From positions 1,054,001-1,118,000 of the forward strand of contig NZ_CAMTTE010000001.1 of NCBI RefSeq assembly GCF_947077775.1: DNA of 64,000 nucleotides. Direction: 5' to 3'. Every line of letters starts with the position of its first letter. Positions within the stretch are counted from its first letter, which is position 1. A program made the translations under genes and the position numbers. The notes below the pieces were generated by a model. The model was not told the origin of the DNA, made no database searches, and saw only the letters and a program-made list of their open reading frames with translations. The DNA comes from Salinibacter pepae (GTDB lineage Bacteria; Bacteroidota; Rhodothermia; Rhodothermales; Salinibacteraceae). Below are positions 1-64,000 of the stretch, piece after piece.

Positions 1-327
1 GGACCGGTAGCCGACAAAGCTAATCCGGAGGCGATAGCGGCCCGGCGGAATCCGCGAGAGCTGGTAAAACCCGCGGCCGGCGGCGGCCCCGGCCGCCTCA
101 ATCGCCCCCGACATTCGACGCACCACCACGTTTGCCCCTTCCAGAGGCCGTCCCCCGGCCTCGTTCCGTACGAATCCACGAAGGACGGCCTCCTCCGCAT
201 CCGGCTGCGCCAAGGCGGGCGCCGGTCCCACCGACCCGAAATACACGAGCAACAGAAGCCCCCATCCCCACACTCCCCAGCGCCCGGAGAACGGGTGTCG
301 GTGGTAAGGGGGCTTACACGTGTGCAT
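1..327 (-). CDS. N-terminus of a carboxypeptidase-regulatory-domain outer-membrane protein (cut by window edge)
   Basis: An open frame runs from an ATG at 327 off the left edge (109 codons seen, no stop). It begins with a signal peptide: a Trp/Leu-rich hydrophobic run ending PAPALAQ. A beta-sandwich of the carboxypeptidase-regulatory type follows, with the pattern LRGFVRNEAGGRPLEGANVV, then GFYQLSRIPPGRYRLRISFVGY. In Bacteroidota this module opens TonB-dependent (SusC-like) receptors and some surface proteins. The rest of the protein is outside the window, so receptor versus other surface protein cannot be decided. It has the same orientation as the three SusC/SusD loci to its right, which favours a receptor. 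Confidence 0.72.
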   Translation of the reverse strand, partial: MHTCKPPYHRHPFSGRWGVWGWGLLLLVYFGSVGPAPALAQPDAEEAVLRGFVRNEAGGRPLEGANVVVRRMSGAIEAAGAAAGRGFYQLSRIPPGRYRLRISFVGYRS

Positions 328-513
328 CCGTGACATCCGACTCTGTGCAGGTGTGATGCGTCCAGGCCGAGCGGGAGCGTGCCCGTCTCTGCCGTGCAGT
401 CTCCTTCCTTACGGCCCATCGGTCGCCCTGCACGTACCGGCGGACCGCCGACTGGCAGGCATTGTTGCCCTCCATTTGCATGTCCCGCTCCCCGGCATCA
501 GGGCGGGCAGCCG

Positions 514-1089
514 TCAGTCCCCTTGCGAAGACGACGCCTGAGAAGACTCGTCGGGGCCTTCCTCCAACCGCCTCAACAACTGGCGGATGGGGGCACGTGC
601 CTCGTGGGAAACGGAGAATCCTTCTCCCCCGACCGTTCCGCTAACTTCATCTACGCCTCCGATGGTAGACAATTGCTCACTCGTCACCTCGACGCGTGCG
701 AACGTGCCGCTCCGGATGGTCGAGGCCCGGTTCACCGAGCGGTTCTGAGGGTCTTTCCAGGAGAGGGTTTCCGTCCCAATGGTTAAACTCACCCCCCGCC
801 CCTCAATCTGAACGGACTGCATGCCCTCCTTGACGAAGTGCAGGTCGTAGGATCGAGGCACACAGTCCTGGCTAGCGCACGTCCCCACAACCTGCATGTA
901 AAACCGATTCCCCGTCTCAAGTCCCTGCGTCATCTCGATCCCGGACAACCGCATTTGACGGGTTTTGTAGGTGGTCTGGCCGGACGACGCGTCCTGTGTG
1001 ATCTGGACGGGCGGGGAGGAGCTGCCGCACCCGGCGATCAAGAACACGAGAGCAAGGACGAGCCAGCCTCTTGGGGCGTAAGCGTTCAT
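514..1089 (-). CDS. Small predicted lipoprotein of unknown function
   Basis: 191 residues from the ATG at 1089. An in-frame ATG five codons earlier (1104) is possible, but the later one places a normal signal peptide. The hydrophobic run ends in a lipobox, LIAGC, so the mature protein should be lipid-anchored from Cys. The body is polar and probably beta-rich. It has a CASQDC cysteine pair near residue 70 and a Glu/Ser-rich tail (EEGPDESSQASSSQ). I recognise no family. It lies between the edge gene and the FAS1 lipoprotein, all on one strand, with a stem-loop separating it from the FAS1 gene. Confidence 0.6.
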   Translation of the reverse strand: MNAYAPRGWLVLALVFLIAGCGSSSPPVQITQDASSGQTTYKTRQMRLSGIEMTQGLETGNRFYMQVVGTCASQDCVPRSYDLHFVKEGMQSVQIEGRGVSLTIGTETLSWKDPQNRSVNRASTIRSGTFARVEVTSEQLSTIGGVDEVSGTVGGEGFSVSHEARAPIRQLLRRLEEGPDESSQASSSQGD

Positions 1090-1260
1090 GACAGCCAGTG
1101 GCATTGTGATTACAACGGAAAACCAATCTTCAAAGGGTTCTTCCTGCGTCTTGGTGACGATGGTGCGGTGGCGGACTTCTCAAAACACCTCCCGGGTGCA
1201 GAGGGGCTGGGTTGCGCGTCCTCGCGGGGATGGGCCGTTGTGCTCTCTTCCCCAAACAGA

Positions 1261-1294
1261 GAAGCCGACTGCCCCAATCGGGACAATCGGCTTC
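1261..1294 (-). terminator. Stem-loop downstream of the FAS1 lipoprotein gene
   Basis: Perfect 8-bp stem GAAGCCGA/TCGGCTTC with an inner CCC/GGG pairing, 46 nt past the stop of the FAS1 lipoprotein gene on the minus strand. The tail read on the minus strand (CTCTGTTTGGGG) is only weakly U-rich, so termination is likely but not certain. Confidence 0.5.
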
Positions 1295-1339
1295 CCACGT
1301 GTAAAGACCAGAGCAGGCGACCGTTGTTCAGGTGGCTAA

Positions 1340-2578
1340 TCAGTCGGTGGACTCTACCACAATGTCTCCAAAGTCAATCACCACGTTTCCATTCAATGTG
1401 TATGGGGTGTCGGGTCCGTCCGCACCAGTAAAGTCATAAGTCTGATTATTATTCGTGTCGTCGTGCGGCATGGCACCAAGAGTGACATCCCCACTCAGGT
1501 CCTCGTCAAGGGCCACCTTTACACCGTTTGCGACTGCTGGACCTTCGATGTACTTAGAAACCCCGACGGTGCTGGCAACAGGCCCGTCGTTTTGAAGCTC
1601 CTGCTGGTCGTGCAGAACAATGAAGCCTCCACTCTCCGGGACATAGACACCATCAACCGTAAGGGTGTCGCCCTGTGTTGCAGATGTATCCGCCAACGTC
1701 CGATTCGTGAAGTCCACCGATGCGGTGGGCGGAAGAAGAGGCGCACCGTCCAGCTTGTGAATCACGCCATTCGTGGCCGGAATGTTGGCCTGCGAAACCA
1801 GGTCGGCGGTCACAGAAACGGTCTCACTGCCGAGCAGCGTTTCCACATCGTTTGCCGGCAGGTCGCTCGCCGTCAGGCTATCGCCCTGGATGGCGTGGTA
1901 CTTCAGGATGTCGGCACGGACGCTCGAAGTGGCGTCCTCATCGTCGTCCACGGCCTGCGTCGGCACGTTGTCGAGCGCCGCAAACGCCGCCTCAGACGGC
2001 GCAAACAACGTGAAGGACGGCCCCTCCTGGCTGAGCACGTCCGCAATGCCGGAGGAGGCGGCCAGGCTCGTGAGGGTCGAGAAGGCCCCGAAGCGTCCGA
2101 TCTGGCCGCTGATGCTATCGGTCACCGCCGCAGAGACCTCGATCGTCTCGGCGTTGATGTCGTCGTTGCTCGCATTCACCTGAATCGAGTTCGTGCTCGC
2201 GCTCATGCCCGACGTGGTCGCAATGGGGTCGCCCGGCCCGTATACGACCGTGATGAATTCGCCGCCACGACTCTGCCACTCGTAGGTCTGATCGGAGCTG
2301 GCCGCCGTGGGAAGGTCCGACGATCCGTTCACCGTCCAGGTATAGTCCTTATTGACGGTGTATCCCTGCATGTAGTAGTCCACCGTATCGGGTACGTTCA
2401 CCACATTTGCGCCGGAGAAGGATCCGGTGGCTGCGTTCCCGGAGGCCGAATTGTTCTGGGTAATGATGTACCGATTTGCGTTCTCCGGGCTTGCTTTCTG
2501 CGAGCTCTGGTCGCAGCCCGCAAGCGCCAGTGCGGCGGCCGCACAGAGCAGAAGAAGTGTGTGATATCGATGTCTCAT
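1340..2578 (-). CDS. Lipoprotein with a fasciclin (FAS1) domain and a C-terminal DUF7282-like domain
   Basis: 412 residues. The signal peptide ends in lipobox ALAGC (Cys about 21). After a Ser/Asn-rich stretch comes a FAS1 domain at about residues 155-290: FSTLTSLAASSGIADVL, then PSFTLFAPSEAAFAAL, YHAIQGDSL and NGVIHKLDGAPLLPP are the usual FAS1 blocks. The last 110 residues (VDGVYVPESGGFIVLHD, VGVSKYIEGP, AMPHDDTNNNQTYDF) resemble the DUF7282 domain known mainly from haloarchaeal surface proteins; that assignment is from memory of the family pattern. FAS1 domains serve in adhesion, so a cell-surface adhesive or matrix role is likely. It lies 111 nt downstream of the first SusCD pair but behind a terminator, so it is probably its own unit. 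Confidence 0.78.
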   Translation of the reverse strand: MRHRYHTLLLLCAAAALALAGCDQSSQKASPENANRYIITQNNSASGNAATGSFSGANVVNVPDTVDYYMQGYTVNKDYTWTVNGSSDLPTAASSDQTYEWQSRGGEFITVVYGPGDPIATTSGMSASTNSIQVNASNDDINAETIEVSAAVTDSISGQIGRFGAFSTLTSLAASSGIADVLSQEGPSFTLFAPSEAAFAALDNVPTQAVDDDEDATSSVRADILKYHAIQGDSLTASDLPANDVETLLGSETVSVTADLVSQANIPATNGVIHKLDGAPLLPPTASVDFTNRTLADTSATQGDTLTVDGVYVPESGGFIVLHDQQELQNDGPVASTVGVSKYIEGPAVANGVKVALDEDLSGDVTLGAMPHDDTNNNQTYDFTGADGPDTPYTLNGNVVIDFGDIVVESTD

Positions 2579-2631
2579 AGGTCCCGTAACTGGTTCGGAG
2601 TGTCTCGCGATGTGGGTGACGTAGCAGAACT

Positions 2632-2667
2632 ACAGGAAAATGTCCCTCCGGGCCCCCCCGGAGGGAC
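2632..2667 (-). terminator. Rho-independent terminator after SusC/SusD locus 1
   Basis: Perfect 11-bp GC-rich stem GTCCCTCCGGG/CCCGGAGGGAC with a 4-nt loop. On the minus strand it is followed by ATTTTCC. It lies 22 nt past the SusD stop codon and separates the SusCD operon from the FAS1 lipoprotein gene. Confidence 0.8.
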
Positions 2668-2688
2668 GCATTGATCAGTAGGTGTCGC

Positions 2689-4329
2689 CTAGTCGGCGCT
2701 GTACGCGTTGGCCGACGGGGGACCGTCTACGTCCCAGGCGACCCGGCAGTCTTCGTCCTCATTCTGCGCACCGCCCTCGGAACCGCTTGAGCCCTGAAAG
2801 TCTCCACTGCACTTGTTGGCGGCGGCGGTATAGTTCTGACCATTCAGGTTGGCCTCCGACGACGGGTACGGCACGCGGAGCGGGGCGTAGGAATCGAACC
2901 CACCGGCCACGCCACCTTCGGGGCCACCGAGTACGTTCTCGAAGTCGAACCGCCGCCAGGTCGACCAGCCCTGAATGTTGTGCATGTAGAAGGAGATGTA
3001 GCGCTGCTCCCCGATCACCTGTTTGGGATTCGAGCCAAAGTCACTCTGCACCTGTGAGATGTAGTTCTGTGTCGCACTGCTCGAGCCCGAGATGTCGGCG
3101 CTGGTCTGATTCCCGTAGAAATTGACGGACGCCTCAATCGCGTCGGCGATCAGTTCCTGCGGGGTGCCCGAAATCAGGCCTTCGTCGGCAGCCCATGCTT
3201 TGGTCAGGAGGACCTCATCGTAGTACATCATCGGGGCGAAGGAGTCCCCCTCGCCGCTGGGTCCGTTCGGGAACCACGCCTCCGGCCGCGAGAACCCACA
3301 GGTCGGGTTTGCCCCATACAGTCCCTGGGCATCCCCCTGCTCAAGGGCAAACGGAAATCCTTCGTACTCGCCGCTTCCGTCCTCACAGGGACGCCCGGAG
3401 TTCGACGTCTGCTCGAAGTACGCGTCCAGGCGAGGATCCGCCGTACCGCCGTACTTGTCCTTCATGAAATCGATGAAGCGCGCCGACCCGTCGAAGTCGT
3501 CCCGAAAGTCAACCTCTCGGTTCTCGTAGTAGGTGTTTCGATGGGTCGCACTCGTGCCGAACTGGAAGTACACATTGTCGGCGTTGCTGGTGAGCGGCTC
3601 CCCATTCGTGTTCGGGTCCACCGCGTTCGAGATAATGTCGCCCGGCCCTCCCAGATCGCCCCAGTTCGCGTCGAGCTCGTAGCCGCGCAGGGCAATTCGC
3701 ATCTTCAGCCCGTTGGCGAATTTCTGCCACATTTCCATGTTGCCCCCGTTCACCAGATCGCCGGACGGGCCGGCGGCCCCTGTATTGATCTTGTCCAGCG
3801 CCGTGTTCAGGCTGTCCACCAGCGCCGGGTAGATGTCCGCCTGGGCCGTGTAGGCCGGCGACTGGTTTTCACGCTGCTGGAGGGCCTCGGCAAAGGGAAT
3901 GTCCCCGTACGCGTCAGTCAGGATCTGAAAGGCCCACGTCTGCATGATCGTGGCGACCGCCTGGAAATTGCCCTGATTCTGGACCGTGCCCGGCCGCTCC
4001 TTCGCAATCTGCTTGGCCGTCTTGAGATCAGTCAGCCGCGTGTAGAAGCCCGTCCACGGGTAATCCACCGGGGAGTAGCGGCTCTCCGACGGGTAGAAGT
4101 TTTGGGTGGTGTACTGCGCCCACACGTTGGAGCGGCGCATCATGTTGGTTCCGGCGTACACCTCGCCCGACAGGTAACGCTGGGCGTTGGCGAGGAGATT
4201 GTTGGGGTTTGCCGACGTGGCCTCGTTGGGATTTTCGTTGTAGCTCGTGAGGCTGTCGCAGCCCCCCAGGGCCAGAAGGAGCGAAAGCCCGCCGGCGACG
4301 AGTAGTGTCAGTGTAGCGTGGCGTCTCAT
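2689..4329 (-). CDS. SusD/RagB-family outer-membrane nutrient-binding lipoprotein (locus 1)
   Basis: 546 residues. The signal peptide ends in lipobox ALGGC, followed by DSLTSYNENPNEAT, the typical start of the SusD-like_2/RagB group. The alpha-helical TPR-like core is visible, with WAFQILTDAYGDIPFAEAL and the later block GEQRYISFYMHNIQGWSTWRR. The protein would be anchored on the outer face of the outer membrane as a lid over the SusC channel, capturing an oligomeric substrate (peptide or glycan; not decided by sequence). It lies 100 nt downstream of its SusC partner on the same strand, an operon, and is closed by a strong terminator. No glycan hydrolase or sigma/anti-sigma pair sits nearby to reveal the substrate. 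Confidence 0.92.
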   Translation of the reverse strand: MRRHATLTLLVAGGLSLLLALGGCDSLTSYNENPNEATSANPNNLLANAQRYLSGEVYAGTNMMRRSNVWAQYTTQNFYPSESRYSPVDYPWTGFYTRLTDLKTAKQIAKERPGTVQNQGNFQAVATIMQTWAFQILTDAYGDIPFAEALQQRENQSPAYTAQADIYPALVDSLNTALDKINTGAAGPSGDLVNGGNMEMWQKFANGLKMRIALRGYELDANWGDLGGPGDIISNAVDPNTNGEPLTSNADNVYFQFGTSATHRNTYYENREVDFRDDFDGSARFIDFMKDKYGGTADPRLDAYFEQTSNSGRPCEDGSGEYEGFPFALEQGDAQGLYGANPTCGFSRPEAWFPNGPSGEGDSFAPMMYYDEVLLTKAWAADEGLISGTPQELIADAIEASVNFYGNQTSADISGSSSATQNYISQVQSDFGSNPKQVIGEQRYISFYMHNIQGWSTWRRFDFENVLGGPEGGVAGGFDSYAPLRVPYPSSEANLNGQNYTAAANKCSGDFQGSSGSEGGAQNEDEDCRVAWDVDGPPSANAYSAD

Positions 4330-4429
4330 AGTAGGGAGTCAATCAACTGTTGGGAAATGGTCGCAGGTCCTGAAAACCGTTCTCGCCCCCGGCGGACCGC
4401 ACCGGGGGCGAGGAACAGCGGTCTGACGC

Positions 4430-7400
4430 TTAGAAGCTCAGGTTCACGCGGAAGGTGTACTGACGCTGGGGCGGAATCTGGGCCGACTCGACGCCCTGAA
4501 CGTTTCCGGCCCCGAGCGTGACCGAAGGGTCGATGTTGGGGGCCTCCTTGTAGAGGAACATCAGGTTGCTGCCGGTAAGGGACACACTGGCCCGCCGGAG
4601 CGCAAAGTCGTTAAACCAGCGCTGCGGGAGGCTGTAGGTGATCGCCAGCTCCTGCAGCTTGGCGTGCGTCGCGTCGTAGATGAACTGATCGCCTCCGCCC
4701 GCGGAGAACCAGTTCTTCCAGTAGCTCGCCGCCGGGATGCGCCCCACGGCCTCGCCGAAGTCCGTGCCCTCGACGTCGTAGTTGCCGTTCTCGTTCGGGG
4801 TGGCATCATCCACCACGACACCTTCCGGGATGACACCCGTCTCACGCTGATTGTTGGCGACCGTCGACTCCACAAGCCCACTGTAGGTCCCGAACTTGTT
4901 GGAGAGGGAGTACACGTCGCCGCCCACCTGCCCGTCGACGACGGCACTGAGCGTGACGCCCTTGTAGGACACCGTGGTCGACAGCCCCCCGGTCCAGTCC
5001 GGCTGGAAGTTCCCCACGACCTGCGGACTGTTCGTCGTCTGCGGAACGCCGTTCCGCTGGAACACCACGTCGCCGTTCGCGTCGCGGCGCAGGGACGGCT
5101 GCACCATCGCCCCGTAGGCCTCACCTTCCCGGGCCTGAATCGTCGGGCCGAAGATCACGCCTCCGGAGGTCAGGTTGTAGGTGTCCAGCCCCTCGGCCAG
5201 GTCGACGACCTTGTTCACGTTCTTGTTGAAGTTGGCCGTCACATCCCACTGCAGATCTTCCTGCAGGACCGGCGTCACCGTCAGGCTGGCCTCCAGACCC
5301 CGGTTCGACACCTCCCCGGCGTTGATGAGGGACGATCCGATGCCGGAGGCGCCCGAGACATCCACCGCAAGGATCTGATCCTTCGTCACGTCGCGGTAGT
5401 ACGTCGTGCTCAGGTTGACCCGCTCGTCGAAGAAGCGCAGGTCCGCACCGAATTCGATGCCCGTCGTCCGCTCCGGCTTCAGGTCCGGATTGTTGGCCGA
5501 CCGCTGCACGTTCTGAAGGGCTTGCCCCTGGAAGGGAGTGCTGCCCGGGTACGTGACGCCGAGACGATACGGGTCGGTGTCCTGCCCGACGCGGGCCCAG
5601 CTCGCCCGCACCTTTCCGAACGACAGGATGTCCTGATCCTGAAGCGCATCCAGGCCCGTGAAGATCAGGTTTCCCGAGATTGACGGGTACAGGTACGAGT
5701 TGTTGTCGGCCGGGAGCGTGGACGACCAGTCGTTCCGGAGCGTTCCCTCCAGGAACACGATGTCCTGGTAGCCCAGGCTGACGAGCCCATAGGTACTGTA
5801 GACCATGCTCTCTCGAAGCGTCTCCTCCACATCGGGCCGGCCGACGGAATTCTGAAGCGTAAACACGTTCGGCGCGGCGAGCCCGTTCTGGGTCGAGCCC
5901 AGGTTCTGCTCGAAGGTCTCGTACCGCACCTGTCCGGCCACGAAGGAAGTCAGGTCCACCTGATCCGTCAGGGACCGCGAGTAGTCAAACCGGAGCGAGG
6001 ATCTCGTCTCCTGCTCTTCGATCACGTCCTCGCTAAAGGACCCAGGGGCTCCGGTAGAGATGTCGGAGCGGCGGTCGCTAAACCGGTGCGTTCGGAAGTC
6101 GGTAGAGACCGTAGCCGTTCCCGTCAGGTTCGGCACGATGTCGTAGGCCACCTCGGCCTTCCCGAGCAGGCGCTGCTCGTCGTCCTGCTGGAAGTTTGCG
6201 TACCGGTTCACATATGGATTGTCGGTGTACTGGAACTGGGTCACCGGCCCCTGTGCCCCGGAGACGCCGGCGTAGTTCCACCCGCGCTGCTGGCCGTTCG
6301 TGCGCTGGTAGTCGCGCATGTAGCTGTCCGGCCCGTAGTCGAGCTGCCGCTGCGTAAAGGTATTGAACGCGGCGAAGGGATTTTCCTCAAACCCGTACCC
6401 CATCCCGGACCGCGCCTTTACGTCCTGGTAGCTGTACTTCGCGAAGGTCGTCGCCCGGAGATCGTCACTCAGGTCGATCGACCCGTTAAAGTTCACCTGG
6501 TAGCGATCCATCGAGCCGTTCGGCATCACGCTGCCCTGGTTGCGACTGGTGAGTCCCAGCCGGTAGTTCAACGACTCGGTCTGCTGCGACAGGGCGACGT
6601 TGTTGGTAAACACAGCCCCCGTATCCATGAAATCCTTCACGGCGTCCGGGTGGGCCTCCCAGGGAGTTGCCTGTCCCTGCAGCCCGTTCACGTCGTCCCA
6701 GCTGTACCACTGCCGGACCGGGCGCCCGTCGAGGCGCGGCCCCCAGGACTCGTCCACGGCGTACTGCACGACGTACTGATCGCCGTCCGGCTTCTTGAAG
6801 TCCCCGTCCAGGGTCGAGAACGTGGAGCTCGGCGCCCCGCCGCCGTACTTGTTCTGGTAGTCCACGAACTCGTACGCCTGACTCATGCTGACGCTGGAGG
6901 AGAAGGAGACCCCGATCTCGTCATCGAGACTGGACCCATCCTTCGTCGTGATCTGAATGACGCCGTTCGCGCCCCGGGATCCGTACAGCGCCGCGGCCGA
7001 CGGGCCCTTCAGGACCGAGACCGACTTGATGTTGCTGGGATTCAGGGACGAGGCGGCGTTTCCGAAGTCAAACCCGCCGTTCCCCTCAACGGTGCCCCCG
7101 CCGCTCTGGCGCGAGCGATTGGACACCACGATGCCATCAATCACGATGAGCGGCTGGTTGTCGCCGCTGATCGAGCTGTAGCCGCGCAGGACGATGTTTG
7201 AGGACCCGCCCATCGTGCTGGACGATCGGATGTTCGCCCCGGAGACCTTCCCGCGAAGGGAGTTGACAAAGTTGGCGTTGTCCGTGGCGTCAAGGTCCGC
7301 CCCGTCCACCTGCTGCACGGACGACGACACGGCGCGCTCCTCGCGCTCTACGCCCAGGGCCGTCACCACGACGTCCTCAAGGCCGACCGCCTGGGGTGCC

Positions 7401-7708
7401 AGGCGCACGTTCACGTTCGTCGTTTCGCCGGCCTCCACCTCCACCGGGATGTTCTTCCGGGTGTACCCGACGAAAGACGCCTGAAGGACCTGCTCCCCGA
7501 CCGGCACGCCGGAGATTTCGAACTGCCCATTCGGCCCGGTGGCGGCCCCAATGTTGAGGCCCTGGACCGTCACGTTGACGCCCGGGAGGGTCTGGGAGGT
7601 GGTGCTATCGATGACGGTGCCCGCAACGGTACCGGTGTCTTGGGCCAGCACAGTTGCCGGGAGCAACAGCAACAGACCTGCAAGCACAGATAGTAGCTTT
7701 CGAAACAT
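4430..7708 (-). CDS. SusC/RagA-family TonB-linked outer-membrane transporter (locus 1)
   Basis: 1092 residues from ATG 7708. An ATG 15 codons earlier would put a polar extension before the signal peptide MFRKLLSVLAGLLLLLPAT. Order: signal peptide, carboxypeptidase-like domain (GTVAGTVIDSTTSQTLPGVN), TonB-box region VGLEDVVVTALG, plug domain (VDGADLD, IVLRGYSSISGDNQPLIVID, SVLKGPSAAALYGSRGANGV), then a long beta-barrel ending in a terminal aromatic residue (TFRVNLSF). It imports substrate across the outer membrane using TonB/ExbBD energy, together with the SusD protein downstream. The length is normal for the family. Confidence 0.94.
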   Translation of the reverse strand: MFRKLLSVLAGLLLLLPATVLAQDTGTVAGTVIDSTTSQTLPGVNVTVQGLNIGAATGPNGQFEISGVPVGEQVLQASFVGYTRKNIPVEVEAGETTNVNVRLAPQAVGLEDVVVTALGVEREERAVSSSVQQVDGADLDATDNANFVNSLRGKVSGANIRSSSTMGGSSNIVLRGYSSISGDNQPLIVIDGIVVSNRSRQSGGGTVEGNGGFDFGNAASSLNPSNIKSVSVLKGPSAAALYGSRGANGVIQITTKDGSSLDDEIGVSFSSSVSMSQAYEFVDYQNKYGGGAPSSTFSTLDGDFKKPDGDQYVVQYAVDESWGPRLDGRPVRQWYSWDDVNGLQGQATPWEAHPDAVKDFMDTGAVFTNNVALSQQTESLNYRLGLTSRNQGSVMPNGSMDRYQVNFNGSIDLSDDLRATTFAKYSYQDVKARSGMGYGFEENPFAAFNTFTQRQLDYGPDSYMRDYQRTNGQQRGWNYAGVSGAQGPVTQFQYTDNPYVNRYANFQQDDEQRLLGKAEVAYDIVPNLTGTATVSTDFRTHRFSDRRSDISTGAPGSFSEDVIEEQETRSSLRFDYSRSLTDQVDLTSFVAGQVRYETFEQNLGSTQNGLAAPNVFTLQNSVGRPDVEETLRESMVYSTYGLVSLGYQDIVFLEGTLRNDWSSTLPADNNSYLYPSISGNLIFTGLDALQDQDILSFGKVRASWARVGQDTDPYRLGVTYPGSTPFQGQALQNVQRSANNPDLKPERTTGIEFGADLRFFDERVNLSTTYYRDVTKDQILAVDVSGASGIGSSLINAGEVSNRGLEASLTVTPVLQEDLQWDVTANFNKNVNKVVDLAEGLDTYNLTSGGVIFGPTIQAREGEAYGAMVQPSLRRDANGDVVFQRNGVPQTTNSPQVVGNFQPDWTGGLSTTVSYKGVTLSAVVDGQVGGDVYSLSNKFGTYSGLVESTVANNQRETGVIPEGVVVDDATPNENGNYDVEGTDFGEAVGRIPAASYWKNWFSAGGGDQFIYDATHAKLQELAITYSLPQRWFNDFALRRASVSLTGSNLMFLYKEAPNIDPSVTLGAGNVQGVESAQIPPQRQYTFRVNLSF

Positions 7709-8294
7709 AAGTCGGCTTGGGGATGGATGAACAACGGAGTGCGCGTGGGTCAATCGGAGGCGGCAGGGAGAGGGAGCTTCTCCTAAACGCTCTTGGACCG
7801 GCCTTGTCCAGGCCGGCCTCTCCCAATAGTGTCCGCCGCTTTCAGACGAAGGTTTGCTGCAGAGCGTGTGACCTTAGCATTACGTCTTCCAATGTGGACC
7901 TCCCGCTCCGGAATGTCAAGAGATTCTTAACTCACAGAATAACGCGTAACGCTCATTTTCGCCGTAAGATGCGAATTATTTTCCCATCAAACGCTAAGGG
8001 CTGATCGGGATAGGTGCGGTCGCCGGCCACAGACGAGCCCGTAGGGGCTCTTGCCCAAATTTCGTTTGAGAAAGCCCAAAGAACGGCGAGGCTTCGTGAC
8101 AAGAAGTGACGCCCCCGCCGGGGCGTGGACGTCTCCTCTTTCGGTAGCGAGACGGCCTACCGGACCGCTTCGATGCAGCCAGTCTGCTACGCCAAAGCGA
8201 CCTTGCTGTCGGAAGCGACTTGCGGGTGAGGGTATGGTACGTCTATTTCCTACGGGATGCACGGGACTCGCCCCCAAATGAACCACAAATAGCA
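7709..8294. other. Intergenic region upstream of SusC locus 1
   Basis: About 590 bases without a convincing gene; short frames on both strands show no family features. The part at 7850-8000 is distinctly AT-richer than its surroundings and should hold the promoter and leader of SusC locus 1 on the minus strand. A short interrupted inverted repeat, ATTCT...AGAAT, lies there at about 7922-7939. I could not place a confident promoter. Confidence 0.5.
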
Positions 8295-8328
8295 AAGCGG
8301 CGGTGCCCCACTCGGAGCACCGCCGCTT
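8295..8328 (-). terminator. Terminator after SusC/SusD locus 2
   Basis: Perfect 12-bp stem AAGCGGCGGTGC/GCACCGCCGCTT with a 10-nt loop, 40 nt past the stop of the locus-2 lipoprotein gene on the minus strand. It is followed on that strand by TGCTATTTG. It closes the locus-2 operon. Confidence 0.75.
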
Positions 8329-8367
8329 AGAAAGCATCAGTGACCAACCCAACGTGCTGGGGTTAGA

Positions 8368-9183
8368 TCAGGGACTTGACGGAACGCCAGTTCCTGTCAG
8401 TTCCGCACTGGCTTCCGTGGCACCCGCACTGTTCGTGAACTGGAAGTCAACCGATCCCTCGTAGTCAACGGTATCGGCGGCGAGGGCGGACTCAGGCGCA
8501 AAATCAACAACGACATCCTGGCTTTCGCCGGGCGGAAGCGTAAACGAATCCTCCGCCGGTGCTTCGATGCTAAAGCGACCCGCATCCGCCCCCGAGACAG
8601 CCAGATTACTGACGTCGGAGGGGGCGCTACCTTCGTTGACAACAGCAAACGTGTCCCGGGCCGTGGAACCGGCCTCCGTAGTGTCGAAGGTAACGGAGGC
8701 TGGGTCCGGACCAACATCAGCCGAGCGCCCAGCGACCGTAAGCTGAAAAAACTGGAAGTTGGTCGCCGGGACGATGTCACTGTTTGAACTCTCTTCCAGG
8801 GCCAGCGTCAAGAGCCGCGTGTCCCCCGGTGGAATCCCGGACGAGTCGATGCGGACCTGTACAGTACCGAAGCTACTGTCGGCAGGGATCGTGGCAGTTT
8901 CAGTCAGCAGTTCGTATTCGTCAGATGGCAGTGTCGTCGCAATGTCTCCCGTGTCAACAACGGTGACCGGAAACTGACTATCACTGGACTGTTGCGGGGC
9001 AATGAGCTGGATGTTAAGAGGTACAGCGCCCACGTCATCAAGGACAGCGTCACTGGTTGGATCAAACTGAACCTTCGGAGGCCCATCATACTCGGGCTCA
9101 ACAACTTGGTCGAAGCACCCCATCATGCTCACAGAGACAAGCACAACCAGGGTAAGCGTAAGGCAACGTTTAACGATGTTCAT
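8368..9183 (-). CDS. Locus-2 accessory lipoprotein with a HYDIN/choice-of-anchor-like beta domain
   Basis: 271 residues. The signal peptide ends VSMMGC (lipobox Cys about 23). The N-terminal half (VQFDPTSDAVLDDVGAVPLN, then VQVRIDSSGIPPGDTRLLTL) resembles the small lipoproteins that follow SusD genes. The C-terminal half (PASVTFDTTEAGSTARDTFAV, FTLPPGESQDVVVDFAPES, VDFQFTNSAGATEASAELTG) has the Ig-like pattern of ASPM/SPD-2/Hydin (choice-of-anchor D) domains. It probably sits on the cell surface with its SusCD complex as an extra substrate-binding or structural subunit. It is the third gene of the operon, 163 nt after SusD. Like SusC2 and SusD2 it is less GC-rich than the neighbouring genes. 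Confidence 0.72.
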   Translation of the reverse strand: MNIVKRCLTLTLVVLVSVSMMGCFDQVVEPEYDGPPKVQFDPTSDAVLDDVGAVPLNIQLIAPQQSSDSQFPVTVVDTGDIATTLPSDEYELLTETATIPADSSFGTVQVRIDSSGIPPGDTRLLTLALEESSNSDIVPATNFQFFQLTVAGRSADVGPDPASVTFDTTEAGSTARDTFAVVNEGSAPSDVSNLAVSGADAGRFSIEAPAEDSFTLPPGESQDVVVDFAPESALAADTVDYEGSVDFQFTNSAGATEASAELTGTGVPSSP

Positions 9184-9271
9184 ATGTCTTTGGGTGCGAC
9201 CTTATTTATGAGATAGTCCGTCGAGGGCAAAAAGAAGGATGGATGCAGTCATTCTACCAAGAGAACGAGGT

Positions 9272-9302
9272 GCCACCCTGGGCGAATATACACCAGGGTG
9301 GC
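9272..9302 (-). terminator. Intra-operon stem-loop between SusD2 and the accessory lipoprotein
   Basis: Perfect 10-bp stem GCCACCCTGG/CCAGGGTGGC with an 11-nt loop, 45 nt past the SusD2 stop. It lacks a U-tract on the minus strand. It may act as a partial terminator or as an mRNA 3'-end stabiliser that lowers expression of the lipoprotein gene relative to SusCD. Confidence 0.45.
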
Positions 9303-9346
9303 GTAGCTCGCTCCTCATGGGATGACGCGTTCGTCACCGAGCTCAA

Positions 9347-10771
9347 TTAGTACCCTGGGTTCTGCTTAAGGCTATCATTGAGCTGAACCTCCGTAGAAGG
9401 AATTGGCGCGAGGATGCGGCGGTCCTCGTACGAAAGATCGGGAATGTCGACCTGCGGCTTTGGAATGTCCATGCCTCGCCGCTTGAGGTCAAAGAAGCGC
9501 TCTCCCTCAAAGGCCAGCTCAAGACGCTTCTGCCTCAGGATCTCTTCTATGAGACTTTCACCACTGAGCGAAACCTCACTCAGTCCGCGAGCGGAGCGGA
9601 GCGTGTTCACATCCTCAAGGGCACCGCTTTCGTTTTCATTCTCAAACCGTGCCTCCGCGCGGATCAAAAGCAACTCCGCAGCCCGGATGACAGGAATGTT
9701 ATCGGTGTAAGTCCCAACGGCCTGGGTGTACTTGTTGATGCGCGTGTTCCCCGACGGCAAGGTCTCGTAAAGCTCCAGACGCACATCTCCGTCTTCATGC
9801 GCACTGATCAAGTCTTGGGTCGGAAGGAGCTGGAAGTTGAAGGACGACGGATCATGAGTCAGCGACGAGAGCGATTCATTCACGCTGGTCGCGTCGCCGT
9901 CAAACTCTGGCCTCATGTCCAAAGAAAAGATGGCACTGGACATCACTTCCCCGACGTGTGCCTCAACGTATTCCTCTTTCTCGAGAAGATCAGCGTCCAA
10001 ATTGTCCGCAGCAGACTCCAGCGCCGCTGTAGCCGTACTGGCGGCGTCGTCAAAGTCCTTCCTGTACAGATGCACCTGTGCAAGTAGAGCTTGAGCAGCC
10101 GCTTCGTTGGCTTTGAATCGGCTGTTCCCTACCCCAGACAGGAGGTCTCTGGCATTCCGAAGGTCCGACTCAATTAGGTTGTAGACCTCACTAACTGATG
10201 CACGAGACTTGAGCTGGGTTGCTTGCTCTGACGACTGTGTGGGAGTTTCGCGCAGGATGACCCCTTGTGTGAAGCCGCCCACTGTCACGCCGGGTTCGTA
10301 GGCCTTCGTCCGTACGAGGTCGAAGTAATTGAGAGCTCGTAGGAACGATGCTTCTCCGCGTATCTCACGCTTGAATGTGGTGTCAGCCTCAAAGCTCCCA
10401 ATTTCAGAAAGGAGTACGTTGGCTTTGTTTATGCTTTCGTAATGGGCTCCCCATCGGTTCAGGTGCTCTCGTGCAGCGTTTCGAGGAGGACCGTCGTAGC
10501 GAGCCACACCCGAAAGGTTAATCGCGTTGTCGGCCAGTGCCTCCGGATACAACATATAAAATTGTGCATAGTAGCCGGGATCTTGGAGATCGTCGTAGAC
10601 TGAACTCAGGGTCGACTCAAACCCCCCTTCCGACTGAAAGGCCTGGCTCGGCTCGACTTCCTGTTGAGGACTCACATCTAGCAGGTTGTCGCAGGATGCG
10701 AGAACAAAACTCAGGGCAAGGCCAATTAGCCCTACCAGTACGGTTCGAAGTGACAGTTGCGTTATCCTCAT
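9347..10771 (-). CDS. SusD/RagB-family outer-membrane lipoprotein (locus 2)
   Basis: 474 residues from ATG 10771. The frame is open 32 codons further up, but only this start gives a signal peptide (MRITQLSLRTVLVGLIGLA) ending in lipobox VLASC. Classic SusD blocks follow: DNLLDVSPQQEVEPSQAF at the N-terminus, GEASFLRALNYFDLVRTKAY, ANEAAAQALLAQVHLYRKDF (TPR), LIRAEARFENEN, and a C-terminal RRLELAFEGERFFDLKR-type segment. It caps the SusC2 channel and binds substrate. It is co-transcribed with SusC2 (136 nt upstream). Base composition is lower in GC than loci 1 and 3, suggesting separate acquisition. Confidence 0.93.
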   Translation of the reverse strand: MRITQLSLRTVLVGLIGLALSFVLASCDNLLDVSPQQEVEPSQAFQSEGGFESTLSSVYDDLQDPGYYAQFYMLYPEALADNAINLSGVARYDGPPRNAAREHLNRWGAHYESINKANVLLSEIGSFEADTTFKREIRGEASFLRALNYFDLVRTKAYEPGVTVGGFTQGVILRETPTQSSEQATQLKSRASVSEVYNLIESDLRNARDLLSGVGNSRFKANEAAAQALLAQVHLYRKDFDDAASTATAALESAADNLDADLLEKEEYVEAHVGEVMSSAIFSLDMRPEFDGDATSVNESLSSLTHDPSSFNFQLLPTQDLISAHEDGDVRLELYETLPSGNTRINKYTQAVGTYTDNIPVIRAAELLLIRAEARFENENESGALEDVNTLRSARGLSEVSLSGESLIEEILRQKRLELAFEGERFFDLKRRGMDIPKPQVDIPDLSYEDRRILAPIPSTEVQLNDSLKQNPGY

Positions 10772-10907
10772 AGGAATTGAGAGAAAGTCAGTAGAAGGCA
10801 TGCGAAGATGTACATGGAAGATCAGGGAGTCTCCTTCCCACCTTTCTCCGACAAGGAAGGAAGTCATGGCGGGAAGGAGGCCTGGGAGGTTCCTGCTCAG
10901 CAGATAT

Positions 10908-13900
10908 CTATAGTGTCACGTTGATACCGCCTGTGATGCGCTCGTTGTTTGGATACTGAGCGATAGCCGTACCCACAATCTCCGGATCTAAACCAGTGTA
11001 GTTCGTGAAGGTCGCTAGGTTGCTCCCATTCACGTAAATGGTAGCTCCCTGGAGTCCTACACTCCTGAGAAGGGAGGAGGGAAGCGAGTAGCTGAGACGT
11101 ACCTGCTTCAGACGAATGTAGGAGGCGTTTTCCACATACACCGAGGAGTTGAAGAACCCTGAGTTGTAGCCTGTCCCCCCGGGTCGATTTCCGAACCATG
11201 GTTGCGGACGTTCACTGACATCCCCGGGCTCCTGCCAGAAGCCTTGCGTCACGCTCTCGGTGTGATTAAAGTTGAAGTTTCCGTCGATGAAGTACCGGTC
11301 GTTGTTGAATGTATTCCGACCGTAATCGAACTGAAAGAAGACATCCAACGTCAGACCACCGTAGGAGAATGTGTTACCGAACCCACCATAGTAGTCAGAA
11401 AGGTTGTTTCCGTATGTCTCCTCTGCAGATTGACCCCCAACGAAGTAGGTGAGATTCCCATTTTCATCCTCGTAGAGTGGGCGTCCGTTGGCCGGGTTGA
11501 CTCCCGCCCATGGCACTCGTTCATACTGTCCCAGGGGTTCACCCACACGATAGAGTTCTCCACCAGGCTGCTGTCCATTTCGGAGCTCCTCGCGTCCGTC
11601 AAAGAGGGAGAGAACTTCACTCCGCTGAAAGGTGATGTTGAATTCAGTATCCCAGCGGAAATCTCCCCGGTCGATGTTGATAGTATTAAAGGCAATCTCA
11701 AAACCTTCAGTGCGGATTTCTCCGACGTTGTCGACAACCGTGTCGAAGCCACTATCGGCCGGGAGGTCACGCCCAAGCAGCAGCTCATCGGTGTCGTTGC
11801 GGAAGACATTGAGTGATCCCGAGAGACGCCCACCAAAGACCGAGTAATCAAGACCTATGTTGATTTGGGTGGACTCCTCCCAGGTAAGTCCTGACTGGCC
11901 CAGCGATGTAGGCTGGATTCCGGCAGTTCCTCCATACTCTCCGCCTCCTCCATAGAGACGACGGGCGGCGAAGTTACCGAAGGCATCTTGAAAGTCGCTA
12001 TTCCCCAGCACGCCGTAGCTACCGCGCAATTCCAGAGCTTCGACGAAGCTGACCTCCTCCATGAATGCCTCTTCGGAGATCGACCAGGCTCCACCGACTG
12101 AACCGAAGAGCCCATACCGAGTGTCTTCCCCGAAACGCGAGGAGCCATCGTATCGAAGCGTTAGGCTCCCAGTGTAGCGGTCGTCATACGTGTACTCCGC
12201 ATCTCCGAAAAAGCCCAGGAAGCGCGACTCCGTCTCAAACTCGTTCACACCAGTGGGCGAGGCAGCGTTGTCCAAATTCTGGAAGACGAATAGCGGGAAT
12301 CCTTCTCCGTCAGCACCAACAAATTGTGTCTTTTGGCGCCGGTATTCAGCCCCGAACAGCCCAGTGACATCGTGCTTCTCACCAGGAGAGAGGTTGTAGT
12401 TCAGCGTTTGGCTGAAGTTCTGATCCAACTCTCTCGTATCGCTGGCAAAGCCACTTCCCCCGAAGGCAGCATTATTGGGCAGTCGGGGGTCACGGCGGTC
12501 CTTCTCCGAGAGGTCATTGAAGTTTAAACCAAACAAGGTTCGCGTGCTCAACCAGTCGGTAATTTCCCATGTTGCCGACACGTCCCCCAGGATTTGAACG
12601 CCGTCCGTGGACTGAGTGTTGAAATCCTCCTGGGCAACGATATTTCTATTGAAAGATCCCCCACCTTCCAAGGGGAGGTTATAGCTACCATCTTCTTCTC
12701 GAACCTTCAGGTGTGGACGGATCAGGTACGATGCCCAAAAAGGGCTGTTGATGAAAGCTCCGCCCCCAATTGTCCCACGCGACTTGTTCTGCACGGCGTT
12801 CAGCTTGCTTGAGACCGTCAGGTCATTCGTGATATCGTGCTGAACATTGGCACGGATTCCTGCCTGATTCAAGAAAGACTGAATCACCTGCCCTTTGTCC
12901 CGCTCAAAGGTTCCAGAGATGCGAAAATCTGTTTTCTCATCGCCTCCACTCACCGAAAGCTGGTACGACTGTGTCACACCAGTGCGGGTGGACTGGTCGT
13001 ACCAGTTCGGCCCACTGAGCTCTTCTGGATTGGTGCTAGGAATATTGAAGGCGCTAGCAATCGCCGCGGGGGGGATACCAGCATTCTCTGCCTTCAGGAA
13101 CTCGTGCTCCGCCCACTCACTGGCCGAGAGGATATTGTATTGTTTCAAGGGACTCACCGACCCAACCTCTGCATTAAAATTCACTCGTGTTTCCCCTCCC
13201 CCGTCTCTAGTCTCAATGATGACGACACCGTTGGCCGCACGTGCTCCATAAATGGCAGTGGCAGACGCGTCCTTTAACACCTGAATCGATTCAACATCGG
13301 AAGGCGTGAGCCCGGCGAGTGGGCTCAGGTTCGACTCGTTCGAAATGTTTTCAGGTCCGACCTGAACCCCGTCGACAATGTACAACGGCTGTGTTCCACC
13401 GCTGATGGTCGACTGTCCACGTACCTGCACGTCGAATGCAGACCCCGGGGCACCACTTTGAGATGTAATTCGGATTCCTGATGCTCGTCCCTGTAGGGCC
13501 CCAGAGACGTTCTGGACATCCTGAGTCGCAATATCTTCTCCGCTTACCGATTCAGAAGCCCCCGTGACACGAGCATCCTCCTCAACGGCATAACTTGACA
13601 CAACAACCTCCTCCAACTGAGCTTGGCTTGTTCGGAGCTTGAAATTCACACGAACCGTCCCGCCAGCCGGTACATTCACGGTGCGCTCTTGCGCTTGGTA
13701 CCCAACGAACGATACTCGAAGAGTTCGTTCACCAGCAGAAACGCCAGTGATTCGGTACTGCCCCTCCGCGTCGGAGGCTGCCCCAGTGTTTTCGTCCGCA
13801 ATCTGGACAGTTGCTCCGGGGAGTGGCTCGCCGGTCTCCGCCTCCGTCACCGTGCCGGTCACGGTTCCCTGCTGGGCCCACGCCAGCCCCGGGAGGAGCA

Positions 13901-13943
13901 GAAGGGCAAGGCCAAAAACAACGCTTGGTATCAGTCGCTTCAT
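10908..13943 (-). CDS. SusC/RagA-family TonB-linked outer-membrane transporter (locus 2)
   Basis: 1011 residues. Signal peptide MKRLIPSVVFGLALLLLPG ending AWAQ, carboxypeptidase-like domain (GTVTGTVTEAETGEPLPGAT), TonB-box region LEEVVVSSYAV, plug (VSGALQGRASGIRITSQSG, DVQVRGQSTISGGTQPLYIV, IQVLKDASATAIYGARAANG), then a beta-barrel. It is the energy-dependent outer-membrane channel partner of SusD2. The N-terminal 60 residues closely match the SusC of locus 3 (same AWAQQGT-TGTVTEAETG pattern) while the DNA is much less GC-rich. That fits a paralogue that arrived from, or evolved in, a different genome. Confidence 0.94.
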   Translation of the reverse strand: MKRLIPSVVFGLALLLLPGLAWAQQGTVTGTVTEAETGEPLPGATVQIADENTGAASDAEGQYRITGVSAGERTLRVSFVGYQAQERTVNVPAGGTVRVNFKLRTSQAQLEEVVVSSYAVEEDARVTGASESVSGEDIATQDVQNVSGALQGRASGIRITSQSGAPGSAFDVQVRGQSTISGGTQPLYIVDGVQVGPENISNESNLSPLAGLTPSDVESIQVLKDASATAIYGARAANGVVIIETRDGGGETRVNFNAEVGSVSPLKQYNILSASEWAEHEFLKAENAGIPPAAIASAFNIPSTNPEELSGPNWYDQSTRTGVTQSYQLSVSGGDEKTDFRISGTFERDKGQVIQSFLNQAGIRANVQHDITNDLTVSSKLNAVQNKSRGTIGGGAFINSPFWASYLIRPHLKVREEDGSYNLPLEGGGSFNRNIVAQEDFNTQSTDGVQILGDVSATWEITDWLSTRTLFGLNFNDLSEKDRRDPRLPNNAAFGGSGFASDTRELDQNFSQTLNYNLSPGEKHDVTGLFGAEYRRQKTQFVGADGEGFPLFVFQNLDNAASPTGVNEFETESRFLGFFGDAEYTYDDRYTGSLTLRYDGSSRFGEDTRYGLFGSVGGAWSISEEAFMEEVSFVEALELRGSYGVLGNSDFQDAFGNFAARRLYGGGGEYGGTAGIQPTSLGQSGLTWEESTQINIGLDYSVFGGRLSGSLNVFRNDTDELLLGRDLPADSGFDTVVDNVGEIRTEGFEIAFNTINIDRGDFRWDTEFNITFQRSEVLSLFDGREELRNGQQPGGELYRVGEPLGQYERVPWAGVNPANGRPLYEDENGNLTYFVGGQSAEETYGNNLSDYYGGFGNTFSYGGLTLDVFFQFDYGRNTFNNDRYFIDGNFNFNHTESVTQGFWQEPGDVSERPQPWFGNRPGGTGYNSGFFNSSVYVENASYIRLKQVRLSYSLPSSLLRSVGLQGATIYVNGSNLATFTNYTGLDPEIVGTAIAQYPNNERITGGINVTL

Positions 13944-14445
13944 CGGTTTGGGCTGTCTGTGAATAATCTATCTGAGGGTCTCAAGCAAGAAAACTGGGGC
14001 GCAGGGCGTCTCACCCTACCGAACTCCAGGTGGCCGCTCAACGGAACGCGTCGAAGGGTGCCAGAGGGACGCCTGTGTGGTTGTGCTGTCCCTTCGCGCA
14101 CCCCTTAACATTGCTTCAAACAGAACTTCCAGCGGTTCTCGTCTAGCGATAATGCAATGTTAATCGCCGTGGAGACAATGTCAAGAGACGGGCCGCCGCC
14201 CCGAGGACGCCCCGGCACGCTCGTTGCGGGGCGTTCCCCGCCAAATCCCCGCCTCACACCCGCCCTCCGCCGCCAAGCCCCCGCTCCGACCCGGTGAAGA
14301 AGGCACCTTAATTAACCATTTCTTGATTTAAGGGACATAATAGCCCCCAGCCCGCCGGCTTCACAGTAGGGGCGCCCGTTCTCATCTCGACCTTCTCGTG
14401 CTCCGCCCCAAAAAATATAGAGGAGCCCTCCATGCCCCAGTCCAC
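13944..14445. other. Intergenic region upstream of SusC locus 2
   Basis: About 500 bases with no supported gene. The part nearest SusC2 is its leader. An AT-rich segment at 14100-14170 carries an inverted repeat described separately and is the most likely promoter zone. The stretch 14300-14420 (TTAATTAACC, then an A-rich run near 14408) is AT-rich and follows the stop of the alkyltransferase gene. No strong terminator was found. Confidence 0.5.
14105..14163. promoter_or_regulatory. Inverted repeat TTAACATTGC...GCAATGTTAA upstream of SusC2
   Basis: A perfect 10-bp inverted repeat: TTAACATTGC at 14105-14114 and GCAATGTTAA at 14154-14163, 39 bp apart. The right arm overlaps a second imperfect palindrome (GCGATAA...TTAATCGC, 14146-14167). 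It lies about 160-220 bp before the SusC2 start in an AT-rich segment, a plausible regulator site for locus 2. No regulator gene is adjacent. Confidence 0.4.
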
Positions 14446-14781
14446 CTACTCTTCCCCAGGCCGCCAGCGGTGCGCGTCGAGGTCCACCTGGTCCTCGGCC
14501 ACGAACGTGACCCCTTCGCTGCGGAGGCGCTCCGCCATGACATGAGGCGTCTCGAAGTGGCGCCGGCCCGTCAGCACCCCGTTGCGGTTCACCACGCGGT
14601 GGCACGGCAGGTCGCCCCCCACCGCGTCCTTCAGCGCCCAGCCCACGATCCGGGCCGCCCCGCGGCGCCCGAGGTGCGCCGCGATGTCGCCGTAGGTGGT
14701 GACGCGGCCCGCCGGGATCTGCGCGACGACAGCCCAGACCCGCTCAAAGAACGACTCGTCCGAATCGGAAGGCGCCTGCAT
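14446..14781 (-). CDS. MGMT-family (alkyltransferase-like) DNA repair protein keeping the Cys motif
   Basis: 111 residues from ATG 14781. In-frame ATGs at 14823, 14859 and 14922 exist, but the recognisable domain starts right after this one. It consists only of the winged-helix DNA-binding and active-site half of O6-alkylguanine-DNA alkyltransferase: FFERVWAVVAQIPAGRVTTY, GDIAAHLGRRGAARIVGWAL, then LPCHRVVNRNGVLTG. The PCHR motif with its methyl-accepting Cys is present, while the size and the C-terminus (TGRRHFETPHVMAERLRSEG) match the alkyltransferase-like branch, in which Cys is usually replaced by Trp or Ala. It recognises O6-alkylguanine; whether it transfers the alkyl group is open. Confidence 0.82.
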   Translation of the reverse strand: MQAPSDSDESFFERVWAVVAQIPAGRVTTYGDIAAHLGRRGAARIVGWALKDAVGGDLPCHRVVNRNGVLTGRRHFETPHVMAERLRSEGVTFVAEDQVDLDAHRWRPGEE

Positions 14782-14940
14782 CGTACAGCCGGGTGTATCA
14801 CACGAAAAGCACGCGTCGGGCATCGGCGTCTTCTGTTGGGGCCCTGCCGACTTGTACATGCTCCCGACACGGTCCTTCCGGTCGGCGGAGCCACGGGCCG
14901 GCCTCGGACGCCCCGCCCACAATCCAGCAACAAACCAACA

Positions 14941-14985
14941 ATAAAAAAAGCAGGGCCGCCCCCCGACGAGGGAGGCAACCCTGCT
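14941..14985 (-). terminator. Rho-independent terminator after SusC/SusD locus 3
   Basis: On the minus strand the stem GCAGGG...CCCTGC (with inner GCC/GGC pairs) is followed directly by seven T. It lies about 50 nt past the SusD3 stop codon. This is the textbook intrinsic-terminator form. Confidence 0.88.
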
Positions 14986-15032
14986 GTGGACTCGGTCTCA
15001 TATGTTCAATACTTCAGCGACCGAACGGGCGG

Positions 15033-16580
15033 CTAGAGATTGGGATTGGGCCCCGTCTCGTCCTGCGTGAGTGGGAGCCACTGGGCGGTTTTTCGCCCGT
15101 CTACCTGGTCCTTCAGGTGCCACTCGACGGCCTTCATGCGCCGCTGGTCGGGGAGGCGACTGCCCGTCGCGAAGAGCGTGCGGTCCCGCTCCACGGCGAT
15201 TCGCTCCAGGTCAACGCTACTCAGGCCGCTGAGGCCGTAGCTTTCCCGAACGGCGTTTACGAGTTCCACCGCCGTCTCGCTTCCGGCATCGTAGCCCCGC
15301 ACCTCAAGTTCGGCGCGGATGAGGAAGAGCTCCTGCCAGCTGATGAACGGCATGTCGGTGCGCTCCTCCCACTTGCCCTGCCCCCACTCGATGATTGTGT
15401 CTCCGTCTTCGAAATCGGCTACGGAGGTGGGAAGGGCGTCCGCCTCCCCGTTTGCCTGCCAGGCGTCAACCACCGTGGAGAACTCGTCCCTGTCAATCGA
15501 GATGCCCGTCAGGTTCGGCGGAAGCGCCCCGAACCCGCCACGGGTGGCTCCCCGCGAGCCAATGATCGTAAGCGGGATTCGGTTCAGCTCCTGCGGGGTG
15601 TTCGCGACCGTCTCGACGTGGCTTCGGGCGACCAGTTCACCGGTGCTCTCGTCGGCCACGCGGTAGCTGTCAGAGGGACCCTCAGTGAGCTGGGCCTTGT
15701 TCCCGTCCTGTACGGCCAGCTGGAGGCGCCCCGCGCCCGCCTGGTTGTGGTAGTCGTTCACGGTGTTCAGGTCGTAGGCCACGTCCCACGACTCTCCCTC
15801 CTGAAGGCCTTCTCGGGCGTACTCGGCGGCGGCCTGGAGGGCCTCCGTCCCCTGAAGCCCGCCGGCGGCCTCGAAGTCGTGCGTGCCGGCGTAGAGGGCG
15901 TTCCGGGCCCGCACCGACTGCACCCGTCGCTGAAGCAATTCGTCGCCCATCGCTTCGGCCTGGGTCAGCGCGCTCGCGTACTTGTCCTCCGCGCGCCGGT
16001 ACAGCTCCGGCGAGGGGATGAACGCGGAGGTGTCAATGGTCGCCCCGCCCCGTCGGGGGTCGTCCGGGTGCCCGATGTACGTGGCGAGGTAGTACCGCGC
16101 ATTCGCCCCGTGGACGTTGGCCGCGAAGCGAATTTCGGCCTCCGACGCCGACGCGGAAGGCGCCTCGGGGTCAAATTCCTCCGATGCCTCCAGGCGCCGG
16201 AGCAGATCGTCGGCCAGGTAGCGGTACTCCTGAAGGTCCGCCAGGGCGTTGGTGACGCTGTTGTTGTCGTCTCGAATGATTCCGGCGTCGATCTGCTCGA
16301 ACGTCGGGAACGTCGCATTGCTGTTGATTCCGAACCGAAACTCGTCGGACAGGCCGTCGGCCAGGTCCGTCACCCCGGAGTGCGAGTCGGCCCACTGTGC
16401 CCGAATGCCCGTGATCAGGTACTCGGCCTCCGCCGGGTCGTTGAACTGCTCATCCCCCGCGGCGTCTTTCGGCTGGTCCACGTTTGAGACGAACGAGTCG
16501 CAGGCCGCAAGCGTCCCGGCGAGGACCAGGAGGATGCCGAGTGCAAGGGGTCTCTTCAGAAGGGTCGCGTAGCTGCTCAT
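15033..16580 (-). CDS. SusD/RagB-family outer-membrane lipoprotein (locus 3)
   Basis: 515 residues from ATG 16580, chosen because it gives a compact signal peptide ending in lipobox TLAAC; upstream in-frame ATGs only add a polar tail. The mature start DSFVSNVDQPKDAAGDEQFN is SusD-like, as are the helical blocks YRYLADDLLRRLEASEEFD and the C-terminal FISWQELFLIRAELEVRGYD with DQRRMKAVEWHLKDQ. It is the substrate-binding lid partner of the SusC 75 nt upstream and is closed by a strong terminator. The divergent middle suggests a substrate different from loci 1 and 2. Confidence 0.9.
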   Translation of the reverse strand: MSSYATLLKRPLALGILLVLAGTLAACDSFVSNVDQPKDAAGDEQFNDPAEAEYLITGIRAQWADSHSGVTDLADGLSDEFRFGINSNATFPTFEQIDAGIIRDDNNSVTNALADLQEYRYLADDLLRRLEASEEFDPEAPSASASEAEIRFAANVHGANARYYLATYIGHPDDPRRGGATIDTSAFIPSPELYRRAEDKYASALTQAEAMGDELLQRRVQSVRARNALYAGTHDFEAAGGLQGTEALQAAAEYAREGLQEGESWDVAYDLNTVNDYHNQAGAGRLQLAVQDGNKAQLTEGPSDSYRVADESTGELVARSHVETVANTPQELNRIPLTIIGSRGATRGGFGALPPNLTGISIDRDEFSTVVDAWQANGEADALPTSVADFEDGDTIIEWGQGKWEERTDMPFISWQELFLIRAELEVRGYDAGSETAVELVNAVRESYGLSGLSSVDLERIAVERDRTLFATGSRLPDQRRMKAVEWHLKDQVDGRKTAQWLPLTQDETGPNPNL

Positions 16581-16655
16581 GAGTGGGTTCTGGCTGTGGA
16601 TGAAAATCATCGAGGCAGGTCGAGGGAGGGGGACACGGAGCATCCCCGGATGGCG

Positions 16656-19550
16656 TTAGATTCCGACCTCCAGCGTGAAGGTGTACTCCCGCGGGTTCTG
16701 CAGGGTCAGGAACTCCTGCCCGCGAATGAGGCCCCTCGACCCCTCGGAGTTGACCTCCGGATCGGGGCCCTGGTCGTAGCTCGTGATCGTGAAGAGGTTT
16801 GACGCGGAGAAGCCGACCGTGAACGTGCGCAGCTGATCGACGCCGGCGACCGAACCGATCAGGCTCGAGGCGTCGTACCGCACCCCCACCGTACGGAGCT
16901 TGAGAAAGTCCGCGTCCTGGAGGAAGTTATCGATCTCCCCGACGTTGGGGTCGGTTCGGGCCAGCTCATTGGCGACCGCTCGGTACCGGTCGGTGCCCGC
17001 CTTCAAGTTGTCGAGCTCCGACTGGAGCTCTCGGCGCTGCTCGTGACCCCCGCGCAGGGCGAGGAAGCGGGCCGTGTTCGAGTAGGTCTGGTGGCCAAGC
17101 TGGTATTCCGCCTGGGCGTTTATCCGAAGGTCCTCGAACAGGGTCGCCGAGACGCCAAATCCACCGAAGTGATCCGGCACCGGGTTGCCGAGTTCGACCC
17201 GCTCGTCGGTCACCTCCGGGCCAAGGTACGTGCCATTGTCGTCGAAGCGAGCCCCTTCGACGCGACGGCCAAAGAAGGTGAACGGGGCCAGCCCCTCGCG
17301 GATTACGTTCCGCTGGAACCCGCCGAAGATCGACTGCCCGCCGAGCTCCTTCACTTCTCGCTCGCGGTAGCTGTAGTTGGCGTTGACGCTCAGGGTGTGC
17401 TGCTCGGTGCGCAGCGCCGTCACGTCGAGGCTCGTTTCAATCCCCTGCGCGAAAATCTCACCGACGTTCCGCGGTGCGTTCTGGTTGCCAAACCCGGTCG
17501 ACAGGGCCGGGTCGAAGTTCACGATCGAGTTGTCCGTGTTCTGGCGGTAGTAGGTGACGGAGAGGGAGTATCGGTTGTTGATGCCCACGTCGAATCCGCC
17601 CTCGACCTCGTTCACCCGCTCCAGGCCCAGGTCGGGATCCCCGACGTTTCCGATGACCGCGCCGGAGCCAAACCCACTGGCCTGCCCTTGCAGCCGGAGG
17701 AACTCCCCGTCCACCAGGTCGGGGAGGGACCCGGACTGCCCCCAGGAGGCCCGCACGTTGAGGCGGCTGACGGCGTCCGGAATGACCTCAAAGTCCCCGA
17801 TCTGCGCGGACGCCCGAGCGGCGGGGTACCACTCCTTGAACGAATCGGTCTCCCCCGCAACGAGCCGGGTGGACCAGTCGCGCCGAACCGAGAACTCTGC
17901 GGAGTATCGATCCAGAAACTCAAACTGCTGCCGGCCGATGATGCCCGCGCTTCGCTCGTTCGACAGGCTCTCCCCGATGAAGTCGAGCTGCGTGCCGGCA
18001 TCGATGTCGGTAATCAGGTCCGTCCCGATCCGGGAGGCCGTGGCGTTTATCTGCCGGTCCGACTCTGTGAAGAGCTGCGTGCCGGCGGTGGTCGTGGCGC
18101 TCAGGTCGGGGGTGATGTCGTACTCGTACGTCGCCGTCAGGTCGGCGTTGAAGCGGCGCCGGTCCGAGTCGAGCGCATTGCGCTCCCCGCCGACGGAGTT
18201 GTATACGTCCTCGTACTGGCTGGGCCGCGTCTGATCGTTGCGGCGCGCGCTGATGTCGGCGCCCCCTTGCGCCCGAAGGCTCAGTCCCGGAATGGCCTCC
18301 GGACGGTACGACAGCTCGATGGACTGCTGGAACTTCCGAACCCGCTGCCGATCCTCGATGGCGAAGTAGGCCGAACTGTCTCGCTCTGTAAAGTCCCCGA
18401 ACGGCGCATCCAAGGCAAGCGCCCCCAGCACCCCGAAGATGCTGTTGTCCGCCACGGGCCGGTCGTAGTAGTTGAACGCGAGGGTGGAGCGGCTGCTGAT
18501 CGTGAGCGACTCGGTCGGGCGCGCCTCAATGCTGGCGTTCACGTTGTTGCGCTGGCCCTCTCCGGTCGGGAAGATGCTCTCCGTGTCGCGGTAGGAGTAC
18601 GCGAGGTTGTAGGTGGTAATGTCCCCCGACCCGGACACGGCGATCCGGTGCCCCTGGATGTTGCCCTGCCGGTGGATGTCGTTGAGCCGATCGGCCGTGG
18701 GGTAGATGTCGTCGTTGTAGCCGCTTTGCTTCGTGGCGACGCCCAGGGTCCCCTGGTATTCGACCTGGAGGTCCTGGCCCTGCTCTCCACTTTTCGTCTC
18801 GATGAGCACCACCCCGTCGGTCCCGTCCGTTCCGTACAGGGACGTCGCCGCCGGCCCCTTCAGCACGTTGATCGACTCGATGTTGCTCGGGTCGAGGTCG
18901 GCAAGCGGGGACCCCGTGCCCTGCCCCCCGACGTCAAACCCCGGCGCCGGGTCCTGCGCGATGCGCGTGCCGTCTACGAAGATGAGCGGCTGCCCGTCGC
19001 TGTTGAGGCTCACGCCGCCCCGCACGTCGAACCGGAGGCCCGCCCCGACATTGCCGGACGACCGGGACACGGTCACCCCGGAGGTGCGGCCCTGTAGCAG
19101 ATCGCTTACGTTTTCGTACTCCGTGGTCTCGGTGAGCTCCCCGGCGTCGATCTGCGACACCGATACGTTCGTTTCACCCCGGGTCTGCTCCCTGCCAAAG
19201 CCCGTCACCACGACCTCTTCGAGCTGGGCCTGAGCGGTCTTGAGTTGAACGTTCACGCGGACGGTCCCCCCCTCCGGGACCGTCACGGTGTTCTCCGACG
19301 CCTGGTACCCGACGAACGAGACCCGAACGGTCTGCTCCCCCGCGGGCACGTTCGCGATTTCGTACTTGCCCTGGGCGTCGGTGGCGGCCCCGGTGCCCAG
19401 GCCAACGATCTGAACGGTCGCGCCGGGAAGGATGTCACCCGTCTCGGCCTCCGTCACCGTTCCCGTAATCGTTCCCTGCTGTGCCCAGGCAAGCCCCGGA
19501 AGCACGAGGAGTGCAATGCCGAGTATGACGCCTTGTGTCCATCGGTTCAT
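16656..19550 (-). CDS. SusC/RagA-family TonB-linked outer-membrane transporter (locus 3)
   Basis: 964 residues. Signal peptide MNRWTQGVILGIALLVLPG ending AWAQ, carboxypeptidase-like domain (GTITGTVTEAETGDILPGAT), TonB-box region LEEVVVTGFG, plug (VSDLLQGRTSGVTVSRSSG, FDVRGGVSLNSDGQPLIFVD, INVLKGPAATSLYGTDGTDG) and a barrel ending EYTFTLEVGI. The usual YGSRGANG plug motif reads YGTDGTDG here, a local divergence. It transports substrate delivered by SusD3 using TonB energy. It is the first gene of the operon, with a long AT-rich leader upstream. Confidence 0.94.
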   Translation of the reverse strand: MNRWTQGVILGIALLVLPGLAWAQQGTITGTVTEAETGDILPGATVQIVGLGTGAATDAQGKYEIANVPAGEQTVRVSFVGYQASENTVTVPEGGTVRVNVQLKTAQAQLEEVVVTGFGREQTRGETNVSVSQIDAGELTETTEYENVSDLLQGRTSGVTVSRSSGNVGAGLRFDVRGGVSLNSDGQPLIFVDGTRIAQDPAPGFDVGGQGTGSPLADLDPSNIESINVLKGPAATSLYGTDGTDGVVLIETKSGEQGQDLQVEYQGTLGVATKQSGYNDDIYPTADRLNDIHRQGNIQGHRIAVSGSGDITTYNLAYSYRDTESIFPTGEGQRNNVNASIEARPTESLTISSRSTLAFNYYDRPVADNSIFGVLGALALDAPFGDFTERDSSAYFAIEDRQRVRKFQQSIELSYRPEAIPGLSLRAQGGADISARRNDQTRPSQYEDVYNSVGGERNALDSDRRRFNADLTATYEYDITPDLSATTTAGTQLFTESDRQINATASRIGTDLITDIDAGTQLDFIGESLSNERSAGIIGRQQFEFLDRYSAEFSVRRDWSTRLVAGETDSFKEWYPAARASAQIGDFEVIPDAVSRLNVRASWGQSGSLPDLVDGEFLRLQGQASGFGSGAVIGNVGDPDLGLERVNEVEGGFDVGINNRYSLSVTYYRQNTDNSIVNFDPALSTGFGNQNAPRNVGEIFAQGIETSLDVTALRTEQHTLSVNANYSYREREVKELGGQSIFGGFQRNVIREGLAPFTFFGRRVEGARFDDNGTYLGPEVTDERVELGNPVPDHFGGFGVSATLFEDLRINAQAEYQLGHQTYSNTARFLALRGGHEQRRELQSELDNLKAGTDRYRAVANELARTDPNVGEIDNFLQDADFLKLRTVGVRYDASSLIGSVAGVDQLRTFTVGFSASNLFTITSYDQGPDPEVNSEGSRGLIRGQEFLTLQNPREYTFTLEVGI

Positions 19551-19656
19551 AGTTTCGGTCTGGCTTTGGTATTTGGAGCGTTAGGTGTCTCGATTTGGAA
19601 GTCTCGATGCGTTCCGTTCCGCCGGCCGCCCGGAGGCGCCCCCTCCCCTTCGATCA

Positions 19657-19699
19657 AGTGCCCATGCATGTCGAGTGCCCATGCATGAAGAGCATGGGC
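19657..19699. repeat. Tandem 14-bp repeat AGTGCCCATGCATG plus hairpin
   Basis: AGTGCCCATGCATG occurs twice, at 19657-19670 and 19674-19687, separated by three bases. The second copy also forms the left arm of a hairpin: GCCCATGC 19677-19684 with GCATGGGC 19692-19699. It sits about 110-150 bp before the SusC3 start, within the likely leader. It could be a paired regulator site or an RNA switch between alternative stems. Confidence 0.55.
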
Positions 19700-20219
19700 G
19701 GTGCGGGGGGCGCCCCGAGCCCTCTGGGAACGGCAGCCCCGGCAGTCGGCCGGTCCGGATCGGGCGGGGGCATCACCTGCCTGCGCCAACGGGGGAGAGC
19801 CCGACCCATGGCACAAAATTTCTATTTACTGCCTCAAACTTGTCCTAAAATGCTTTCAACTGTTTTTGCTCATTCTTTCGAATGCACAGCGCTTTTTAAC
19901 CGGATCGTACTTTCTAAGGGGAGGCGGAGAGACATTCAAGTGCGCATCGTAGCGACGGGAACGGCCCGCTAGATCCGCGTCCATTCATAAATTTTTATTT
20001 TTTTGCACTCATTTTATCTTTCTATCTCTTGCAGTTTTTTTGATCTTTATTTTTTCTTTTTACTTCCGCTCATTTTGCGAATTTCTTGTCTGAGAATTTT
20101 GCTAGAACAGATTCAGTGCCTTTCTTTTTCAGACCGATTGGCAACTTTATTTGCGTCTATTCTAAACAAGATCTTTGTTCACAAGCTTCTGTTAACGAAC
20201 CCTTAACTGCCTGCTTCGT

Positions 20220-20253
20220 GGGCCGTGTGCTCTTTTTTCTCCGTGCACGGCCC
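20220..20253. other. Hairpin with T-rich loop, 320 bp upstream of murB
   Basis: 11-bp stem GGGCCGTGTGC/GTGCACGGCCC (two G-T wobbles) around a 12-nt loop containing six T. It follows directly on the AT-rich island. No gene ends nearby, so it is not an ordinary gene terminator. Confidence 0.4.
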
Positions 20254-20576
20254 CGAACAGGACGACCGGAGCGCCCCCCGTCCGGGCCCCGAGGCGCCCG
20301 GTGCTGCCAGTCCTCGGGCCGTGGCGAGGTGCTCGAACTTACAGAAGCGCACCCCGCGGATGGGAGTCTTGTTTGCGCACGGCATTGAACTTCAGCCCCG
20401 TCCGGTCGGCCTGACGCGGCGGGGGCTGTTGGGGAGATGACCGGCCGTTTTTGGACGGACGTTTGGGAAATTTCTTGGATACCAGGTCCCGCGGGTGGAT
20501 TTATTGACGTGCTTCCACGTATCGTGGACTGGATTCCAGAGAGCTATATTCTTTCGTCTTCGCCCCTCATTCCCTC

Positions 20577-21608
20577 GTGACCCCTTCTTCCCCGCCGGCA
20601 CGCGCGCTCCGTGCGACGCTCGGCCCCGACCGGCTGCGCCGGGACGTCCCCCTGGCCCCGTTTACCACCTTCCAGCTCGGGGGGACGGCCGACTGGTACG
20701 CCGACGTGCGCTCGGCCGACGAGCTGGCCGCGGTCACGCGGGCGGCCCGGACGCACGATGTCCCCTACTTTCTGCTCGGCACCGGGGCCAACGTCATCGT
20801 CGGCGACCGCGGGGTGCGCGGCCTCGTCATTCACAACCGGGCCCGTGCCCTCCGGGTGGACCCCGACACGAATCGCCTCTGGGCCGAGAGCGGGGCCGTC
20901 GTGTACCCCGACCTCATCGAACGCGCCGTCTCGGCCGGCCTCTCGGGGCTGGAGCACTACGTGGGCATTCCGTCGACCGTGGGCGGGGCGCTCTGGCAGA
21001 ACCTGCACTTCCTCTCGCCGCCCCCCGACCGGGCCCGGACCGTGTTCTGGGACGAGGTCGTCCACTCCGCCGACATTCTCACCGAAGAGGGGGAGCGCAA
21101 AACGGTGGGCGCCGACTATTTCGACTTCGGGTACGACTACTCGATTCTCCACGACCGGGACGACGTGGTGCTGGCGACCACCTCCCAGCTCGAGCCGGGC
21201 GATCCGGAGCGGATGCGCGAGATCATGGACGCGAACCTGCAGTGGCGCGCCGAGCGGCACCCGCCCCTGGACACCGAGCCGAGCGTGGGGTCGATCTTCA
21301 AGAAGATTGAGGGGGTCGGCGCCGGGCGCCTCATCGACGAGTGCGGCCTGAAGGGCGCGCGGATCGGGGGGGCGATGATCACGCACCGCCACGCCAACAT
21401 TTTCGTGAACGTCGACGACGCCCGGGCTGCGGACGTGTGTGCCCTGATCGAGCTGGCGCGCGACACGGTGGAGCGGGAGACCGGCTACCGCCTGGAGACG
21501 GAGATCGACTTCATCGGCGAGTTCGCCCCGCCGACCGACGCGGAGCCCACGTTCGTCGAGAAAGACCCCGACCTCGTGACGGCGGCCGACCGGGCGAAAG
21601 CCTCCTGA
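20577..21608 (+). CDS. murB: UDP-N-acetylenolpyruvoylglucosamine reductase
   Basis: 343 residues from a GTG start. It catalyses the second step of peptidoglycan precursor synthesis in the cytoplasm: NADPH-dependent reduction of UDP-GlcNAc-enolpyruvate to UDP-MurNAc, with FAD. Visible features: FTTFQLGGTADWY at the N-terminus, the FAD-binding segment FLLGTGANVIVGDRGVRGLV, GLEHYVGIPSTVGGAL, the catalytic-Ser block PSVGSIFKK (Ser near 238), and the C-terminal ETEIDFIGEF with its catalytic Glu. The length fits the longer MurB type. It is alone on the plus strand after the 1-kb gap; the next gene is convergent. The start codon is GTG with no clear Shine-Dalgarno, as is usual in this phylum. Confidence 0.95.
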   Translation: MTPSSPPARALRATLGPDRLRRDVPLAPFTTFQLGGTADWYADVRSADELAAVTRAARTHDVPYFLLGTGANVIVGDRGVRGLVIHNRARALRVDPDTNRLWAESGAVVYPDLIERAVSAGLSGLEHYVGIPSTVGGALWQNLHFLSPPPDRARTVFWDEVVHSADILTEEGERKTVGADYFDFGYDYSILHDRDDVVLATTSQLEPGDPERMREIMDANLQWRAERHPPLDTEPSVGSIFKKIEGVGAGRLIDECGLKGARIGGAMITHRHANIFVNVDDARAADVCALIELARDTVERETGYRLETEIDFIGEFAPPTDAEPTFVEKDPDLVTAADRAKAS

Positions 21609-21819
21609 CTCGGCAACGGAGGGATCGGCCCACCGCCCCGTAAACTGTCTCTTTTCTTATCCCCTCTGCGCAGGACCGTTGTGCCGGTTCTGGGCGATTG
21701 GCACATCCGGCAATAGAAACTGAACCATTGGCTGTGCTCTCATCTTGGGGACGCGCGGCAATCCGTCCCTGCGTGGACGGAGGAGGGCCGAAAGGTGAAC
21801 CGACACCTCGCGATTGGTG

Positions 21820-22794
21820 TCACAGCGCAGCGGCGAATGCGCGCGCCTCGTCGGCGAGGCGATCGGCCGCCTCAAGGCCGTCTCGCCACTCGTCCGGGAA
21901 GGCGTCCCACCCGTGCAGCGCGCCCAGCATGGCCCCCATCATCGCCCCGGTGGTGTCGGCGTCGCCCCCCACGTTGATGCCGGAGAGCAGTGTGTTTTCG
22001 AGGAGGTGGGCGCGGCGCGCGACCATCGCACACGCGAACGGCCAGGCCTCGTCGGCCCGTACGCCCACCCCGTCGCACGCGTCCCCGAGGTTGAGCGGGA
22101 AGGCGTCGAGCTGGTCCGCGAGGGCCTCCAGGCGGCCCGACACGCGGTCGTCGCCGCCGAGCCGCCCCTCCGCCCACGCCGTCGCGTCGACCAGCCGCTC
22201 CCAGAAGGGCGCGCGGTCGAACGCATCAGGCGTCCGGCCCAGCAGCGCGTGGACGGCCACCGCCTGCCCCCACCCGGCCGCCAGGGCCGCGGGGTGGCGG
22301 TGGGTGACGGCCAGCACCGGACGAATGGCCTCGAAGGCCGCCTCGCGGCCGAGGTCCCGGGCGGCCCACCACGCGCCGAGCGGGGCCGCCCGCATGGCGG
22401 CGCCGTCGGTCGGCCGGCCGGGCACGCCGGACTCGGCGGGCATGCTCCCCTTCGCCAAGCGATCGACGGCGGTGGTGGTGGTCTCGCCCCAGCGCCGGGC
22501 CTGGGCCCGAAGGGCAACGTACTCGTCCGCGACGGCCCCCGGCCACGCATCCGGCGACTCCGGGTGCGCCGTGAGCGCCCGGACGAGCGCGAACGTCATC
22601 TGCGTGTCGTCCGTCCACTGCCCGGCGCCCAGGTCCCCCCGCTGGTCGTCGTCCCGGTACTCCTTGATGCCCTTGTAGTAGGTGCGCACGTTGGCGTGGC
22701 TGAGGCCCTCGACGGGCATGCCCAGCGCGTCGCCGACGGCGGTGCCGAGAAGCGCCCCGGCGATGGAATCGGAAGGGGGAGGCGTGGTGGGCAT
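21820..22794 (-). CDS. ADP-ribosylglycohydrolase (DraG/ARH family)
   Basis: 324 residues. It removes ADP-ribose from a modified target, using two Mg ions. The family signatures are present in order: SIAGALLGTAVGDALGMPVE at residues 9-28, the metal-binding GQWTDDTQM near 60, and the C-terminal GGDADTTGAMMGAMLGALHG with its metal-binding Asp residues. No nitrogenase or DraT gene is near, so the substrate is not nitrogenase reductase. A general role in reversing ADP-ribosylation of proteins, nucleic acids or small molecules is the safest reading. It is divergent from ccmB and convergent with murB. Confidence 0.9.
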   Translation of the reverse strand: MPTTPPPSDSIAGALLGTAVGDALGMPVEGLSHANVRTYYKGIKEYRDDDQRGDLGAGQWTDDTQMTFALVRALTAHPESPDAWPGAVADEYVALRAQARRWGETTTTAVDRLAKGSMPAESGVPGRPTDGAAMRAAPLGAWWAARDLGREAAFEAIRPVLAVTHRHPAALAAGWGQAVAVHALLGRTPDAFDRAPFWERLVDATAWAEGRLGGDDRVSGRLEALADQLDAFPLNLGDACDGVGVRADEAWPFACAMVARRAHLLENTLLSGINVGGDADTTGAMMGAMLGALHGWDAFPDEWRDGLEAADRLADEARAFAAAL

Positions 22795-22948
22795 GAGACG
22801 GGCAGCGCAATCCGTGAACAGGGCCGAACAGGAGACGGAGGGAAGCGGGGCGGCAGTCGATTTTCCGTGCCCGCATCGCTATTTTAGTTGTCCCCTTCGA
22901 AACGAGGGGACACGGTCGCGTTCCGTTTCTCGTCGTCTTCCCCCCCTG

Positions 22949-23617
22949 ATGGACTGGCTCGCCGGTGCCTGGTCGGTGTTTCGGAAGGACCTGCGCACCG
23001 AGCTGCGCAGCCGGTACGCGGCGAACACGCTCCTCCTGTTCGCCCTTGCGGCGCTCCTCCTCGTGGCGTTCGCCGTGGGGCCGCAGCCCCTGAGCGCCCG
23101 GGTGCGGGCCGCGCTCCTGTGGATCGTCCTCCTCTTCGCGGCCTCCATCGGGCTCGGGCGGTCGTTCGTGGCGGAGTACGAGGGCGGCACCGCGCTCCTG
23201 CTTCGCCTCCACACGCGGGCCAGCATGGTGTTCGCCGGCAAGCTGCTGTTCAACTTCGGCCTGGTGGCGCTTCTGACCCTCGTCGCCACCGGCGTCTTCC
23301 TGCTGCTGCTCGGCGTCTCCGTCGGGACGCCGAGCCTGCTCGCGGGCACGCTTGCGCTCGGCGCCCTCGGCCTGACCGGCGCCACGACGCTGCTGTCGGC
23401 CCTCGTGGCCCGCGCCTCCCGCGGCGGCCCGCTCTTGCCGGTGCTCCTGCTGCCGGTGCTGGTGCCGGTGCTGGTCTCGGGGGTGGGGGCCACGCGCAAG
23501 GCCCTGCTCGGCCAGCAGTGGGCATCGGCGCAGGACGAGCTCCTCACGCTCGTGGGCTTTGCCGGGGCCACAATCTCCGCGGCCGTGGTGCTGTTCGACT
23601 ACGTGTGGGCCGAGTGA
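22949..23617 (+). CDS. ccmB: Heme exporter/cytochrome c maturation membrane protein CcmB
   Basis: 222 residues from ATG 22949; the frame is open further upstream, but the family start (MDWLAGAWSVFRKDLRTELR) is here. About six membrane segments are visible. The family block RVRAALLWIVLLFAASIGLG followed by RSFVAEYEGGTA is clear. CcmB is the permease half of the CcmAB ABC module, which releases holo-CcmE from CcmC/D in cytochrome c maturation System I. It is first in a plus-strand run ccmB-ccmC-ccmD-ccmE. The ATPase partner ccmA is not beside it. A small stem (CTTTGAA/TTCAAAG) follows the stop at about 23624-23650. Confidence 0.9.
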   Translation: MDWLAGAWSVFRKDLRTELRSRYAANTLLLFALAALLLVAFAVGPQPLSARVRAALLWIVLLFAASIGLGRSFVAEYEGGTALLLRLHTRASMVFAGKLLFNFGLVALLTLVATGVFLLLLGVSVGTPSLLAGTLALGALGLTGATTLLSALVARASRGGPLLPVLLLPVLVPVLVSGVGATRKALLGQQWASAQDELLTLVGFAGATISAAVVLFDYVWAE

Positions 23618-23722
23618 CCCGCCGCTTTGAACGTTGAGCGAATTCAAAGGCGCCCCCGGAAGCCCCCACTTTGAGCGGCGTATTACGAACCAGCGTCGCC
23701 CCTTAGGCTCTTCTCCTACGCC

Positions 23723-24475
23723 ATGCCTTCCCAAGTGCAGACCGCCCCCCTGGTTGGCCGTCGCCTGTACCGCGCCGTGCGAGGCGTCGTGGTGGTGACG
23801 CTGACCGGCATCCTCGCCGCCGGCTTCCTGGGCGAGATACCGCAGCTGGACATCCTCGAACAGTCGGCGCGCAACCTGTATTTCCACGTGCCGATGTGGT
23901 TTGCGCTCATGGCGGCCACGATCGTCTCGGCGTACCACTCGGCCCAGTACCTTCGACACGGCGACCGCCTTCGCGACCTCCGCGCCCGGGAGGCGGCCCG
24001 GCTCGGCCTCATTTTCGGCGGGCTCGGGATCGTGACGGGCATGGTGTGGGCCCGCTTCACCTGGTACGAAGGCACCGGGGTCTGGTGGAATTTTGACCCG
24101 AAGCAGTCGATGGCGGCGGTCCTCCTGCTCATTTACGCCGGGTACTTCGTCCTGCGCGACGCCATCGACGCCCCGCGGGCGCGAGGGCGCATCGCGGCGG
24201 TCTACAACCTGTTCGCGGTCGTGACGATGCCCTTCCTGCTCTACATCCTGCCCCGCCAGATGCCGAGCCTCCACCCCGGCGGGGAGGGCAGCCCGGCCTT
24301 CAGCCAGACGGACCTTGCCCCGGCCATGCGCTGGGTCTTCTACCCCTCCGTCCTCGCCTTTCTGGGGCTCTGCTGGCTCCTGTACACGCAGCGGGTGCGC
24401 CTGGCCTGGCTCCAGGAGGTCCTGCGGCAACGGGCCCTGGGGGCGGCCCACGACGATGAGGGCGCCGGCCGCTGA
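23723..24475 (+). CDS. ccmC: Heme-handling cytochrome c maturation protein CcmC
   Basis: 250 residues, six membrane helices. CcmC loads heme onto CcmE at the outer face of the inner membrane. Its two axial His ligands fit YFHVPMW (about 52-58) and the later loop PSLHPGG. The Trp-rich WWD segment is present but variant: GTGVWWNFDPKQSMAAVLL in place of the commoner WWVWDARLT, as seen in non-proteobacterial CcmC proteins. It lies 105 nt downstream of ccmB and just before ccmD-like and ccmE genes. Confidence 0.92.
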   Translation: MPSQVQTAPLVGRRLYRAVRGVVVVTLTGILAAGFLGEIPQLDILEQSARNLYFHVPMWFALMAATIVSAYHSAQYLRHGDRLRDLRAREAARLGLIFGGLGIVTGMVWARFTWYEGTGVWWNFDPKQSMAAVLLLIYAGYFVLRDAIDAPRARGRIAAVYNLFAVVTMPFLLYILPRQMPSLHPGGEGSPAFSQTDLAPAMRWVFYPSVLAFLGLCWLLYTQRVRLAWLQEVLRQRALGAAHDDEGAGR

Positions 24476-24533
24476 CGCCCGCGGCCGCAGTCCGGCTCTG
24501 CTCTTCGATCCTCCCCGCCGTCTCCGCTGCGTC

Positions 24534-24815
24534 ATGACGATTCGTCCCCTCCGGCCCTCGGATCCGCCCGCCCTCCGGCCGGAGCAAGAGCGCCCGGACA
24601 CGACGGCGGCCTACGACAGCACGTGGACGGAACAGCCCGACGCCGCCGCCCCGGATGGGCTGGACCGCATCATGGGCCAGGACGGCAAGATTTACGTCGT
24701 GCTCGCCGTCGTCCTGCTGATCTGGATCGGGGTGGTGGCGCTCCTCTTCCGGACCGACCGGCGGATTGAGCGCCTGGAACGGCGCGTCGACCGGTCCATT
24801 TCAGAGGATGAGTAG
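24534..24815 (+). CDS. CcmD-like small membrane protein
   Basis: 93 residues from ATG 24534, or about 47 from the ATG at 24672, which gives the usual CcmD size. The single membrane helix (KIYVVLAVVLLIWIGVVALL) is followed by a basic-acidic helix FRTDRRIERLERRVD, the normal CcmD topology. CcmD joins CcmC to CcmE during heme transfer. Sequence conservation in this family is poor, so the call rests on topology and on position between ccmC and ccmE. The 45-residue N-terminal Pro/Thr/Asp-rich extension is unusual if translated. Confidence 0.72.
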   Translation: MTIRPLRPSDPPALRPEQERPDTTAAYDSTWTEQPDAAAPDGLDRIMGQDGKIYVVLAVVLLIWIGVVALLFRTDRRIERLERRVDRSISEDE

Positions 24816-24842
24816 CTTTGCCCCCTCACTCCCTGTGTCCCC

Positions 24843-25274
24843 ATGAAGTGGAAGACCGTTCTCGGCCTGGCCGGCATGATTGGCTTCGGCGCCCTCCTGT
24901 TCGTCAACTTTGGCAGCCAGGTGGGCGGGTACATGAATTTTGAGCAGGCCGCCCGCACCGGGGCCACGGCCCACGTGGTCGGCACGTGGGCGGAGGGCCG
25001 TCCCACGAGCTACGACCGCATGCAGAACGTCTTCACCTTCTACATGCGCGACGAGGACGGGGCGGTGCGGAAGGTGCGGTACAACAACCCGAAGCCGGCC
25101 AACTTTGAGGAGGCCGAGCAGGTGGTCGTGGAGGGGCGGACCCAGGACGGCACGTTCGTGGCCAACCACATCCTCGTGAAATGCCCGTCGAAGTACAACG
25201 ACGCGCAGGGCCTGAAGCAGAAGGCAAGCCGGTCGTCCCAAGAGACGCCCCCCACGTCTTCTGCGCCGCAGTAG
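24843..25274 (+). CDS. ccmE: Heme chaperone CcmE, CxxxY variant
   Basis: 143 residues: one N-terminal membrane anchor (residues 4-22) and a periplasmic OB-fold beta-barrel. CcmE binds heme covalently and passes it to the CcmF/H ligase. The classic heme-binding His in the HxxxY motif is replaced by Cys: VKCPSKYN, Cys114 and Tyr118. This CxxxY type is known from archaea, sulfate reducers and some other bacteria (System I*). The gene is 27 nt after the ccmD-like gene. The C-terminal tail is Ser/Thr/Pro-rich. Confidence 0.93.
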   Translation: MKWKTVLGLAGMIGFGALLFVNFGSQVGGYMNFEQAARTGATAHVVGTWAEGRPTSYDRMQNVFTFYMRDEDGAVRKVRYNNPKPANFEEAEQVVVEGRTQDGTFVANHILVKCPSKYNDAQGLKQKASRSSQETPPTSSAPQ

Positions 25275-25284
25275 CCCTTCCCCT

Positions 25285-25734
25285 GTGCCCCCGTTTAGAC
25301 TCGGCGCTGCCCTGCTCGCCCTGACGCTTCCGATCGTGGCCGAGGCCCAGTCGCTGCCCGACACCCCCCTCTCCCCCTGCCCCGACACGCCCAACTGCGA
25401 GCGTGTGGCGCGCGGATACGAGGCCCCGCCGGACACGCTGTACGCGGCCGCCGAGCGGGCCCTCGAATCGCTGGGCCCCGTCACGCTCCGTCGCCCCGAG
25501 GCTCGTGGGGATGCATCGTCCCCACATCGGCTGGAGGCGGTGTACCGGGTGGCCCTTGTGTTTAAGGACGACGTGGACGTGGCCGTCCGGGCCCGGGACG
25601 GGGGCGGCAGCGCCCTGTACGTCCGCAGCGCGAGCCGGGTGGGGCACAGCGACCTCGGCGTCAACCGGCGCCGCGTCGACCGATTCCTGGAGGCGGTCGG
25701 GGCCGCCCTCCGCGACGCATCGCCTTCGTCGTAG
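25285..25734 (+). CDS. DUF1499-family exported protein
   Basis: 149 residues from a GTG at 25285, ten bases after ccmE. The N-terminus is a short signal peptide (FRLGAALLALTLPIVAEAQ). The DUF1499 hallmarks are clear: PCPDTPNCERV near residue 32 and the C-terminal YVRSASRVGHSDLGVNRRRV. The biochemical role of the family is not known. The tight spacing suggests translation with the ccm genes, although DUF1499 is not a recognised maturation factor. Confidence 0.85.
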   Translation: MPPFRLGAALLALTLPIVAEAQSLPDTPLSPCPDTPNCERVARGYEAPPDTLYAAAERALESLGPVTLRRPEARGDASSPHRLEAVYRVALVFKDDVDVAVRARDGGGSALYVRSASRVGHSDLGVNRRRVDRFLEAVGAALRDASPSS

Positions 25735-25760
25735 CGTGCCGTTGCCACGGCCAGGGCGGC

Positions 25761-27179
25761 CTACAGGTAGAGCGCCGTGGCGATGAGGAAGTAGATGGCC
25801 AGCCCCATGATGTCGTTCAGGGTCGTGACGAACGGCCCCATCGCGCTGGCCGGGTCCACCCCCAGCCACGTCAGCAGAAACGGAATCAGCGCGCCGTTGG
25901 TGGTCGCCACCAGGCTCACGGCCAGCATCGTCAGGCTGAGGGTCGCCACGAGCATCGTCACGTCCCCCATCCCGAGCAGGGCCACCGTTCCGCAGAGCAG
26001 CCCCGCCACGACGACCCCATTGAGCAGGGCCACGAGCATCTCCTTCCCGATGCGCTTGAAGGCGTCGGACAGCCAGAGCTCCCCCGCCCCGAGGCCCTGC
26101 ACGGCGATGGCCGCGCTCTGGACGGCGGCGTTCCCCCCCATGGCCGTCACGACGGGAATGAACGTGGCGAGGACCACGGCTTGCTGCAGCGTGGCCTCAA
26201 AGGCCCCGATGACGGTGCCGGACAGCCCCGAGCCCACGAGCCCCACGATCAGCCACGGCAGGCGCCCCCGGCTCACCTGCACCGCCGAGTCGACGGTCTC
26301 CTCCTCCCCGGTGAGGCCGCTCATGAGCTGCATGTCCTCCTCCGCCTCGTCGCGGATGACGTCCACCACGTCGTCGATCGTGATGCGGCCCATCATCCGG
26401 CCCGTGTCGTTGACCACCGGCACGGACACGAGGTCGTACCGCTGCACCACGCGGCCCACCTCCTCCTGGTCCACCTGGGGCGCAACCGAGATAAAGTCGG
26501 CGTCCATGACGTCGCGGACCGTCACCGCCCCCGCAGAGAGCAGCAGTTGCTTGAGCGAGAGGGTGCCGAGGAGCGTCCCCGCCTCGTCCACGACGTAGGC
26601 CGTGTATACGTCGTCCACGTCCGCGGCGCTGCGCCGGACCGCCTCGGTGGCCTCCTGCAGGGTCTGGTCCGGAGCAAGGGCCACGTACTCGCGGGCCATG
26701 ATGCCGCCGGCCGTCTCCTCCCCGTACTCCAGCAGCTCGGTCAGGTCCGCCGCGTCCTCCAGGTCGGGCAGCACCTCCAGGGCCACCCGGTCCGGCAGGT
26801 CGGCGAGCACGTCCGCCGCGTCGTCGGTGTCGAGCGCGTCGATCAGGGCGATGAGCGTGTCCGGCCGGAGGTCGTCCAGCAGCGCCGCCCGCACCGCGTC
26901 CTCCATCTCCGCGAGCACGTCGGCGCCCATCTCCGGCGGGAGCCACCGGAAGAGGCGGCCGGCCGCCGCGTCCGGCAGGCGGCGAAGCAGCAGGGCCACG
27001 TCGGCCGGGTAGAGGTCGGCGACCAGGTTGAGGACCATCCCGCGCTGCCGCTCCGTCAGCAGGGCGGCGATGTCGTCCACGACCGATTCGTCGACCTCCA
27101 GCAGGCCGCTGTACGGCGGCCCGTCGGAGGCGGCCGGCGCGCGCGAGGACGATGAGGGAGACGGGTCGGAGGCGGGCAT
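25761..27179 (-). CDS. mgtE: Magnesium transporter MgtE
   Basis: 472 residues. Order: MgtE N-terminal superhelical domain (about 30-150; repeats such as ADVLAEMEDAVRAALLDDL), two CBS domains (about 160-290; IMAREYVALAPDQTLQEA and VRDVMDADFISVAPQVDQEE), a connecting helix, then five membrane helices with ATFIPVVTAMGGNAAVQSAA and the pore segment PFVTTLNDIMGLAIYFLIA. It is a homodimeric inner-membrane Mg2+ channel gated by Mg2+ bound to the cytosolic domains. It lies 68 nt downstream of rsmA on the same strand, with its stop facing DUF1499. Confidence 0.95.
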   Translation of the reverse strand: MPASDPSPSSSSRAPAASDGPPYSGLLEVDESVVDDIAALLTERQRGMVLNLVADLYPADVALLLRRLPDAAAGRLFRWLPPEMGADVLAEMEDAVRAALLDDLRPDTLIALIDALDTDDAADVLADLPDRVALEVLPDLEDAADLTELLEYGEETAGGIMAREYVALAPDQTLQEATEAVRRSAADVDDVYTAYVVDEAGTLLGTLSLKQLLLSAGAVTVRDVMDADFISVAPQVDQEEVGRVVQRYDLVSVPVVNDTGRMMGRITIDDVVDVIRDEAEEDMQLMSGLTGEEETVDSAVQVSRGRLPWLIVGLVGSGLSGTVIGAFEATLQQAVVLATFIPVVTAMGGNAAVQSAAIAVQGLGAGELWLSDAFKRIGKEMLVALLNGVVVAGLLCGTVALLGMGDVTMLVATLSLTMLAVSLVATTNGALIPFLLTWLGVDPASAMGPFVTTLNDIMGLAIYFLIATALYL

Positions 27180-27247
27180 GGAGCGACGGCGACTGGGCAG
27201 GATTCAAGTCCGATCCGTTCCGCAAACGGGACGCCCCCAGGGATGCG

Positions 27248-28093
27248 TTAGGCTTCGGGGACCGGGTCGGCGTGGGCGTCCAGGTGACGCGCGAGCGTCG
27301 CAAACTCGTCCGGCGTGAGCGCCTCGGCCCGCTTCCGGCCCCAGTCGTTCGGGAAGCCGACGCCCTGCTCCTTCGTCCAGGCGCTCAGGCTGTTGCGGAG
27401 CATCTTGCGGCGCTGGTTGAAGGCCGCCCGCACGTAGCGGCGCACGTCGTCGAAGTGAAGGCCCTCGGGCGCCGCGTCGGGGCCGAACCGGATGCGGACC
27501 ACCGCGCTCGTGACGTCGGGCTGGGGGGAGAAGACCTGCGGCGGCACCGGAAAGCGGAGCGTCGGCTCGGCGAAGAGCTGCAGCAGAACGCTGAGAATGC
27601 CGTACGCCTTGGTGCGCGGCGCCGCGACGATCCGCTCGGCCACCTCTTTCTGCATCGTGAGCACCGCCTCGGCGAGGCAGTCCCGCTGCCCCAGCAGGGC
27701 GAAGAGGATCGGGCTCGTGAGGTAGTACGGCGTGTTGCTGATGACGTAGAGCGGGCCGCCCTTCGCGTCGGCGAGGGCAGCCCAGTCCGTCTTCCGCACG
27801 TCCGCCTCCCGCACGTCCGCCTCGGGGACGCGCTCGCGGAGGACCTCCACGGCCCGCTCGTCGATCTCCAGGGCCGTGAGCCGGTCGTGCCGTTCGGCCA
27901 GCCGCTCGGTGAGCATGCCGGTGCCGGCCCCCACCTCCACGACGTGGGCCTCCGGCGGGGCCGTCAGCGTCCCCACAATTTTCTCGGCCATGTTGGGGTC
28001 GTGCAGAAAATTTTGGCCGAGGCTCTGCTTCGGTTGAAACGGAACGCGCACGGGACGGGCGGGAAACGTGGAATGGTCAAAGGGTGTGCACAC
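27248..28093 (-). CDS. rsmA: 16S rRNA dimethyladenosine transferase RsmA/KsgA
   Basis: 281 residues from ATG 28093; a GTG at 28051 (just before the family start) is also possible. It dimethylates A1518 and A1519 of 16S rRNA with S-adenosylmethionine, a late step in small-subunit assembly. Motifs: QSLGQNFLHD near residue 23, SAM-binding VVEVGAGTGMLTERLAE, then ISNTPYYLTSPILF (the NxPYY catalytic motif as NTPYY), and the C-terminal RAAFNQRRKMLRNSL. The neighbours mgtE downstream and a VWA gene upstream are on the same strand. Confidence 0.95.
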   Translation of the reverse strand: MCTPFDHSTFPARPVRVPFQPKQSLGQNFLHDPNMAEKIVGTLTAPPEAHVVEVGAGTGMLTERLAERHDRLTALEIDERAVEVLRERVPEADVREADVRKTDWAALADAKGGPLYVISNTPYYLTSPILFALLGQRDCLAEAVLTMQKEVAERIVAAPRTKAYGILSVLLQLFAEPTLRFPVPPQVFSPQPDVTSAVVRIRFGPDAAPEGLHFDDVRRYVRAAFNQRRKMLRNSLSAWTKEQGVGFPNDWGRKRAEALTPDEFATLARHLDAHADPVPEA

Positions 28094-28127
28094 GCCTCAC
28101 ACCCCGCAACGTTCAGCGGGCCCGGCG

Positions 28128-29234
28128 CTAGCCCAGATGCTTCCGCCGGTTTCGGACGTAGTCTTCGAACAGGAAGGAGCCGAGGTCGTCGAGCTCCGAG
28201 TAGTAGGCGCGGCCCTGGTTGGCCTCCGTCAGCTCGCGGACGAAGTCGCGCAGGCCCGGGTCGCGGGCGATCATGAAGGTCGTGATCGTGATGTCCTCGC
28301 GGCGACAGACCGTGGCCTCGTCGAGCACCTTGTTGACGACCTTGCGGTCCAGCCCGTAGGCGTTGCGGTACATCTCCCCGTCCTCGATGTGGCAGCTGGG
28401 CTTGCCGTCGGTGATCATGAAGATCTGCTTGTTGCGGTTGTTGCGGCGGTGCAGAATGTCGCGCGCCCGCCGCAGCCCGGCCCGCGTGTTCGTGTAGTAC
28501 GGGCCCACGTCGAGGTACGGCAGCTCCTTCACGTCCACCTCCCAGGCGTCGTTGCCAAAGGCCACGATGTCGAGGGAGTCCTTCGGGTACTGGGTCATGA
28601 TCAGCTCCGAGAGGGCCAGTGCCACCCGCCGGGCCGGCGTGATCCGGTCCTCTCCGTAGAGCACCATCGAGTGGGAGAGGTCGATCATGAGCACCGTCGC
28701 CATCGAGGCGTGGTGGTCCGTCTTGTGGACCTGAAAGTCGTCCTCCGCGAGGGCCCAGTCGTCCCCCACGCCGGAGCGCCTGAACGAGTTGGAGAGGGTG
28801 CCGGTCACGTCGAGGTTCGACAGGTCGTCCCCGAACTGCCAGTCCTTCGTCTCGGGCAGCCGCTCGTCGCCCTGTCCGGTGTAGGGGGTTCGGTGGCCGC
28901 CCATGCCGCCCTTCTTGAGGTCGTTGAAGATCTCTTCCAGGGCCGACTGCCGGAGCGAGCGCTCGGTGCGGGCCGTGATCTCGACCGTCTCGCCGTCCTC
29001 GCCGTCTTCGAGGTAGCCGCGCTTCTTCAGCTCCTCGATGAAGTCGTCGAGGTCCTTGTCCGAGCCCTCGGTCAGGCCGTACTTGTCGTCGAGCTGCTCC
29101 ATCCAGTCGAGGGCCTCCTCCGCGTCCCCCGCCGTGTGTTCGAGCAGTTCCTGGAAGAGGTCGAGGAGCTCCTCAAAGAGCGGCTGCTGGCTGCCGTGGC
29201 GGACGGAGTCCCATTCGGTATACCGAAAACGCAT
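28128..29234 (-). CDS. VWA-domain (von Willebrand factor A) protein
   Basis: 368 residues from ATG 29234 (an ATG 11 codons earlier is possible). The N-terminal half is helical and acidic (LFEELLDLFQELLEHTAGDA). The C-terminal half is a VWA fold with a complete metal site: VLMIDLSHSM (DxSxS), the loop with Thr in YTNTRAGL, and FMITDGKPSC. Similar bacterial proteins work with MoxR- or Mg-chelatase-like AAA+ ATPases to remodel or load metals into partners. No such ATPase is adjacent here. No signal peptide is seen, so it is cytosolic. Confidence 0.8.
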   Translation of the reverse strand: MRFRYTEWDSVRHGSQQPLFEELLDLFQELLEHTAGDAEEALDWMEQLDDKYGLTEGSDKDLDDFIEELKKRGYLEDGEDGETVEITARTERSLRQSALEEIFNDLKKGGMGGHRTPYTGQGDERLPETKDWQFGDDLSNLDVTGTLSNSFRRSGVGDDWALAEDDFQVHKTDHHASMATVLMIDLSHSMVLYGEDRITPARRVALALSELIMTQYPKDSLDIVAFGNDAWEVDVKELPYLDVGPYYTNTRAGLRRARDILHRRNNRNKQIFMITDGKPSCHIEDGEMYRNAYGLDRKVVNKVLDEATVCRREDITITTFMIARDPGLRDFVRELTEANQGRAYYSELDDLGSFLFEDYVRNRRKHLG

Positions 29235-29318
29235 GGCGGAGTGGCTGGTCTGAGAAAACGACTGCACGAGGGGTACGCCGGGACCCTGCTGTTTGTTTGT
29301 TCTTCACGGACGCGCCGC

Positions 29319-29340
29319 TCCCATCCTTACACGGATGGGA
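29319..29340 (-). terminator. Stem-loop downstream of the TPR protein gene
   Basis: Perfect 8-bp stem TCCCATCC/GGATGGGA with a 6-nt loop, 78 nt past the TPR gene stop on the minus strand and 85 nt before the VWA start. There is no U-tract, so terminator function is uncertain. Confidence 0.35.
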
Positions 29341-29417
29341 CATTCGGCGAATGCTGGCAGCCACCGTGCCGTGCTCTTCGCCCCCCTCCCTCTTCCCTCC
29401 CTCTTTCCGCCCCATCC

Positions 29418-30656
29418 TCACCCCGAGTAGGCCTCCTCAAGGTACGTCTCCGCGCGCTCGTGGGCCCCGGACGCATCCTCCATGTTGAGCACCGTCCGGT
29501 AGCGGTTTACGGCCATCTCGCGGCGGCCGAGGGCGTCGTACACCATGCCCTGGTACAGGTAGCCGAGCACCCGGTAGCGCGTGTCCTCGATGGTCTCCCG
29601 GGCGGTCAGTTGCTCCAGCTCCGCCAGGTGCTGCAGGGCCTTCCGGTAGGCGTCCCGGTAGAGCCGGTCGCGGGCCAGGTAGAGCTGGGCGATTTCCTCC
29701 ATGTGGGTGTTGTAGCCCGCCTGCCCGGCCTCGGCGCGCTCCACGACCGCCTCGAAGATGCGGCGCGCCTGCCGCCAGCGCCCCCACCGGGCGTAGACCC
29801 GCCCCTCGAAGGTGTGAAAGAAGGGGTTGTCCGGATGCCGCTCGCGGAGCCGCTCGGTCCACTTTCGGGTCTCTCGAAAATCATCCTCGTACAGGTAGTG
29901 GACCTTCGCGAGGAAGTAGATCGCCTCCGTCTGCACGTAGTGCCCATTCGTGGCCGTCTCGCGGAGCAGCGTGAGCCCCCGCTCCTTGTTGCCGTCCGGC
30001 AGCATCCACATGAGGGCCTTCGACAGCGAATACTCCTCCGGCAGGATGGCCGCGTAGTAGTCGTACATGCCCGAGCCGAAGACGTAGTCGCCCCGCTCCG
30101 GCGCCACCGCCTCGACCTGTTGCACGTAGCTGATGGCCTTCTGGGCGTTCCGGAGGGTCTTCCACCAGTGGTACCGGTTGGAGTGGAGGCGCGACAGAAA
30201 GCCGTGGGCCGCCGCCTTGAAGAGGGCCGCGTCGAAATGGTCCGGGTCCTCCGCCAGAAGCGCGTCGCACCGGTCGATCACGGTGTTCATCTGCTCGGCG
30301 AACGCCGCGTCGTGGGAGGTGTCCGTGAGGTCGAGCATGATGGTCCACCACAGGTTGAGGCCCTGCAGGAACGGCCCGATGGGGTGATCGGGGTAGCGCG
30401 CATCGATTTTTTCGAACCGGGCCTTCGCCGCCTCAAACTGCATGCCGTAGAGCCGGTCGAGCCCCTCGGTGCCCGTCGTCCGGACAAACTCGTCGGTGAG
30501 CACGGAGGAGGTCTGCGCCACGGCGGTGGTCTCGGCGGCCGCCGGGGCCGAATGGGGCTGGCCGCGGGCGCGGCCTGTCCCCGTTAGGAGCAGGGCCGCG
30601 AGCACGGCGGCGGCCATCCGGACCGGCAATACGCTACGAAACGGCATACGGGTCAT
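29418..30656 (-). CDS. Exported tetratricopeptide-repeat protein
   Basis: About 412 residues from ATG 30656. ATGs at 30689 and 30647 are alternatives; the last two both keep the signal peptide MPFRSVLPVRMAAAVLAALL. After an Ala-rich linker the protein is all-helical with spaced TPR-like units: YGMQFEAAKARFEKIDARYP near residue 80, FHTFEGRVYARWGRWRQARR, and LGRREMAVNRYRTVLNMEDA near the C-terminus. TPR arrays mediate protein binding; no enzyme domain is seen. It is probably periplasmic. It is transcribed in the same direction as the VWA and rsmA genes. Confidence 0.75.
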   Translation of the reverse strand: MTRMPFRSVLPVRMAAAVLAALLLTGTGRARGQPHSAPAAAETTAVAQTSSVLTDEFVRTTGTEGLDRLYGMQFEAAKARFEKIDARYPDHPIGPFLQGLNLWWTIMLDLTDTSHDAAFAEQMNTVIDRCDALLAEDPDHFDAALFKAAAHGFLSRLHSNRYHWWKTLRNAQKAISYVQQVEAVAPERGDYVFGSGMYDYYAAILPEEYSLSKALMWMLPDGNKERGLTLLRETATNGHYVQTEAIYFLAKVHYLYEDDFRETRKWTERLRERHPDNPFFHTFEGRVYARWGRWRQARRIFEAVVERAEAGQAGYNTHMEEIAQLYLARDRLYRDAYRKALQHLAELEQLTARETIEDTRYRVLGYLYQGMVYDALGRREMAVNRYRTVLNMEDASGAHERAETYLEEAYSG

Positions 30657-30795
30657 GTTGGCGAGGGGCAGGTAAGTGGGGCTCGCCACTCAGTCGGATG
30701 GGCCCCCAGGTCAGCGCGTGCCCTTGACTCTCGTTGATGTTCGGGGCGGCGAGGCAGGGGGCCTCCCGTCGTCGCGACCAATGTCGATGGACATT

Positions 30796-32052
30796 CTAAG
30801 GCGCCTCGTCCGCCTTGACGCCCTGCAGGTTCTTCTCGGCGAGCAGGTTGACGTCGTAGGTCTGGACCCGCCCGTTCCGGTCGCGGTGGCGGCGGCGGGC
30901 GATGGTCACCAGCCGGTCCACCAGCGCGTCGAACGACACGCCGGACGGCTCCCACAGGTAGAACGAGAACGAGCCCGGGATGGTGTTTATTTCGTTGAAA
31001 TAGACCCGCCCGGTGGCCTCGTCGATCATAAAGTCGATGCGGACGACGCCGGCGCACTCGAACTGGTGGAAGATGCGGACGGCCCGGTCCTGAATCGTTT
31101 CGGTGCGCTCGTCGGAGAGATTCGCCGGCACGATGCGGTCCTGGGCGGCCATGCCCTCCGGGCTCGATTCGGCCCTTTTGGTGCCGCCCTCCGCCTTTGC
31201 CGCCTCCCCGTCCTCCCGCATGTACTTGTCCCGGAAGGTGAGCACTTCGTCGTCGTCCGACGCCACCGGCTCCTCCAACACGCTGGGCGTGGCCGCGTGG
31301 CCGTCCCCCAGCACCGAGCAGTTGATCTCGCGCAGCGCCTCCACCGCCTTCTCCACGACCACCTTGTCGTCGTACCGAAACGCGTCCTCGATGGCCGCGT
31401 CGAGCCCTGCGCGGGTGTGCACCTGCGCAATGCCGATGGACGACCCGCAGCGGGCCGGCTTCACGACGAGCGGGTAGTCGAGCTCCGCCTCGCACTCGTC
31501 CAGGGCCGCCGCCTCCCGGCCGGCCCACTCCCCCTCGCGGAGGGCCACGAAGTCGACCACGGGAATCCCGGCCTGCCGGCACACCCGCTTCGACATGACC
31601 TTGTCCATGCCGAGGGCGGAGCCGAACACGCCGGCGCTGGTGTAGGGCACGTTGAACGTCTCGCAGAGGCCCTGCACGCCCCCATTCTCGCCGGGGCCGC
31701 CGTGCAACCCCAGCAGCATGACGTCGATCCGGCGCCGCAGGGCGGGGCGCTGGAGGCGCTTCAGGATCCCCGGAGCGCGGTCCTCGATCAGCTCGAGGTG
31801 CCCGTACGGCGTTGGGGCGAGGGCCACGGGGAGGGCGTCCTCGCGGAGGGCGTCCAGGTCGCGGTACGCCTCCACCTCCAGCAGGGCGTCTCCGGTATAC
31901 CACGTGCCGTCCTTCGCGACGTAGATGGGCACGGGCGTGTACCGGTCGCGGTCGAGCGCCGCGGCGGCCTGCAGCGCCGTGATGACCGACACCTCGTGCT
32001 CGGGGGCCACCCCGCCGAGGACGATGCCAACCTGTAGGGGCTCGGGGGACAC
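30796..32052 (-). CDS. ddl: D-alanine--D-alanine ligase
   Basis: 418 residues from GTG 32052, which directly precedes the family start PLQVGIVLGGVAPEHEVSVI; the frame is open upstream but without family similarity. It makes D-Ala-D-Ala for peptidoglycan with ATP. ATP-grasp features: LGLHGGPGENGGVQGLCE (the usual HG.xGEDG appears as GENG), KPARCGSSIGIAQV, EINCSVLGDG, and the Mg-binding RIDFMIDE with YFNEINTIPGS. Between TFRDKYMRED and RIVPANLS there is an acidic-basic insertion of about 25 residues not usual in Ddl. It follows pyrC on the same strand. Confidence 0.93.
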   Translation of the reverse strand: MSPEPLQVGIVLGGVAPEHEVSVITALQAAAALDRDRYTPVPIYVAKDGTWYTGDALLEVEAYRDLDALREDALPVALAPTPYGHLELIEDRAPGILKRLQRPALRRRIDVMLLGLHGGPGENGGVQGLCETFNVPYTSAGVFGSALGMDKVMSKRVCRQAGIPVVDFVALREGEWAGREAAALDECEAELDYPLVVKPARCGSSIGIAQVHTRAGLDAAIEDAFRYDDKVVVEKAVEALREINCSVLGDGHAATPSVLEEPVASDDDEVLTFRDKYMREDGEAAKAEGGTKRAESSPEGMAAQDRIVPANLSDERTETIQDRAVRIFHQFECAGVVRIDFMIDEATGRVYFNEINTIPGSFSFYLWEPSGVSFDALVDRLVTIARRRHRDRNGRVQTYDVNLLAEKNLQGVKADEAP

Positions 32053-32143
32053 AGTGGGGCCGGGGACGGACGAGAAACAGAACGATGCAGGGGGAGCCAC
32101 CTGGTACGGAGACGAGCGCCCGGACGATCCCCCTAGAGGCGGC

Positions 32144-32172
32144 GGCCCGCTCCTGCTCGGCGCGAGCGGGCC
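32144..32172 (-). other. GC-rich hairpin abutting the pyrC stop codon
   Basis: Stem GGCCCGCTC/GAGCGGGCC (extendable by one pair) with an 11-nt loop, starting one base after the pyrC stop on the minus strand and about 90 nt before the ddl start. There is no U-tract. It may protect the pyrC mRNA 3' end or dampen read-through into ddl. Confidence 0.4.
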
Positions 32173-32173
32173 G

Positions 32174-33466
32174 TCACGCCCCCCCACACTCCACGAACTG
32201 CCCGTCGCTGTAGACGGCCCGGGGCCGCCCCACCATCTCGGCGTCCGTGAACGGGGTGTTTTCGCTCTTCGACCGGATGTCGTCTTTCGTGAAGGTCCAC
32301 TCGGTCGACGCGTCGAAGACCGTGAGCCGCGCCGGCGTGCCCTCCGTGAGGCCCGGCTCGTCGAGGCGCAGGATGCGGCGCGGGGCGACGGTCAGTGCCC
32401 GCACCGCCTCTTCCACCGAGAGCACGCCCGGCTCGATCAGCTCGCGCCCGATGAGGCCCCAGGCGGTTTCGAGGCCGAGGATGCCGAAGGGGGCATGGGC
32501 GAACTCGACCTGCTTCTCGTAGGACGCGTGGGGGGCGTGGTCGGTACAGATCGCGTCGATGGTGCCGTCGGCCAGGCCCTCCTTCAGGGCCGCCACGTCG
32601 GCCGGCGAGCGGAGGGGCGGGTGCATCTTTGTGTTCGTGTCGAACTGGGACGCCTCCACCGCCGCGTCCGTGAGCGTCAGGTGGTGGGTGCACACCTCCG
32701 CCGTGACGGGCACGCCGTGGGCCTTGGCCCGCCGCACGAGCTCCACGCCCCGGGCGGTGGAGATGTGCGCCACGTGGAGGGCGCCCCCGGTGAGGGCCGC
32801 CAGTTCAATGTCGCGGGCAATCATCACGTCCTCGGACGCCGCCGGAATGCCGTCGAGCCCCAGCCGCGCCGACACCTCGCCCTCGTGCATCTGCCCGCTC
32901 GGATTGAGCGTCTCCTCCTCCATGTGGTTGATGATGGGACGGTCGAGCATGCTGCTGTACTCCAGGGCCCGTCGCATCAGCCCCGCCGTCGGCACCGGCG
33001 CCCCGTCGTCGCTAAAGGCGACCGCCCCACCGGCCTCCAGGTCGGCCATTTCGGCAATCTCGTCACCGGCGCGCTCTTTGGAGACGCACGCGATGGGGTG
33101 GACGCCCACCGGCGTGTCCGCGGCCCGCTCTCGCACAAACTCGACCACGTCGCGCGTGTGGAGGGGCGGATCGGTGTTGGGCATGCAGGCCACGTCCGTA
33201 AACCCGCCCGCGAGGGCCGCGCGGCTGCCGGTCGCGACGGTTTCTTTGTGCTCGTAGCCGGGCTCCCGCAGGTGGACGTGCATGTCCATCCACCCCGGCG
33301 AGATGAACAGGCCCGACGCGTCGTACACCGGCACGTCGTCGCCCACGTTCAGGTCGGGGCCGATCGCGGCGATCGTGCCGTCTCGGATGAGCAGGTCGGC
33401 GTCCTGGGTCGTCTTCGGCTCGGGCCGGAGCAGCGTGCCGCCGCGGAGGAGCAGATGGGGCGTCAT
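32174..33466 (-). CDS. pyrC: Dihydroorotase (type I, amidohydrolase superfamily)
   Basis: 430 residues. It closes carbamoyl-aspartate to dihydroorotate in pyrimidine synthesis. Zn ligands and signatures: PGWMDMHVHLREPGYEHKE (residues about 58-76), GGFTDVACMPNTDPPL, the later metal His residues in IINHMEEE and LHVAHIST, and the catalytic-Asp segment AICTDHAPHASYEK, with NTKMHPPLRS before it. Allantoinases look similar, but the NTKMHPPLR-type block and the housekeeping surroundings favour PyrC. It is divergent from gyrA. Confidence 0.9.
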   Translation of the reverse strand: MTPHLLLRGGTLLRPEPKTTQDADLLIRDGTIAAIGPDLNVGDDVPVYDASGLFISPGWMDMHVHLREPGYEHKETVATGSRAALAGGFTDVACMPNTDPPLHTRDVVEFVRERAADTPVGVHPIACVSKERAGDEIAEMADLEAGGAVAFSDDGAPVPTAGLMRRALEYSSMLDRPIINHMEEETLNPSGQMHEGEVSARLGLDGIPAASEDVMIARDIELAALTGGALHVAHISTARGVELVRRAKAHGVPVTAEVCTHHLTLTDAAVEASQFDTNTKMHPPLRSPADVAALKEGLADGTIDAICTDHAPHASYEKQVEFAHAPFGILGLETAWGLIGRELIEPGVLSVEEAVRALTVAPRRILRLDEPGLTEGTPARLTVFDASTEWTFTKDDIRSKSENTPFTDAEMVGRPRAVYSDGQFVECGGA

Positions 33467-33613
33467 GCAGAAACGGGGCGTCGTGAGGAAGTGCGATCTG
33501 CCCCCAAGGTACGATCTCAGTCCCCGTCCGTCAACGGCCCCGCCCGCCTTGTCAAAAGCCGGTGGAAGTGGGTTCTGACGGGCATTCTGGTGGCACTTCT
33601 GCCCCTGATTTCG

Positions 33614-33621
33614 TACATTTT
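33614..33621 (+). promoter_or_regulatory. Possible gyrA promoter (-7 element TACATTTT)
   Basis: TACATTTT matches seven of eight positions of the Bacteroidota -7 consensus TAnnTTTG. It lies 82 bp before the gyrA ATG in the AT-rich part of the pyrC-gyrA divergent region. The upstream -33 element is weak (TTCTGG at 33585). Low confidence. Confidence 0.3.
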
Positions 33622-33702
33622 ATGGATTGAAGCTCTGTGGTCTGGGCCGCCGGCCCGGGCCGCTTTTCGTTACCGCCCTCGTACCAGCCGTCCCCCCACA
33701 CC

Positions 33703-36441
33703 ATGGAAGCCGACGACAGCCGCGTGATCCCGATTAACATCGAGGAGGAGATGAAGTCCTCCTACATCGACTACTCGATGTCGGTGATCGTGAGCCGCGC
33801 GCTCCCGGACGTGCGCGATGGCCTGAAGCCGGTACACCGCCGCGTCCTGTACGGCATGCACGAGCTCGGCCTCACCCAGGGCGCGAACTACAAGAAGAGC
33901 GCCCGCATCGTGGGGGAGGTGCTCGGCAAGTACCACCCGCACGGCGACTCGTCGGTCTACGACACGCTCGTGCGCATGGCGCAGCACTTCTCGATGCGGT
34001 ACCCGCTGGCCGACGGGCAGGGCAACTTCGGCTCCGTCGACGGCGACTCGGCGGCGGCGATGCGGTACACGGAGGCCCGCATGACGCGGATCGCCGAGCA
34101 GATGCTGACCGACATCGGCAAGGAGACCGTCGACACGCAGGAAAACTTCGACGGGACGATGGAGGAGCCGACGGTCCTCCCCGCCGCGTTCCCCAACATG
34201 CTGGTCAACGGGGCCGACGGCATCGCCGTGGGCATGGCCACGAAGATTCCGCCCCACAACCTGGGCGAGACGATCGACGCCACGGTCGCCTACATCGACG
34301 ACCCGGACATCGCGATCGACGACCTGATGGAGCACCTTCCGGCGCCGGACTTTCCGACCGGCGGCATCATCTACGGCTACGCGGGGGTCTACGAGGCCTA
34401 CCACACGGGCCGGGGCCGGGTCGTCATGCGCGCCAAGATGCACGAGGAGGCGGTGCGCAGCGGGCGCGACGCGCTCGTGGTGACCGAGCTGCCGTACCAG
34501 GTCAACAAGAGCCGCGAGGTGGAGCGGATCGCGGACCGCGTGCGCCAGGAGCGCATCGAGGGGATCGCCGACCTGCGCGACGAGAGCGACCGGGACGGCC
34601 TCCGCATCGTGATTGAGCTGAAGCAGGGGGCCAACGCCGAGATCGTCAAGAACCAGGTCTACAAGCACTCCCGCCTGCAGGACACGTTCGGCGTCAACAT
34701 GGTGGCGCTGGTCGACGGGCGCCCCCAGGTGGTCACCCTGAAGGACGCGATCCGGCACTACGTGGACCACCGCCACGAGATCGTGGTGCGCCGCACGGAG
34801 TACGACCTGGCGCAGGCCCAGGACCGCGCCCACATCCTGGAGGGCCTCACCCTGGCGCTCGACCACCTCGACGCCGTCATCGCCATCATCCGCCACTCCC
34901 CCGACACCGGCACGGCCCGCCAGAACCTGCGCGCGGGCCGCTACCCGGACACGCTGAGCGACGCGGACCTGGGGGAGCTCAACGTGCCCCTCTCCCCGCC
35001 GGTCGAGGCCGACGAGGGACCGGACACCGTACAGGAGCTGCTCGGGGACGAGTACGAGGAGCTGGTCGACCAGCCCGAGGCCGGCGACTGGCTGACCGAG
35101 GCGCAGGCGAACGCCATCCTGCGCCTCCGCCTGAGCCGCCTGACGGGGCTGGAGCGCGAGAAGATCATCGGCGAGTACGAGGACATCATCGAGCAAATCC
35201 GGGAGTACCAGCGCATCCTAAACAGCCGCGACCGCCGGATGGGGCTCATCAAGGAGGAGCTGCTGACGGTGAAGGAGCGGTTCGACGACGAGCGCCGCAC
35301 CGAGATCGACTACACCGGCGGCGACGACATCATCATCGAGGACCTGATCGAGCGCCAACACGTCGTCGTCACGATCACGAACCAGGGCCTCACGAAGCGC
35401 ACGCCCATCGACACGTACCGCACGCAGGGGCGGGGCGGGGTCGGCATGCGGGGCACCGGCAAGCGGGAGGACGACTTCATCGAGCACCTCTACGTCTGCC
35501 ACTCGCACGACGTGCTGCTCCTCTTCACCGACAAGGGCCAGTGCTTCTGGCTCCGCCCCTTCGAGATTCCGGAGGGGGGCCGCACGGCGAAGGGCCGATC
35601 GATCCGTCAGCTCATCGACATCGACCCGGACGACCGCGTCCGGGCCGTGATCAGCGTGGGCAAGGAGGAGTTCGAGGACGAGGCCTTTCTCAACAGCCAC
35701 TACGTCCTCGCGGCCACGCGGCAGGGGCAGGTCAAAAAGACCGCGCTCGACGCGTACAGCCGCCCCCGCTCCAACGGCATCATCGGCATCAAGATCGACG
35801 AGGGCGACCAGCTCATCGAGGCGTCCCTCACCGGCGGCGACAACACGGTGGTGGTGGCCTCCTCCGGCGGCCGGGCCGTCCACTTCGACGAGGGCGACGC
35901 CCGCCCGATGGGCCGCAACACGCGGGGCGTCCGCGGCATGGAGCTGCCCGGCGACCAGGAGCTGGTGGGCATGATCTCGGTGCCCCCGGCGATGCACGAC
36001 GACCTCGACGTGCTGGCCCTCGCGGAGCACGGCTACGGCAAGCGCACGGCGCTGTCCGACTACCGCGTGCAGGGCCGCGGCGGGAAGGGCCTCATCACGC
36101 TCGACCGCACCGACCGCACCGGCGCCCTCGTCTCCATCAAGGGCGTGCTCGGGGCCGAGGACCTGATGGTCATCACCGAGGGCGGCATCATGATCCGCAC
36201 CCGGGTCGGGGAGATCAGCACGATGGGCCGCAACACGCAGGGCGTGCAGGTGATCGACCTGAAGGACGGCGACGCGATTGCCGACGTCACCCGCGTGGCC
36301 GACACGGACGAGCCGGCGGCTGACGATGAGTCCCCCGACGATGAGTCTCCCACCGATGAGCCCCCCACCGACGCCGGGGCCGCCACGAACGGCGCGATGG
36401 ACGACGATGCCGCCAGCGACGCCGTCGAGGACGCCTCCTAG
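33703..36441 (+). CDS. gyrA: DNA gyrase subunit A
   Basis: 912 residues from ATG 33703; the frame is open 22 codons upstream, but the family start [20 protein letters not shown] is here. It is the DNA-cutting and wrapping subunit of gyrase. Catalytic Tyr about 124 lies in [10 protein letters not shown]. The quinolone region reads [17 protein letters not shown], with Ser and Asp at the usual resistance positions. The C-terminal pinwheel carries the GyrA box QGRGGKG (near 36,070) and a decayed one, QGRGGVG, near 35,430, supporting gyrase over topoisomerase IV. The tail is very acidic with a DDESP-type repeat, typical of salt-in halophiles. It overlaps the convergent peptidase gene by four bases. 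Confidence 0.96.
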
Positions 36442-39092
36442 CGCACGTGAACGGCCTTCGTGGTGGCGGCAAAGTCCTCGTTCCAGACGCGGAAGAAGTA
36501 CGTGCCGCTGCCGAGCGAGCGGGGCAGTTGGCCGCTCAGGTCGATGGACGCCGAGCCGTCGACCTCCCGGCTCAGGACCGGGGTTGCTACCCGGCGGCCG
36601 AGAACGTCGTAGACATCGACCCGGACGGGCTGTGCCTCCCGCCCCTCCGGAAACGTGATCGATAGGCGTAGGGCGTCCCGGAAGGGATTCGGGTAGGCGG
36701 TGGCGGTGACATCGGACCTCCGCAGTGTGACCTGCGTCCTGCTCTGCGTCACGAGACTGTCGGTCCCCGCGCTCGACTCCGTGACCCCCAGGATCCGAAA
36801 GCGGTGCGTTCCGACCGGCAGGTCTTTGAGGGTCCGGGAATAGTCGCCCGCGCCGTTCGAGGGGATCCGCACGCGATCGGCAAGCCCACTCCCGAAATAG
36901 CCCTGCTGGATCACGAAGGCGTCCAGGGTTACGTCCTCTTCCCCACCCACCTGTCGCCACGTGAGGTCCACGGCCCCGTTGCCTCCTCCCGTTGCCTGTC
37001 CCTCCCCACTTGCGTTAGTGATGGCCACGTCCACCGCCGGCACGGCCGGCTCGGCCTGCACGAAGCCGTGGCCGCTCCACGGATCGGGCCCAGAGGCAAC
37101 ACCGACGAAGTTTGCACTCCGGTTAAGACGACTCGTCACGTCGGCCGCGGTGTCCTCCAGCCGGCTATAGACCTCCGATGGCGTGAGGCCGGGACGCGCC
37201 TGTCGAATCAGCGCCCCAATGGCCGCGATGTTCGGCGCCGCCGCCGAAGTACCCGCAAAGTTGGGATGGGGGTCCGCATCGATGCCCTCAAGAGCATCAT
37301 CGGGAATGTCGGTCCCGAAGAACGTGTTGTCGATCCGATCCGTCCCGGTCACGTCGGGCTTCGCCCGGCCTTCCGGCGTGGCGAGCCGGCCCCCGTCCTG
37401 ATCGAACCGAATCTGGAGCCCTCCTTTCGAGGAAAATGCCTCCAGGGCCGCCGGATCGGCGTTCGGGTTGTAGGCGGCGGTGTTGAAGAACGGCGCCGCG
37501 GCCACCGCCATCGCCCCTTCCGCCATCGGGTGCCCGTACACCGTCGGGCCGAGGGTGTCGTACTCCTCGATCGTGACGTCGCTGTCGGTGAACGGCCCGC
37601 TGCCGCTGTACACGTACTTGATCTCGTCGGGATTGGGCCCGGCGGCCTTCTCAATCACCAAGTGCAGCGTCTCGGCGGTGCTGCCGTCGTTGGTGTACTC
37701 CATCGTCTCGGCCGGCACGCCCGTAGAGAGGTTGTCACTGGCGGACTGCGCCACGACGGTGCCCGCCTCGTCCACCAGGGCAATGTCGAGATCCGTGTCC
37801 GGCCCGTCCGAGCCCTCGACCACCGCGGACGGATCCGTCCACTGAAACGAGAAGACCTGAAAGGTGCCCCCCGACTGGATCGTGACCTCCTGACGCGTGT
37901 CGGTGCTGAGCGCCGAATCGTCGAAGTCATGACGCACGGAGCTGGGATCGATCACGCCCGGCTCCCCAGAGTCGCGGAACGGCGCCTCGTAGGAGTTCTG
38001 GCCGTCGTTGCCCGCCGAAGAGAAGTAGGCGACCCCATCGTTGCTCACGACGTCGTCGATGGCGTTTGCCACAAGTCCGTCTTGGTAGAACGGCTCTGTG
38101 CTGTAGCGGACATCGTCGACGATCACCGTACAGCCGGCATCGGCAAGCTCTCGGATCCCCGACGCGAAGTCTGCGAGACCGACGAAGGCAGTGTGAAATC
38201 CAAGTGCCGCCCCCGGCGCGATGTCGTGGATCAGTTGCAGCATCGCTCGTCCCTCGTCCGTTGGCTCCGGATCGTCCGGGTCGGTCCCATCGTATTCCTG
38301 GAGCACGTCGACGGGCGTCGTCCGTCCCTCCGGGTTGTTTTGTCCGGGCAGGTCGCCGGACTGCACATCGTCGGCCGCCGAGGTGGCCGCGTCCGCGGTG
38401 TCGTAGCTGTCGGACAGGGCACAGACCTTCTGCCCACTCCCATCCGTGCCCGTATTCCGACGTGCTGCGGTCGCAGCATGGGCCGTGTCGGCCTCAGACC
38501 CCACGCTCCCGGCGGTCGTCCGGGCGTACGCTGGCATCATGCCCCGGAGGGAGGGCAGCGCGGCGGCCTCCTCGATGGCGGCGATCGGCAGGCGTCCCGA
38601 CACCACGTTGCCAGCAGAGGATTCACCTTCTAGGCCCAGCGCCCGCAAGTCGTCGAGGAGCCGAGACGGGTCGCCGGACGCGACGGCGTCGACCGTTACG
38701 GACCGTCCATCCGACGAGACCGGCGACAACGTGCGGCCCATGGAGGAAGGCGACTGCGCAGGAGCGCGCGACTGGGGATCGCCGCCGCGCGTCTTCGGGC
38801 GCTGCCGGGCGCCTCCGCGGAGGGCCTGAACACTTGCCGCCCCCCCGACCTGCTGCTGGTGGTACAGCACGGCGAGCTCCATCCCGACCGCTGAGAGCGG
38901 CCCGTCTTTCCCCGTGTCGTCCGGCCCCGCCATCCCCGCCCGGGCCGCCCGCAGGGCCGCCGGATCGGCCCGTTCCACGTTCAGGAGGCCGATGCTCTGC
39001 AGAGAGCCCGACCCTGCCTGTCCGAGCGCCCCGAGGGGGGCGAGTCCTAACAGCCCCCCCAGGAGCACGACAACAATGGCGATGCGGTTCAT
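36438..39092 (-). CDS. Exported S8/S53-like serine peptidase with type IX secretion C-terminal domain
   Basis: 884 residues. Signal peptide [19 protein letters not shown] ending ALGQ; a prodomain-like region to about 210; a subtilase core with Asp in [11 protein letters not shown] (about 226), a helix [16 protein letters not shown] (about 278) where subtilisins have the catalytic His, [24 protein letters not shown], and catalytic Ser in [15 protein letters not shown] (about 614). The Glu in DEGRAM suggests a Ser-Glu-Asp site like sedolisins. A fibronectin-like stretch is followed by the T9SS sorting domain: [35 protein letters not shown]. It is secreted or cell-surface bound. The next gene is a second T9SS peptidase. 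Confidence 0.85.
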
Positions 39093-39163
39093 GATGAGAT
39101 GCAGTCAATCCAACAAGGTCAGAACGGGGTCGCGCCGGTTGCAGACCGTTTCGTGTCCACCGG

Positions 39164-41092
39164 CTACTGAACAACGATCATCTTTTTAGTCTGTCCGACG
39201 CTCCCGTCGCCCCGCAGGCGCAGGAAGTACATTCCGCTGGCCCACTGACTCGCGTCGATGGAGAGGGACGTAGGATCCTGTGCACGGACCTCGCGCTGTT
39301 CGGCGTAGACCTGTTCCCCAAGCGTATTGTAGACCTCCACCTGTACGCTTTGGGGCTCGCGGGCCGTCAGGTCGAACGACGCCGTTTCCCGGACGGGATT
39401 CGGGTAGGGCCCCAGGGCGTAGACGTCGCCCTCAAAGTCGATCTGTGCCTCGCGGGCCGCGCTGGTGACGGCGTTCCCGGCCCCGTCCTGGGCCCGCACC
39501 CGGTACTCGTACCGGCCCGGCGTCTGGCCCTTCACCGTGTACTGCTTGCTCTGCTCGTCGCTGGCGTCCCCGTCCTGCGGAACCGTAGCCACCGGCTGAA
39601 ACGCGCCCTCCTCCCCGGTGCGCCGCTCAACCCGGTACAGGAAGTCGGACGAAGTTCCTGGCGGCACTGTCCAGGATAGGTCAACCGTCCCGCGTCCCTG
39701 CTCGTCACGGCCCGTGATGGTGGTGCTCACGTCCCGAACGGTGATTGTATCGCGGACTCGCTCGGGGGAGGACGCCGTCGATCCGTTCTCGCGGACCCAT
39801 CGTAGGCGAAACTCAAACGCGCCAACCCCCAGGTTCTCCACCGTCAGGCTGGACCCGGCCACCTCGGAAGCATCCACACGCTTCATTTCCTCAAAGCTTC
39901 CCCCAAAGTACCGGCGATCGACGATGTACTCTTGGATGTTCGCGTCGTTCGCCTCACTCCACGAAAGGGTCCGACTGCCGCTCTGTCCATCAACTTCTTG
40001 CACCGACACCGCGAAGAGGTCCTGGAAGTACTGCTCGCATCCCACCCCGAGCGGCCACCCCATGTCTCGAAACTGACCACACATGATGGGGCCGGGCAAG
40101 CGGTTCGTCTCCGCCTGATCGATGATCGGCGACATGAGCGCATTCTGCGTCTCGGGCTGATAGGTGTCCTCGTCCAGGTGCGCGATGCTGGACCCTCCCG
40201 CAAACGACCCAGGGGCGTAGAGCTTCGGGAGTGCCGGTCCGGTGCCCAACTCGGCGGTCGCCTCCGAAGCTTCTCCCTGAAAGAACACCCGGTTGCTGGT
40301 CAACGCCGACCCTAGTTCGTCCGATGGATTCGGATAGAAACTTGTGTTCGTCAGGGCCCTACCCTCGCCCGATACAACCTGGCGGTCGTACACCCCGAGG
40401 ATGCGATTCCCTCCGTCGGTGTCGGATGAATACTCGCCCGCTCCCTGGTTGTCGACCGAAAAGAGGTCAATGTAGTTCAGCCCGTGTCCGAGCTCGTGGA
40501 GGGCCACGGACGTGAAGTCGATGGTCCCGGCCGGCGCATCCCCGGGCCCGAAATGCCAGTCGCTCCGCTGGCTGTTGACCCGGACAATAATGTCCGCTTC
40601 CTGAGGATTGGCCTCTTCCCCGACGATGGCATCGGTGAGGGCATCCCCCGCAAAGACATCGATCTCCCCGTTCCCCGTCGCGTCCACCCCGTAAAAGAAA
40701 TTGGGCCCCGCAGCCGCCAGGGTCCCCTCTCCAAGCGCCTCGTACGAGGCCTGCACCTGGATGGGAACCGGGGAGGAGATGTGTGTCTCCCAGACGTCTA
40801 CCGCCCGTTCGAAAGCGTCTTCGGCTTCGGTCGTGAAGTTTTCGCCGTAGTCCACCTCAATGGTCGCACTGGCCTCGTGACTCTGCTTCGGGACGGGTCG
40901 GTGACTGACCGAAGCATTGACCGCTCGCTTGCGAAGCCCGCAATCCTGGTACCGTTCTGTACTCAGGGCCCGCTCGTGCGGGACCGGCTCGCCCATGACG
41001 CGAGGGGTTTCCTGGGCGAGAGCGGCCGGCCCCCACAGGAGAGATGCGCAGAGCACAAGGAAAAGCCCAACCAGTTGGGGCGTGCGAACCAT
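39164..41092 (-). CDS. Exported zinc metallopeptidase with type IX secretion C-terminal domain
   Basis: 642 residues. Signal peptide MVRTPQLVGLFLVLCASLLW ending ALAQ. The zinc site reads VALHELGHGLNYIDLF (about 195-210), an HExxHxxNxxD arrangement; Asp in the third-ligand place is known in the snapalysin group, and the Gly of metzincins is Asn. A cysteine pair near MCGQFRDMGWPLGVGC closes the catalytic part. Two fibronectin-like segments follow (SGSRTLSWSEANDANIQEYI and GTVDLSWTVPPGTSSDFLYR), then the T9SS domain: LGPYPNPVRETASFDL, VYNTLGEQVYAE, SGMYFLRL. It lies 71 nt upstream of the S8 peptidase on the same strand, probably one unit of secreted peptidases. Confidence 0.83.
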   Translation of the reverse strand: MVRTPQLVGLFLVLCASLLWGPAALAQETPRVMGEPVPHERALSTERYQDCGLRKRAVNASVSHRPVPKQSHEASATIEVDYGENFTTEAEDAFERAVDVWETHISSPVPIQVQASYEALGEGTLAAAGPNFFYGVDATGNGEIDVFAGDALTDAIVGEEANPQEADIIVRVNSQRSDWHFGPGDAPAGTIDFTSVALHELGHGLNYIDLFSVDNQGAGEYSSDTDGGNRILGVYDRQVVSGEGRALTNTSFYPNPSDELGSALTSNRVFFQGEASEATAELGTGPALPKLYAPGSFAGGSSIAHLDEDTYQPETQNALMSPIIDQAETNRLPGPIMCGQFRDMGWPLGVGCEQYFQDLFAVSVQEVDGQSGSRTLSWSEANDANIQEYIVDRRYFGGSFEEMKRVDASEVAGSSLTVENLGVGAFEFRLRWVRENGSTASSPERVRDTITVRDVSTTITGRDEQGRGTVDLSWTVPPGTSSDFLYRVERRTGEEGAFQPVATVPQDGDASDEQSKQYTVKGQTPGRYEYRVRAQDGAGNAVTSAAREAQIDFEGDVYALGPYPNPVRETASFDLTAREPQSVQVEVYNTLGEQVYAEQREVRAQDPTSLSIDASQWASGMYFLRLRGDGSVGQTKKMIVVQ

Positions 41093-41179
41093 GGCGTAGT
41101 GGATAGAGGACTATGGTCTGCGTGCCGAAATGCTGCCCGGAAGCGGGCCGTGGGTGTCACAGGCCCACGACTCTAAGCT

Positions 41180-41845
41180 CTACTCGCCTCCGAAGGTATA
41201 GCTCAGTCCCAGCGTAAACGGAAACGTCGTGACGGCATTCTCCTTGCCGCCCGGCAGGCTGCCGGCCACGCGCGTCTCCGCCGTGAGCGAGAGCCCGTCT
41301 ACGAGCCGCAGGGCCGCGCCGAAGCCCACGTTCCCCCCCGCGTCCGTCACGTCGGTCTCCCCGAGCTGAAACGTATTGGCCCCCGCCTCGATGCGGGTGG
41401 CGTCGATGGTGGTCCGCACCACGCCGAGGCCCACCAGGAAGTACGGGGCAATCCGCCCGACCGACGTGAGGTGCAGCTGCCCCTCCAGCGACAGCGCCCG
41501 CAGGCGGCCCTCCGGACACGAGTTCACGCAGCGGTCAATCGCAGGCGAAATGTCGTCCGAACCCACGCGCAGTTGCGCCTGCTGGGCGCGGACCCGCACG
41601 TCCAGCGACAGGTCGTCTGTGAGCGTCCGCCTCAGGCCCACCGCGGCGTACCCGCTCGGCCCCGATCCGGGATTGATCGCTGCGGGGCGGTCCCGCCCTT
41701 CAACGGACACGTCAACCTCCGTAGACGGGATCGCCCAGCCGCCCCCGGCCTCCACCCGCACGGCCTGCGCCTCGGCCCGCCCGCCCCCGAGCAGCACAAT
41801 CAGGAGAACCAACAGGGACACTGCGGCGGACGAACGGACGCGCAT
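41180..41845 (-). CDS. Small outer-membrane beta-barrel protein
   Basis: 221 residues from ATG 41845. Signal peptide MRVRSSAAVSLLVLLIVLLG ending AEAQ. The body alternates polar and hydrophobic residues in strands (SGYAAVGLRRTLTDDLSLDV, LSLEGQLHLTSVGRIAPYFL, TTFPFTLGLSYTFGGE), with an aromatic-containing C-terminal strand, as in eight-stranded OmpA/OmpW-like barrels. One Cys pair (RCVNSCPEG) lies in a predicted loop. The specific function is unknown. It is divergent from the phosphohexomutase gene and ends 87 nt before the metallopeptidase start on the same strand. Confidence 0.72.
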   Translation of the reverse strand: MRVRSSAAVSLLVLLIVLLGGGRAEAQAVRVEAGGGWAIPSTEVDVSVEGRDRPAAINPGSGPSGYAAVGLRRTLTDDLSLDVRVRAQQAQLRVGSDDISPAIDRCVNSCPEGRLRALSLEGQLHLTSVGRIAPYFLVGLGVVRTTIDATRIEAGANTFQLGETDVTDAGGNVGFGAALRLVDGLSLTAETRVAGSLPGGKENAVTTFPFTLGLSYTFGGE

Positions 41846-42101
41846 GGAGGGGTGTGGGCGGTTGCAGAACAGGATGTCGAACCCATACTGCCGACCCCAA
41901 CGCAAACGCTTCCGGCTCGTTCTCCTGGACTTTGCGTTTCCTTCGACGTCTGTTCGTCCGTTCGCCTCCGCGTCTCGTCCCCGCCTCAGGGGCGAGCGCG
42001 GGGGGGTGGCTTTTCCCCCGACGGCTTCTTTTCTTTGGGGTGTTGCCTTCGCACCGGAGGTGTTGCCAATCGCCCTTCCTTGCACCGACCGCTCTTCCAA
42101 C

Positions 42102-43520
42102 ATGGCCAACACGCCGATCGAATTTGGGACCGACGGCTGGCGGGCCGTCATCGCCGACGACTATACCTTCGCCAACCTCGAACGCGTGGCCCAGGCCACC
42201 GCGAACTGGCTGCACGACGACTACGGCGACGCGCCGTCGATCGTCCTCGGCCACGACACCCGCTTCCTCGGGGCCGAGTTCGCCGAACGGGCCGCCCGGG
42301 TGCTCGCGGACGCGGGCGTGGCGGTCACCCTGGCCGACTCGATCGTGCCCACCCCGGCGGTCAGCTGGGCCACCCAGGCGGCCGGGCACGACGCCGGCGT
42401 GGTGATTACGGCCAGCCACAATCCCCCCTCGTACAACGGCTACAAGATCAAGGCGCACTTCGGCGGCCCCGCGCCCCCGGACATGATCGCATCCGTCGAG
42501 GCGGCGGTGCCGGACCACAATCTGGACGGCACCGCCCTCACCCCGTTCGGCACCCTCGCCGCCAACGGCGCGGTTCAGGCCGACGGCGTCCGCGGCGGGT
42601 ACCTCGACGCCCTCCGGGACGCGCTCAACATCGCGGCGATCCAGAACGCCGACCTCACGATTGCCCACGACGCCATGTTCGGCGCGGCGCAGGGGCTCGT
42701 GGAGGCCCTGCTGGGCAATGGCGTGGTGTCCCTCCGCCACGACCACAACCCCGGCTTCCACGGCGTGGCGCCGGAGCCGATCGCCGACCGGCTGGGCGAG
42801 CTGTCCGACACCGTCGCCACCAGCGACGCCCAGGTGGGCCTCGCCAACGACGGCGACGGCGACCGCATCGGGATGGTGGACGAGAATGGCGACTTCGTGA
42901 GCTCCCACCGCATCCTCGCCCTGCTCGTGAAGTACCTCCACGAGGAACGGGGCCTCACCGGCTCGATCGTGAAAACGTTCTCCACCACCCACCTGCTCGA
43001 CAAGATGGGCGCCCACTACGGGCTGGACGTGGAGACCACCCCGATCGGGTTCAAGCACATCGCCCCGAAGATGGCCGAGGGCGACGTGCTCGTGGGCGGG
43101 GAGGAGTCGGGCGGCATCGCGGCGGCCGGCCACATCCCGGAGCGCGACGGCGTCTACATCGGCCTGCTGATCGTGGAGATGATGGTGGAGCGCGGCATGA
43201 CGCTCTCCGCCCTCGTGGACGAGCTGCTGGAGGAGTTTGGCCCGCACTACAACTACCGCGACGACATCCACATCCGCGAGGACCAGAAGGCCGGCGTGTT
43301 GGACCGGCTCGACACCCAGGGCGGCCTGGACTCAGTGGACGGCCACGCGGTGGAGGAGGTGCGGACGCTCGACGGCTTCAAGCACGTCACGGACCGCGGC
43401 TGGCTCCTCATCCGCCCGTCCGGCACCGAGCCGGTGCTGCGCGTCTACTCCGAGGCCGAATCGCCGGAGGCCGCCGAGGCGCTGGTGAAGGACGCCTCAA
43501 AGCAGCTGGGCCTCAACTAG
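42102..43520 (+). CDS. Phosphoglucomutase/phosphomannomutase family protein
   Basis: 472 residues from ATG 42102; the frame is open far upstream, but that part lies opposite the barrel gene. It is an alpha-D-phosphohexomutase: N-terminal FGTDGWRAVIADDYTFANL, active-site phospho-Ser in VVITASHNPPSYNGYKIKA (about residue 105), Mg loop LANDGDGDRIG (about 249), sugar-binding GGEESGG (about 332) and phosphate-binding IRPSGTEPVLRVY near the end. It interconverts hexose 1- and 6-phosphates for wall, glycan or osmolyte synthesis. Glucose, mannose or glucosamine preference cannot be told from sequence alone; the Glu-Glu-Ser sugar loop fits PGM/PMM rather than GlmM. Confidence 0.9.
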   Translation: MANTPIEFGTDGWRAVIADDYTFANLERVAQATANWLHDDYGDAPSIVLGHDTRFLGAEFAERAARVLADAGVAVTLADSIVPTPAVSWATQAAGHDAGVVITASHNPPSYNGYKIKAHFGGPAPPDMIASVEAAVPDHNLDGTALTPFGTLAANGAVQADGVRGGYLDALRDALNIAAIQNADLTIAHDAMFGAAQGLVEALLGNGVVSLRHDHNPGFHGVAPEPIADRLGELSDTVATSDAQVGLANDGDGDRIGMVDENGDFVSSHRILALLVKYLHEERGLTGSIVKTFSTTHLLDKMGAHYGLDVETTPIGFKHIAPKMAEGDVLVGGEESGGIAAAGHIPERDGVYIGLLIVEMMVERGMTLSALVDELLEEFGPHYNYRDDIHIREDQKAGVLDRLDTQGGLDSVDGHAVEEVRTLDGFKHVTDRGWLLIRPSGTEPVLRVYSEAESPEAAEALVKDASKQLGLN

Positions 43521-43681
43521 TGGCCCCTTCGGCCCGCTGAGGGATTCTCTTCTGAGGGCCCCGTTGCCACACATGGTCGGCAGGGACGGCTTCCCTATGG
43601 ACTTGGGGGCCGCCCCTTGTTGGGAATTCGGGGGCCGGGTCCTTCCGTCGGGGCCTCTCTTCCCCGCGGGCAGACGGCCCG

Positions 43682-44389
43682 CTAGGCGACGCCGGCCGGT
43701 TCCGACACCTGTTCGTCGTCGACGACCTCCCCGCCGCGGAGGTGGAGGATGCGTTCCGTGCGGGCGGCCAGCTCCTGGTCGTGAGACACCAGGACCAGCG
43801 TCGTGCCGGCCGTCTCATTCAGCTCGAAGAGAAGGTCTTCGATCCGACCGGCCGTCTCGGCGTCGAGGTTGCCGGTCGGCTCGTCGGCGAAGAGCACGCG
43901 GGGGCGGTTGATGAAGGCCCGGGCCATGGCCACCCGCTGGCGCTCGCCCCCCGAGAGCTGCGTGGGGTAGTGGTCGAGCCGGTCGCCCAGCCCCACCTCG
44001 TCGAGCAAATCGGCGGCCCGGGTGCGCGGGTCGGCGTCGCCCCGCAGCTCGGCCGGCACCATGACGTTTTCCAGCGCCGTGAGCGTCGGGAGCAGGCGGA
44101 AGGTCTGGAAGACGAACCCGACGTTTCGGTTGCGCACCTCGGCGCGCTCGTCTTCGTCGAGGGGCGTGAGGTCGACGCCACAAAGCTCCACGCGACCGCC
44201 CGTCGGCTGGTCGAGGCCGGCGCACAGCCCCAGCAGGGTCGTCTTGCCACTGCCCGACGGGCCGACGATGGAGCAGGTGTCGCCCTCGTCCACCGCAAAG
44301 CTCACGTCGTCAATCACCGTCAGGGTGCGCCCCCCGCTGGGAAACGTCTTCGTCAGGGACTCGACCTGGAGAACGGAGGTCTCGCTCAT
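43682..44389 (-). CDS. ABC transporter ATP-binding protein (LolD/YbbA-like)
   Basis: 235 residues. All nucleotide-binding motifs are complete: Walker [17 protein letters not shown]-loop [18 protein letters not shown], signature [12 protein letters not shown], Walker [14 protein letters not shown] and the switch His in LVLVSHDQE. It is closest in pattern to the MacB/LolD/YbbA class, which powers lipoprotein release or related extracytoplasmic work. It is divergent from a TesA-like gene, the same pairing as ybbA-tesA in enterobacteria, but no FtsX-like permease follows it; the gene downstream is a convergent mutase. Confidence 0.9.
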
Positions 44390-44527
44390 GGGCGCGAAGG
44401 ATAAGGATCGGTGCGAAAACGGGGAGGGGCACTGTCGGCCGCGGCGTCTCAGAAACCCTGCTGTGTTGGTTTCGGTTCGGCGGGCCGACCCTGTCCTCCA
44501 CTCTTGCGACTTGGCCCCGCCCCGTTC

Positions 44528-45274
44528 ATGTCACGCGTTCGCCTATACCTGTTTCTGCTCGTAGGGGTTCTGGGCCTGGTGGGCTGCGGGCAAGATCGTT
44601 CCACTTCCTCCCCCGCCACTTCCTCCCCCGCCGCCTCGTCGGCCGACACCACCAAATCGGCCACGGCGTCGGGCGCGGCGGACACGACCGACGCGGAGAC
44701 GCGCGTGCTGGTCCTCGGCAACAGCATCGCCGCCGGGTCCGGCGTGTCGTCCCGGGCGGCCTTTCCCGCCCGTCTCCAGCAGAAGGTTGACTCCCTCGGG
44801 TGGGACGTACAGGTGCAAAACGCCGGCGTGAGCGGGGAGACCACGGCCGGGGGCCTGCAGCGCATCGGGTGGGTGTTGCAGAGGCCGGTGGACGTGCTCG
44901 TGCTGGAGCTGGGGGGCAACGACGGCCTGCGCGGCATCGACCCGGGCGTCACCCGCAAGAACCTGCGCGGGATTATCGACACGACCCTGAGCACGTACCC
45001 GGAGGCCCGCGTCCTCCTGACCGGGATGCAGGTGCCTCCGAACCTCGGGCGGGAGTACGCCCGGCAGTTCCGCCAGGTCTACCCGGCGGTCGCCGAGGCG
45101 TACGACCGCGTCACGCTGATTCCGTTCCTCCTCAACGACATTGCGGGGTCCGATTCCCTGATGCAGGACGACGGCATCCATCCCACCGCGGCCGGCCACC
45201 GCCTCATCGCGGACGAGATCTGGACCGACCTCCGGCCCCTCCTGGAAGAGAGGCGCCCTCAGGACCCGGCGTGA
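44528..45274 (+). CDS. SGNH/GDSL arylesterase-thioesterase, lipoprotein form (TesA-like)
   Basis: 248 residues from ATG 44528. The signal peptide ends in lipobox LVGCG (Cys about 19), followed by a 40-residue Ser/Thr/Ala linker, then an SGNH hydrolase: VLVLGNSIAAGSGVSSRAAF (block I with Ser; the usual GDSL reads GNSI), QNAGVSGETTAGG (block II), LELGGNDGLRG (block III), MQDDGIHPTAAGHRL (block V with Asp and His). It hydrolyses acyl esters or thioesters in the periplasm or outer membrane. It is divergent from the YbbA-like ATPase, a conserved pairing. The downstream region contains a MITE-like element. Confidence 0.88.
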   Translation: MSRVRLYLFLLVGVLGLVGCGQDRSTSSPATSSPAASSADTTKSATASGAADTTDAETRVLVLGNSIAAGSGVSSRAAFPARLQQKVDSLGWDVQVQNAGVSGETTAGGLQRIGWVLQRPVDVLVLELGGNDGLRGIDPGVTRKNLRGIIDTTLSTYPEARVLLTGMQVPPNLGREYARQFRQVYPAVAEAYDRVTLIPFLLNDIAGSDSLMQDDGIHPTAAGHRLIADEIWTDLRPLLEERRPQDPA

Positions 45275-45293
45275 GGGGCTGTTGGAATGCTAC

Positions 45294-45504
45294 ACGTTGA
45301 GAACCTGTTCGGCGGGCTGTCTATGGCCTGCGACGTCGCGGATCTCGTGCAGCCCAGACACTACTCGGTCACTGCGTTCCCAGCGCAGAACGGCTTCTGC
45401 ACTCGCCCGGTAGCGCCGCTACAGGGCTCGTTTGGGCTCCGTTCATCCACGTTGCCCGCTGTGTCTCGGCTGAATATCCATCCGCCAAACAGGTTCTGAA
45501 CGTT
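45294..45504. mobile_element. MITE-like element (201 bp) with terminal inverted repeats and 5-bp flanking duplication
   Basis: Left end GAGAACCTGTTCGGCGG (45299-45315) and right end, read inward on the other strand, TCAGAACCTGTTTGGCGG (45499-45482) form near-identical terminal inverted repeats. ACGTT flanks both sides (45294-45298 and 45500-45504), as a target-site duplication would. The 165-bp interior has no convincing gene. It lies between the convergent tesA-like and pntB genes. This is the structure of a non-autonomous transposon, or a much-deleted IS. Confidence 0.65.
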
Positions 45505-45510
45505 CAACAC

Positions 45511-46944
45511 TCACGCCTCCTCCATCTCCTTCACCGCGTCGGTGATCTCGGCGACCGCCTCCTTCGCGTCGCTGAAGAGCATCTTCGTGTTGTCCGCGTA
45601 GAACAGCTCGTTGGGCACGCCGGAGTAGCCGGGGCTGAGGCTGCGCTTGATCATGACGACCGTGTCCGCGTCGTCCACGTTCAGGATCGGCATGCCGTAG
45701 ATCGGGCTGCCCTCGTCGTCCCGGGCCGCGGGGTTAACGACATCGTTCGCCCCCACGACGATGGCAAGGTCCGTCGTCGCGAACTCGGGGTTGATGTCCT
45801 CCAGCTCGTAGAGCTTCTCGTAGGAGACGTCGGCCTCGGCGAGAAGCACATTCATGTGCCCCGGCATGCGCCCCGCCACCGGGTGGATCGCGTAGCTCAC
45901 CTCGATGCCCTGCGCCTCCAGCCGGTCGGCCAGCTCGCGCACCTCGTGCTGGGCCTGCGCCACGGCCAGCCCGTAGCCCGGCGCGATGACCACCCTGTCG
46001 GCGTAGCGGGCGAGGATGGCCGTGTCGTCCGGCGACGTCTCGTTGACCGTCTTGCCCTCCGGCACGTCGAGCCCCGCCGCGGGCCCGTCGCCCCCGCCGA
46101 AGCCGCCGAGCATGACGTTCGCCAGGGACCGGTTCATCGCCTCGCACATGAGGACGGTCAGGATCATGCCCGCCGCCCCGACGAGCGTCCCACTCACAAT
46201 GAGGGCCGTGTTGTCGAGCACGAAGCCGGCCGCGGCGGCCGCGAGGCCGGAATACGAGTTCAGAAGCGACACGACCACCGGCATGTCGGCCCCGCCGATG
46301 GGGATGACGAGCAGAATGCCGAGCAGGAGGGCCGCCGCCCCGAGGCCGAGGGCCGCGAGGATCATCGGGCGGGCGAGCGTGGGAAAGGCCTCCGCGTACG
46401 CCACCATCACGCCGAACGCCACGCCCGCCCCCACGAGCAGGAGGCCCGTCAGCACCCGCAGGCCGGGAAAGGAGATGGGGCTGCCCGTGATCCAGCCGCT
46501 CAGCTTGCCGTTGGCGATGATGCTCCCCGAGAAGGTGACGGTCCCGATGAGGATCGAGAGCGCAATGGTCACCGCCGTGACGGCCCCAAACCCGTACACG
46601 TCCCCACTCACGTACTGGGACAGCTCCGCCCCCGAGACGAGCGCGGAGGCGAGCCCCCCAAACCCGTTGAAGACGGCCACCAGCTCCGGCATGGCCGTCA
46701 TTTCGACGGTGCGGGCCAGCGCCACGCCGACCAGCCCGCCCAGGGCAAGCCCGCCCAAAATCATGGGCCACGACAGAATCTCCTGGAGGAAGAGGGTCGC
46801 GACGACGGCGACGAGCATGCCGAGGGAGGCCAGCGCGTTGCCGGTGCGGGCGGTAACGGGCGACTGCATGCGCTTGAGCCCGAACACGAAGAGCACCGCC
46901 GAGAGCAGGTACGCGAGGTCGATGATCGCAGTTTTCATAGGCAA
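45511..46944 (-). CDS. pntB: NAD(P) transhydrogenase subunit beta
   Basis: 477 residues; the ATG two codons in (46938) is equally likely. About nine membrane helices (domain II) are followed by the NADP(H)-binding domain III: VVIAPGYGLAVAQAQHEVRE (about 321-340), IHPVAGRMPGHMNVLLAEA, IVVGANDVVNPAARDDEGSP, VMIKRSLSPGYSGVPNELFY. With PntA1 and PntA2 it couples proton entry to hydride transfer from NADH to NADP+, supplying NADPH. It is the last gene of the minus-strand run pntA1-pntA2-pntB; a long inverted repeat lies between pntA2 and pntB. Confidence 0.96.
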   Translation of the reverse strand: MPMKTAIIDLAYLLSAVLFVFGLKRMQSPVTARTGNALASLGMLVAVVATLFLQEILSWPMILGGLALGGLVGVALARTVEMTAMPELVAVFNGFGGLASALVSGAELSQYVSGDVYGFGAVTAVTIALSILIGTVTFSGSIIANGKLSGWITGSPISFPGLRVLTGLLLVGAGVAFGVMVAYAEAFPTLARPMILAALGLGAAALLLGILLVIPIGGADMPVVVSLLNSYSGLAAAAAGFVLDNTALIVSGTLVGAAGMILTVLMCEAMNRSLANVMLGGFGGGDGPAAGLDVPEGKTVNETSPDDTAILARYADRVVIAPGYGLAVAQAQHEVRELADRLEAQGIEVSYAIHPVAGRMPGHMNVLLAEADVSYEKLYELEDINPEFATTDLAIVVGANDVVNPAARDDEGSPIYGMPILNVDDADTVVMIKRSLSPGYSGVPNELFYADNTKMLFSDAKEAVAEITDAVKEMEEA

Positions 46945-46988
46945 AACCGTACGGAGGAGAGTCTATCGGGAGCGGGGACCTTTCCCTC

Positions 46989-47069
46989 GTATTTCGTGGT
47001 GCGTATTTCGTCACTTGGCTTCCAGCGTACAACTACGCAATACGCACTACGCAATACGCACTACGCACT
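46989..47069. repeat. Inverted heptamer repeat between pntA2 and pntB
   Basis: Left arm 46989-47011 and right arm 47035-47057 are 23-bp inverted copies with three mismatches, spaced by 23 bp. Both arms are built of 7-bp units: on the right ACGCAAT/ACGCACT alternate five times (47035-47069), running to the first base of the pntA2 stop; on the left the same units appear in reverse (GTATTTC GTGGTGC GTATTTC). In RNA this would form a long hairpin between the two cistrons. Confidence 0.75.
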
Positions 47070-47389
47070 CAGTCTGCTGAGCCGTTCGCCTGCCCCGCCC
47101 CAACCGACGCGGGGGACGCCTCCTTCTTCCCAAACATCTTCAGCATGCGGTCGGTCACCAGAAAGCCGCCGACGACGTTGATGGTGGCCACCACGAGCGC
47201 CCCGAAGCCGATCCAGGTCGACCACGGCCCGGTCGTCATGCCCGCCGCCACCAGCGCCCCCACGACCGTAATGCCGCTGATGGCGTTGGCGCCCGACATG
47301 AGGGGGGTGTGCAGGGTTTGCGGCACCTTGGTTAGCACCTCCGTGCCGAGGAACGCCGCGAGGACGAAGATAATCAGGTTGTTGAGCAT
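47069..47389 (-). CDS. pntA2: NAD(P) transhydrogenase alpha subunit, membrane part (PntA2)
   Basis: 106 residues with three to four membrane helices: LNNLIIFVLAAFLGTEVLTK, then VPQTLHTPLMSGANAISGI (a very conserved family block), and VVATINVVGGFLVTDRMLKM. It completes the proton channel of domain II together with PntB. A split alpha subunit (PntA1 plus PntA2) is the common arrangement outside enterobacteria. It lies between pntA1 and pntB, each side bordered by a heptamer-repeat cluster. Confidence 0.94.
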   Translation of the reverse strand: MLNNLIIFVLAAFLGTEVLTKVPQTLHTPLMSGANAISGITVVGALVAAGMTTGPWSTWIGFGALVVATINVVGGFLVTDRMLKMFGKKEASPASVGAGQANGSAD

Positions 47390-47475
47390 GTTGGCTTTTC
47401 GGACAGCGGGAAATCAGAATTCGAATGCAGGAGCACAAGGAGACCCGACTGCCTCCCTGAAAGACAGAGTGACAC

Positions 47476-47503
47476 GTGAGTCGTGATGCGTGAGTCGTGA
47501 TGT
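47476..47503. repeat. Heptamer-period repeat between pntA1 and pntA2
   Basis: The 14-bp unit GTGAGTCGTGATG(C/T) occurs twice in tandem. Read on the other strand it is four 7-bp units TCACGAC-TCACGCA-TCACGAC-TCACGTG. It has the same unit as the repeat before cas7 (63,297) and the same period as the repeats at 47,035 and 51,618. Confidence 0.7.
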
Positions 47504-47540
47504 GTGACCGCCCGCACCAGGCGTCCTCACGGGTGCCGTG

Positions 47541-48704
47541 TCACGTCTCAGGAGCCTCTTTCTCCGTAGGCGCAATAAGGTCCCGAACACGCTCATTCTG
47601 AACCTCCCCGTCGCGGGTGAGGCACGACTCGGCGAAAATCTCGTCGTCGAAGTCCGGGGCAAAACGGCCCTCGTCGAGTCCCTCCTCAACCATGGCGGCG
47701 ACGGTCTTGGCGTAGAGCTCACTCGCGTGGACCGGCATTTCGGCGGGCAGGTTGGTGGGCCCCAAGATCTGGACGTTGTGCTCCACGATTTCTTCTCCGG
47801 TCTCCGTGAGGGCACAGTTGCCCCCGTTCGGCGCGGCAAGATCGACGATCACCGACCCGGGATCCATGGCCGCCACGGCCTCTTCGTTGATGAGCAGGGG
47901 AGCAGGCTGGCCGGGAATGAGGGCCGTCGAGATCACCACGTCGGCCTCGGCGAGGTGGGGCTGCAGGAGCTCGGGCTGTCGCTCCTGCTTCTCCTTCTCC
48001 ACCTGCTCCGCGTACCCGCTCTCGTCCTGGTCGGCCTCGATGTCCACCTCCAGCTCCACGAAGGACGCGCCGAGGCTTTCGACCTCCTCCCGGGTCGGTT
48101 CGCGGATGTCGTACCCGAACACCTTCGCCCCCAGGCGCTTGGCGGTGGCGATCGCCTGCAGGCCCGCCACGCCGGCCCCCAGCACGAGCACCCGGGCCGG
48201 GCGCACCGTGCCGGCGGCGGTGGTGAGCAGCGGGAAGAACGCGGGCAGTCGCTCCGCCGCCCCGATCGCCGCCCGGTACCCCCCGATCGAGCTCATCGCG
48301 GAGAGCGCGTCGAGCTTCTGCGCCCGCGAGATGCGCGGCACGAGCTCCATCGCCAGCGCCGTCACGCCCCGGTCCGCCAGCGCCTGTGCGGCCTCCGGGC
48401 GTTCGAGCGGGCTGAGAAAGCCGACAAGGACCTGCCCCTCGCCGAGCCGGTCCACCTCGTCGTCGGACGGGGGGGCCACCTTCGCGATGATGTCGGCGTC
48501 GAACGTCGCGTCCCGCCCCACGACCGAACACCCCGCCGCGTCGTAGTCGGCATCGGTGTGGTACGCTCCCTCCCCGGCGCCCTCCTCGACGCGGATGTCT
48601 AGATCGTCCACCGTCGCCAACAGGCGATCGGCCACGTCGGGGATCAGGGCAACGCGGGTCTCGCCCGGGTCGGTTTCGCGCGGGACGCCAATCGTGAGGG
48701 CCAT
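47541..48704 (-). CDS. pntA1: NAD(P) transhydrogenase alpha subunit, NAD-binding part (PntA1)
   Basis: 387 residues, soluble domain I, related to alanine dehydrogenase. Blocks: IGVPRETDPGETRVALIPDV at the start, LVGFLSPLERPEAAQAL, ELVPRISRAQKLDALSAMSS, the Rossmann loop VLVLGAGVAGLQAIATAKRL (about 172-191), and VISTALIPGQPAPLLI with the NAD-binding RPAP-type loop as QPAP. It binds NADH and delivers hydride to NADP+ in PntB. It is the first gene of the operon, 96 nt past the serC stop, so possibly read with serC. Confidence 0.94.
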   Translation of the reverse strand: MALTIGVPRETDPGETRVALIPDVADRLLATVDDLDIRVEEGAGEGAYHTDADYDAAGCSVVGRDATFDADIIAKVAPPSDDEVDRLGEGQVLVGFLSPLERPEAAQALADRGVTALAMELVPRISRAQKLDALSAMSSIGGYRAAIGAAERLPAFFPLLTTAAGTVRPARVLVLGAGVAGLQAIATAKRLGAKVFGYDIREPTREEVESLGASFVELEVDIEADQDESGYAEQVEKEKQERQPELLQPHLAEADVVISTALIPGQPAPLLINEEAVAAMDPGSVIVDLAAPNGGNCALTETGEEIVEHNVQILGPTNLPAEMPVHASELYAKTVAAMVEEGLDEGRFAPDFDDEIFAESCLTRDGEVQNERVRDLIAPTEKEAPET

Positions 48705-48800
48705 TGCGCCGTGGTCGTTGGTTCAAAGACCGTCTCGTACCGTCCTCCCTTCCCAAGCCCTGGGGCTCTCCCGTTTCGCCCCGCCCCTGGTGCTTCCGCT

Positions 48801-49910
48801 TCAGCCGTGCGTGCGCTCGAACTCCTCCATAAACGCCACGAGCCGCCGGACGCCCGCCTCGGGCATCGCGTTGTACATGGACGCGCGCACCCCGCCCACG
48901 GAGCGGTGCCCGGACAGGCTGAGCAGCCCCTCCTGCTCGGCCTTCTGGAGGAAGACCGGCTCCAGGGCCGGGTCGTGGAGCCGAAACGTGGCGTTCATCG
49001 TGGACCGGTCCTCCGGGTCGACGGTGCCCTGGTAAAAGTCGGTCGCGTCGATCGCGTCGTAGAGCAGGCGCGCCTTTCGCCGGTTGATGGCGTGGATGGC
49101 GTCGATGCCCCCCTGGTTGCGGAGCCAGCGGCACACCTTCTCCACCATGTAGATGGCAAAGACCGGCGGCGTGTTGTAGCGACGCTCCGCGTGGGTGCCG
49201 TAGTCCAGCATCGTCGGGAGCGGTTGTTTGCGGCGCCGCAGGAAGTCGTCGTGCACGAGGACGACGGTGACGCCCGCCGGCCCGACGTTCTTCTGCGCCC
49301 CGGCATAGATGAGCCCGTAGCCCTCCAGGTCCATCGGGCGGCTCAGAAACTCGCTCGACGCGTCGGTGACGACGGGCACGTCGAGCACCGGGTCGTCGGT
49401 CATCTGGTTGCCATTGACCGTTTCGTTGGTCGTGACGTGGACGTACGACGCGTCCGGGGTGAGGTCCCACTCCGCCACGTCCGGCACGTAGGCAAAGTCC
49501 GCGTCCTCGCTGGAGGCGGCGACGTTCACGCCGCCCACCCGTTCGGCCTCGGCGACCGCCTTCACGCCCCACCGCCCCGACACGACGTAGTCGGCCACGC
49601 CGTCCTCGGGCAGGAAGTTGAGGGGCACCTGGTAAAACTGCATCCGGGCCCCGCCCTGCAGGAAGAGAATGTGCCAGTCGTCACCCAGGTCGAGCAGGGC
49701 ACGGAGGTGCTCACGGGCGGACGCTTCGATCTCGTCGTACGCGGGTGAGCGGTGGCTGATCTCCATCACCGAGGCCCCAACGTGGTCGTACACGGGCAGC
49801 TCGTCTTTGACCTCCCGCAACGCCTCCACAGGAAGCGTGGCCGGCCCGGCCGAAAAGTTGTACTGGCGCTGGCTGCGGTCGGCGGGCCCCGCAACGTCGG
49901 AAGTAGACAT
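48801..49910 (-). CDS. serC: Phosphoserine aminotransferase
   Basis: 369 residues. A PLP enzyme of class V converting 3-phosphohydroxypyruvate and glutamate to phosphoserine (serine, and in many bacteria pyridoxal phosphate, synthesis). Family blocks: YNFSAGPATLPVEALREV at the N-terminus, SVMEISHRSPAY, ILFLQGGARMQFYQVPLNFL, the PLP-lysine loop YAGAQKNVGPAGVTVVLV (Lys about 215), and NTPPVFAIYMVEKVCRWL, with SGHRSVGGVRASMYNAMP near the end. It lies upstream of the pnt genes on the same strand, an understandable partnership with NADPH supply but not proof of co-regulation. Confidence 0.95.
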   Translation of the reverse strand: MSTSDVAGPADRSQRQYNFSAGPATLPVEALREVKDELPVYDHVGASVMEISHRSPAYDEIEASAREHLRALLDLGDDWHILFLQGGARMQFYQVPLNFLPEDGVADYVVSGRWGVKAVAEAERVGGVNVAASSEDADFAYVPDVAEWDLTPDASYVHVTTNETVNGNQMTDDPVLDVPVVTDASSEFLSRPMDLEGYGLIYAGAQKNVGPAGVTVVLVHDDFLRRRKQPLPTMLDYGTHAERRYNTPPVFAIYMVEKVCRWLRNQGGIDAIHAINRRKARLLYDAIDATDFYQGTVDPEDRSTMNATFRLHDPALEPVFLQKAEQEGLLSLSGHRSVGGVRASMYNAMPEAGVRRLVAFMEEFERTHG

Positions 49911-50267
49911 GACCGAACGATTGATTCAGCAGGAAAGAAGCGCAACGGAGGGGCGACGAGGCCTCCTATCGCTTTGTGGCAGTGTACGGGTTCAACGTAC
50001 CCAACGCAGCAGCGTCGCGCAACAGAGCGTCTTCCGGACAGGCTGTGGAGTGCTTTCTTTTCCCAAAGTGGGGCCGTACGAGCGGGAAAGGCGCCTGCGC
50101 CCCCGCGTTCCGCCTGCCGCTACCCGAACATTACGAGCATTGCGCCGGCCTCACGCCGCCCGTCCGGCCGCCTCCCACAGCAATGCCCCTGCACAGATCG
50201 ACCATGCAGGGGCACGGAAAATCCGAAAATGGGACGATGTCCGCGGCGTCCGGACCGTCCGTCCACA
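49911..50267. other. Intergenic region between serC and the FKBP gene
   Basis: About 357 bases without a supported gene. It holds the leader of serC (right side of its start on the minus strand) and a stem-loop behind the FKBP gene at 50184-50214. Nothing else recognised. Confidence 0.5.
50184..50214 (-). terminator. Stem-loop downstream of the FKBP isomerase gene
   Basis: Perfect 10-bp stem TGCCCCTGCA/TGCAGGGGCA with an 11-nt loop, 53 nt past the stop codon on the minus strand. The tail TTGCTG is not a proper U-tract, so the terminator is probable but not strong. Confidence 0.5.
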
Positions 50268-50753
50268 CTACGGCGTGACGATGTTTCCGCCCTCGCCGCC
50301 GCCTCCGCCGTCGGGCGAGCCACTGCCTTCGGCAACGTCGATCACTTCGATGTCGAAGATCAGCGTGCGCCCCGCCAGCGGGTGATTCGCGTCGATGGTC
50401 ACCGAGTCTTCCCCGAGGGCCGTGATGAGCACGGGGACGGTCTGGCCGTTCTCCAGTCGCAGCTGAAGCTGCTGGCCAACCTCCGGCTCCACCTCGTCGG
50501 GAATCTGGTCGTGGTCCATCTCCATGACCATGTCTTCGCGGTGCTCCCCGTAGGCCTGCTCCGGCTCCACCTCTACGGTCTTCTCGTCGCCCGGCTCCAT
50601 GCCCGTTACGGCCTCCTCAAACCCCGGAATGACACGATTCTCCCCGATGGTAAAGCTCAGGGGCTCCTCCTCGGACTCGTCGAACTTCGTGCCGTCTTCC
50701 AGTTTGCCGGTGTAGTGGACCTGGACCTCATCTCCTGTATTCGCTTGTGCCAC
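50268..50753 (-). CDS. FKBP-type peptidyl-prolyl isomerase (SlyD-like)
   Basis: 161 residues. FKBP domain with an inserted IF chaperone flap, as in SlyD: GDEVQVHYTGKLEDGTKFDE, FTIGENRVIPGFEEAVTGM, then the flap (residues about 70-125), and NHPLAGRTLIFDIEVIDV. It is a cytosolic folding helper and proline isomerase. The C-terminal metal-binding His-rich tail of enterobacterial SlyD is missing; instead there is a Gly-rich tail (SPDGGGGGEGG). The body is very acidic, fitting a high-salt cytosol. Confidence 0.92.
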   Translation of the reverse strand: MAQANTGDEVQVHYTGKLEDGTKFDESEEEPLSFTIGENRVIPGFEEAVTGMEPGDEKTVEVEPEQAYGEHREDMVMEMDHDQIPDEVEPEVGQQLQLRLENGQTVPVLITALGEDSVTIDANHPLAGRTLIFDIEVIDVAEGSGSPDGGGGGEGGNIVTP

Positions 50754-50950
50754 GACGCTATATCGGTCTGTTGCGATGGGTATGAGTAACAGTAATCACG
50801 GCGGTGTAACGCGTCGTGCAAACCAGTGTTCGGGACTCCCGGCAGATCGTGCGTTCTTTACCTGCCCATGCCTGCGCGGCGGCGCCCCCGACTCGGCCCG
50901 TCTCCGAGGTGCGACGAACTCGTAAGGGATGGCGGCGGCCCGTCGGTCCG

Positions 50951-50962
50951 GGGAATATTCCC
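50951..50962. promoter_or_regulatory. Perfect palindrome GGGAATATTCCC in the slyD-like/FAS1 divergent region
   Basis: A 12-bp perfect palindrome 56 bp before the FAS1 gene ATG, in the region between two divergent genes. The position and symmetry fit a dimeric regulator site. No matching regulator gene is nearby. Confidence 0.35.
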
Positions 50963-51017
50963 ACGGGTTAGGGATTGGGCCCCATCCGTAGATCCTTTCA
51001 ACCACTCCAAACAGCCA

Positions 51018-51557
51018 ATGACCACCTACGCATCACGCTTTGTCTTTCTTCTCGGCCTCGGCCTCGCCCTCCTTGCCGGCCCGGCCGTCGCCCAGCAGGA
51101 CGACACGGGCGCCGACCAGCCGGACATCGTTGATACGGCCGTCCAGGCCGATGACTTCAACACCCTGGCCCAGGCCCTGGAGGCGGCAGACCTCGTGGGC
51201 GCCCTGAAGGGCGAGGGGCCGTTCACCGTCTTCGCCCCCACCGACGCCGCCTTCGACGCCCTGCCGGACGGGCAGCTTGAGTCGCTCCTCCAGCCGGAAA
51301 ACAAGGAGCAGCTCCAGGCCATCCTGCAGTACCACGTCGTGAGCGGCGCGGCGATGGCGTCGGACGTGACCGGCATGGACTCTGCCCCCACACTCGAAGG
51401 CCGCTCCGTCCAGATCCAGGTCAATGACGGTACCGTCCGCCTGATGGGCCAGAACACCGCCACCGTCGTGCAGACCGACATTGAGGCCTCGAACGGCGTC
51501 ATCCACGTCATCGACAGCGTTCTGCTTCCCCCGGAGGCCAACGACGGCGGCATGTAG
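51018..51557 (+). CDS. Secreted single-domain fasciclin (FAS1) protein
   Basis: 179 residues from ATG 51018. Signal peptide [20 protein letters not shown] ending AVAQ (no lipobox, so soluble or periplasmic/secreted). One FAS1 domain fills the rest: [49 protein letters not shown], and [17 protein letters not shown]. Likely an adhesive or extracellular matrix protein. It is a close family relative of the FAS1 part of the lipoprotein at 1340-2578 but lacks that protein's second domain. Monocistronic, with a strong terminator directly after it. Confidence 0.92.
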
Positions 51558-51581
51558 TCCCCTCCTTCTTTTCTCTTCCCC

Positions 51582-51612
51582 AAGGGCGTGGCCGGGTGCC
51601 ACGCCCTTTTTT
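51582..51612 (+). terminator. Rho-independent terminator after the FAS1 gene
   Basis: Perfect 11-bp stem AAGGGCGTGGC/GCCACGCCCTT with a 5-nt loop and six T at the 3' side on the plus strand, 24 nt past the stop codon. Confidence 0.92.
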
Positions 51613-51617
51613 GTTTG

Positions 51618-51657
51618 TCGGGATCGGGTGTCGGAGATCGGGTGTCGGGGATCGGGA
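51618..51657. repeat. Heptamer-period repeat abutting the blh stop codon
   Basis: Six consecutive units of 6-7 bp: TCGGGA, TCGGGTG, TCGGAGA, TCGGGTG, TCGGGGA, TCGGGA, ending one base before the blh stop (51658). It lies between the FAS1 terminator and the convergent blh gene. Confidence 0.65.
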
Positions 51658-52626
51658 TCAGGCGGCGGCCTGGGGGGCGCCCTTCTCCCGCTCCCGGTAC
51701 ATCTTCTCGACGACCACCATGTGGGGGAGGGTCATGATGGCGATCAGGATGAAGAGAAGCGCGACCATCTGGTCCTCCAGCCCGAACGACTGCGTGGCGG
51801 CGTAGAGGCCCGCCAGTCCAACGAAGGGGATCGCCGTAAACAGGAACGCCTCCCGGTAGAACCGGGCCATCGACATGGCGTCTCCCTGCCGCCGGAAGAA
51901 GCGGAGGAGCTCCAGGATGTGCCCCAGCGCGTGCCACCCCCCGAAGAAGACCGCAAAGGCCACGAGCGGGTGGACGAGCCCAAACAGCGCCGCGAGCACC
52001 GCGACGTTGGTCGCCTCCCGCCCGAGGGCCCAGTCGACACTCGGGTCCGCCCCCAGCCTGCCGATTCCGAGCGCCCCCAGGTGCTGCGCGACGAGGCCCG
52101 CGAACAGGGCGCCCGGCGCCGTCGTCACCCCCGGCCACGTGAGCAGTTGAACGCCCCCCATCGCCTCGAAGATGGGCGCGACGACCTCCGGAAAGGCCAC
52201 GATGGGCAGGCCGAGCAGAAAGAGGCCGCGCGACAGGTAGAGGAGACGGGCGGACAGGGGCGGGAGCCGCCAGTAGGCCAGGTCGGCCTGCCCGAAGTGG
52301 TACATGGTCATGACCAGAAAGAGGCCGAGGCTCCAGGCCGGGGCCCCAATCCAGAGCGCCCCGTAGAGCGCCATCAGGACGAGGTAGCCGCCGTAGAACT
52401 TTGCCTGGTCGGCCCACGTCGGGCCGAGGCCCCACAGCCGGGCCGCCACGAGGTGATCGACGGCCCCGTGCGGCATCCCCGTCAGCACGACGGCCACGAA
52501 CAGGATCCCCAGCGCCCAGGGCCCCAGCGACACGCCCCCCCATGTCCCCAGGACAGTCGCCAGGACGGTGAGGACCAGCACGCCCCCGTAGATGCGCGGC
52601 GAGCGAAGGGTAACCGGGTTGTGCAT
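51658..52626 (-). CDS. blh: Brp/Blh-family beta-carotene 15,15'-dioxygenase
   Basis: 322 residues from ATG 52626; the frame is open upstream but the membrane protein begins here (MHNPVTLRSPRIYGGVLVLT). About eight helices and the family His motifs: TGMPHGAVDHLVA, MYHFGQADLAYW, GGWHALGHILE and LPHMVVVEKMY, which bind the iron. It cleaves beta-carotene into two retinals, the chromophore of xanthorhodopsin-, halorhodopsin- and sensory-rhodopsin-type proteins. No rhodopsin gene is in the window. The upstream 60 bp is AT-richer with a tandem CAGTA motif at 52667-52678. Convergent with the FAS1 gene. Confidence 0.92.
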   Translation of the reverse strand: MHNPVTLRSPRIYGGVLVLTVLATVLGTWGGVSLGPWALGILFVAVVLTGMPHGAVDHLVAARLWGLGPTWADQAKFYGGYLVLMALYGALWIGAPAWSLGLFLVMTMYHFGQADLAYWRLPPLSARLLYLSRGLFLLGLPIVAFPEVVAPIFEAMGGVQLLTWPGVTTAPGALFAGLVAQHLGALGIGRLGADPSVDWALGREATNVAVLAALFGLVHPLVAFAVFFGGWHALGHILELLRFFRRQGDAMSMARFYREAFLFTAIPFVGLAGLYAATQSFGLEDQMVALLFILIAIMTLPHMVVVEKMYREREKGAPQAAA

Positions 52627-53063
52627 GGTGGAATCAGGACGGCTTTGTAGCAAAACTTGACTGCATACAGTACAGTATAAGCGAGGAGACGGGGGAGGTC
52701 CACGGCCGCCTCCGTGGGCCCTGGGAGTTCCCACCAATTTTGTTCCACCGGAACGCCTCCCCCGTGCCCCGATGGCGCGACGCTCCTGCCCTGTAAGACC
52801 GAGGGTTGTGGGACGAAGGAGACGCCTCGTTCTGTCCCCTTCCTAAAGATCCCTTCTCAAAGAGACGCGGCGTATGGGGGGATCGCCCCTCGTCCCTGCG
52901 ATGGCACGCCAGCCGGCGGTTTCCAAAACGCCCTGCGGGGTGTGACGATGCTGAGAAACTTACGCTGGGCGGCGATATTACGGAAAGGCGACGACCACGT
53001 GGCGTCTAATTTGTTCAGCGTTGTTACGCGCAAGCCCCTCATTCCACGCCTCCTCCTCTCCCC
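52627..53063. other. Divergent intergenic region between blh and the NDH-2-like gene
   Basis: About 437 bases with no supported gene. It should hold both promoters. Seen: the tandem CAGTA motif near 52670 on the blh side, and an AT-richer patch (TAATTTGTTCAGCG) at about 53009-53022 on the dehydrogenase side. I could not assign a promoter firmly. Confidence 0.45.
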
Positions 53064-54419
53064 ATGCCGTTTGACACACCGTCGCCTGCGTCCGACCGCC
53101 CCCACGTCGTCATCGTCGGGGCCGGGTTTGCGGGCCTGGAGGCCGCCAAAACGCTGCGCGACGCCCCGGTCCGCGTCACGCTCGTCGACCGCAACAACTA
53201 CCACAAGTTTCAGCCGCTGCTCTACGAGGTGGCCATGGCGGGGCTGGAGCCGGACGACATTGCCCACAATGTGCGCAACATCTTCCAGGGCAACGAGACG
53301 GTGAACTTTCGCCTCGGCACCGTGGTCGACATCGACCCTGCCCGCCAGCAGGTGCACCTGCACGGCGGTCAGTCGCTCTCCTACGACCACCTCGTCCTGG
53401 CGGCGGGTGCCGTCTCGACCGACTTCGGGATTCCCGGCGTGGAGGAGCACGCCTACCCCCTCAAGAACGTGCCCGACGCCGTCAACCTGCGCAACCGCGT
53501 GCTGCGGCAGTTCGAGCGGTACGACCGGCAGCGGGCGGGCGCCGGAGAGGGCGCCCTCACCTTCGTCGTGGTGGGCGGGGGGCCAACGGGCGTCGAGATG
53601 GCGGGCGCGTTCGTGGAGCTCTTCGACACGCTCAACGACGACTTTGCCCGGTTTGACACGCGCGAGGAGGCCCGCTGCCTCCTTCTGGAAATGGAGGACG
53701 AGCTCCTGCCCCCCTACAAGGGGCCACAGCGGGCCTACACCCGGCAGGTCCTCGAGGCGCGCGGCGTGGACGTCCAGACCAACACGGCCGTCGAGCGCGT
53801 CGCCCCCGACCGGGTCCACCTCGCCGATGGGCGGGTCCTCCCGACCCAGACGCTGGTCTGGGCGGCCGGCGTGAAGGCGAGCCCGGTGGCCAACCTGCTC
53901 GACGCCGAGCAGGACCGGGCCGATCGGGTCGTCGTGAGCCCGGACCTGACGGTGCCCGAGCACCCGGACGTGTACGTCGTGGGCGACATGGCCGCCATTG
54001 AGGGCGAGGACGGATACGAGCCCCAGCTCGCGCAGGTCGCCATCCAGAGCGGCCGGCACGCCGCGGCCCAGATTCAGCGCCGCCTCCGCGACGGCACCAC
54101 GGAGCGATTCGAGTACTGGGACCTCGGCCAGATGGCCACGATCGGCCGGAACGCGGCGGTGGCCGAGTTTGCCGGGGGCATCGCGTTTCGGGGCTTCATG
54201 GCCTGGTTTCTCTGGGTCGTCATCCACATTGCCAAGCTGGTGGGCTTCCGCAACCGCCTCAGCGCCCTCGTCAACTGGGCCTACAACTACTTCACGTACA
54301 ACCGCAGCGCGCGTCTTATCCTCGACGCGGTGCCCCTCTCCGACGGCGGGCCCACGGAGGTGAACGCGGAGGACGAGCAGGTCGAGGAACGCCCCCAGAC
54401 GGTGGGCACCCAGCCGTAG
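53064..54419 (+). CDS. NDH-2-like FAD-dependent NADH dehydrogenase
   Basis: 451 residues. Two dinucleotide folds: FAD site HVVIVGAGFAGLEAAKTLRD (about 13-32), the conserved DRNNYHKFQPLLYEVAMAGL, NAD site LTFVVVGGGPTGVEMAGAFV (about 166-185), and the FAD-end VYVVGDMAAIEGEDGYEPQLA with AQVAIQSGRHAA. The C-terminal amphipathic stretch (FLWVVIHIAKLVGFRNRLSA) is the usual membrane-binding part of type II NADH:quinone oxidoreductases. It oxidises NADH without pumping protons. The last 25 residues are acidic. Followed 81 nt later by a small lipoprotein gene. Confidence 0.92.
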   Translation: MPFDTPSPASDRPHVVIVGAGFAGLEAAKTLRDAPVRVTLVDRNNYHKFQPLLYEVAMAGLEPDDIAHNVRNIFQGNETVNFRLGTVVDIDPARQQVHLHGGQSLSYDHLVLAAGAVSTDFGIPGVEEHAYPLKNVPDAVNLRNRVLRQFERYDRQRAGAGEGALTFVVVGGGPTGVEMAGAFVELFDTLNDDFARFDTREEARCLLLEMEDELLPPYKGPQRAYTRQVLEARGVDVQTNTAVERVAPDRVHLADGRVLPTQTLVWAAGVKASPVANLLDAEQDRADRVVVSPDLTVPEHPDVYVVGDMAAIEGEDGYEPQLAQVAIQSGRHAAAQIQRRLRDGTTERFEYWDLGQMATIGRNAAVAEFAGGIAFRGFMAWFLWVVIHIAKLVGFRNRLSALVNWAYNYFTYNRSARLILDAVPLSDGGPTEVNAEDEQVEERPQTVGTQP

Positions 54420-54500
54420 TCGTCCGTTTGCAGGGGGGGCGACGCTGGGGCGGAGGCGTCGCTCTCCGCCCCAGTCCCATTCCGCTGCCCGTACCGCCCC

Positions 54501-55022
54501 ATGCCTCGCTGCCTCGCCCTGCCGCTCTCCCTCGTCGGTCTTTGGCTCGTCCTCCTGCTGTCCGGCTGCGGAGACGCCTCCGACCTCGGCGTGGCCGCGG
54601 GGCGGTACCGCCTCCAGATCCACGGGGCCGTCACCGACACGCTCGCGGGCCCCGCCGTGCTTCGTTCGGTGCGCGACACCCGCGTCGGCCTCGAGCTGGG
54701 CGCCCGGGGCGGGCCCGGCCTTTCGATGGAGTTCACGCCGCGCGGCACGGGAGGGGCCCCCGACGCGGCAACGGGCCGCTACGCGGTGGTGCGGGCCGCC
54801 CTGCTCGATGCGCCCCACACCGACAGCCTGCCGGGGCTCGTCGCGTTCTTGTCGCTGCCCAATGCGCGCTTCGAGGCCACGGAGGGCCACGTTTCGATCA
54901 CCCAGGCCGGGCGTGGGGCCGTGGGCGGGACGTTCACCCTTGAAATGACCGAACAGGCCCCCGCCCTCTCAACGACGCGGACGATACGGGTGACGGGGGC
55001 GCTCCGGGCCACGGCACCGTAG
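54501..55022 (+). CDS. Small predicted lipoprotein of unknown function
   Basis: 173 residues. The signal peptide ends in lipobox LLSGC (Cys about 23). The body is a likely beta-structure with an N-terminal GRYRLQIHGAVTDTLAGPAV and a C-terminal GGTFTLEMTEQAPALSTTRT segment that repeats the same sense of strands. I recognise no family. It lies between the NDH-2-like and exonuclease genes on the same strand. Confidence 0.6.
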   Translation: MPRCLALPLSLVGLWLVLLLSGCGDASDLGVAAGRYRLQIHGAVTDTLAGPAVLRSVRDTRVGLELGARGGPGLSMEFTPRGTGGAPDAATGRYAVVRAALLDAPHTDSLPGLVAFLSLPNARFEATEGHVSITQAGRGAVGGTFTLEMTEQAPALSTTRTIRVTGALRATAP

Positions 55023-55192
55023 TGGTTGCGTTTTCGCCGCCGGAGGCACATGTTGCTGGCAGACTCCCCCCCTGCCTGACAACGTATCGCAGGGGCAACT
55101 CCGCACACGCGGAGATCGATCACTCGAAGGGACGCCACGTCTCCCTTGTACCGAGTGGATCATCCACGGCCCCAGCCGACCCTCTCCCGACC

Positions 55193-55714
55193 ATGAGCGC
55201 GTGGGCGGATCGCCCCCTCCGGACGGCCACCCTTCTCTTCTTCGACCTCGAGACGACCGCCCTGCGGCCCGACCGCGGCGGGCGCATCTGCGAGATGGCC
55301 GTCGTGGACGAGCAGGGCATTCAGTTCCACTGGCGCAGCGACGCGGCCCCGCCCCGCGACGATGCCGTGGCGACGCGGTTGCCTCGTCTCATCGACCACC
55401 TGGAGGCAGGCGTGGTCGTGGGGCACAATCTGCCGTTCGATTTCCGCTTCGTCACCTACGAGGCCGAGCGACTCGGCCTCGATGGCCTGGGCCTTCGCTT
55501 TGCCGACACGCTGGGCCTGGCGCGGTCTCTCCTCGACGGGCCGGACACCCACCAGCTCGGGACGCTGCTCGGCCACTTCAATGCCGCGCCGGGCGAGGAG
55601 CTCCACACGGCCGTGGGCGACGCCCTCGCCACCCGCACCCTCTTCTGGCACCTCGTGGAGCACGGCGGGCTCCGGACGCTGGCCGACATCGACGTCCAGC
55701 GGCTCCAGTGGTAG
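55193..55714 (+). CDS. DEDDh-family 3'-5' exonuclease (DnaQ-like)
   Basis: 173 residues from ATG 55193. Exo I: LLFFDLETTALRPDRGGRIC with the catalytic Asp-Glu pair (about 17-19); Exo II: VVVGHNLPFDFRFVTYEA with catalytic Asp; Exo III: EELHTAVGDALATRTLFWHL with His and Asp (DEDDh). It is a stand-alone exonuclease domain, as found in DnaQ/RNase T-like proteins of unassigned role, not the long PolC type. It trims DNA or RNA 3' ends. It is the last housekeeping gene before the toxin-antitoxin/CRISPR block. Confidence 0.85.
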   Translation: MSAWADRPLRTATLLFFDLETTALRPDRGGRICEMAVVDEQGIQFHWRSDAAPPRDDAVATRLPRLIDHLEAGVVVGHNLPFDFRFVTYEAERLGLDGLGLRFADTLGLARSLLDGPDTHQLGTLLGHFNAAPGEELHTAVGDALATRTLFWHLVEHGGLRTLADIDVQRLQW

Positions 55715-55749
55715 GCGGATGGCGCGAAACCGAGCAGCGAAACGGAAGC

Positions 55750-55775
55750 ACGTCAATACTGAGACCCCGTGACGT
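55750..55775 (+). promoter_or_regulatory. Inverted repeat ACGTCA-N14-TGACGT before antitoxin gene 1
   Basis: ACGTCA (55750-55755) and TGACGT (55770-55775) lie 17 bp before the antitoxin ATG. The same two half-sites with a 15-bp spacer stand before antitoxin gene 2, and both right half-sites extend to TGACGTACA. This suggests the operator bound by the ribbon-helix-helix antitoxins. Confidence 0.6.
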
Positions 55776-55792
55776 ACAATTCTGATCCCGCC

Positions 55793-56089
55793 ATGAAGTC
55801 CAAGCTCACCTTGCGCATGGACGAGGACGTGAAGGAGCGAGCCAAAGAGATCGCCCAAGAGCGCGGCACGTCCCTGTCGGCCCTCGTGGAGGGCTCCTTT
55901 CGCCTCCTGAGCGAGGCGGATGCGCCCAACGAGCAGGTCGGGGCCGGCACCGCGCTAACTCCTCAGTTGAAGAAGGTCCACGAACGGATCGGGCCGCCCC
56001 CAGACGACGCTCCGTTCGATGAACCAAGGGGCAATTGGACGGAGGACGAGCAACAGTTCATCAGGGCCGCCACCGAAAAGCACGCCTGA
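55793..56089 (+). CDS. VapB-like ribbon-helix-helix antitoxin (DUF6364 type), module 1
   Basis: 98 residues from ATG 55793. The N-terminus has the DNA-binding ribbon SKLTLRMDEDVKERAKEIAQ followed by the turn ERGTSLSALVEGSFRLL, the helix-turn-helix part of the RHH fold. The C-terminal half is acidic and would wrap the toxin. It is clearly related to the module-2 antitoxin (KSKLTLR-D-LKERAK-A-ERGTS pattern). Its own toxin gene, six bases downstream, is broken, so the antitoxin is now an orphan that might still bind the shared operator or neutralise the module-2 toxin. Confidence 0.82.
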   Translation: MKSKLTLRMDEDVKERAKEIAQERGTSLSALVEGSFRLLSEADAPNEQVGAGTALTPQLKKVHERIGPPPDDAPFDEPRGNWTEDEQQFIRAATEKHA

Positions 56090-56095
56090 TCGCCC

Positions 56096-56463
56096 GTGCG
56101 CCTCCCGTTCGACACGAACATCTTGATCGACGCCACCGTGCAGAGCCGTGCGCATTACGAGGGGGCCAATCAGATTCTGGTTCACGCCGAGCGGGGGGCA
56201 TTGACGGCATCGTCACCCCCACTGCAATTGCCACGTGCTGGTCCGTGTCGACGGCCACCTGCGAGGTCGATCCGCGTCCCCTCTTCGAGTATCTGTCGAC
56301 GGTCGTCGACCCTGCGCGGATGGGATGATCGGCCCTGTCCGATGCCCTAGAGGCGCCAAACGACGCGGACTTCGAGGACGAGTACATCGCCGCCGGCGGC
56401 GTGCAGGCGGGCGTCGAGGGCGTCGTGACGCGGAACCCGGACGATTTTCGGGACGGCCCGTGA
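56096..56463 (+). pseudogene. Broken PIN-domain (VapC-like) toxin gene, module 1
   Basis: Starts GTG at 56096 with LPFDTNILIDATVQSRAHYE, the PIN-domain first strand with catalytic Asp. The frame is lost at a run of six G (56193-56198); one extra G would restore it. The sequence continues in the next frame as GIDGIVTPTAIATCWSVSTA and DPRPLFEYLSTVVDPARMG, then hits TGA at 56326-56328, and goes on in the same frame as SALSDALEAPNDADFEDEYI and VTRNPDDF to 56463. The conceptual protein lines up along its length with the intact module-2 toxin. Two separate lesions mean it is dead, not merely a sequencing slip. Confidence 0.85.
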
Positions 56464-56683
56464 CCGCCCCCCCCCGACGGAAGTGCTCGATGCCCTGGAA
56501 TGAGCACCCGTTCCTGCACGTCTCTCCCGCGACGGCAGATCGGAGGGGCCGTTTTCCGCACGTTGCTTTTATCTTTTCCCAAAACCCCATACGTTTTCCC
56601 TACTGCTCGTCGGCCCGCCGTGTCTTCTAAAACGACGATTTGCAACGAGGCGCCTCCTCTCTGACTGACCGCCCTTGTCCGGT

Positions 56684-59284
56684 ATGGACGGCTCTCCCGA
56701 CCGCTCTCAGTTTTGGGCCAAGCTCACGTACAAGGACAATGACCGATCGACCGGCGAGATCGTCGACTGGCATCCCCTTCTCGCCCACTCGGCGGATGTA
56801 GCCGCCGTCACGGAAGCCCTCTTGCAGCGAACGATTCTCCGCGATCGCGTCGCGTCGCTGATCGGGTGGGACGACCTGTCCGACGTGCACGTCGCCCGCC
56901 TGTCGGCCTTCGCCGCGCTGCACGACACCGGGAAGGTGAACCACGGGTTTCAGAATCGGGCGTTCGGGGAAACGCCGACCTCTGACCACGTGACCCCAAT
57001 GGTGAATGTATACAAGGCGTCGGATCCGCTGGCCTACCTCGCCCCGCTCGGCATCGCAGACCTGCAGGACTGGGCGACCGACCTTGATGTGCTCGGCCAC
57101 CTGCTGCTGGCGACGTTCGGCCACCACGGCGCGCCGGTCACGCCGGGCACACACGATCCCATGCTCTGGGAGCCCTCCGACGACCGAGATCCGGAAGCGG
57201 GTCTCGTCCGGCTGGACACCCACGTCCGCGAGTGGCTTCCGTCGGCGTATGAGGACGAGGCCGCCCCCTTTCCCGCCACACCTGCCTTTCAGCACGCCTT
57301 CAACGGCCTCCTCACGCTGGCCGACTGGATTGGCTCCGACGAGTCGTTCTTCCCGTTCGCCGACACGCTGGACGCCCCGATGGAGCGGGCGCGGGCCCGT
57401 GCCGCCGAGGCCGTGGACGCCCTCTTCCTGGACCCGGACGGTCCGCGTTCGGTCCTTTCTGCCGATAGCGGCTTCGACCAGATTCTGGAGCAGCCGGACT
57501 GGACTCCCTACCCGATCCAGGACGCGGTGCGCGACGTGCCTGTGCACAAACACGGCGGCCTCGCCGTCCTCGAATCGGACACCGGCTCGGGAAAAACGGA
57601 GGCCGCCCTTGCCCGCTACGTGCGCCTCTTCCGTGCCGGTCTCGTCGACGGCCTCTACTTTGCCGTGCCCACCCGCACCGCCGCCACGCAGCTCCACGAC
57701 CGGGTCACGGCGGCCGTCAAGCGGCTCTTTCCGGAGGAGCAGCGCCCGCCGGTCGTACAGGCCGTGCCGGGCTACATAAAAGCCGACGACGTCGAAGCCA
57801 CGCGCCTGCCCGACAGCTTTGGGGTCCGGTGGGACGAAGAGGTTCAGCACCGCGGGTGGGCCGCCGAAAGCTCCAAGCGCTACCTCGCTGCCCCCATCGC
57901 CGTGGGCACCGTCGACCAAGTATTGCTCTCCACACTGCAGGCGAGCCACGCTCACATGCGGGCGACGGCGCTCCTGCGGCACTTCCTCGTGGTCGACGAG
58001 GTCCATGCCTCCGACGCCTACATGACGCGGCTCCTGGACCGGGTCCTCGATCAGCACCTTGCCGCCGGCGGGCACGCCCTACTTATGTCCGCCACCCTCG
58101 GCGCCTCCGCCCGCGTGCACCTCACGACCGACGACGGCAACGTGCCCGCGCAGGACGCGGCGGAGACCGAAGACTATCCGCTCGTCACGCACGTCGACGC
58201 CGCCCGCACCGACCCGGACTCGGTCCACGCCGCCTCCTCGGACGCGAGCAAAACTGTGGCCCCCACGCTCTGCGACGACGCAGACGCCCCGGCGGCCGTC
58301 GCCCGGCGGGCCCTCGACCACGCCGAAAACGGCGCCCGCGTCCTCGTCATCCGCAACCTTGTGGACGACTGTATCAAGACGCAGCAAGAACTGGAATCGC
58401 TGGCCGGGGACAACACGCTCCTCTTCGGCGTCGACGGCACGCCCGCCCCGCACCACTCCCGCTTTGCGCCCGACGACCGGCAGCGCCTCGACAACGCCGT
58501 CGAGGCCACGTTCGGCCCCGACACACCCAATCGCGGCGTCGTGGCGGTGGCCACGCAGACGGTGGAACAGAGCCTGGACCTGGACGCCGACCTCATGATC
58601 ACGGACTTGTGCCCGATGGACGTGCTCCTGCAGCGCATCGGGCGCCTGCACCGCCACGGTCGCGACCGGCCCGACGGCTACGCCACCGCCCGGTGCGTCG
58701 TCCTCACGCCCGAGGAGCGGGACCTGGCCCCGCACATTTCGGACGACGGACAGGCGTTCGGCCCGCACGGGCTGGGCACCGTCTACGGCGACCTGCGCGT
58801 CCTTGACGCTACATGGGCCGTCCTGGGAAGCGACGACCTTGCGCCGTGGCAGATTCCCGAGGACAACCGCCTGCTCGTCGAGCGCGCCACGCATCCCGAT
58901 GCGCTCCGGACGGTCGTGGAGAACGAGGGCGACGACTGGCACCGCCACGAGCAGTGGGTGCTCGGCTCCCAGCAGGCCGACCGGCAGGCCACCGGACACG
59001 TCACCATCGACCGCGGCGAGCCGTTTGGGGCGGAACCGTTTCCCGACGACCTCGGCACCGCCAAGACGCGGCTCGGACAGGAAGACTACCGGGTCGAACT
59101 CCCGCGTCCCGTCGACGGCCCCTTCGGCGCGGCCATCGAGGAACTGTCCGTCAGCGCGTGGCAGCTCGACGCCCCGCCGGAGACGGAGGAAGCGACTGAC
59201 GTGAAGCAGGGAAGCGGGGCCTTCTCGTTTCAGTTTAGCGGCCACTCGTTTCAGTACGACCGCCTGGGATTGTCTCAAAAATGA
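56684..59284 (+). CDS. cas3: CRISPR-associated nuclease-helicase Cas3 (type I-E)
   Basis: About 866 residues from ATG 56684 (a TTG nine bases earlier is possible). HD nuclease domain at the N-terminus: WHPLLAHSADVAAV, then AALHDTGKVNHGFQ (HD motif) and FGHHGAPVTPG. SF2 helicase: Walker A LESDTGSGKTEAALA (about 293-306), motif II LVVDEVHASDAYM (DEVH), motif III LLMSATLGA, motif VI region DVLLQRIGRLHRHGRDR. It degrades target DNA after recruitment by Cascade. It is the first cas gene, but unusually is separated from cse1 by a whole toxin-antitoxin module and another gene. It lies 220 bp after the broken toxin. Confidence 0.95.
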   Translation: MDGSPDRSQFWAKLTYKDNDRSTGEIVDWHPLLAHSADVAAVTEALLQRTILRDRVASLIGWDDLSDVHVARLSAFAALHDTGKVNHGFQNRAFGETPTSDHVTPMVNVYKASDPLAYLAPLGIADLQDWATDLDVLGHLLLATFGHHGAPVTPGTHDPMLWEPSDDRDPEAGLVRLDTHVREWLPSAYEDEAAPFPATPAFQHAFNGLLTLADWIGSDESFFPFADTLDAPMERARARAAEAVDALFLDPDGPRSVLSADSGFDQILEQPDWTPYPIQDAVRDVPVHKHGGLAVLESDTGSGKTEAALARYVRLFRAGLVDGLYFAVPTRTAATQLHDRVTAAVKRLFPEEQRPPVVQAVPGYIKADDVEATRLPDSFGVRWDEEVQHRGWAAESSKRYLAAPIAVGTVDQVLLSTLQASHAHMRATALLRHFLVVDEVHASDAYMTRLLDRVLDQHLAAGGHALLMSATLGASARVHLTTDDGNVPAQDAAETEDYPLVTHVDAARTDPDSVHAASSDASKTVAPTLCDDADAPAAVARRALDHAENGARVLVIRNLVDDCIKTQQELESLAGDNTLLFGVDGTPAPHHSRFAPDDRQRLDNAVEATFGPDTPNRGVVAVATQTVEQSLDLDADLMITDLCPMDVLLQRIGRLHRHGRDRPDGYATARCVVLTPEERDLAPHISDDGQAFGPHGLGTVYGDLRVLDATWAVLGSDDLAPWQIPEDNRLLVERATHPDALRTVVENEGDDWHRHEQWVLGSQQADRQATGHVTIDRGEPFGAEPFPDDLGTAKTRLGQEDYRVELPRPVDGPFGAAIEELSVSAWQLDAPPETEEATDVKQGSGAFSFQFSGHSFQYDRLGLSQK

Positions 59285-59345
59285 GAGTCGCGCCAGGCGC
59301 TGAACAGACCTTAAGTGAAGGAACGGCAAACTGAAGGCGCGTTAT

Positions 59346-59372
59346 ACGTCATTAAAATTCTCATATTGACGT
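59346..59372 (+). promoter_or_regulatory. Inverted repeat ACGTCA-N15-TGACGT before antitoxin gene 2
   Basis: ACGTCA at 59346-59351 and TGACGT at 59367-59372, ending 11 bp before the ATG, with an AT-rich spacer. Flanking bases extend the symmetry to TACGTCA/TGACGTA. It matches the half-sites upstream of antitoxin gene 1. Likely an autorepression site overlapping the promoter. Confidence 0.62.
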
Positions 59373-59383
59373 ACAGCAGGAAA

Positions 59384-59689
59384 ATGTCCACGAAATCAAA
59401 GCTTACCCTCCGTCTCGACGACCGCCTGAAAGAACGCGCCAAACGACTGGCCAAGGAGCGGGGGACCTCCGTCTCCCAAATCGTGGAAGACTACTTTCGC
59501 CTCCTGCTCCGCGAGCCGAACGGGGACGACTCCGGACCGGAGTCGGCGTCCGATATGAACACCGTTCCCGACGATCTTCCGCCCCGCACCCGCAAAATGG
59601 TGGACGCGCTCGGCCCGGCGGCGACGGACCTAAACCTCGACAAAGATACGGAGGCCTGGGTCGACGCGATGCACGAGAAGCACAAGTAG
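59384..59689 (+). CDS. VapB-like ribbon-helix-helix antitoxin (DUF6364 type), module 2
   Basis: 101 residues from ATG 59384; the frame is open upstream but that part covers the operator. RHH N-terminus STKSKLTLRLDDRLKERAKR, turn KERGTSVSQIVEDYFRLLL, then an acidic linker (NGDDSGPESASD) and a C-terminal helix TEAWVDAMHEKHK that resembles the end of the module-1 antitoxin (IRAATEKHA). It neutralises the PIN toxin 39 bp downstream and probably represses its own promoter. It sits 99 nt after cas3. Confidence 0.87.
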   Translation: MSTKSKLTLRLDDRLKERAKRLAKERGTSVSQIVEDYFRLLLREPNGDDSGPESASDMNTVPDDLPPRTRKMVDALGPAATDLNLDKDTEAWVDAMHEKHK

Positions 59690-59728
59690 ATCGAACGGCC
59701 CCTCGTCACGGACGCCCATTTTCCCGGC

Positions 59729-60142
59729 ATGACGGTTCTCTTCGACACGAACGTCCTCATTGATGCCGCTGTCGCCTCCCGGTCGCATCACGGCGCAGCC
59801 GTCCGTCTGATCGCGGCGGCCGAGCGCGACACCATCGACGGCCTCGTTGCCCCCACGTCAATCGCGACTTGGTGGTACGTGGCATACGAACGGGAAGACA
59901 CCGAACCACGTCCGCTTTTCGACCTGCTGGCGGACGTGATGCGCATTGCTCCTATGGGCCGCTCGGCGCTCCGGACGGCACTTCAGAACCCTGGAACCGA
60001 CGTCTTTGAAGACGGCTACCTTGCCGCTGCCGGGGCGGCGGCCGGCGCTTCGGCCGTCGCGACGCGAAACGAATCCGACTTCACGTCAACGGCCCTCACC
60101 CCCTATCATCCTCTCGATCTTGTGGGGATGCTTAACTGTTAG
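59729..60142 (+). CDS. PIN-domain ribonuclease toxin (VapC-like), module 2
   Basis: 137 residues. PIN fold: TVLFDTNVLIDAAVASRSHH with catalytic Asp6, TIDGLVAPTSIATWWYVAYE, then VFEDGYLAAAGAAAGASAVA with the central acidic pair and ATRNESDFTSTALTPYHPLD with the last acidic residue. All acidic positions of the Mg-dependent site seem present, so it should be an active ribonuclease (tRNA or rRNA cleaving in known VapCs). It is encoded after its antitoxin with a short gap, inside the CRISPR-Cas operon. Confidence 0.87.
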   Translation: MTVLFDTNVLIDAAVASRSHHGAAVRLIAAAERDTIDGLVAPTSIATWWYVAYEREDTEPRPLFDLLADVMRIAPMGRSALRTALQNPGTDVFEDGYLAAAGAAAGASAVATRNESDFTSTALTPYHPLDLVGMLNC

Positions 60143-60209
60143 TTTTACTCTTTAATCTCACCCGTTTGACATTTTCCAGGAATACTCATTACCCTTTTGA
60201 CAGAGATGA

Positions 60210-60360
60210 CTCCAGTAAGCTGGAGATAGCCCAGGGTGGGATTCTAGAGTCGCTAGCCCCCCAACGGATTCCCCATACTCATGGGGTTAAAAATGAAGGC
60301 CCTCCGGTCGGGCTGACCGCAGGGCCTTACTGAGCCGTCGATTTCACGGATCGGCGGCTC
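60210..60360. other. Cluster of four hairpins between toxin 2 and the unknown gene
   Basis: A 271-bp gene-free gap contains in order: CTCCAG/CTGGAG (60210-60225), CCCCAT/ATGGGG (60271-60286), a compound stem AAGGCCCT...AGGGCCTT with an inner CGGTC/GACCG (60296-60328), and an 11-bp stem with one G-T pair (60332-60360). On the minus strand the third stem is followed by CATTTTTAACC, which has terminator form although no minus-strand gene is known here. Could be a structured small RNA or a bidirectional terminator block. Confidence 0.6.
60266..60294 (+). repeat. Solitary CRISPR-repeat-like 29-mer (type I-E geometry)
   Basis: GGATT-CCCC-N8-GGGG-TTAAAAAT has the same block lengths (5-4-8-4-8) as the Escherichia coli type I-E repeat (GAGTT-CCCC-N8-GGGG-ATAAACCG) and shares about 16 of 29 bases. 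Only one copy is seen. It may be chance resemblance of a simple hairpin. Confidence 0.25.
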
Positions 60361-60413
60361 GGCTGCCGTGCTTTCTGAGATTGCGTCCACACTAACAGCA
60401 CCCCCATTATACT

Positions 60414-60860
60414 ATGATTGCCATCCGAGATCAATTCGAAGGCGTCGTCCTTCGCCGATTACTCAAGCACGATGATCCGCCCCGGATCGTTGAGATCGGC
60501 GACAAACTAGGACACTTCCAGCTTGACGACAGCACGTTTCTGCTCATCAAATACTCGTCGAGCGACCAGTCCCCTTGGCGGTTCACCTTCCGATCAGAGG
60601 ATGTTGCGACTCTGATCGACGACCGGAACAGAACCGACCTCTTCGGCGGAATCTATATCTGCCTGGTCTGTGGACTCCGGACCATCTGTTCGTTGGAAAC
60701 GGACGAATGGAGCAGAGTTCTTGATCTGCAGAAGACACAGAAGCAGCAGACAATTACGGTACGCCGGAAGCCAGGCACGCAATTCACGGTGACCGGCACC
60801 GCGGGCGATCTCGACCACAAGGTGCCCGCTACAAAATTTCCGTCGCCGGTTCTCGGGTGA
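60414..60860 (+). CDS. Unrecognised 148-residue protein within the CRISPR-Cas operon
   Basis: I do not recognise this family. It starts ATG at 60414 (MIAIRDQFEGVVLRRLLKHD). No signal peptide or membrane segment. The middle looks like mixed strands (LGHFQLDDSTFLLIKYSSSD, WRFTFRSEDVATLI), followed by FGGIYICLVCG and WSRVLDLQKTQKQQTITVRR. It has three Cys residues in ICLVCGLRTICSL. The codon choice is less GC-rich than cas3 and cse1. It lies between the toxin-antitoxin module plus hairpins and cse1 (94 bp downstream), on the operon strand. It could be a CRISPR accessory, an unrelated passenger, or an immunity-type cargo gene. Confidence 0.65.
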   Translation: MIAIRDQFEGVVLRRLLKHDDPPRIVEIGDKLGHFQLDDSTFLLIKYSSSDQSPWRFTFRSEDVATLIDDRNRTDLFGGIYICLVCGLRTICSLETDEWSRVLDLQKTQKQQTITVRRKPGTQFTVTGTAGDLDHKVPATKFPSPVLG

Positions 60861-60954
60861 ATGGAGACGAAGTCCCCGTGGTGCATCTTGTCGCATACTG
60901 TTGCTTCGGGCAATTCCCTGGTGTGCACTTCCTTTTCGAATATCGACTGCTGCC

Positions 60955-62475
60955 ATGAAGCACTCACTTCTCGACGACCCGCTCCTCCGGATCCGCCTGC
61001 TGGACAATACGGTGCAGGGAGCGTCCCTGCCACGGGTCCTGCATCGACTCACGCAGAACGACATTCTGAGCTTCGAGGCCCTACAGGCCCATCAGCAGCA
61101 GCCCTGGCACAGCTTCCTCGTCCAGCTCGCCGCGATGGCCGTCGCCCGACAGGCCGGCGGCACGCGTCCGGACACCGCAGCCGGGTGGCGCGACGCGCTC
61201 GTGGGAGTGGCCGACGGCGACGCCGCGGCCTGGCACCTGGTCGTGGCGGATGAGTCGAAGCCCGCCTTCTTGCAGTCGCCCGTGCCAGAAGGATCGCTCG
61301 ACGACGCCGGGTACAAGGCCGACGTGCCCACGCCCGACCAGCTCGACGTGCTCATTACGTCGAAGAGCCACGACGTCAAGGCGCGCCGCATCCGGCACCC
61401 CGAGCCCGAGCACTGGATCTACGCACTCGTGACGCTGCAGACGATGGAGGGCTTCCTGGGGCGGGGCAATTATGGAGTCGTGAGAATGAACGGGGGTTTT
61501 GGAAACCGGCCCCTCGTAGGCCTGTCGCCGGACCTGTCCTGGGGAGAGCATTTCCGGCGCGACGTAGACGTGCTGTTGAGCGAGCGCGACGCTCTGTCCG
61601 GGCGATACACACTCGATGGGCCGGCCCTGCTCTGGACCCGGCCGTGGGACGGGGCCAAAGACAGGGCCATTCCGCTTGCCGACTGCGATCCCTACTTTCT
61701 CGAAATCTGTCGCCGCATCCGGTTTCAGAAGGACGGTGGCGACCTCACCTGCTGGCGGGCCAACACCAAGGGCCAGCGCGTCGACGCGCCCGACTCGCTC
61801 AACGGCGACACCGGCGATCCCTGGACGCCGATCGAGAAAAGCAGCGGCAAGGCCCTGACGCTGCCGGGGGAGGGCTTTACCTACGACCGGCTGCAAGACA
61901 TCGTCTTCGAGGGCGAGTACGCTCAGCCCCCGGCGCTGCAGTTCCGGGATTCGGACGGCGGGTACATGTACGTCGTTGCCCGGGCACTGGTGCGCGGACA
62001 AGGCAAGACCGAAGGCCTGCACCACCGCATCGTACCCGTTCCTGATTCGGCATCCGGCTGGCTCCGAGAAAAATCTCGACGCGAACGACTCGGGGAGCGC
62101 GCCCGAGACCGGGTCGAGATCGTGGACGAGGTGCGCCGCACGGTGCTCTACCCGGCCATCGGCACGCTGCTGGGCGGCGGCGACACCGAGGCCATTGAGT
62201 TTGACGATGTATCGCCCTGGCTCGACGCCTTCGACCGCACCGTGGATGCCCGCTTCTTCGAGGCGCTCTGGGCGTCGGTCGACATGAGCGACCGCGAGGC
62301 CCGCGAGCACTGGGAATCGCTGCTCTGGAAGGAGGCCCAAACCCAGTTCAACGACGCCGAAGACCACGCCCCCAACTCCTCCACCCGCTACTGGCGGGCC
62401 CGCAGCAGCGCCCGCTCCATCTTCCACGGCGCCGCCCGCGACACCCTCAAGTACGCCTTTTCTGATACATCGTAG
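60955..62475 (+). CDS. cse1: Type I-E Cascade large subunit Cse1 (CasA/Cas8e)
   Basis: 506 residues from ATG 60955; the usual Cse1 length. Seen: the N-terminal LPRVLHRLTQNDILSFEALQ with QQQPWHSFLVQLAAMA (the Cse1 'N..L..L..L' opening), WIYALVTLQTMEGFLGRGNY and GVVRMNGGFGNRPLVGL, LLWTRPWDG, and a C-terminal helical bundle (about 380-500) ending YWRARSSARSIFHGAARDTL. It recognises the PAM and seeds Cas3 recruitment. It is first of the Cascade genes, followed by cse2 across an odd inverted-repeat gap. Confidence 0.92.
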   Translation: MKHSLLDDPLLRIRLLDNTVQGASLPRVLHRLTQNDILSFEALQAHQQQPWHSFLVQLAAMAVARQAGGTRPDTAAGWRDALVGVADGDAAAWHLVVADESKPAFLQSPVPEGSLDDAGYKADVPTPDQLDVLITSKSHDVKARRIRHPEPEHWIYALVTLQTMEGFLGRGNYGVVRMNGGFGNRPLVGLSPDLSWGEHFRRDVDVLLSERDALSGRYTLDGPALLWTRPWDGAKDRAIPLADCDPYFLEICRRIRFQKDGGDLTCWRANTKGQRVDAPDSLNGDTGDPWTPIEKSSGKALTLPGEGFTYDRLQDIVFEGEYAQPPALQFRDSDGGYMYVVARALVRGQGKTEGLHHRIVPVPDSASGWLREKSRRERLGERARDRVEIVDEVRRTVLYPAIGTLLGGGDTEAIEFDDVSPWLDAFDRTVDARFFEALWASVDMSDREAREHWESLLWKEAQTQFNDAEDHAPNSSTRYWRARSSARSIFHGAARDTLKYAFSDTS

Positions 62476-62492
62476 AAGTTGCCATCCGGCTT

Positions 62493-62671
62493 TGAAGAAA
62501 TCGGTGTCTTGGAGGCGCCGAGGGCGCAACGATCGAAATTCGCCCTGTTCGAGCGCTCTGACCGATGGGAAGAGCGCGAGTTTGGCGAATTTCAGTGCAG
62601 CCTGAGAAGCCTCAACCGATTTCTTCACAGCCTTGACCTTTTCGTCCATTTTGGGTCAAGCCAAAATGGAC
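62493..62671. repeat. Nested inverted repeat plus hairpin between cse1 and cse2
   Basis: Outer arms TGAAGAAATCGGT (62493-62505) and ACCGATTTCTTCA (62615-62627) are perfect, as are GAAATTCGCC (62535-62544)/GGCGAATTTC (62584-62593) and CGCTCT/AGAGCG (62554/62571), forming one 135-bp fold. A second perfect 11-bp hairpin GTCCATTTTGG/CCAAAATGGAC follows (62644-62654/62661-62671). Small frames cross this area on both strands but show no family. MITE-like or regulatory. Confidence 0.7.
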
Positions 62672-62707
62672 ACCTCCTTTCGATCTAGTGGTAATCCCTT
62701 CAGACTC

Positions 62708-63277
62708 ATGCCCCCTTCTGCCGATACAGACAGTCCCCCCGAGACTGACATCAGCACCGACGAGTCAACCTCCCCCTCCCAGGCCGTCGGCCGCGCCGCC
62801 GGCATGCTCCACCCCGAAACCGGACGCCTGCCCAACGGCGACCGCGCCGCCCTCCGCCGCATCGACCTGGATACGCCCGTCACGCCCACCCTCTGGAAAG
62901 TGCTATTCGACCTGGAGCAGGACGAATCCAGGGGAATGTCCCAAACGAAATGGGAGCAACGCTGGGCCACACTCCTGATGGGCATGGCCCACTGCGCGGG
63001 CCTGCACGACTACGATATGCCCCTTGGGCAGGCGCTGGCCGAGGCCGGCTGGGCCGAAACCCGATTCGTGCGCCTGATGGAGGCCGACGACGAGACGCTG
63101 CCGGTCCTCCTCCGCCGCATGGCCCAGTACCTCGCCAGCAAACAGCAACCCGCCAACTGGGAGCACGTGCGAGAGCTTCTTTTCTCTCGGGAAAACCTGT
63201 TTGAGGACGCAGAAAACGTACGACTCAAAATCGCACGCACCTACTACCGCACCCTCCACGCTCAGGACGACGACTGA
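62708..63277 (+). CDS. cse2: Type I-E Cascade small subunit Cse2 (CasB)
   Basis: 189 residues from ATG 62708. All-helical with the family blocks TGRLPNGDRAALRRIDLDTP and VTPTLWKVLFDLEQDESRG, then AGWAETRFVRLMEADDETLP with LLRRMAQYLASKQQPANW. It forms the dimeric belly of Cascade that stabilises the R-loop. The N-terminal 25 residues are Pro/Ser/Asp-rich and acidic. It follows the inverted repeat and lies 51 bp before cas7. Confidence 0.9.
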   Translation: MPPSADTDSPPETDISTDESTSPSQAVGRAAGMLHPETGRLPNGDRAALRRIDLDTPVTPTLWKVLFDLEQDESRGMSQTKWEQRWATLLMGMAHCAGLHDYDMPLGQALAEAGWAETRFVRLMEADDETLPVLLRRMAQYLASKQQPANWEHVRELLFSRENLFEDAENVRLKIARTYYRTLHAQDDD

Positions 63278-63296
63278 GCCCCACGGTCAACCCTCT

Positions 63297-63324
63297 TCAC
63301 GCATCACGTATCACGCCTCACTCA
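63297..63324. repeat. Heptamer-period repeat between cse2 and cas7
   Basis: Four consecutive 7-bp units TCACGCA-TCACGTA-TCACGCC-TCACTCA directly before the cas7 start codon. Same unit and period as the repeat between pntA1 and pntA2. Confidence 0.7.
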
Positions 63325-63328
63325 GCCT

Positions 63329-64000
63329 ATGTTCATCCAGCTCCACGCGCTGACCTCCTATCCGAGTACCCTCTTGAATCGCGATGACGCCGGTTTCGCC
63401 AAACAACTCCCCTTCGGCGGCGCCACGCGGACGCGCGTCTCCTCCCAGTGCCTGAAATACCACTGGCGGAATTTCGACGGCGAGAACGCCCTCTACGACA
63501 TGGACGTCCCGAAATCCCTGCGCTCGCGGGAAACGTTCTGGCGCCGCCTCGCCCAGCCGCTCATCGACGACGGCTATCCGGCCCCGCTCGTCCGCGCCGT
63601 CACGTTCGCCCTTAAGGAACGCCTGCTGTCCGACGACAAGGCCGGGAAGCGGGACCTGAAAACGCTCATCGATCCCGACGAGGACGACGACCCGCGGGAC
63701 ATGATCGACACCAGCCAGGTCACCATCTTCGGGGTGCCGGAAATGCGGTACCTCCGCGACCTCGCCGCCGGCATGATCGAAGAGGCAAAAGAGGACTTTC
63801 CGGTGTTCTGGGACGAGGACGGGGAGCCGGACAGCGACGCCGTGAAGGACGCGGCGGACGCCATGCGCGACATCTCCAAGCGCGACCTCAAGAAGAACCT
63901 GAAGGGCCTGGAGCTCGCTAGCGGCCTGGACGCCGCCATGTTTGGGCGCATGGCGACGAGCGACGTCCTGGCCCGGGGCGACGCCGCCGTCCACGTGGCC
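63329..64000 (+). CDS. cas7: Type I-E Cascade backbone protein Cas7 (CasC/Cse4), cut by window edge
   Basis: Open from ATG 63329 to the right edge (224 codons seen, no stop; full proteins are about 350 residues or more). N-terminus FIQLHALTSYPSTLLNRDDA with the family block FGGATRTRVSSQCLKYHWRN, which contacts crRNA; later SGLDAAMFGRMATSDVLARG just before the edge, the thumb region typical of Cas7e. Six copies wrap the crRNA in Cascade. cas5, cas6e, cas1, cas2 and the array should follow beyond the window. Confidence 0.93.
   Translation, partial: MFIQLHALTSYPSTLLNRDDAGFAKQLPFGGATRTRVSSQCLKYHWRNFDGENALYDMDVPKSLRSRETFWRRLAQPLIDDGYPAPLVRAVTFALKERLLSDDKAGKRDLKTLIDPDEDDDPRDMIDTSQVTIFGVPEMRYLRDLAAGMIEEAKEDFPVFWDEDGEPDSDAVKDAADAMRDISKRDLKKNLKGLELASGLDAAMFGRMATSDVLARGDAAVHVA

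Follow-up and report, generated by a model that had tools for sequence, protein, structure and literature searches.

A folding element located between the cse1 and cse2 genes of Salinibacter pepae is one copy of an interspersed repeat whose copies are dispersed, share a common fold with covarying helices, are present or absent at orthologous sites and have no linked gene. The explanation that we regard as probable is that of a phylum-wide, non-autonomous and structure-conserved repeat, which would be mobilised in trans, recognised through its fold as single-stranded DNA (ssDNA) and corrected in its arms. A bolder proposal, made tentatively and with somewhat less than even confidence, is that these repeats might constitute an unnamed class of mobile elements extending over the phylum, in which pseudoknotted ssDNA is recognised in trans and the arms are corrected within the strand and not by stepwise selection. 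If so, many Bacteroidota genomes, both gut and environmental, would carry a conserved pseudoknotted DNA fold that is absent from Rfam, and structure-guided DNA mobility would gain a new model.

The element in the cse1-cse2 gap

In the window (the whole stretch of 64,000 nucleotides that was analysed), cse1/casA (60955..62475) and cse2/casB (62708..63277) are the upstream and downstream neighbours of the element on the plus strand, both with NCBIfam matches above the cut-off (TIGR02547 and TIGR02548, respectively), and they are separated by 232 bp (cse1 end at 62475, cse2 start at 62708). The element occupies positions 62488..62673 on the minus strand, antisense to the cas operon, and comprises about 185 bases with the 5' end at 62673 and the 3' end (AAAGCC) at 62488, these ends being set from the family profile and the ortholog alignment. 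As anticipated in the original prediction, the gap contains strongly folding inverted repeats: a repeat search located outer arms at 62488-62505 and 62615-62632 (18 nt, 94% complementary) and inner arms at 62535-62557 and 62571-62593 (23 nt, 74% complementary), and this folding was equalled on neither strand by any of 200 dinucleotide shuffles (z -5.8 and -4.9). The perfect 11-bp hairpin expected before cse2 was also found, with arms at 62661-62671 and 62644-62654 and a 6-nt loop at 62655-62660 (CTTGAC on the minus strand); this hairpin, P1, is supported by the repeat search and by covariation. The inverted repeat and this second hairpin had been taken for separate units; both are real, but they form one minus-strand element, joined by a pseudoknot in which the loop pairs with 62632-62637 (GTCAAG), as indicated by the conservation of a Y-R pair and by a compensatory change between the cse1-cse2 orthologs. 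The P2 arm (62488..62632, minus strand) is closed by a helix of 62615-62632 with 62488-62505, supported by three compensatory pairs among four orthologs, and the inner helix P3 (62584-62593 with 62535-62544, within 62535..62593, minus strand) bears the internal loop AAACTC...CTCRRACA. Just past the element, the plus strand reads CACCTCCTTTC (window 62672-62683), which resembles the 3' end of 16S rRNA and is absent from two of the orthologs (G012 and G005).

A dispersed family

A search of the genome for further copies, proposed as a check together with the original prediction, was positive: BLAST matches the element at two places besides cse1-cse2 (three in total), and R1, a covariance model of P1 plus the loop-partner stretch, finds five copies. 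A single-copy Cascade device is ruled out by this membership of a dispersed family. Among related genomes, BLAST matches were obtained in 18 of 41, including 12 of the 13 genomes of the genus Salinibacter (own genome counted), and of 247 genomes sampled across the phylum R1 detected copies in 78, the R1 counts being lower bounds with at most 25 candidates scored per genome. The pattern formed by the loop and its partner was matched a single time in the window, against no match in 100 shuffles. In a collection of species genomes it matched at least 119 stretches; among the 119 matches listed, 110 belong to Bacteroidota in the wide sense (counted from titles), the rest including Desulfobacterota, Deltaproteobacteria, Calditrichaeota, Moraxella, SR1 and two Williamsia MAG contigs. 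Plasmid copies exist in Parabacteroides, Aureibacter and Ilyobacter, with partial matches in Persicobacter and Sulfurovum. With regard to phages, no match was obtained among 50,697 phage records, and seven viral contigs matched the pattern, three of them lacking P1 and looking like chance.

Some copies show additional features. For example, in a locus of Parabacteroides distasonis (L373:2966-3000) a full copy is accompanied by a repeat of the 22 initial bases of the element, with a 6-bp spacer; this repeat, missing from two sister loci, is perhaps the trace of an abortive event. Another example is the presence, in some copies of the genus Salinibacter, of small palindromes inside the helices (e.g., around GACGAGCGTAGCGACTC and GGGATGACCC), which make up a second tier of mini-repeats (L028, L030, L038, L043, L048 and L061, near position 1000-1250).

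A shared pseudoknotted fold

The copies follow a common plan, which in the minus-strand sense consists of the P1 hairpin, an A-rich link, the stretch complementary to the loop, and a long interrupted arm closing with AAGGCC. In the pseudoknot, the P1 loop CTTGAY pairs with RTCAAG just downstream, and this pairing is present in 45 of 45 diverse copies. In every one of 156 pattern matches, the final base of the loop forms either a T-A (106) or a C-G (50) pair, even though the search pattern permitted mixed loop/partner pairs. A third version, CTTGAA with TTCAAG, has been found in Parabacteroides and Ilyobacter copies; and L289 and L375 are among the few copies with an altered loop and a shorter partner match, which speaks against a strict rule.

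The helices also covary. In the 45 diverse copies, the variable pairs of P1 change on both sides, and only one G-U and 14 unpaired cases were counted in 437 cells. With offsets chosen in favour of Watson-Crick pairs, and with G-T and A-C handled equally, P2 beyond the fifth pair gave 978 Watson-Crick, 21 G-T, 55 A-C and 206 other cells (90 of 98 copies alignable), some of the latter being fixed internal loops, and P3 gave 324 Watson-Crick, 0 G-T, 5 A-C and 22 other in the 40 of 113 copies that hold its internal-loop motif as written. Certain non-canonical positions are conserved, i.e., position 4 of P2 is T.G in 76 of 98 copies, position 5 is G.A in 52 of 98, and the foot of P3 has a conserved T.G in the Salinibacter-genus alignment. 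Among 13 copies of this genus, 20 of 46 pairs are compensatory, the L039 row of this alignment, which is without its 3' half, being entered as gaps. Finally, 13 copies of a single genome, G030, have different flanks and crisp borders in common, and one of their P1 pairs is either C-G or T-A, matched in all of them.

Single-stranded DNA or RNA

RNA helices normally drift through G-U pairs. In this family, almost every pair is of the Watson-Crick type, and G-T is no more frequent than A-C. This favours an element that folds as ssDNA and not as RNA. The element may be mobilised in trans by an enzyme that would recognise the ssDNA fold, hairpin and pseudoknot together, and mismatches in the folded strand would be corrected against the partner arm, from which near-pure Watson-Crick double changes would follow. 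It is from the matched C-G and T-A versions in G030 that we infer this folded-strand correction.

An unlikely alternative is that of a structured non-coding or ribozyme-like RNA, whose gene would be multicopy and mobile and whose fold would be selected in the RNA. The pseudoknot with its A-rich link, the conserved internal loops and the conserved T.G positions look RNA-like, the T.G of P2 position 4 and of the P3 foot and the G.A of P2 position 5 could be RNA-type motifs, and the bare element folds strongly as RNA (z -6.9; -7.0 as DNA). However, changed pairs show fewer G-U than A-C, the copies have no uniform orientation relative to genes (among 43 co-directional cases, 18 are sense and 25 antisense), no conserved promoter-like sequence was found ahead of P1 in 113 copies, and no Rfam family matched above the gathering threshold. 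The existence of near-identical copies with matched arm changes makes the DNA-versus-RNA question directly testable.

Mobility and genomic neighbours

The presence of the element varies at orthologous sites. In a syntenic gap of the genus (seven species resolved of 13 genomes searched), it is present in G000, G007 and G009, absent from G003, G004 and G005, and replaced in G008; the exact borders of solo insertions are not fixed because the empty sites are too diverged. Flanks differ from copy to copy, and an ORF is overlapped by only three of 78 elements. The 75 elements lying between two genes comprise 25 convergent, 43 co-directional and 7 divergent cases, versus 78, 402 and 77, respectively, in a baseline of 557 gene pairs.

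Regarding a possible partner gene, none linked to the element was found by ORF clustering, by Pfam searches of the flanks or by a search for genes in the arm. The neighbours are random, since 150 flanking proteins match 173 Pfam families, the commonest of which occurs in four. IS110 recombinase, whose gene would adjoin the element if this were an IS110 bridge RNA, is not among the 25 commonest. In the same way, no recurring neighbour family emerged when 941 ORFs from the scan loci were clustered, with none in more than six loci, and the largest cluster consisted of small ORFs at Edaphocola copies. No gene inside the arm, as expected of an autonomous version, was detected in the 231 distinct 5' cores examined: 135 have a near partner, 94 have none at that threshold, and the two with a far partner only are at loci that both hold a second copy. 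Same-orientation tandem arrays exist, with no clear genes between the copies. A variant copy on the Aureibacter plasmid pAT2 (L375:1565-2660) lies immediately upstream of a tandem pair of tyrosine recombinase genes.

Relation to known repeat systems

The element shares properties with several known systems. The attC sites of integrons conserve fold more than sequence, have Watson-Crick arms with fixed unpaired bases and are thought to act as ssDNA. The element resembles them in its fold over sequence, its Watson-Crick arms and its putative ssDNA nature; in contrast, it shows no apparent link to an integrase and no cassettes between tandem copies, and it has an extra hairpin and the pseudoknot. 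Insertion sequences of the IS200/IS605 type show a lagging-strand bias, whereas for the element none was seen by eye in four closed genomes, which counts against the trans-mobilised ssDNA reading. The REP, BIME and REPIN repeats of RAYT are also short, intergenic, dispersed, palindromic and thought to be moved in trans. However, they have the foot GT[AG]G, whereas the element has no conserved bases ahead of P1 in 113 copies and its P1 foot varies with P1 length; they have a cognate Y1 gene, whereas the element has no linked Y1 and occurs where Y1 is absent; and a REP is a hairpin of 21-65 nt (PMC6006769), versus about 180 nt with a pseudoknot.

The literature searched contained no description of the element. 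The nearest printed statement is that atypical structures, present in additional copies elsewhere in the genome, flank the TnpA_REP genes of subclass 2.6 in Bacteroidetes (PMC6006769). We weighed, as a rather improbable reading, a REP-like element of this TnpA_REP/RAYT subclass, mobilised by its HuH enzyme. The likeness lies in the occurrence in Bacteroidetes and in the copies elsewhere in the genome; the structures are described as weaker and gene-flanking, and are set apart from the element by description only (PMC6006769). A Y1 gene is present in 28 of 30 high-copy genomes versus 19 of 41 relatives, but none of the 28 Y1 loci examined in relatives has a copy next to the gene according to R1, and in high-copy genomes strong R1 matches occur at one of 29 Y1 loci. 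A second Y1 set, which shares some genes with the 29-locus set, gave three of 20 loci, one of them about 10 kb off and picked for its known copy. Besides, in L290 the Y1 gene that lies between copies bears other hairpins of its own right at its ends, and G000, G265 and G273 carry copies without any Y1 match. Because the R1 model is not generally found beside Y1 genes, the element was not filed under subclass 2.6.

The copy in the cas operon

The comparison of cse1-cse2 gaps, likewise suggested with the original prediction, places the element in G000, G006, G012 and G005, where synteny extends over 2 kb, and shows it to be missing from nine other loci in which cse1 and cse2 adjoin (gaps estimated at -34 to 62 bp); at the seven more distant of the 20 loci no motif was seen, these loci not being resolved. 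The copy would have been inserted before the four Salinibacter-genus lineages split and then stayed. In the four orthologs, 12 of 52 pairs vary, with eight Watson-Crick double changes, two changes to G-T and two broken pairs, and the covariation score was matched by one of 500 shuffles. These double changes indicate that the fold has been kept since insertion, although selection, conversion from other copies and folded-strand correction cannot be separated as causes. The G000 and G006 copies of the element share 95.7% identity, more than the end of cse1 (86.0%) or cse2 (87.9%), which could mean a local function; between G000 and G012 or G005 the element is 79% or 77% identical, below the genes. 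A local effect on the cas mRNA is possible, probably small or tolerated, and any effect on Cse1:Cse2 would be secondary.

The original prediction had also considered a Cascade-specific RNA processing or attenuation device setting the Cse1:Cse2 ratio, which we find very unlikely and which gained support neither as the origin of the element nor as the function of the family. The compensatory changes maintained in the four orthologs and the marked folding of the strand that corresponds to the cas mRNA (z -5.8) would agree with it, as would a copy on the Aureibacter plasmid pAT6 (L376:2495-2680), also antisense, between the type I-D genes cas5d and cas7d, which is a second, independent insertion in a cas operon. 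However, the flanking genes of the family are unrelated, with no Cascade genes among the families listed for the 150 flanking proteins, nine relatives have cse1 adjacent to cse2 without the element, and no terminator-like site was found. Overall, the family has no link to cas genes. If the trans-mobilised repeat is the right reading, caution is needed, as insertions in cas operons can mimic regulatory elements. Elsewhere in this operon, between cas3 and cse1 (window 59315-60142), a small antitoxin-like ORF is followed by a PIN-domain ORF with a weak VapC-type match below the cut-off, and a similar-looking ORF pair is located ahead of cas3 (55769-56350).

Element borders and the Edaphocola units

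As for the suggestion that a MITE had landed in the operon, the landing of a mobile element stands, with copies elsewhere and relatives without it, but the classical MITE does not, since neither terminal inverted repeats nor clear target duplications were found at the element borders. Inverted 8-mers occur in the flanks of seven of 103 copies versus a shuffled mean of 7.2, and the same 103 copies show no 8-mer duplication and a weak 6-mer excess (14 versus 5.6, sd 2.9) at no fixed offset. That a DDE transposase moves the element as a classical MITE is hardly credible: MITEs are likewise non-autonomous, intergenic and multi-copy (one has reportedly been described in Porphyromonas gingivalis), and in Edaphocola the element lies inside a unit with inverted ends (ACTGAGTATCCGC/GCGGATAGTCAGT), 8-bp direct repeats that are exact in at least eight of 26 copies (by eye) and an empty site in a sister species, but these ends lie outside the shared element, the 103 other copies have neither inverted ends nor an 8-bp duplication, and the element has instead a conserved internal pseudoknot fold. 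These units number dozens in Edaphocola genomes and measure roughly 500 bp each, the element being enclosed by inverted ends of 13 bp, ACTGAGTATCCGC (e.g., L256:5539-6067); carriage within the larger unit has raised the copy number of the element in these bacteria to a high level.
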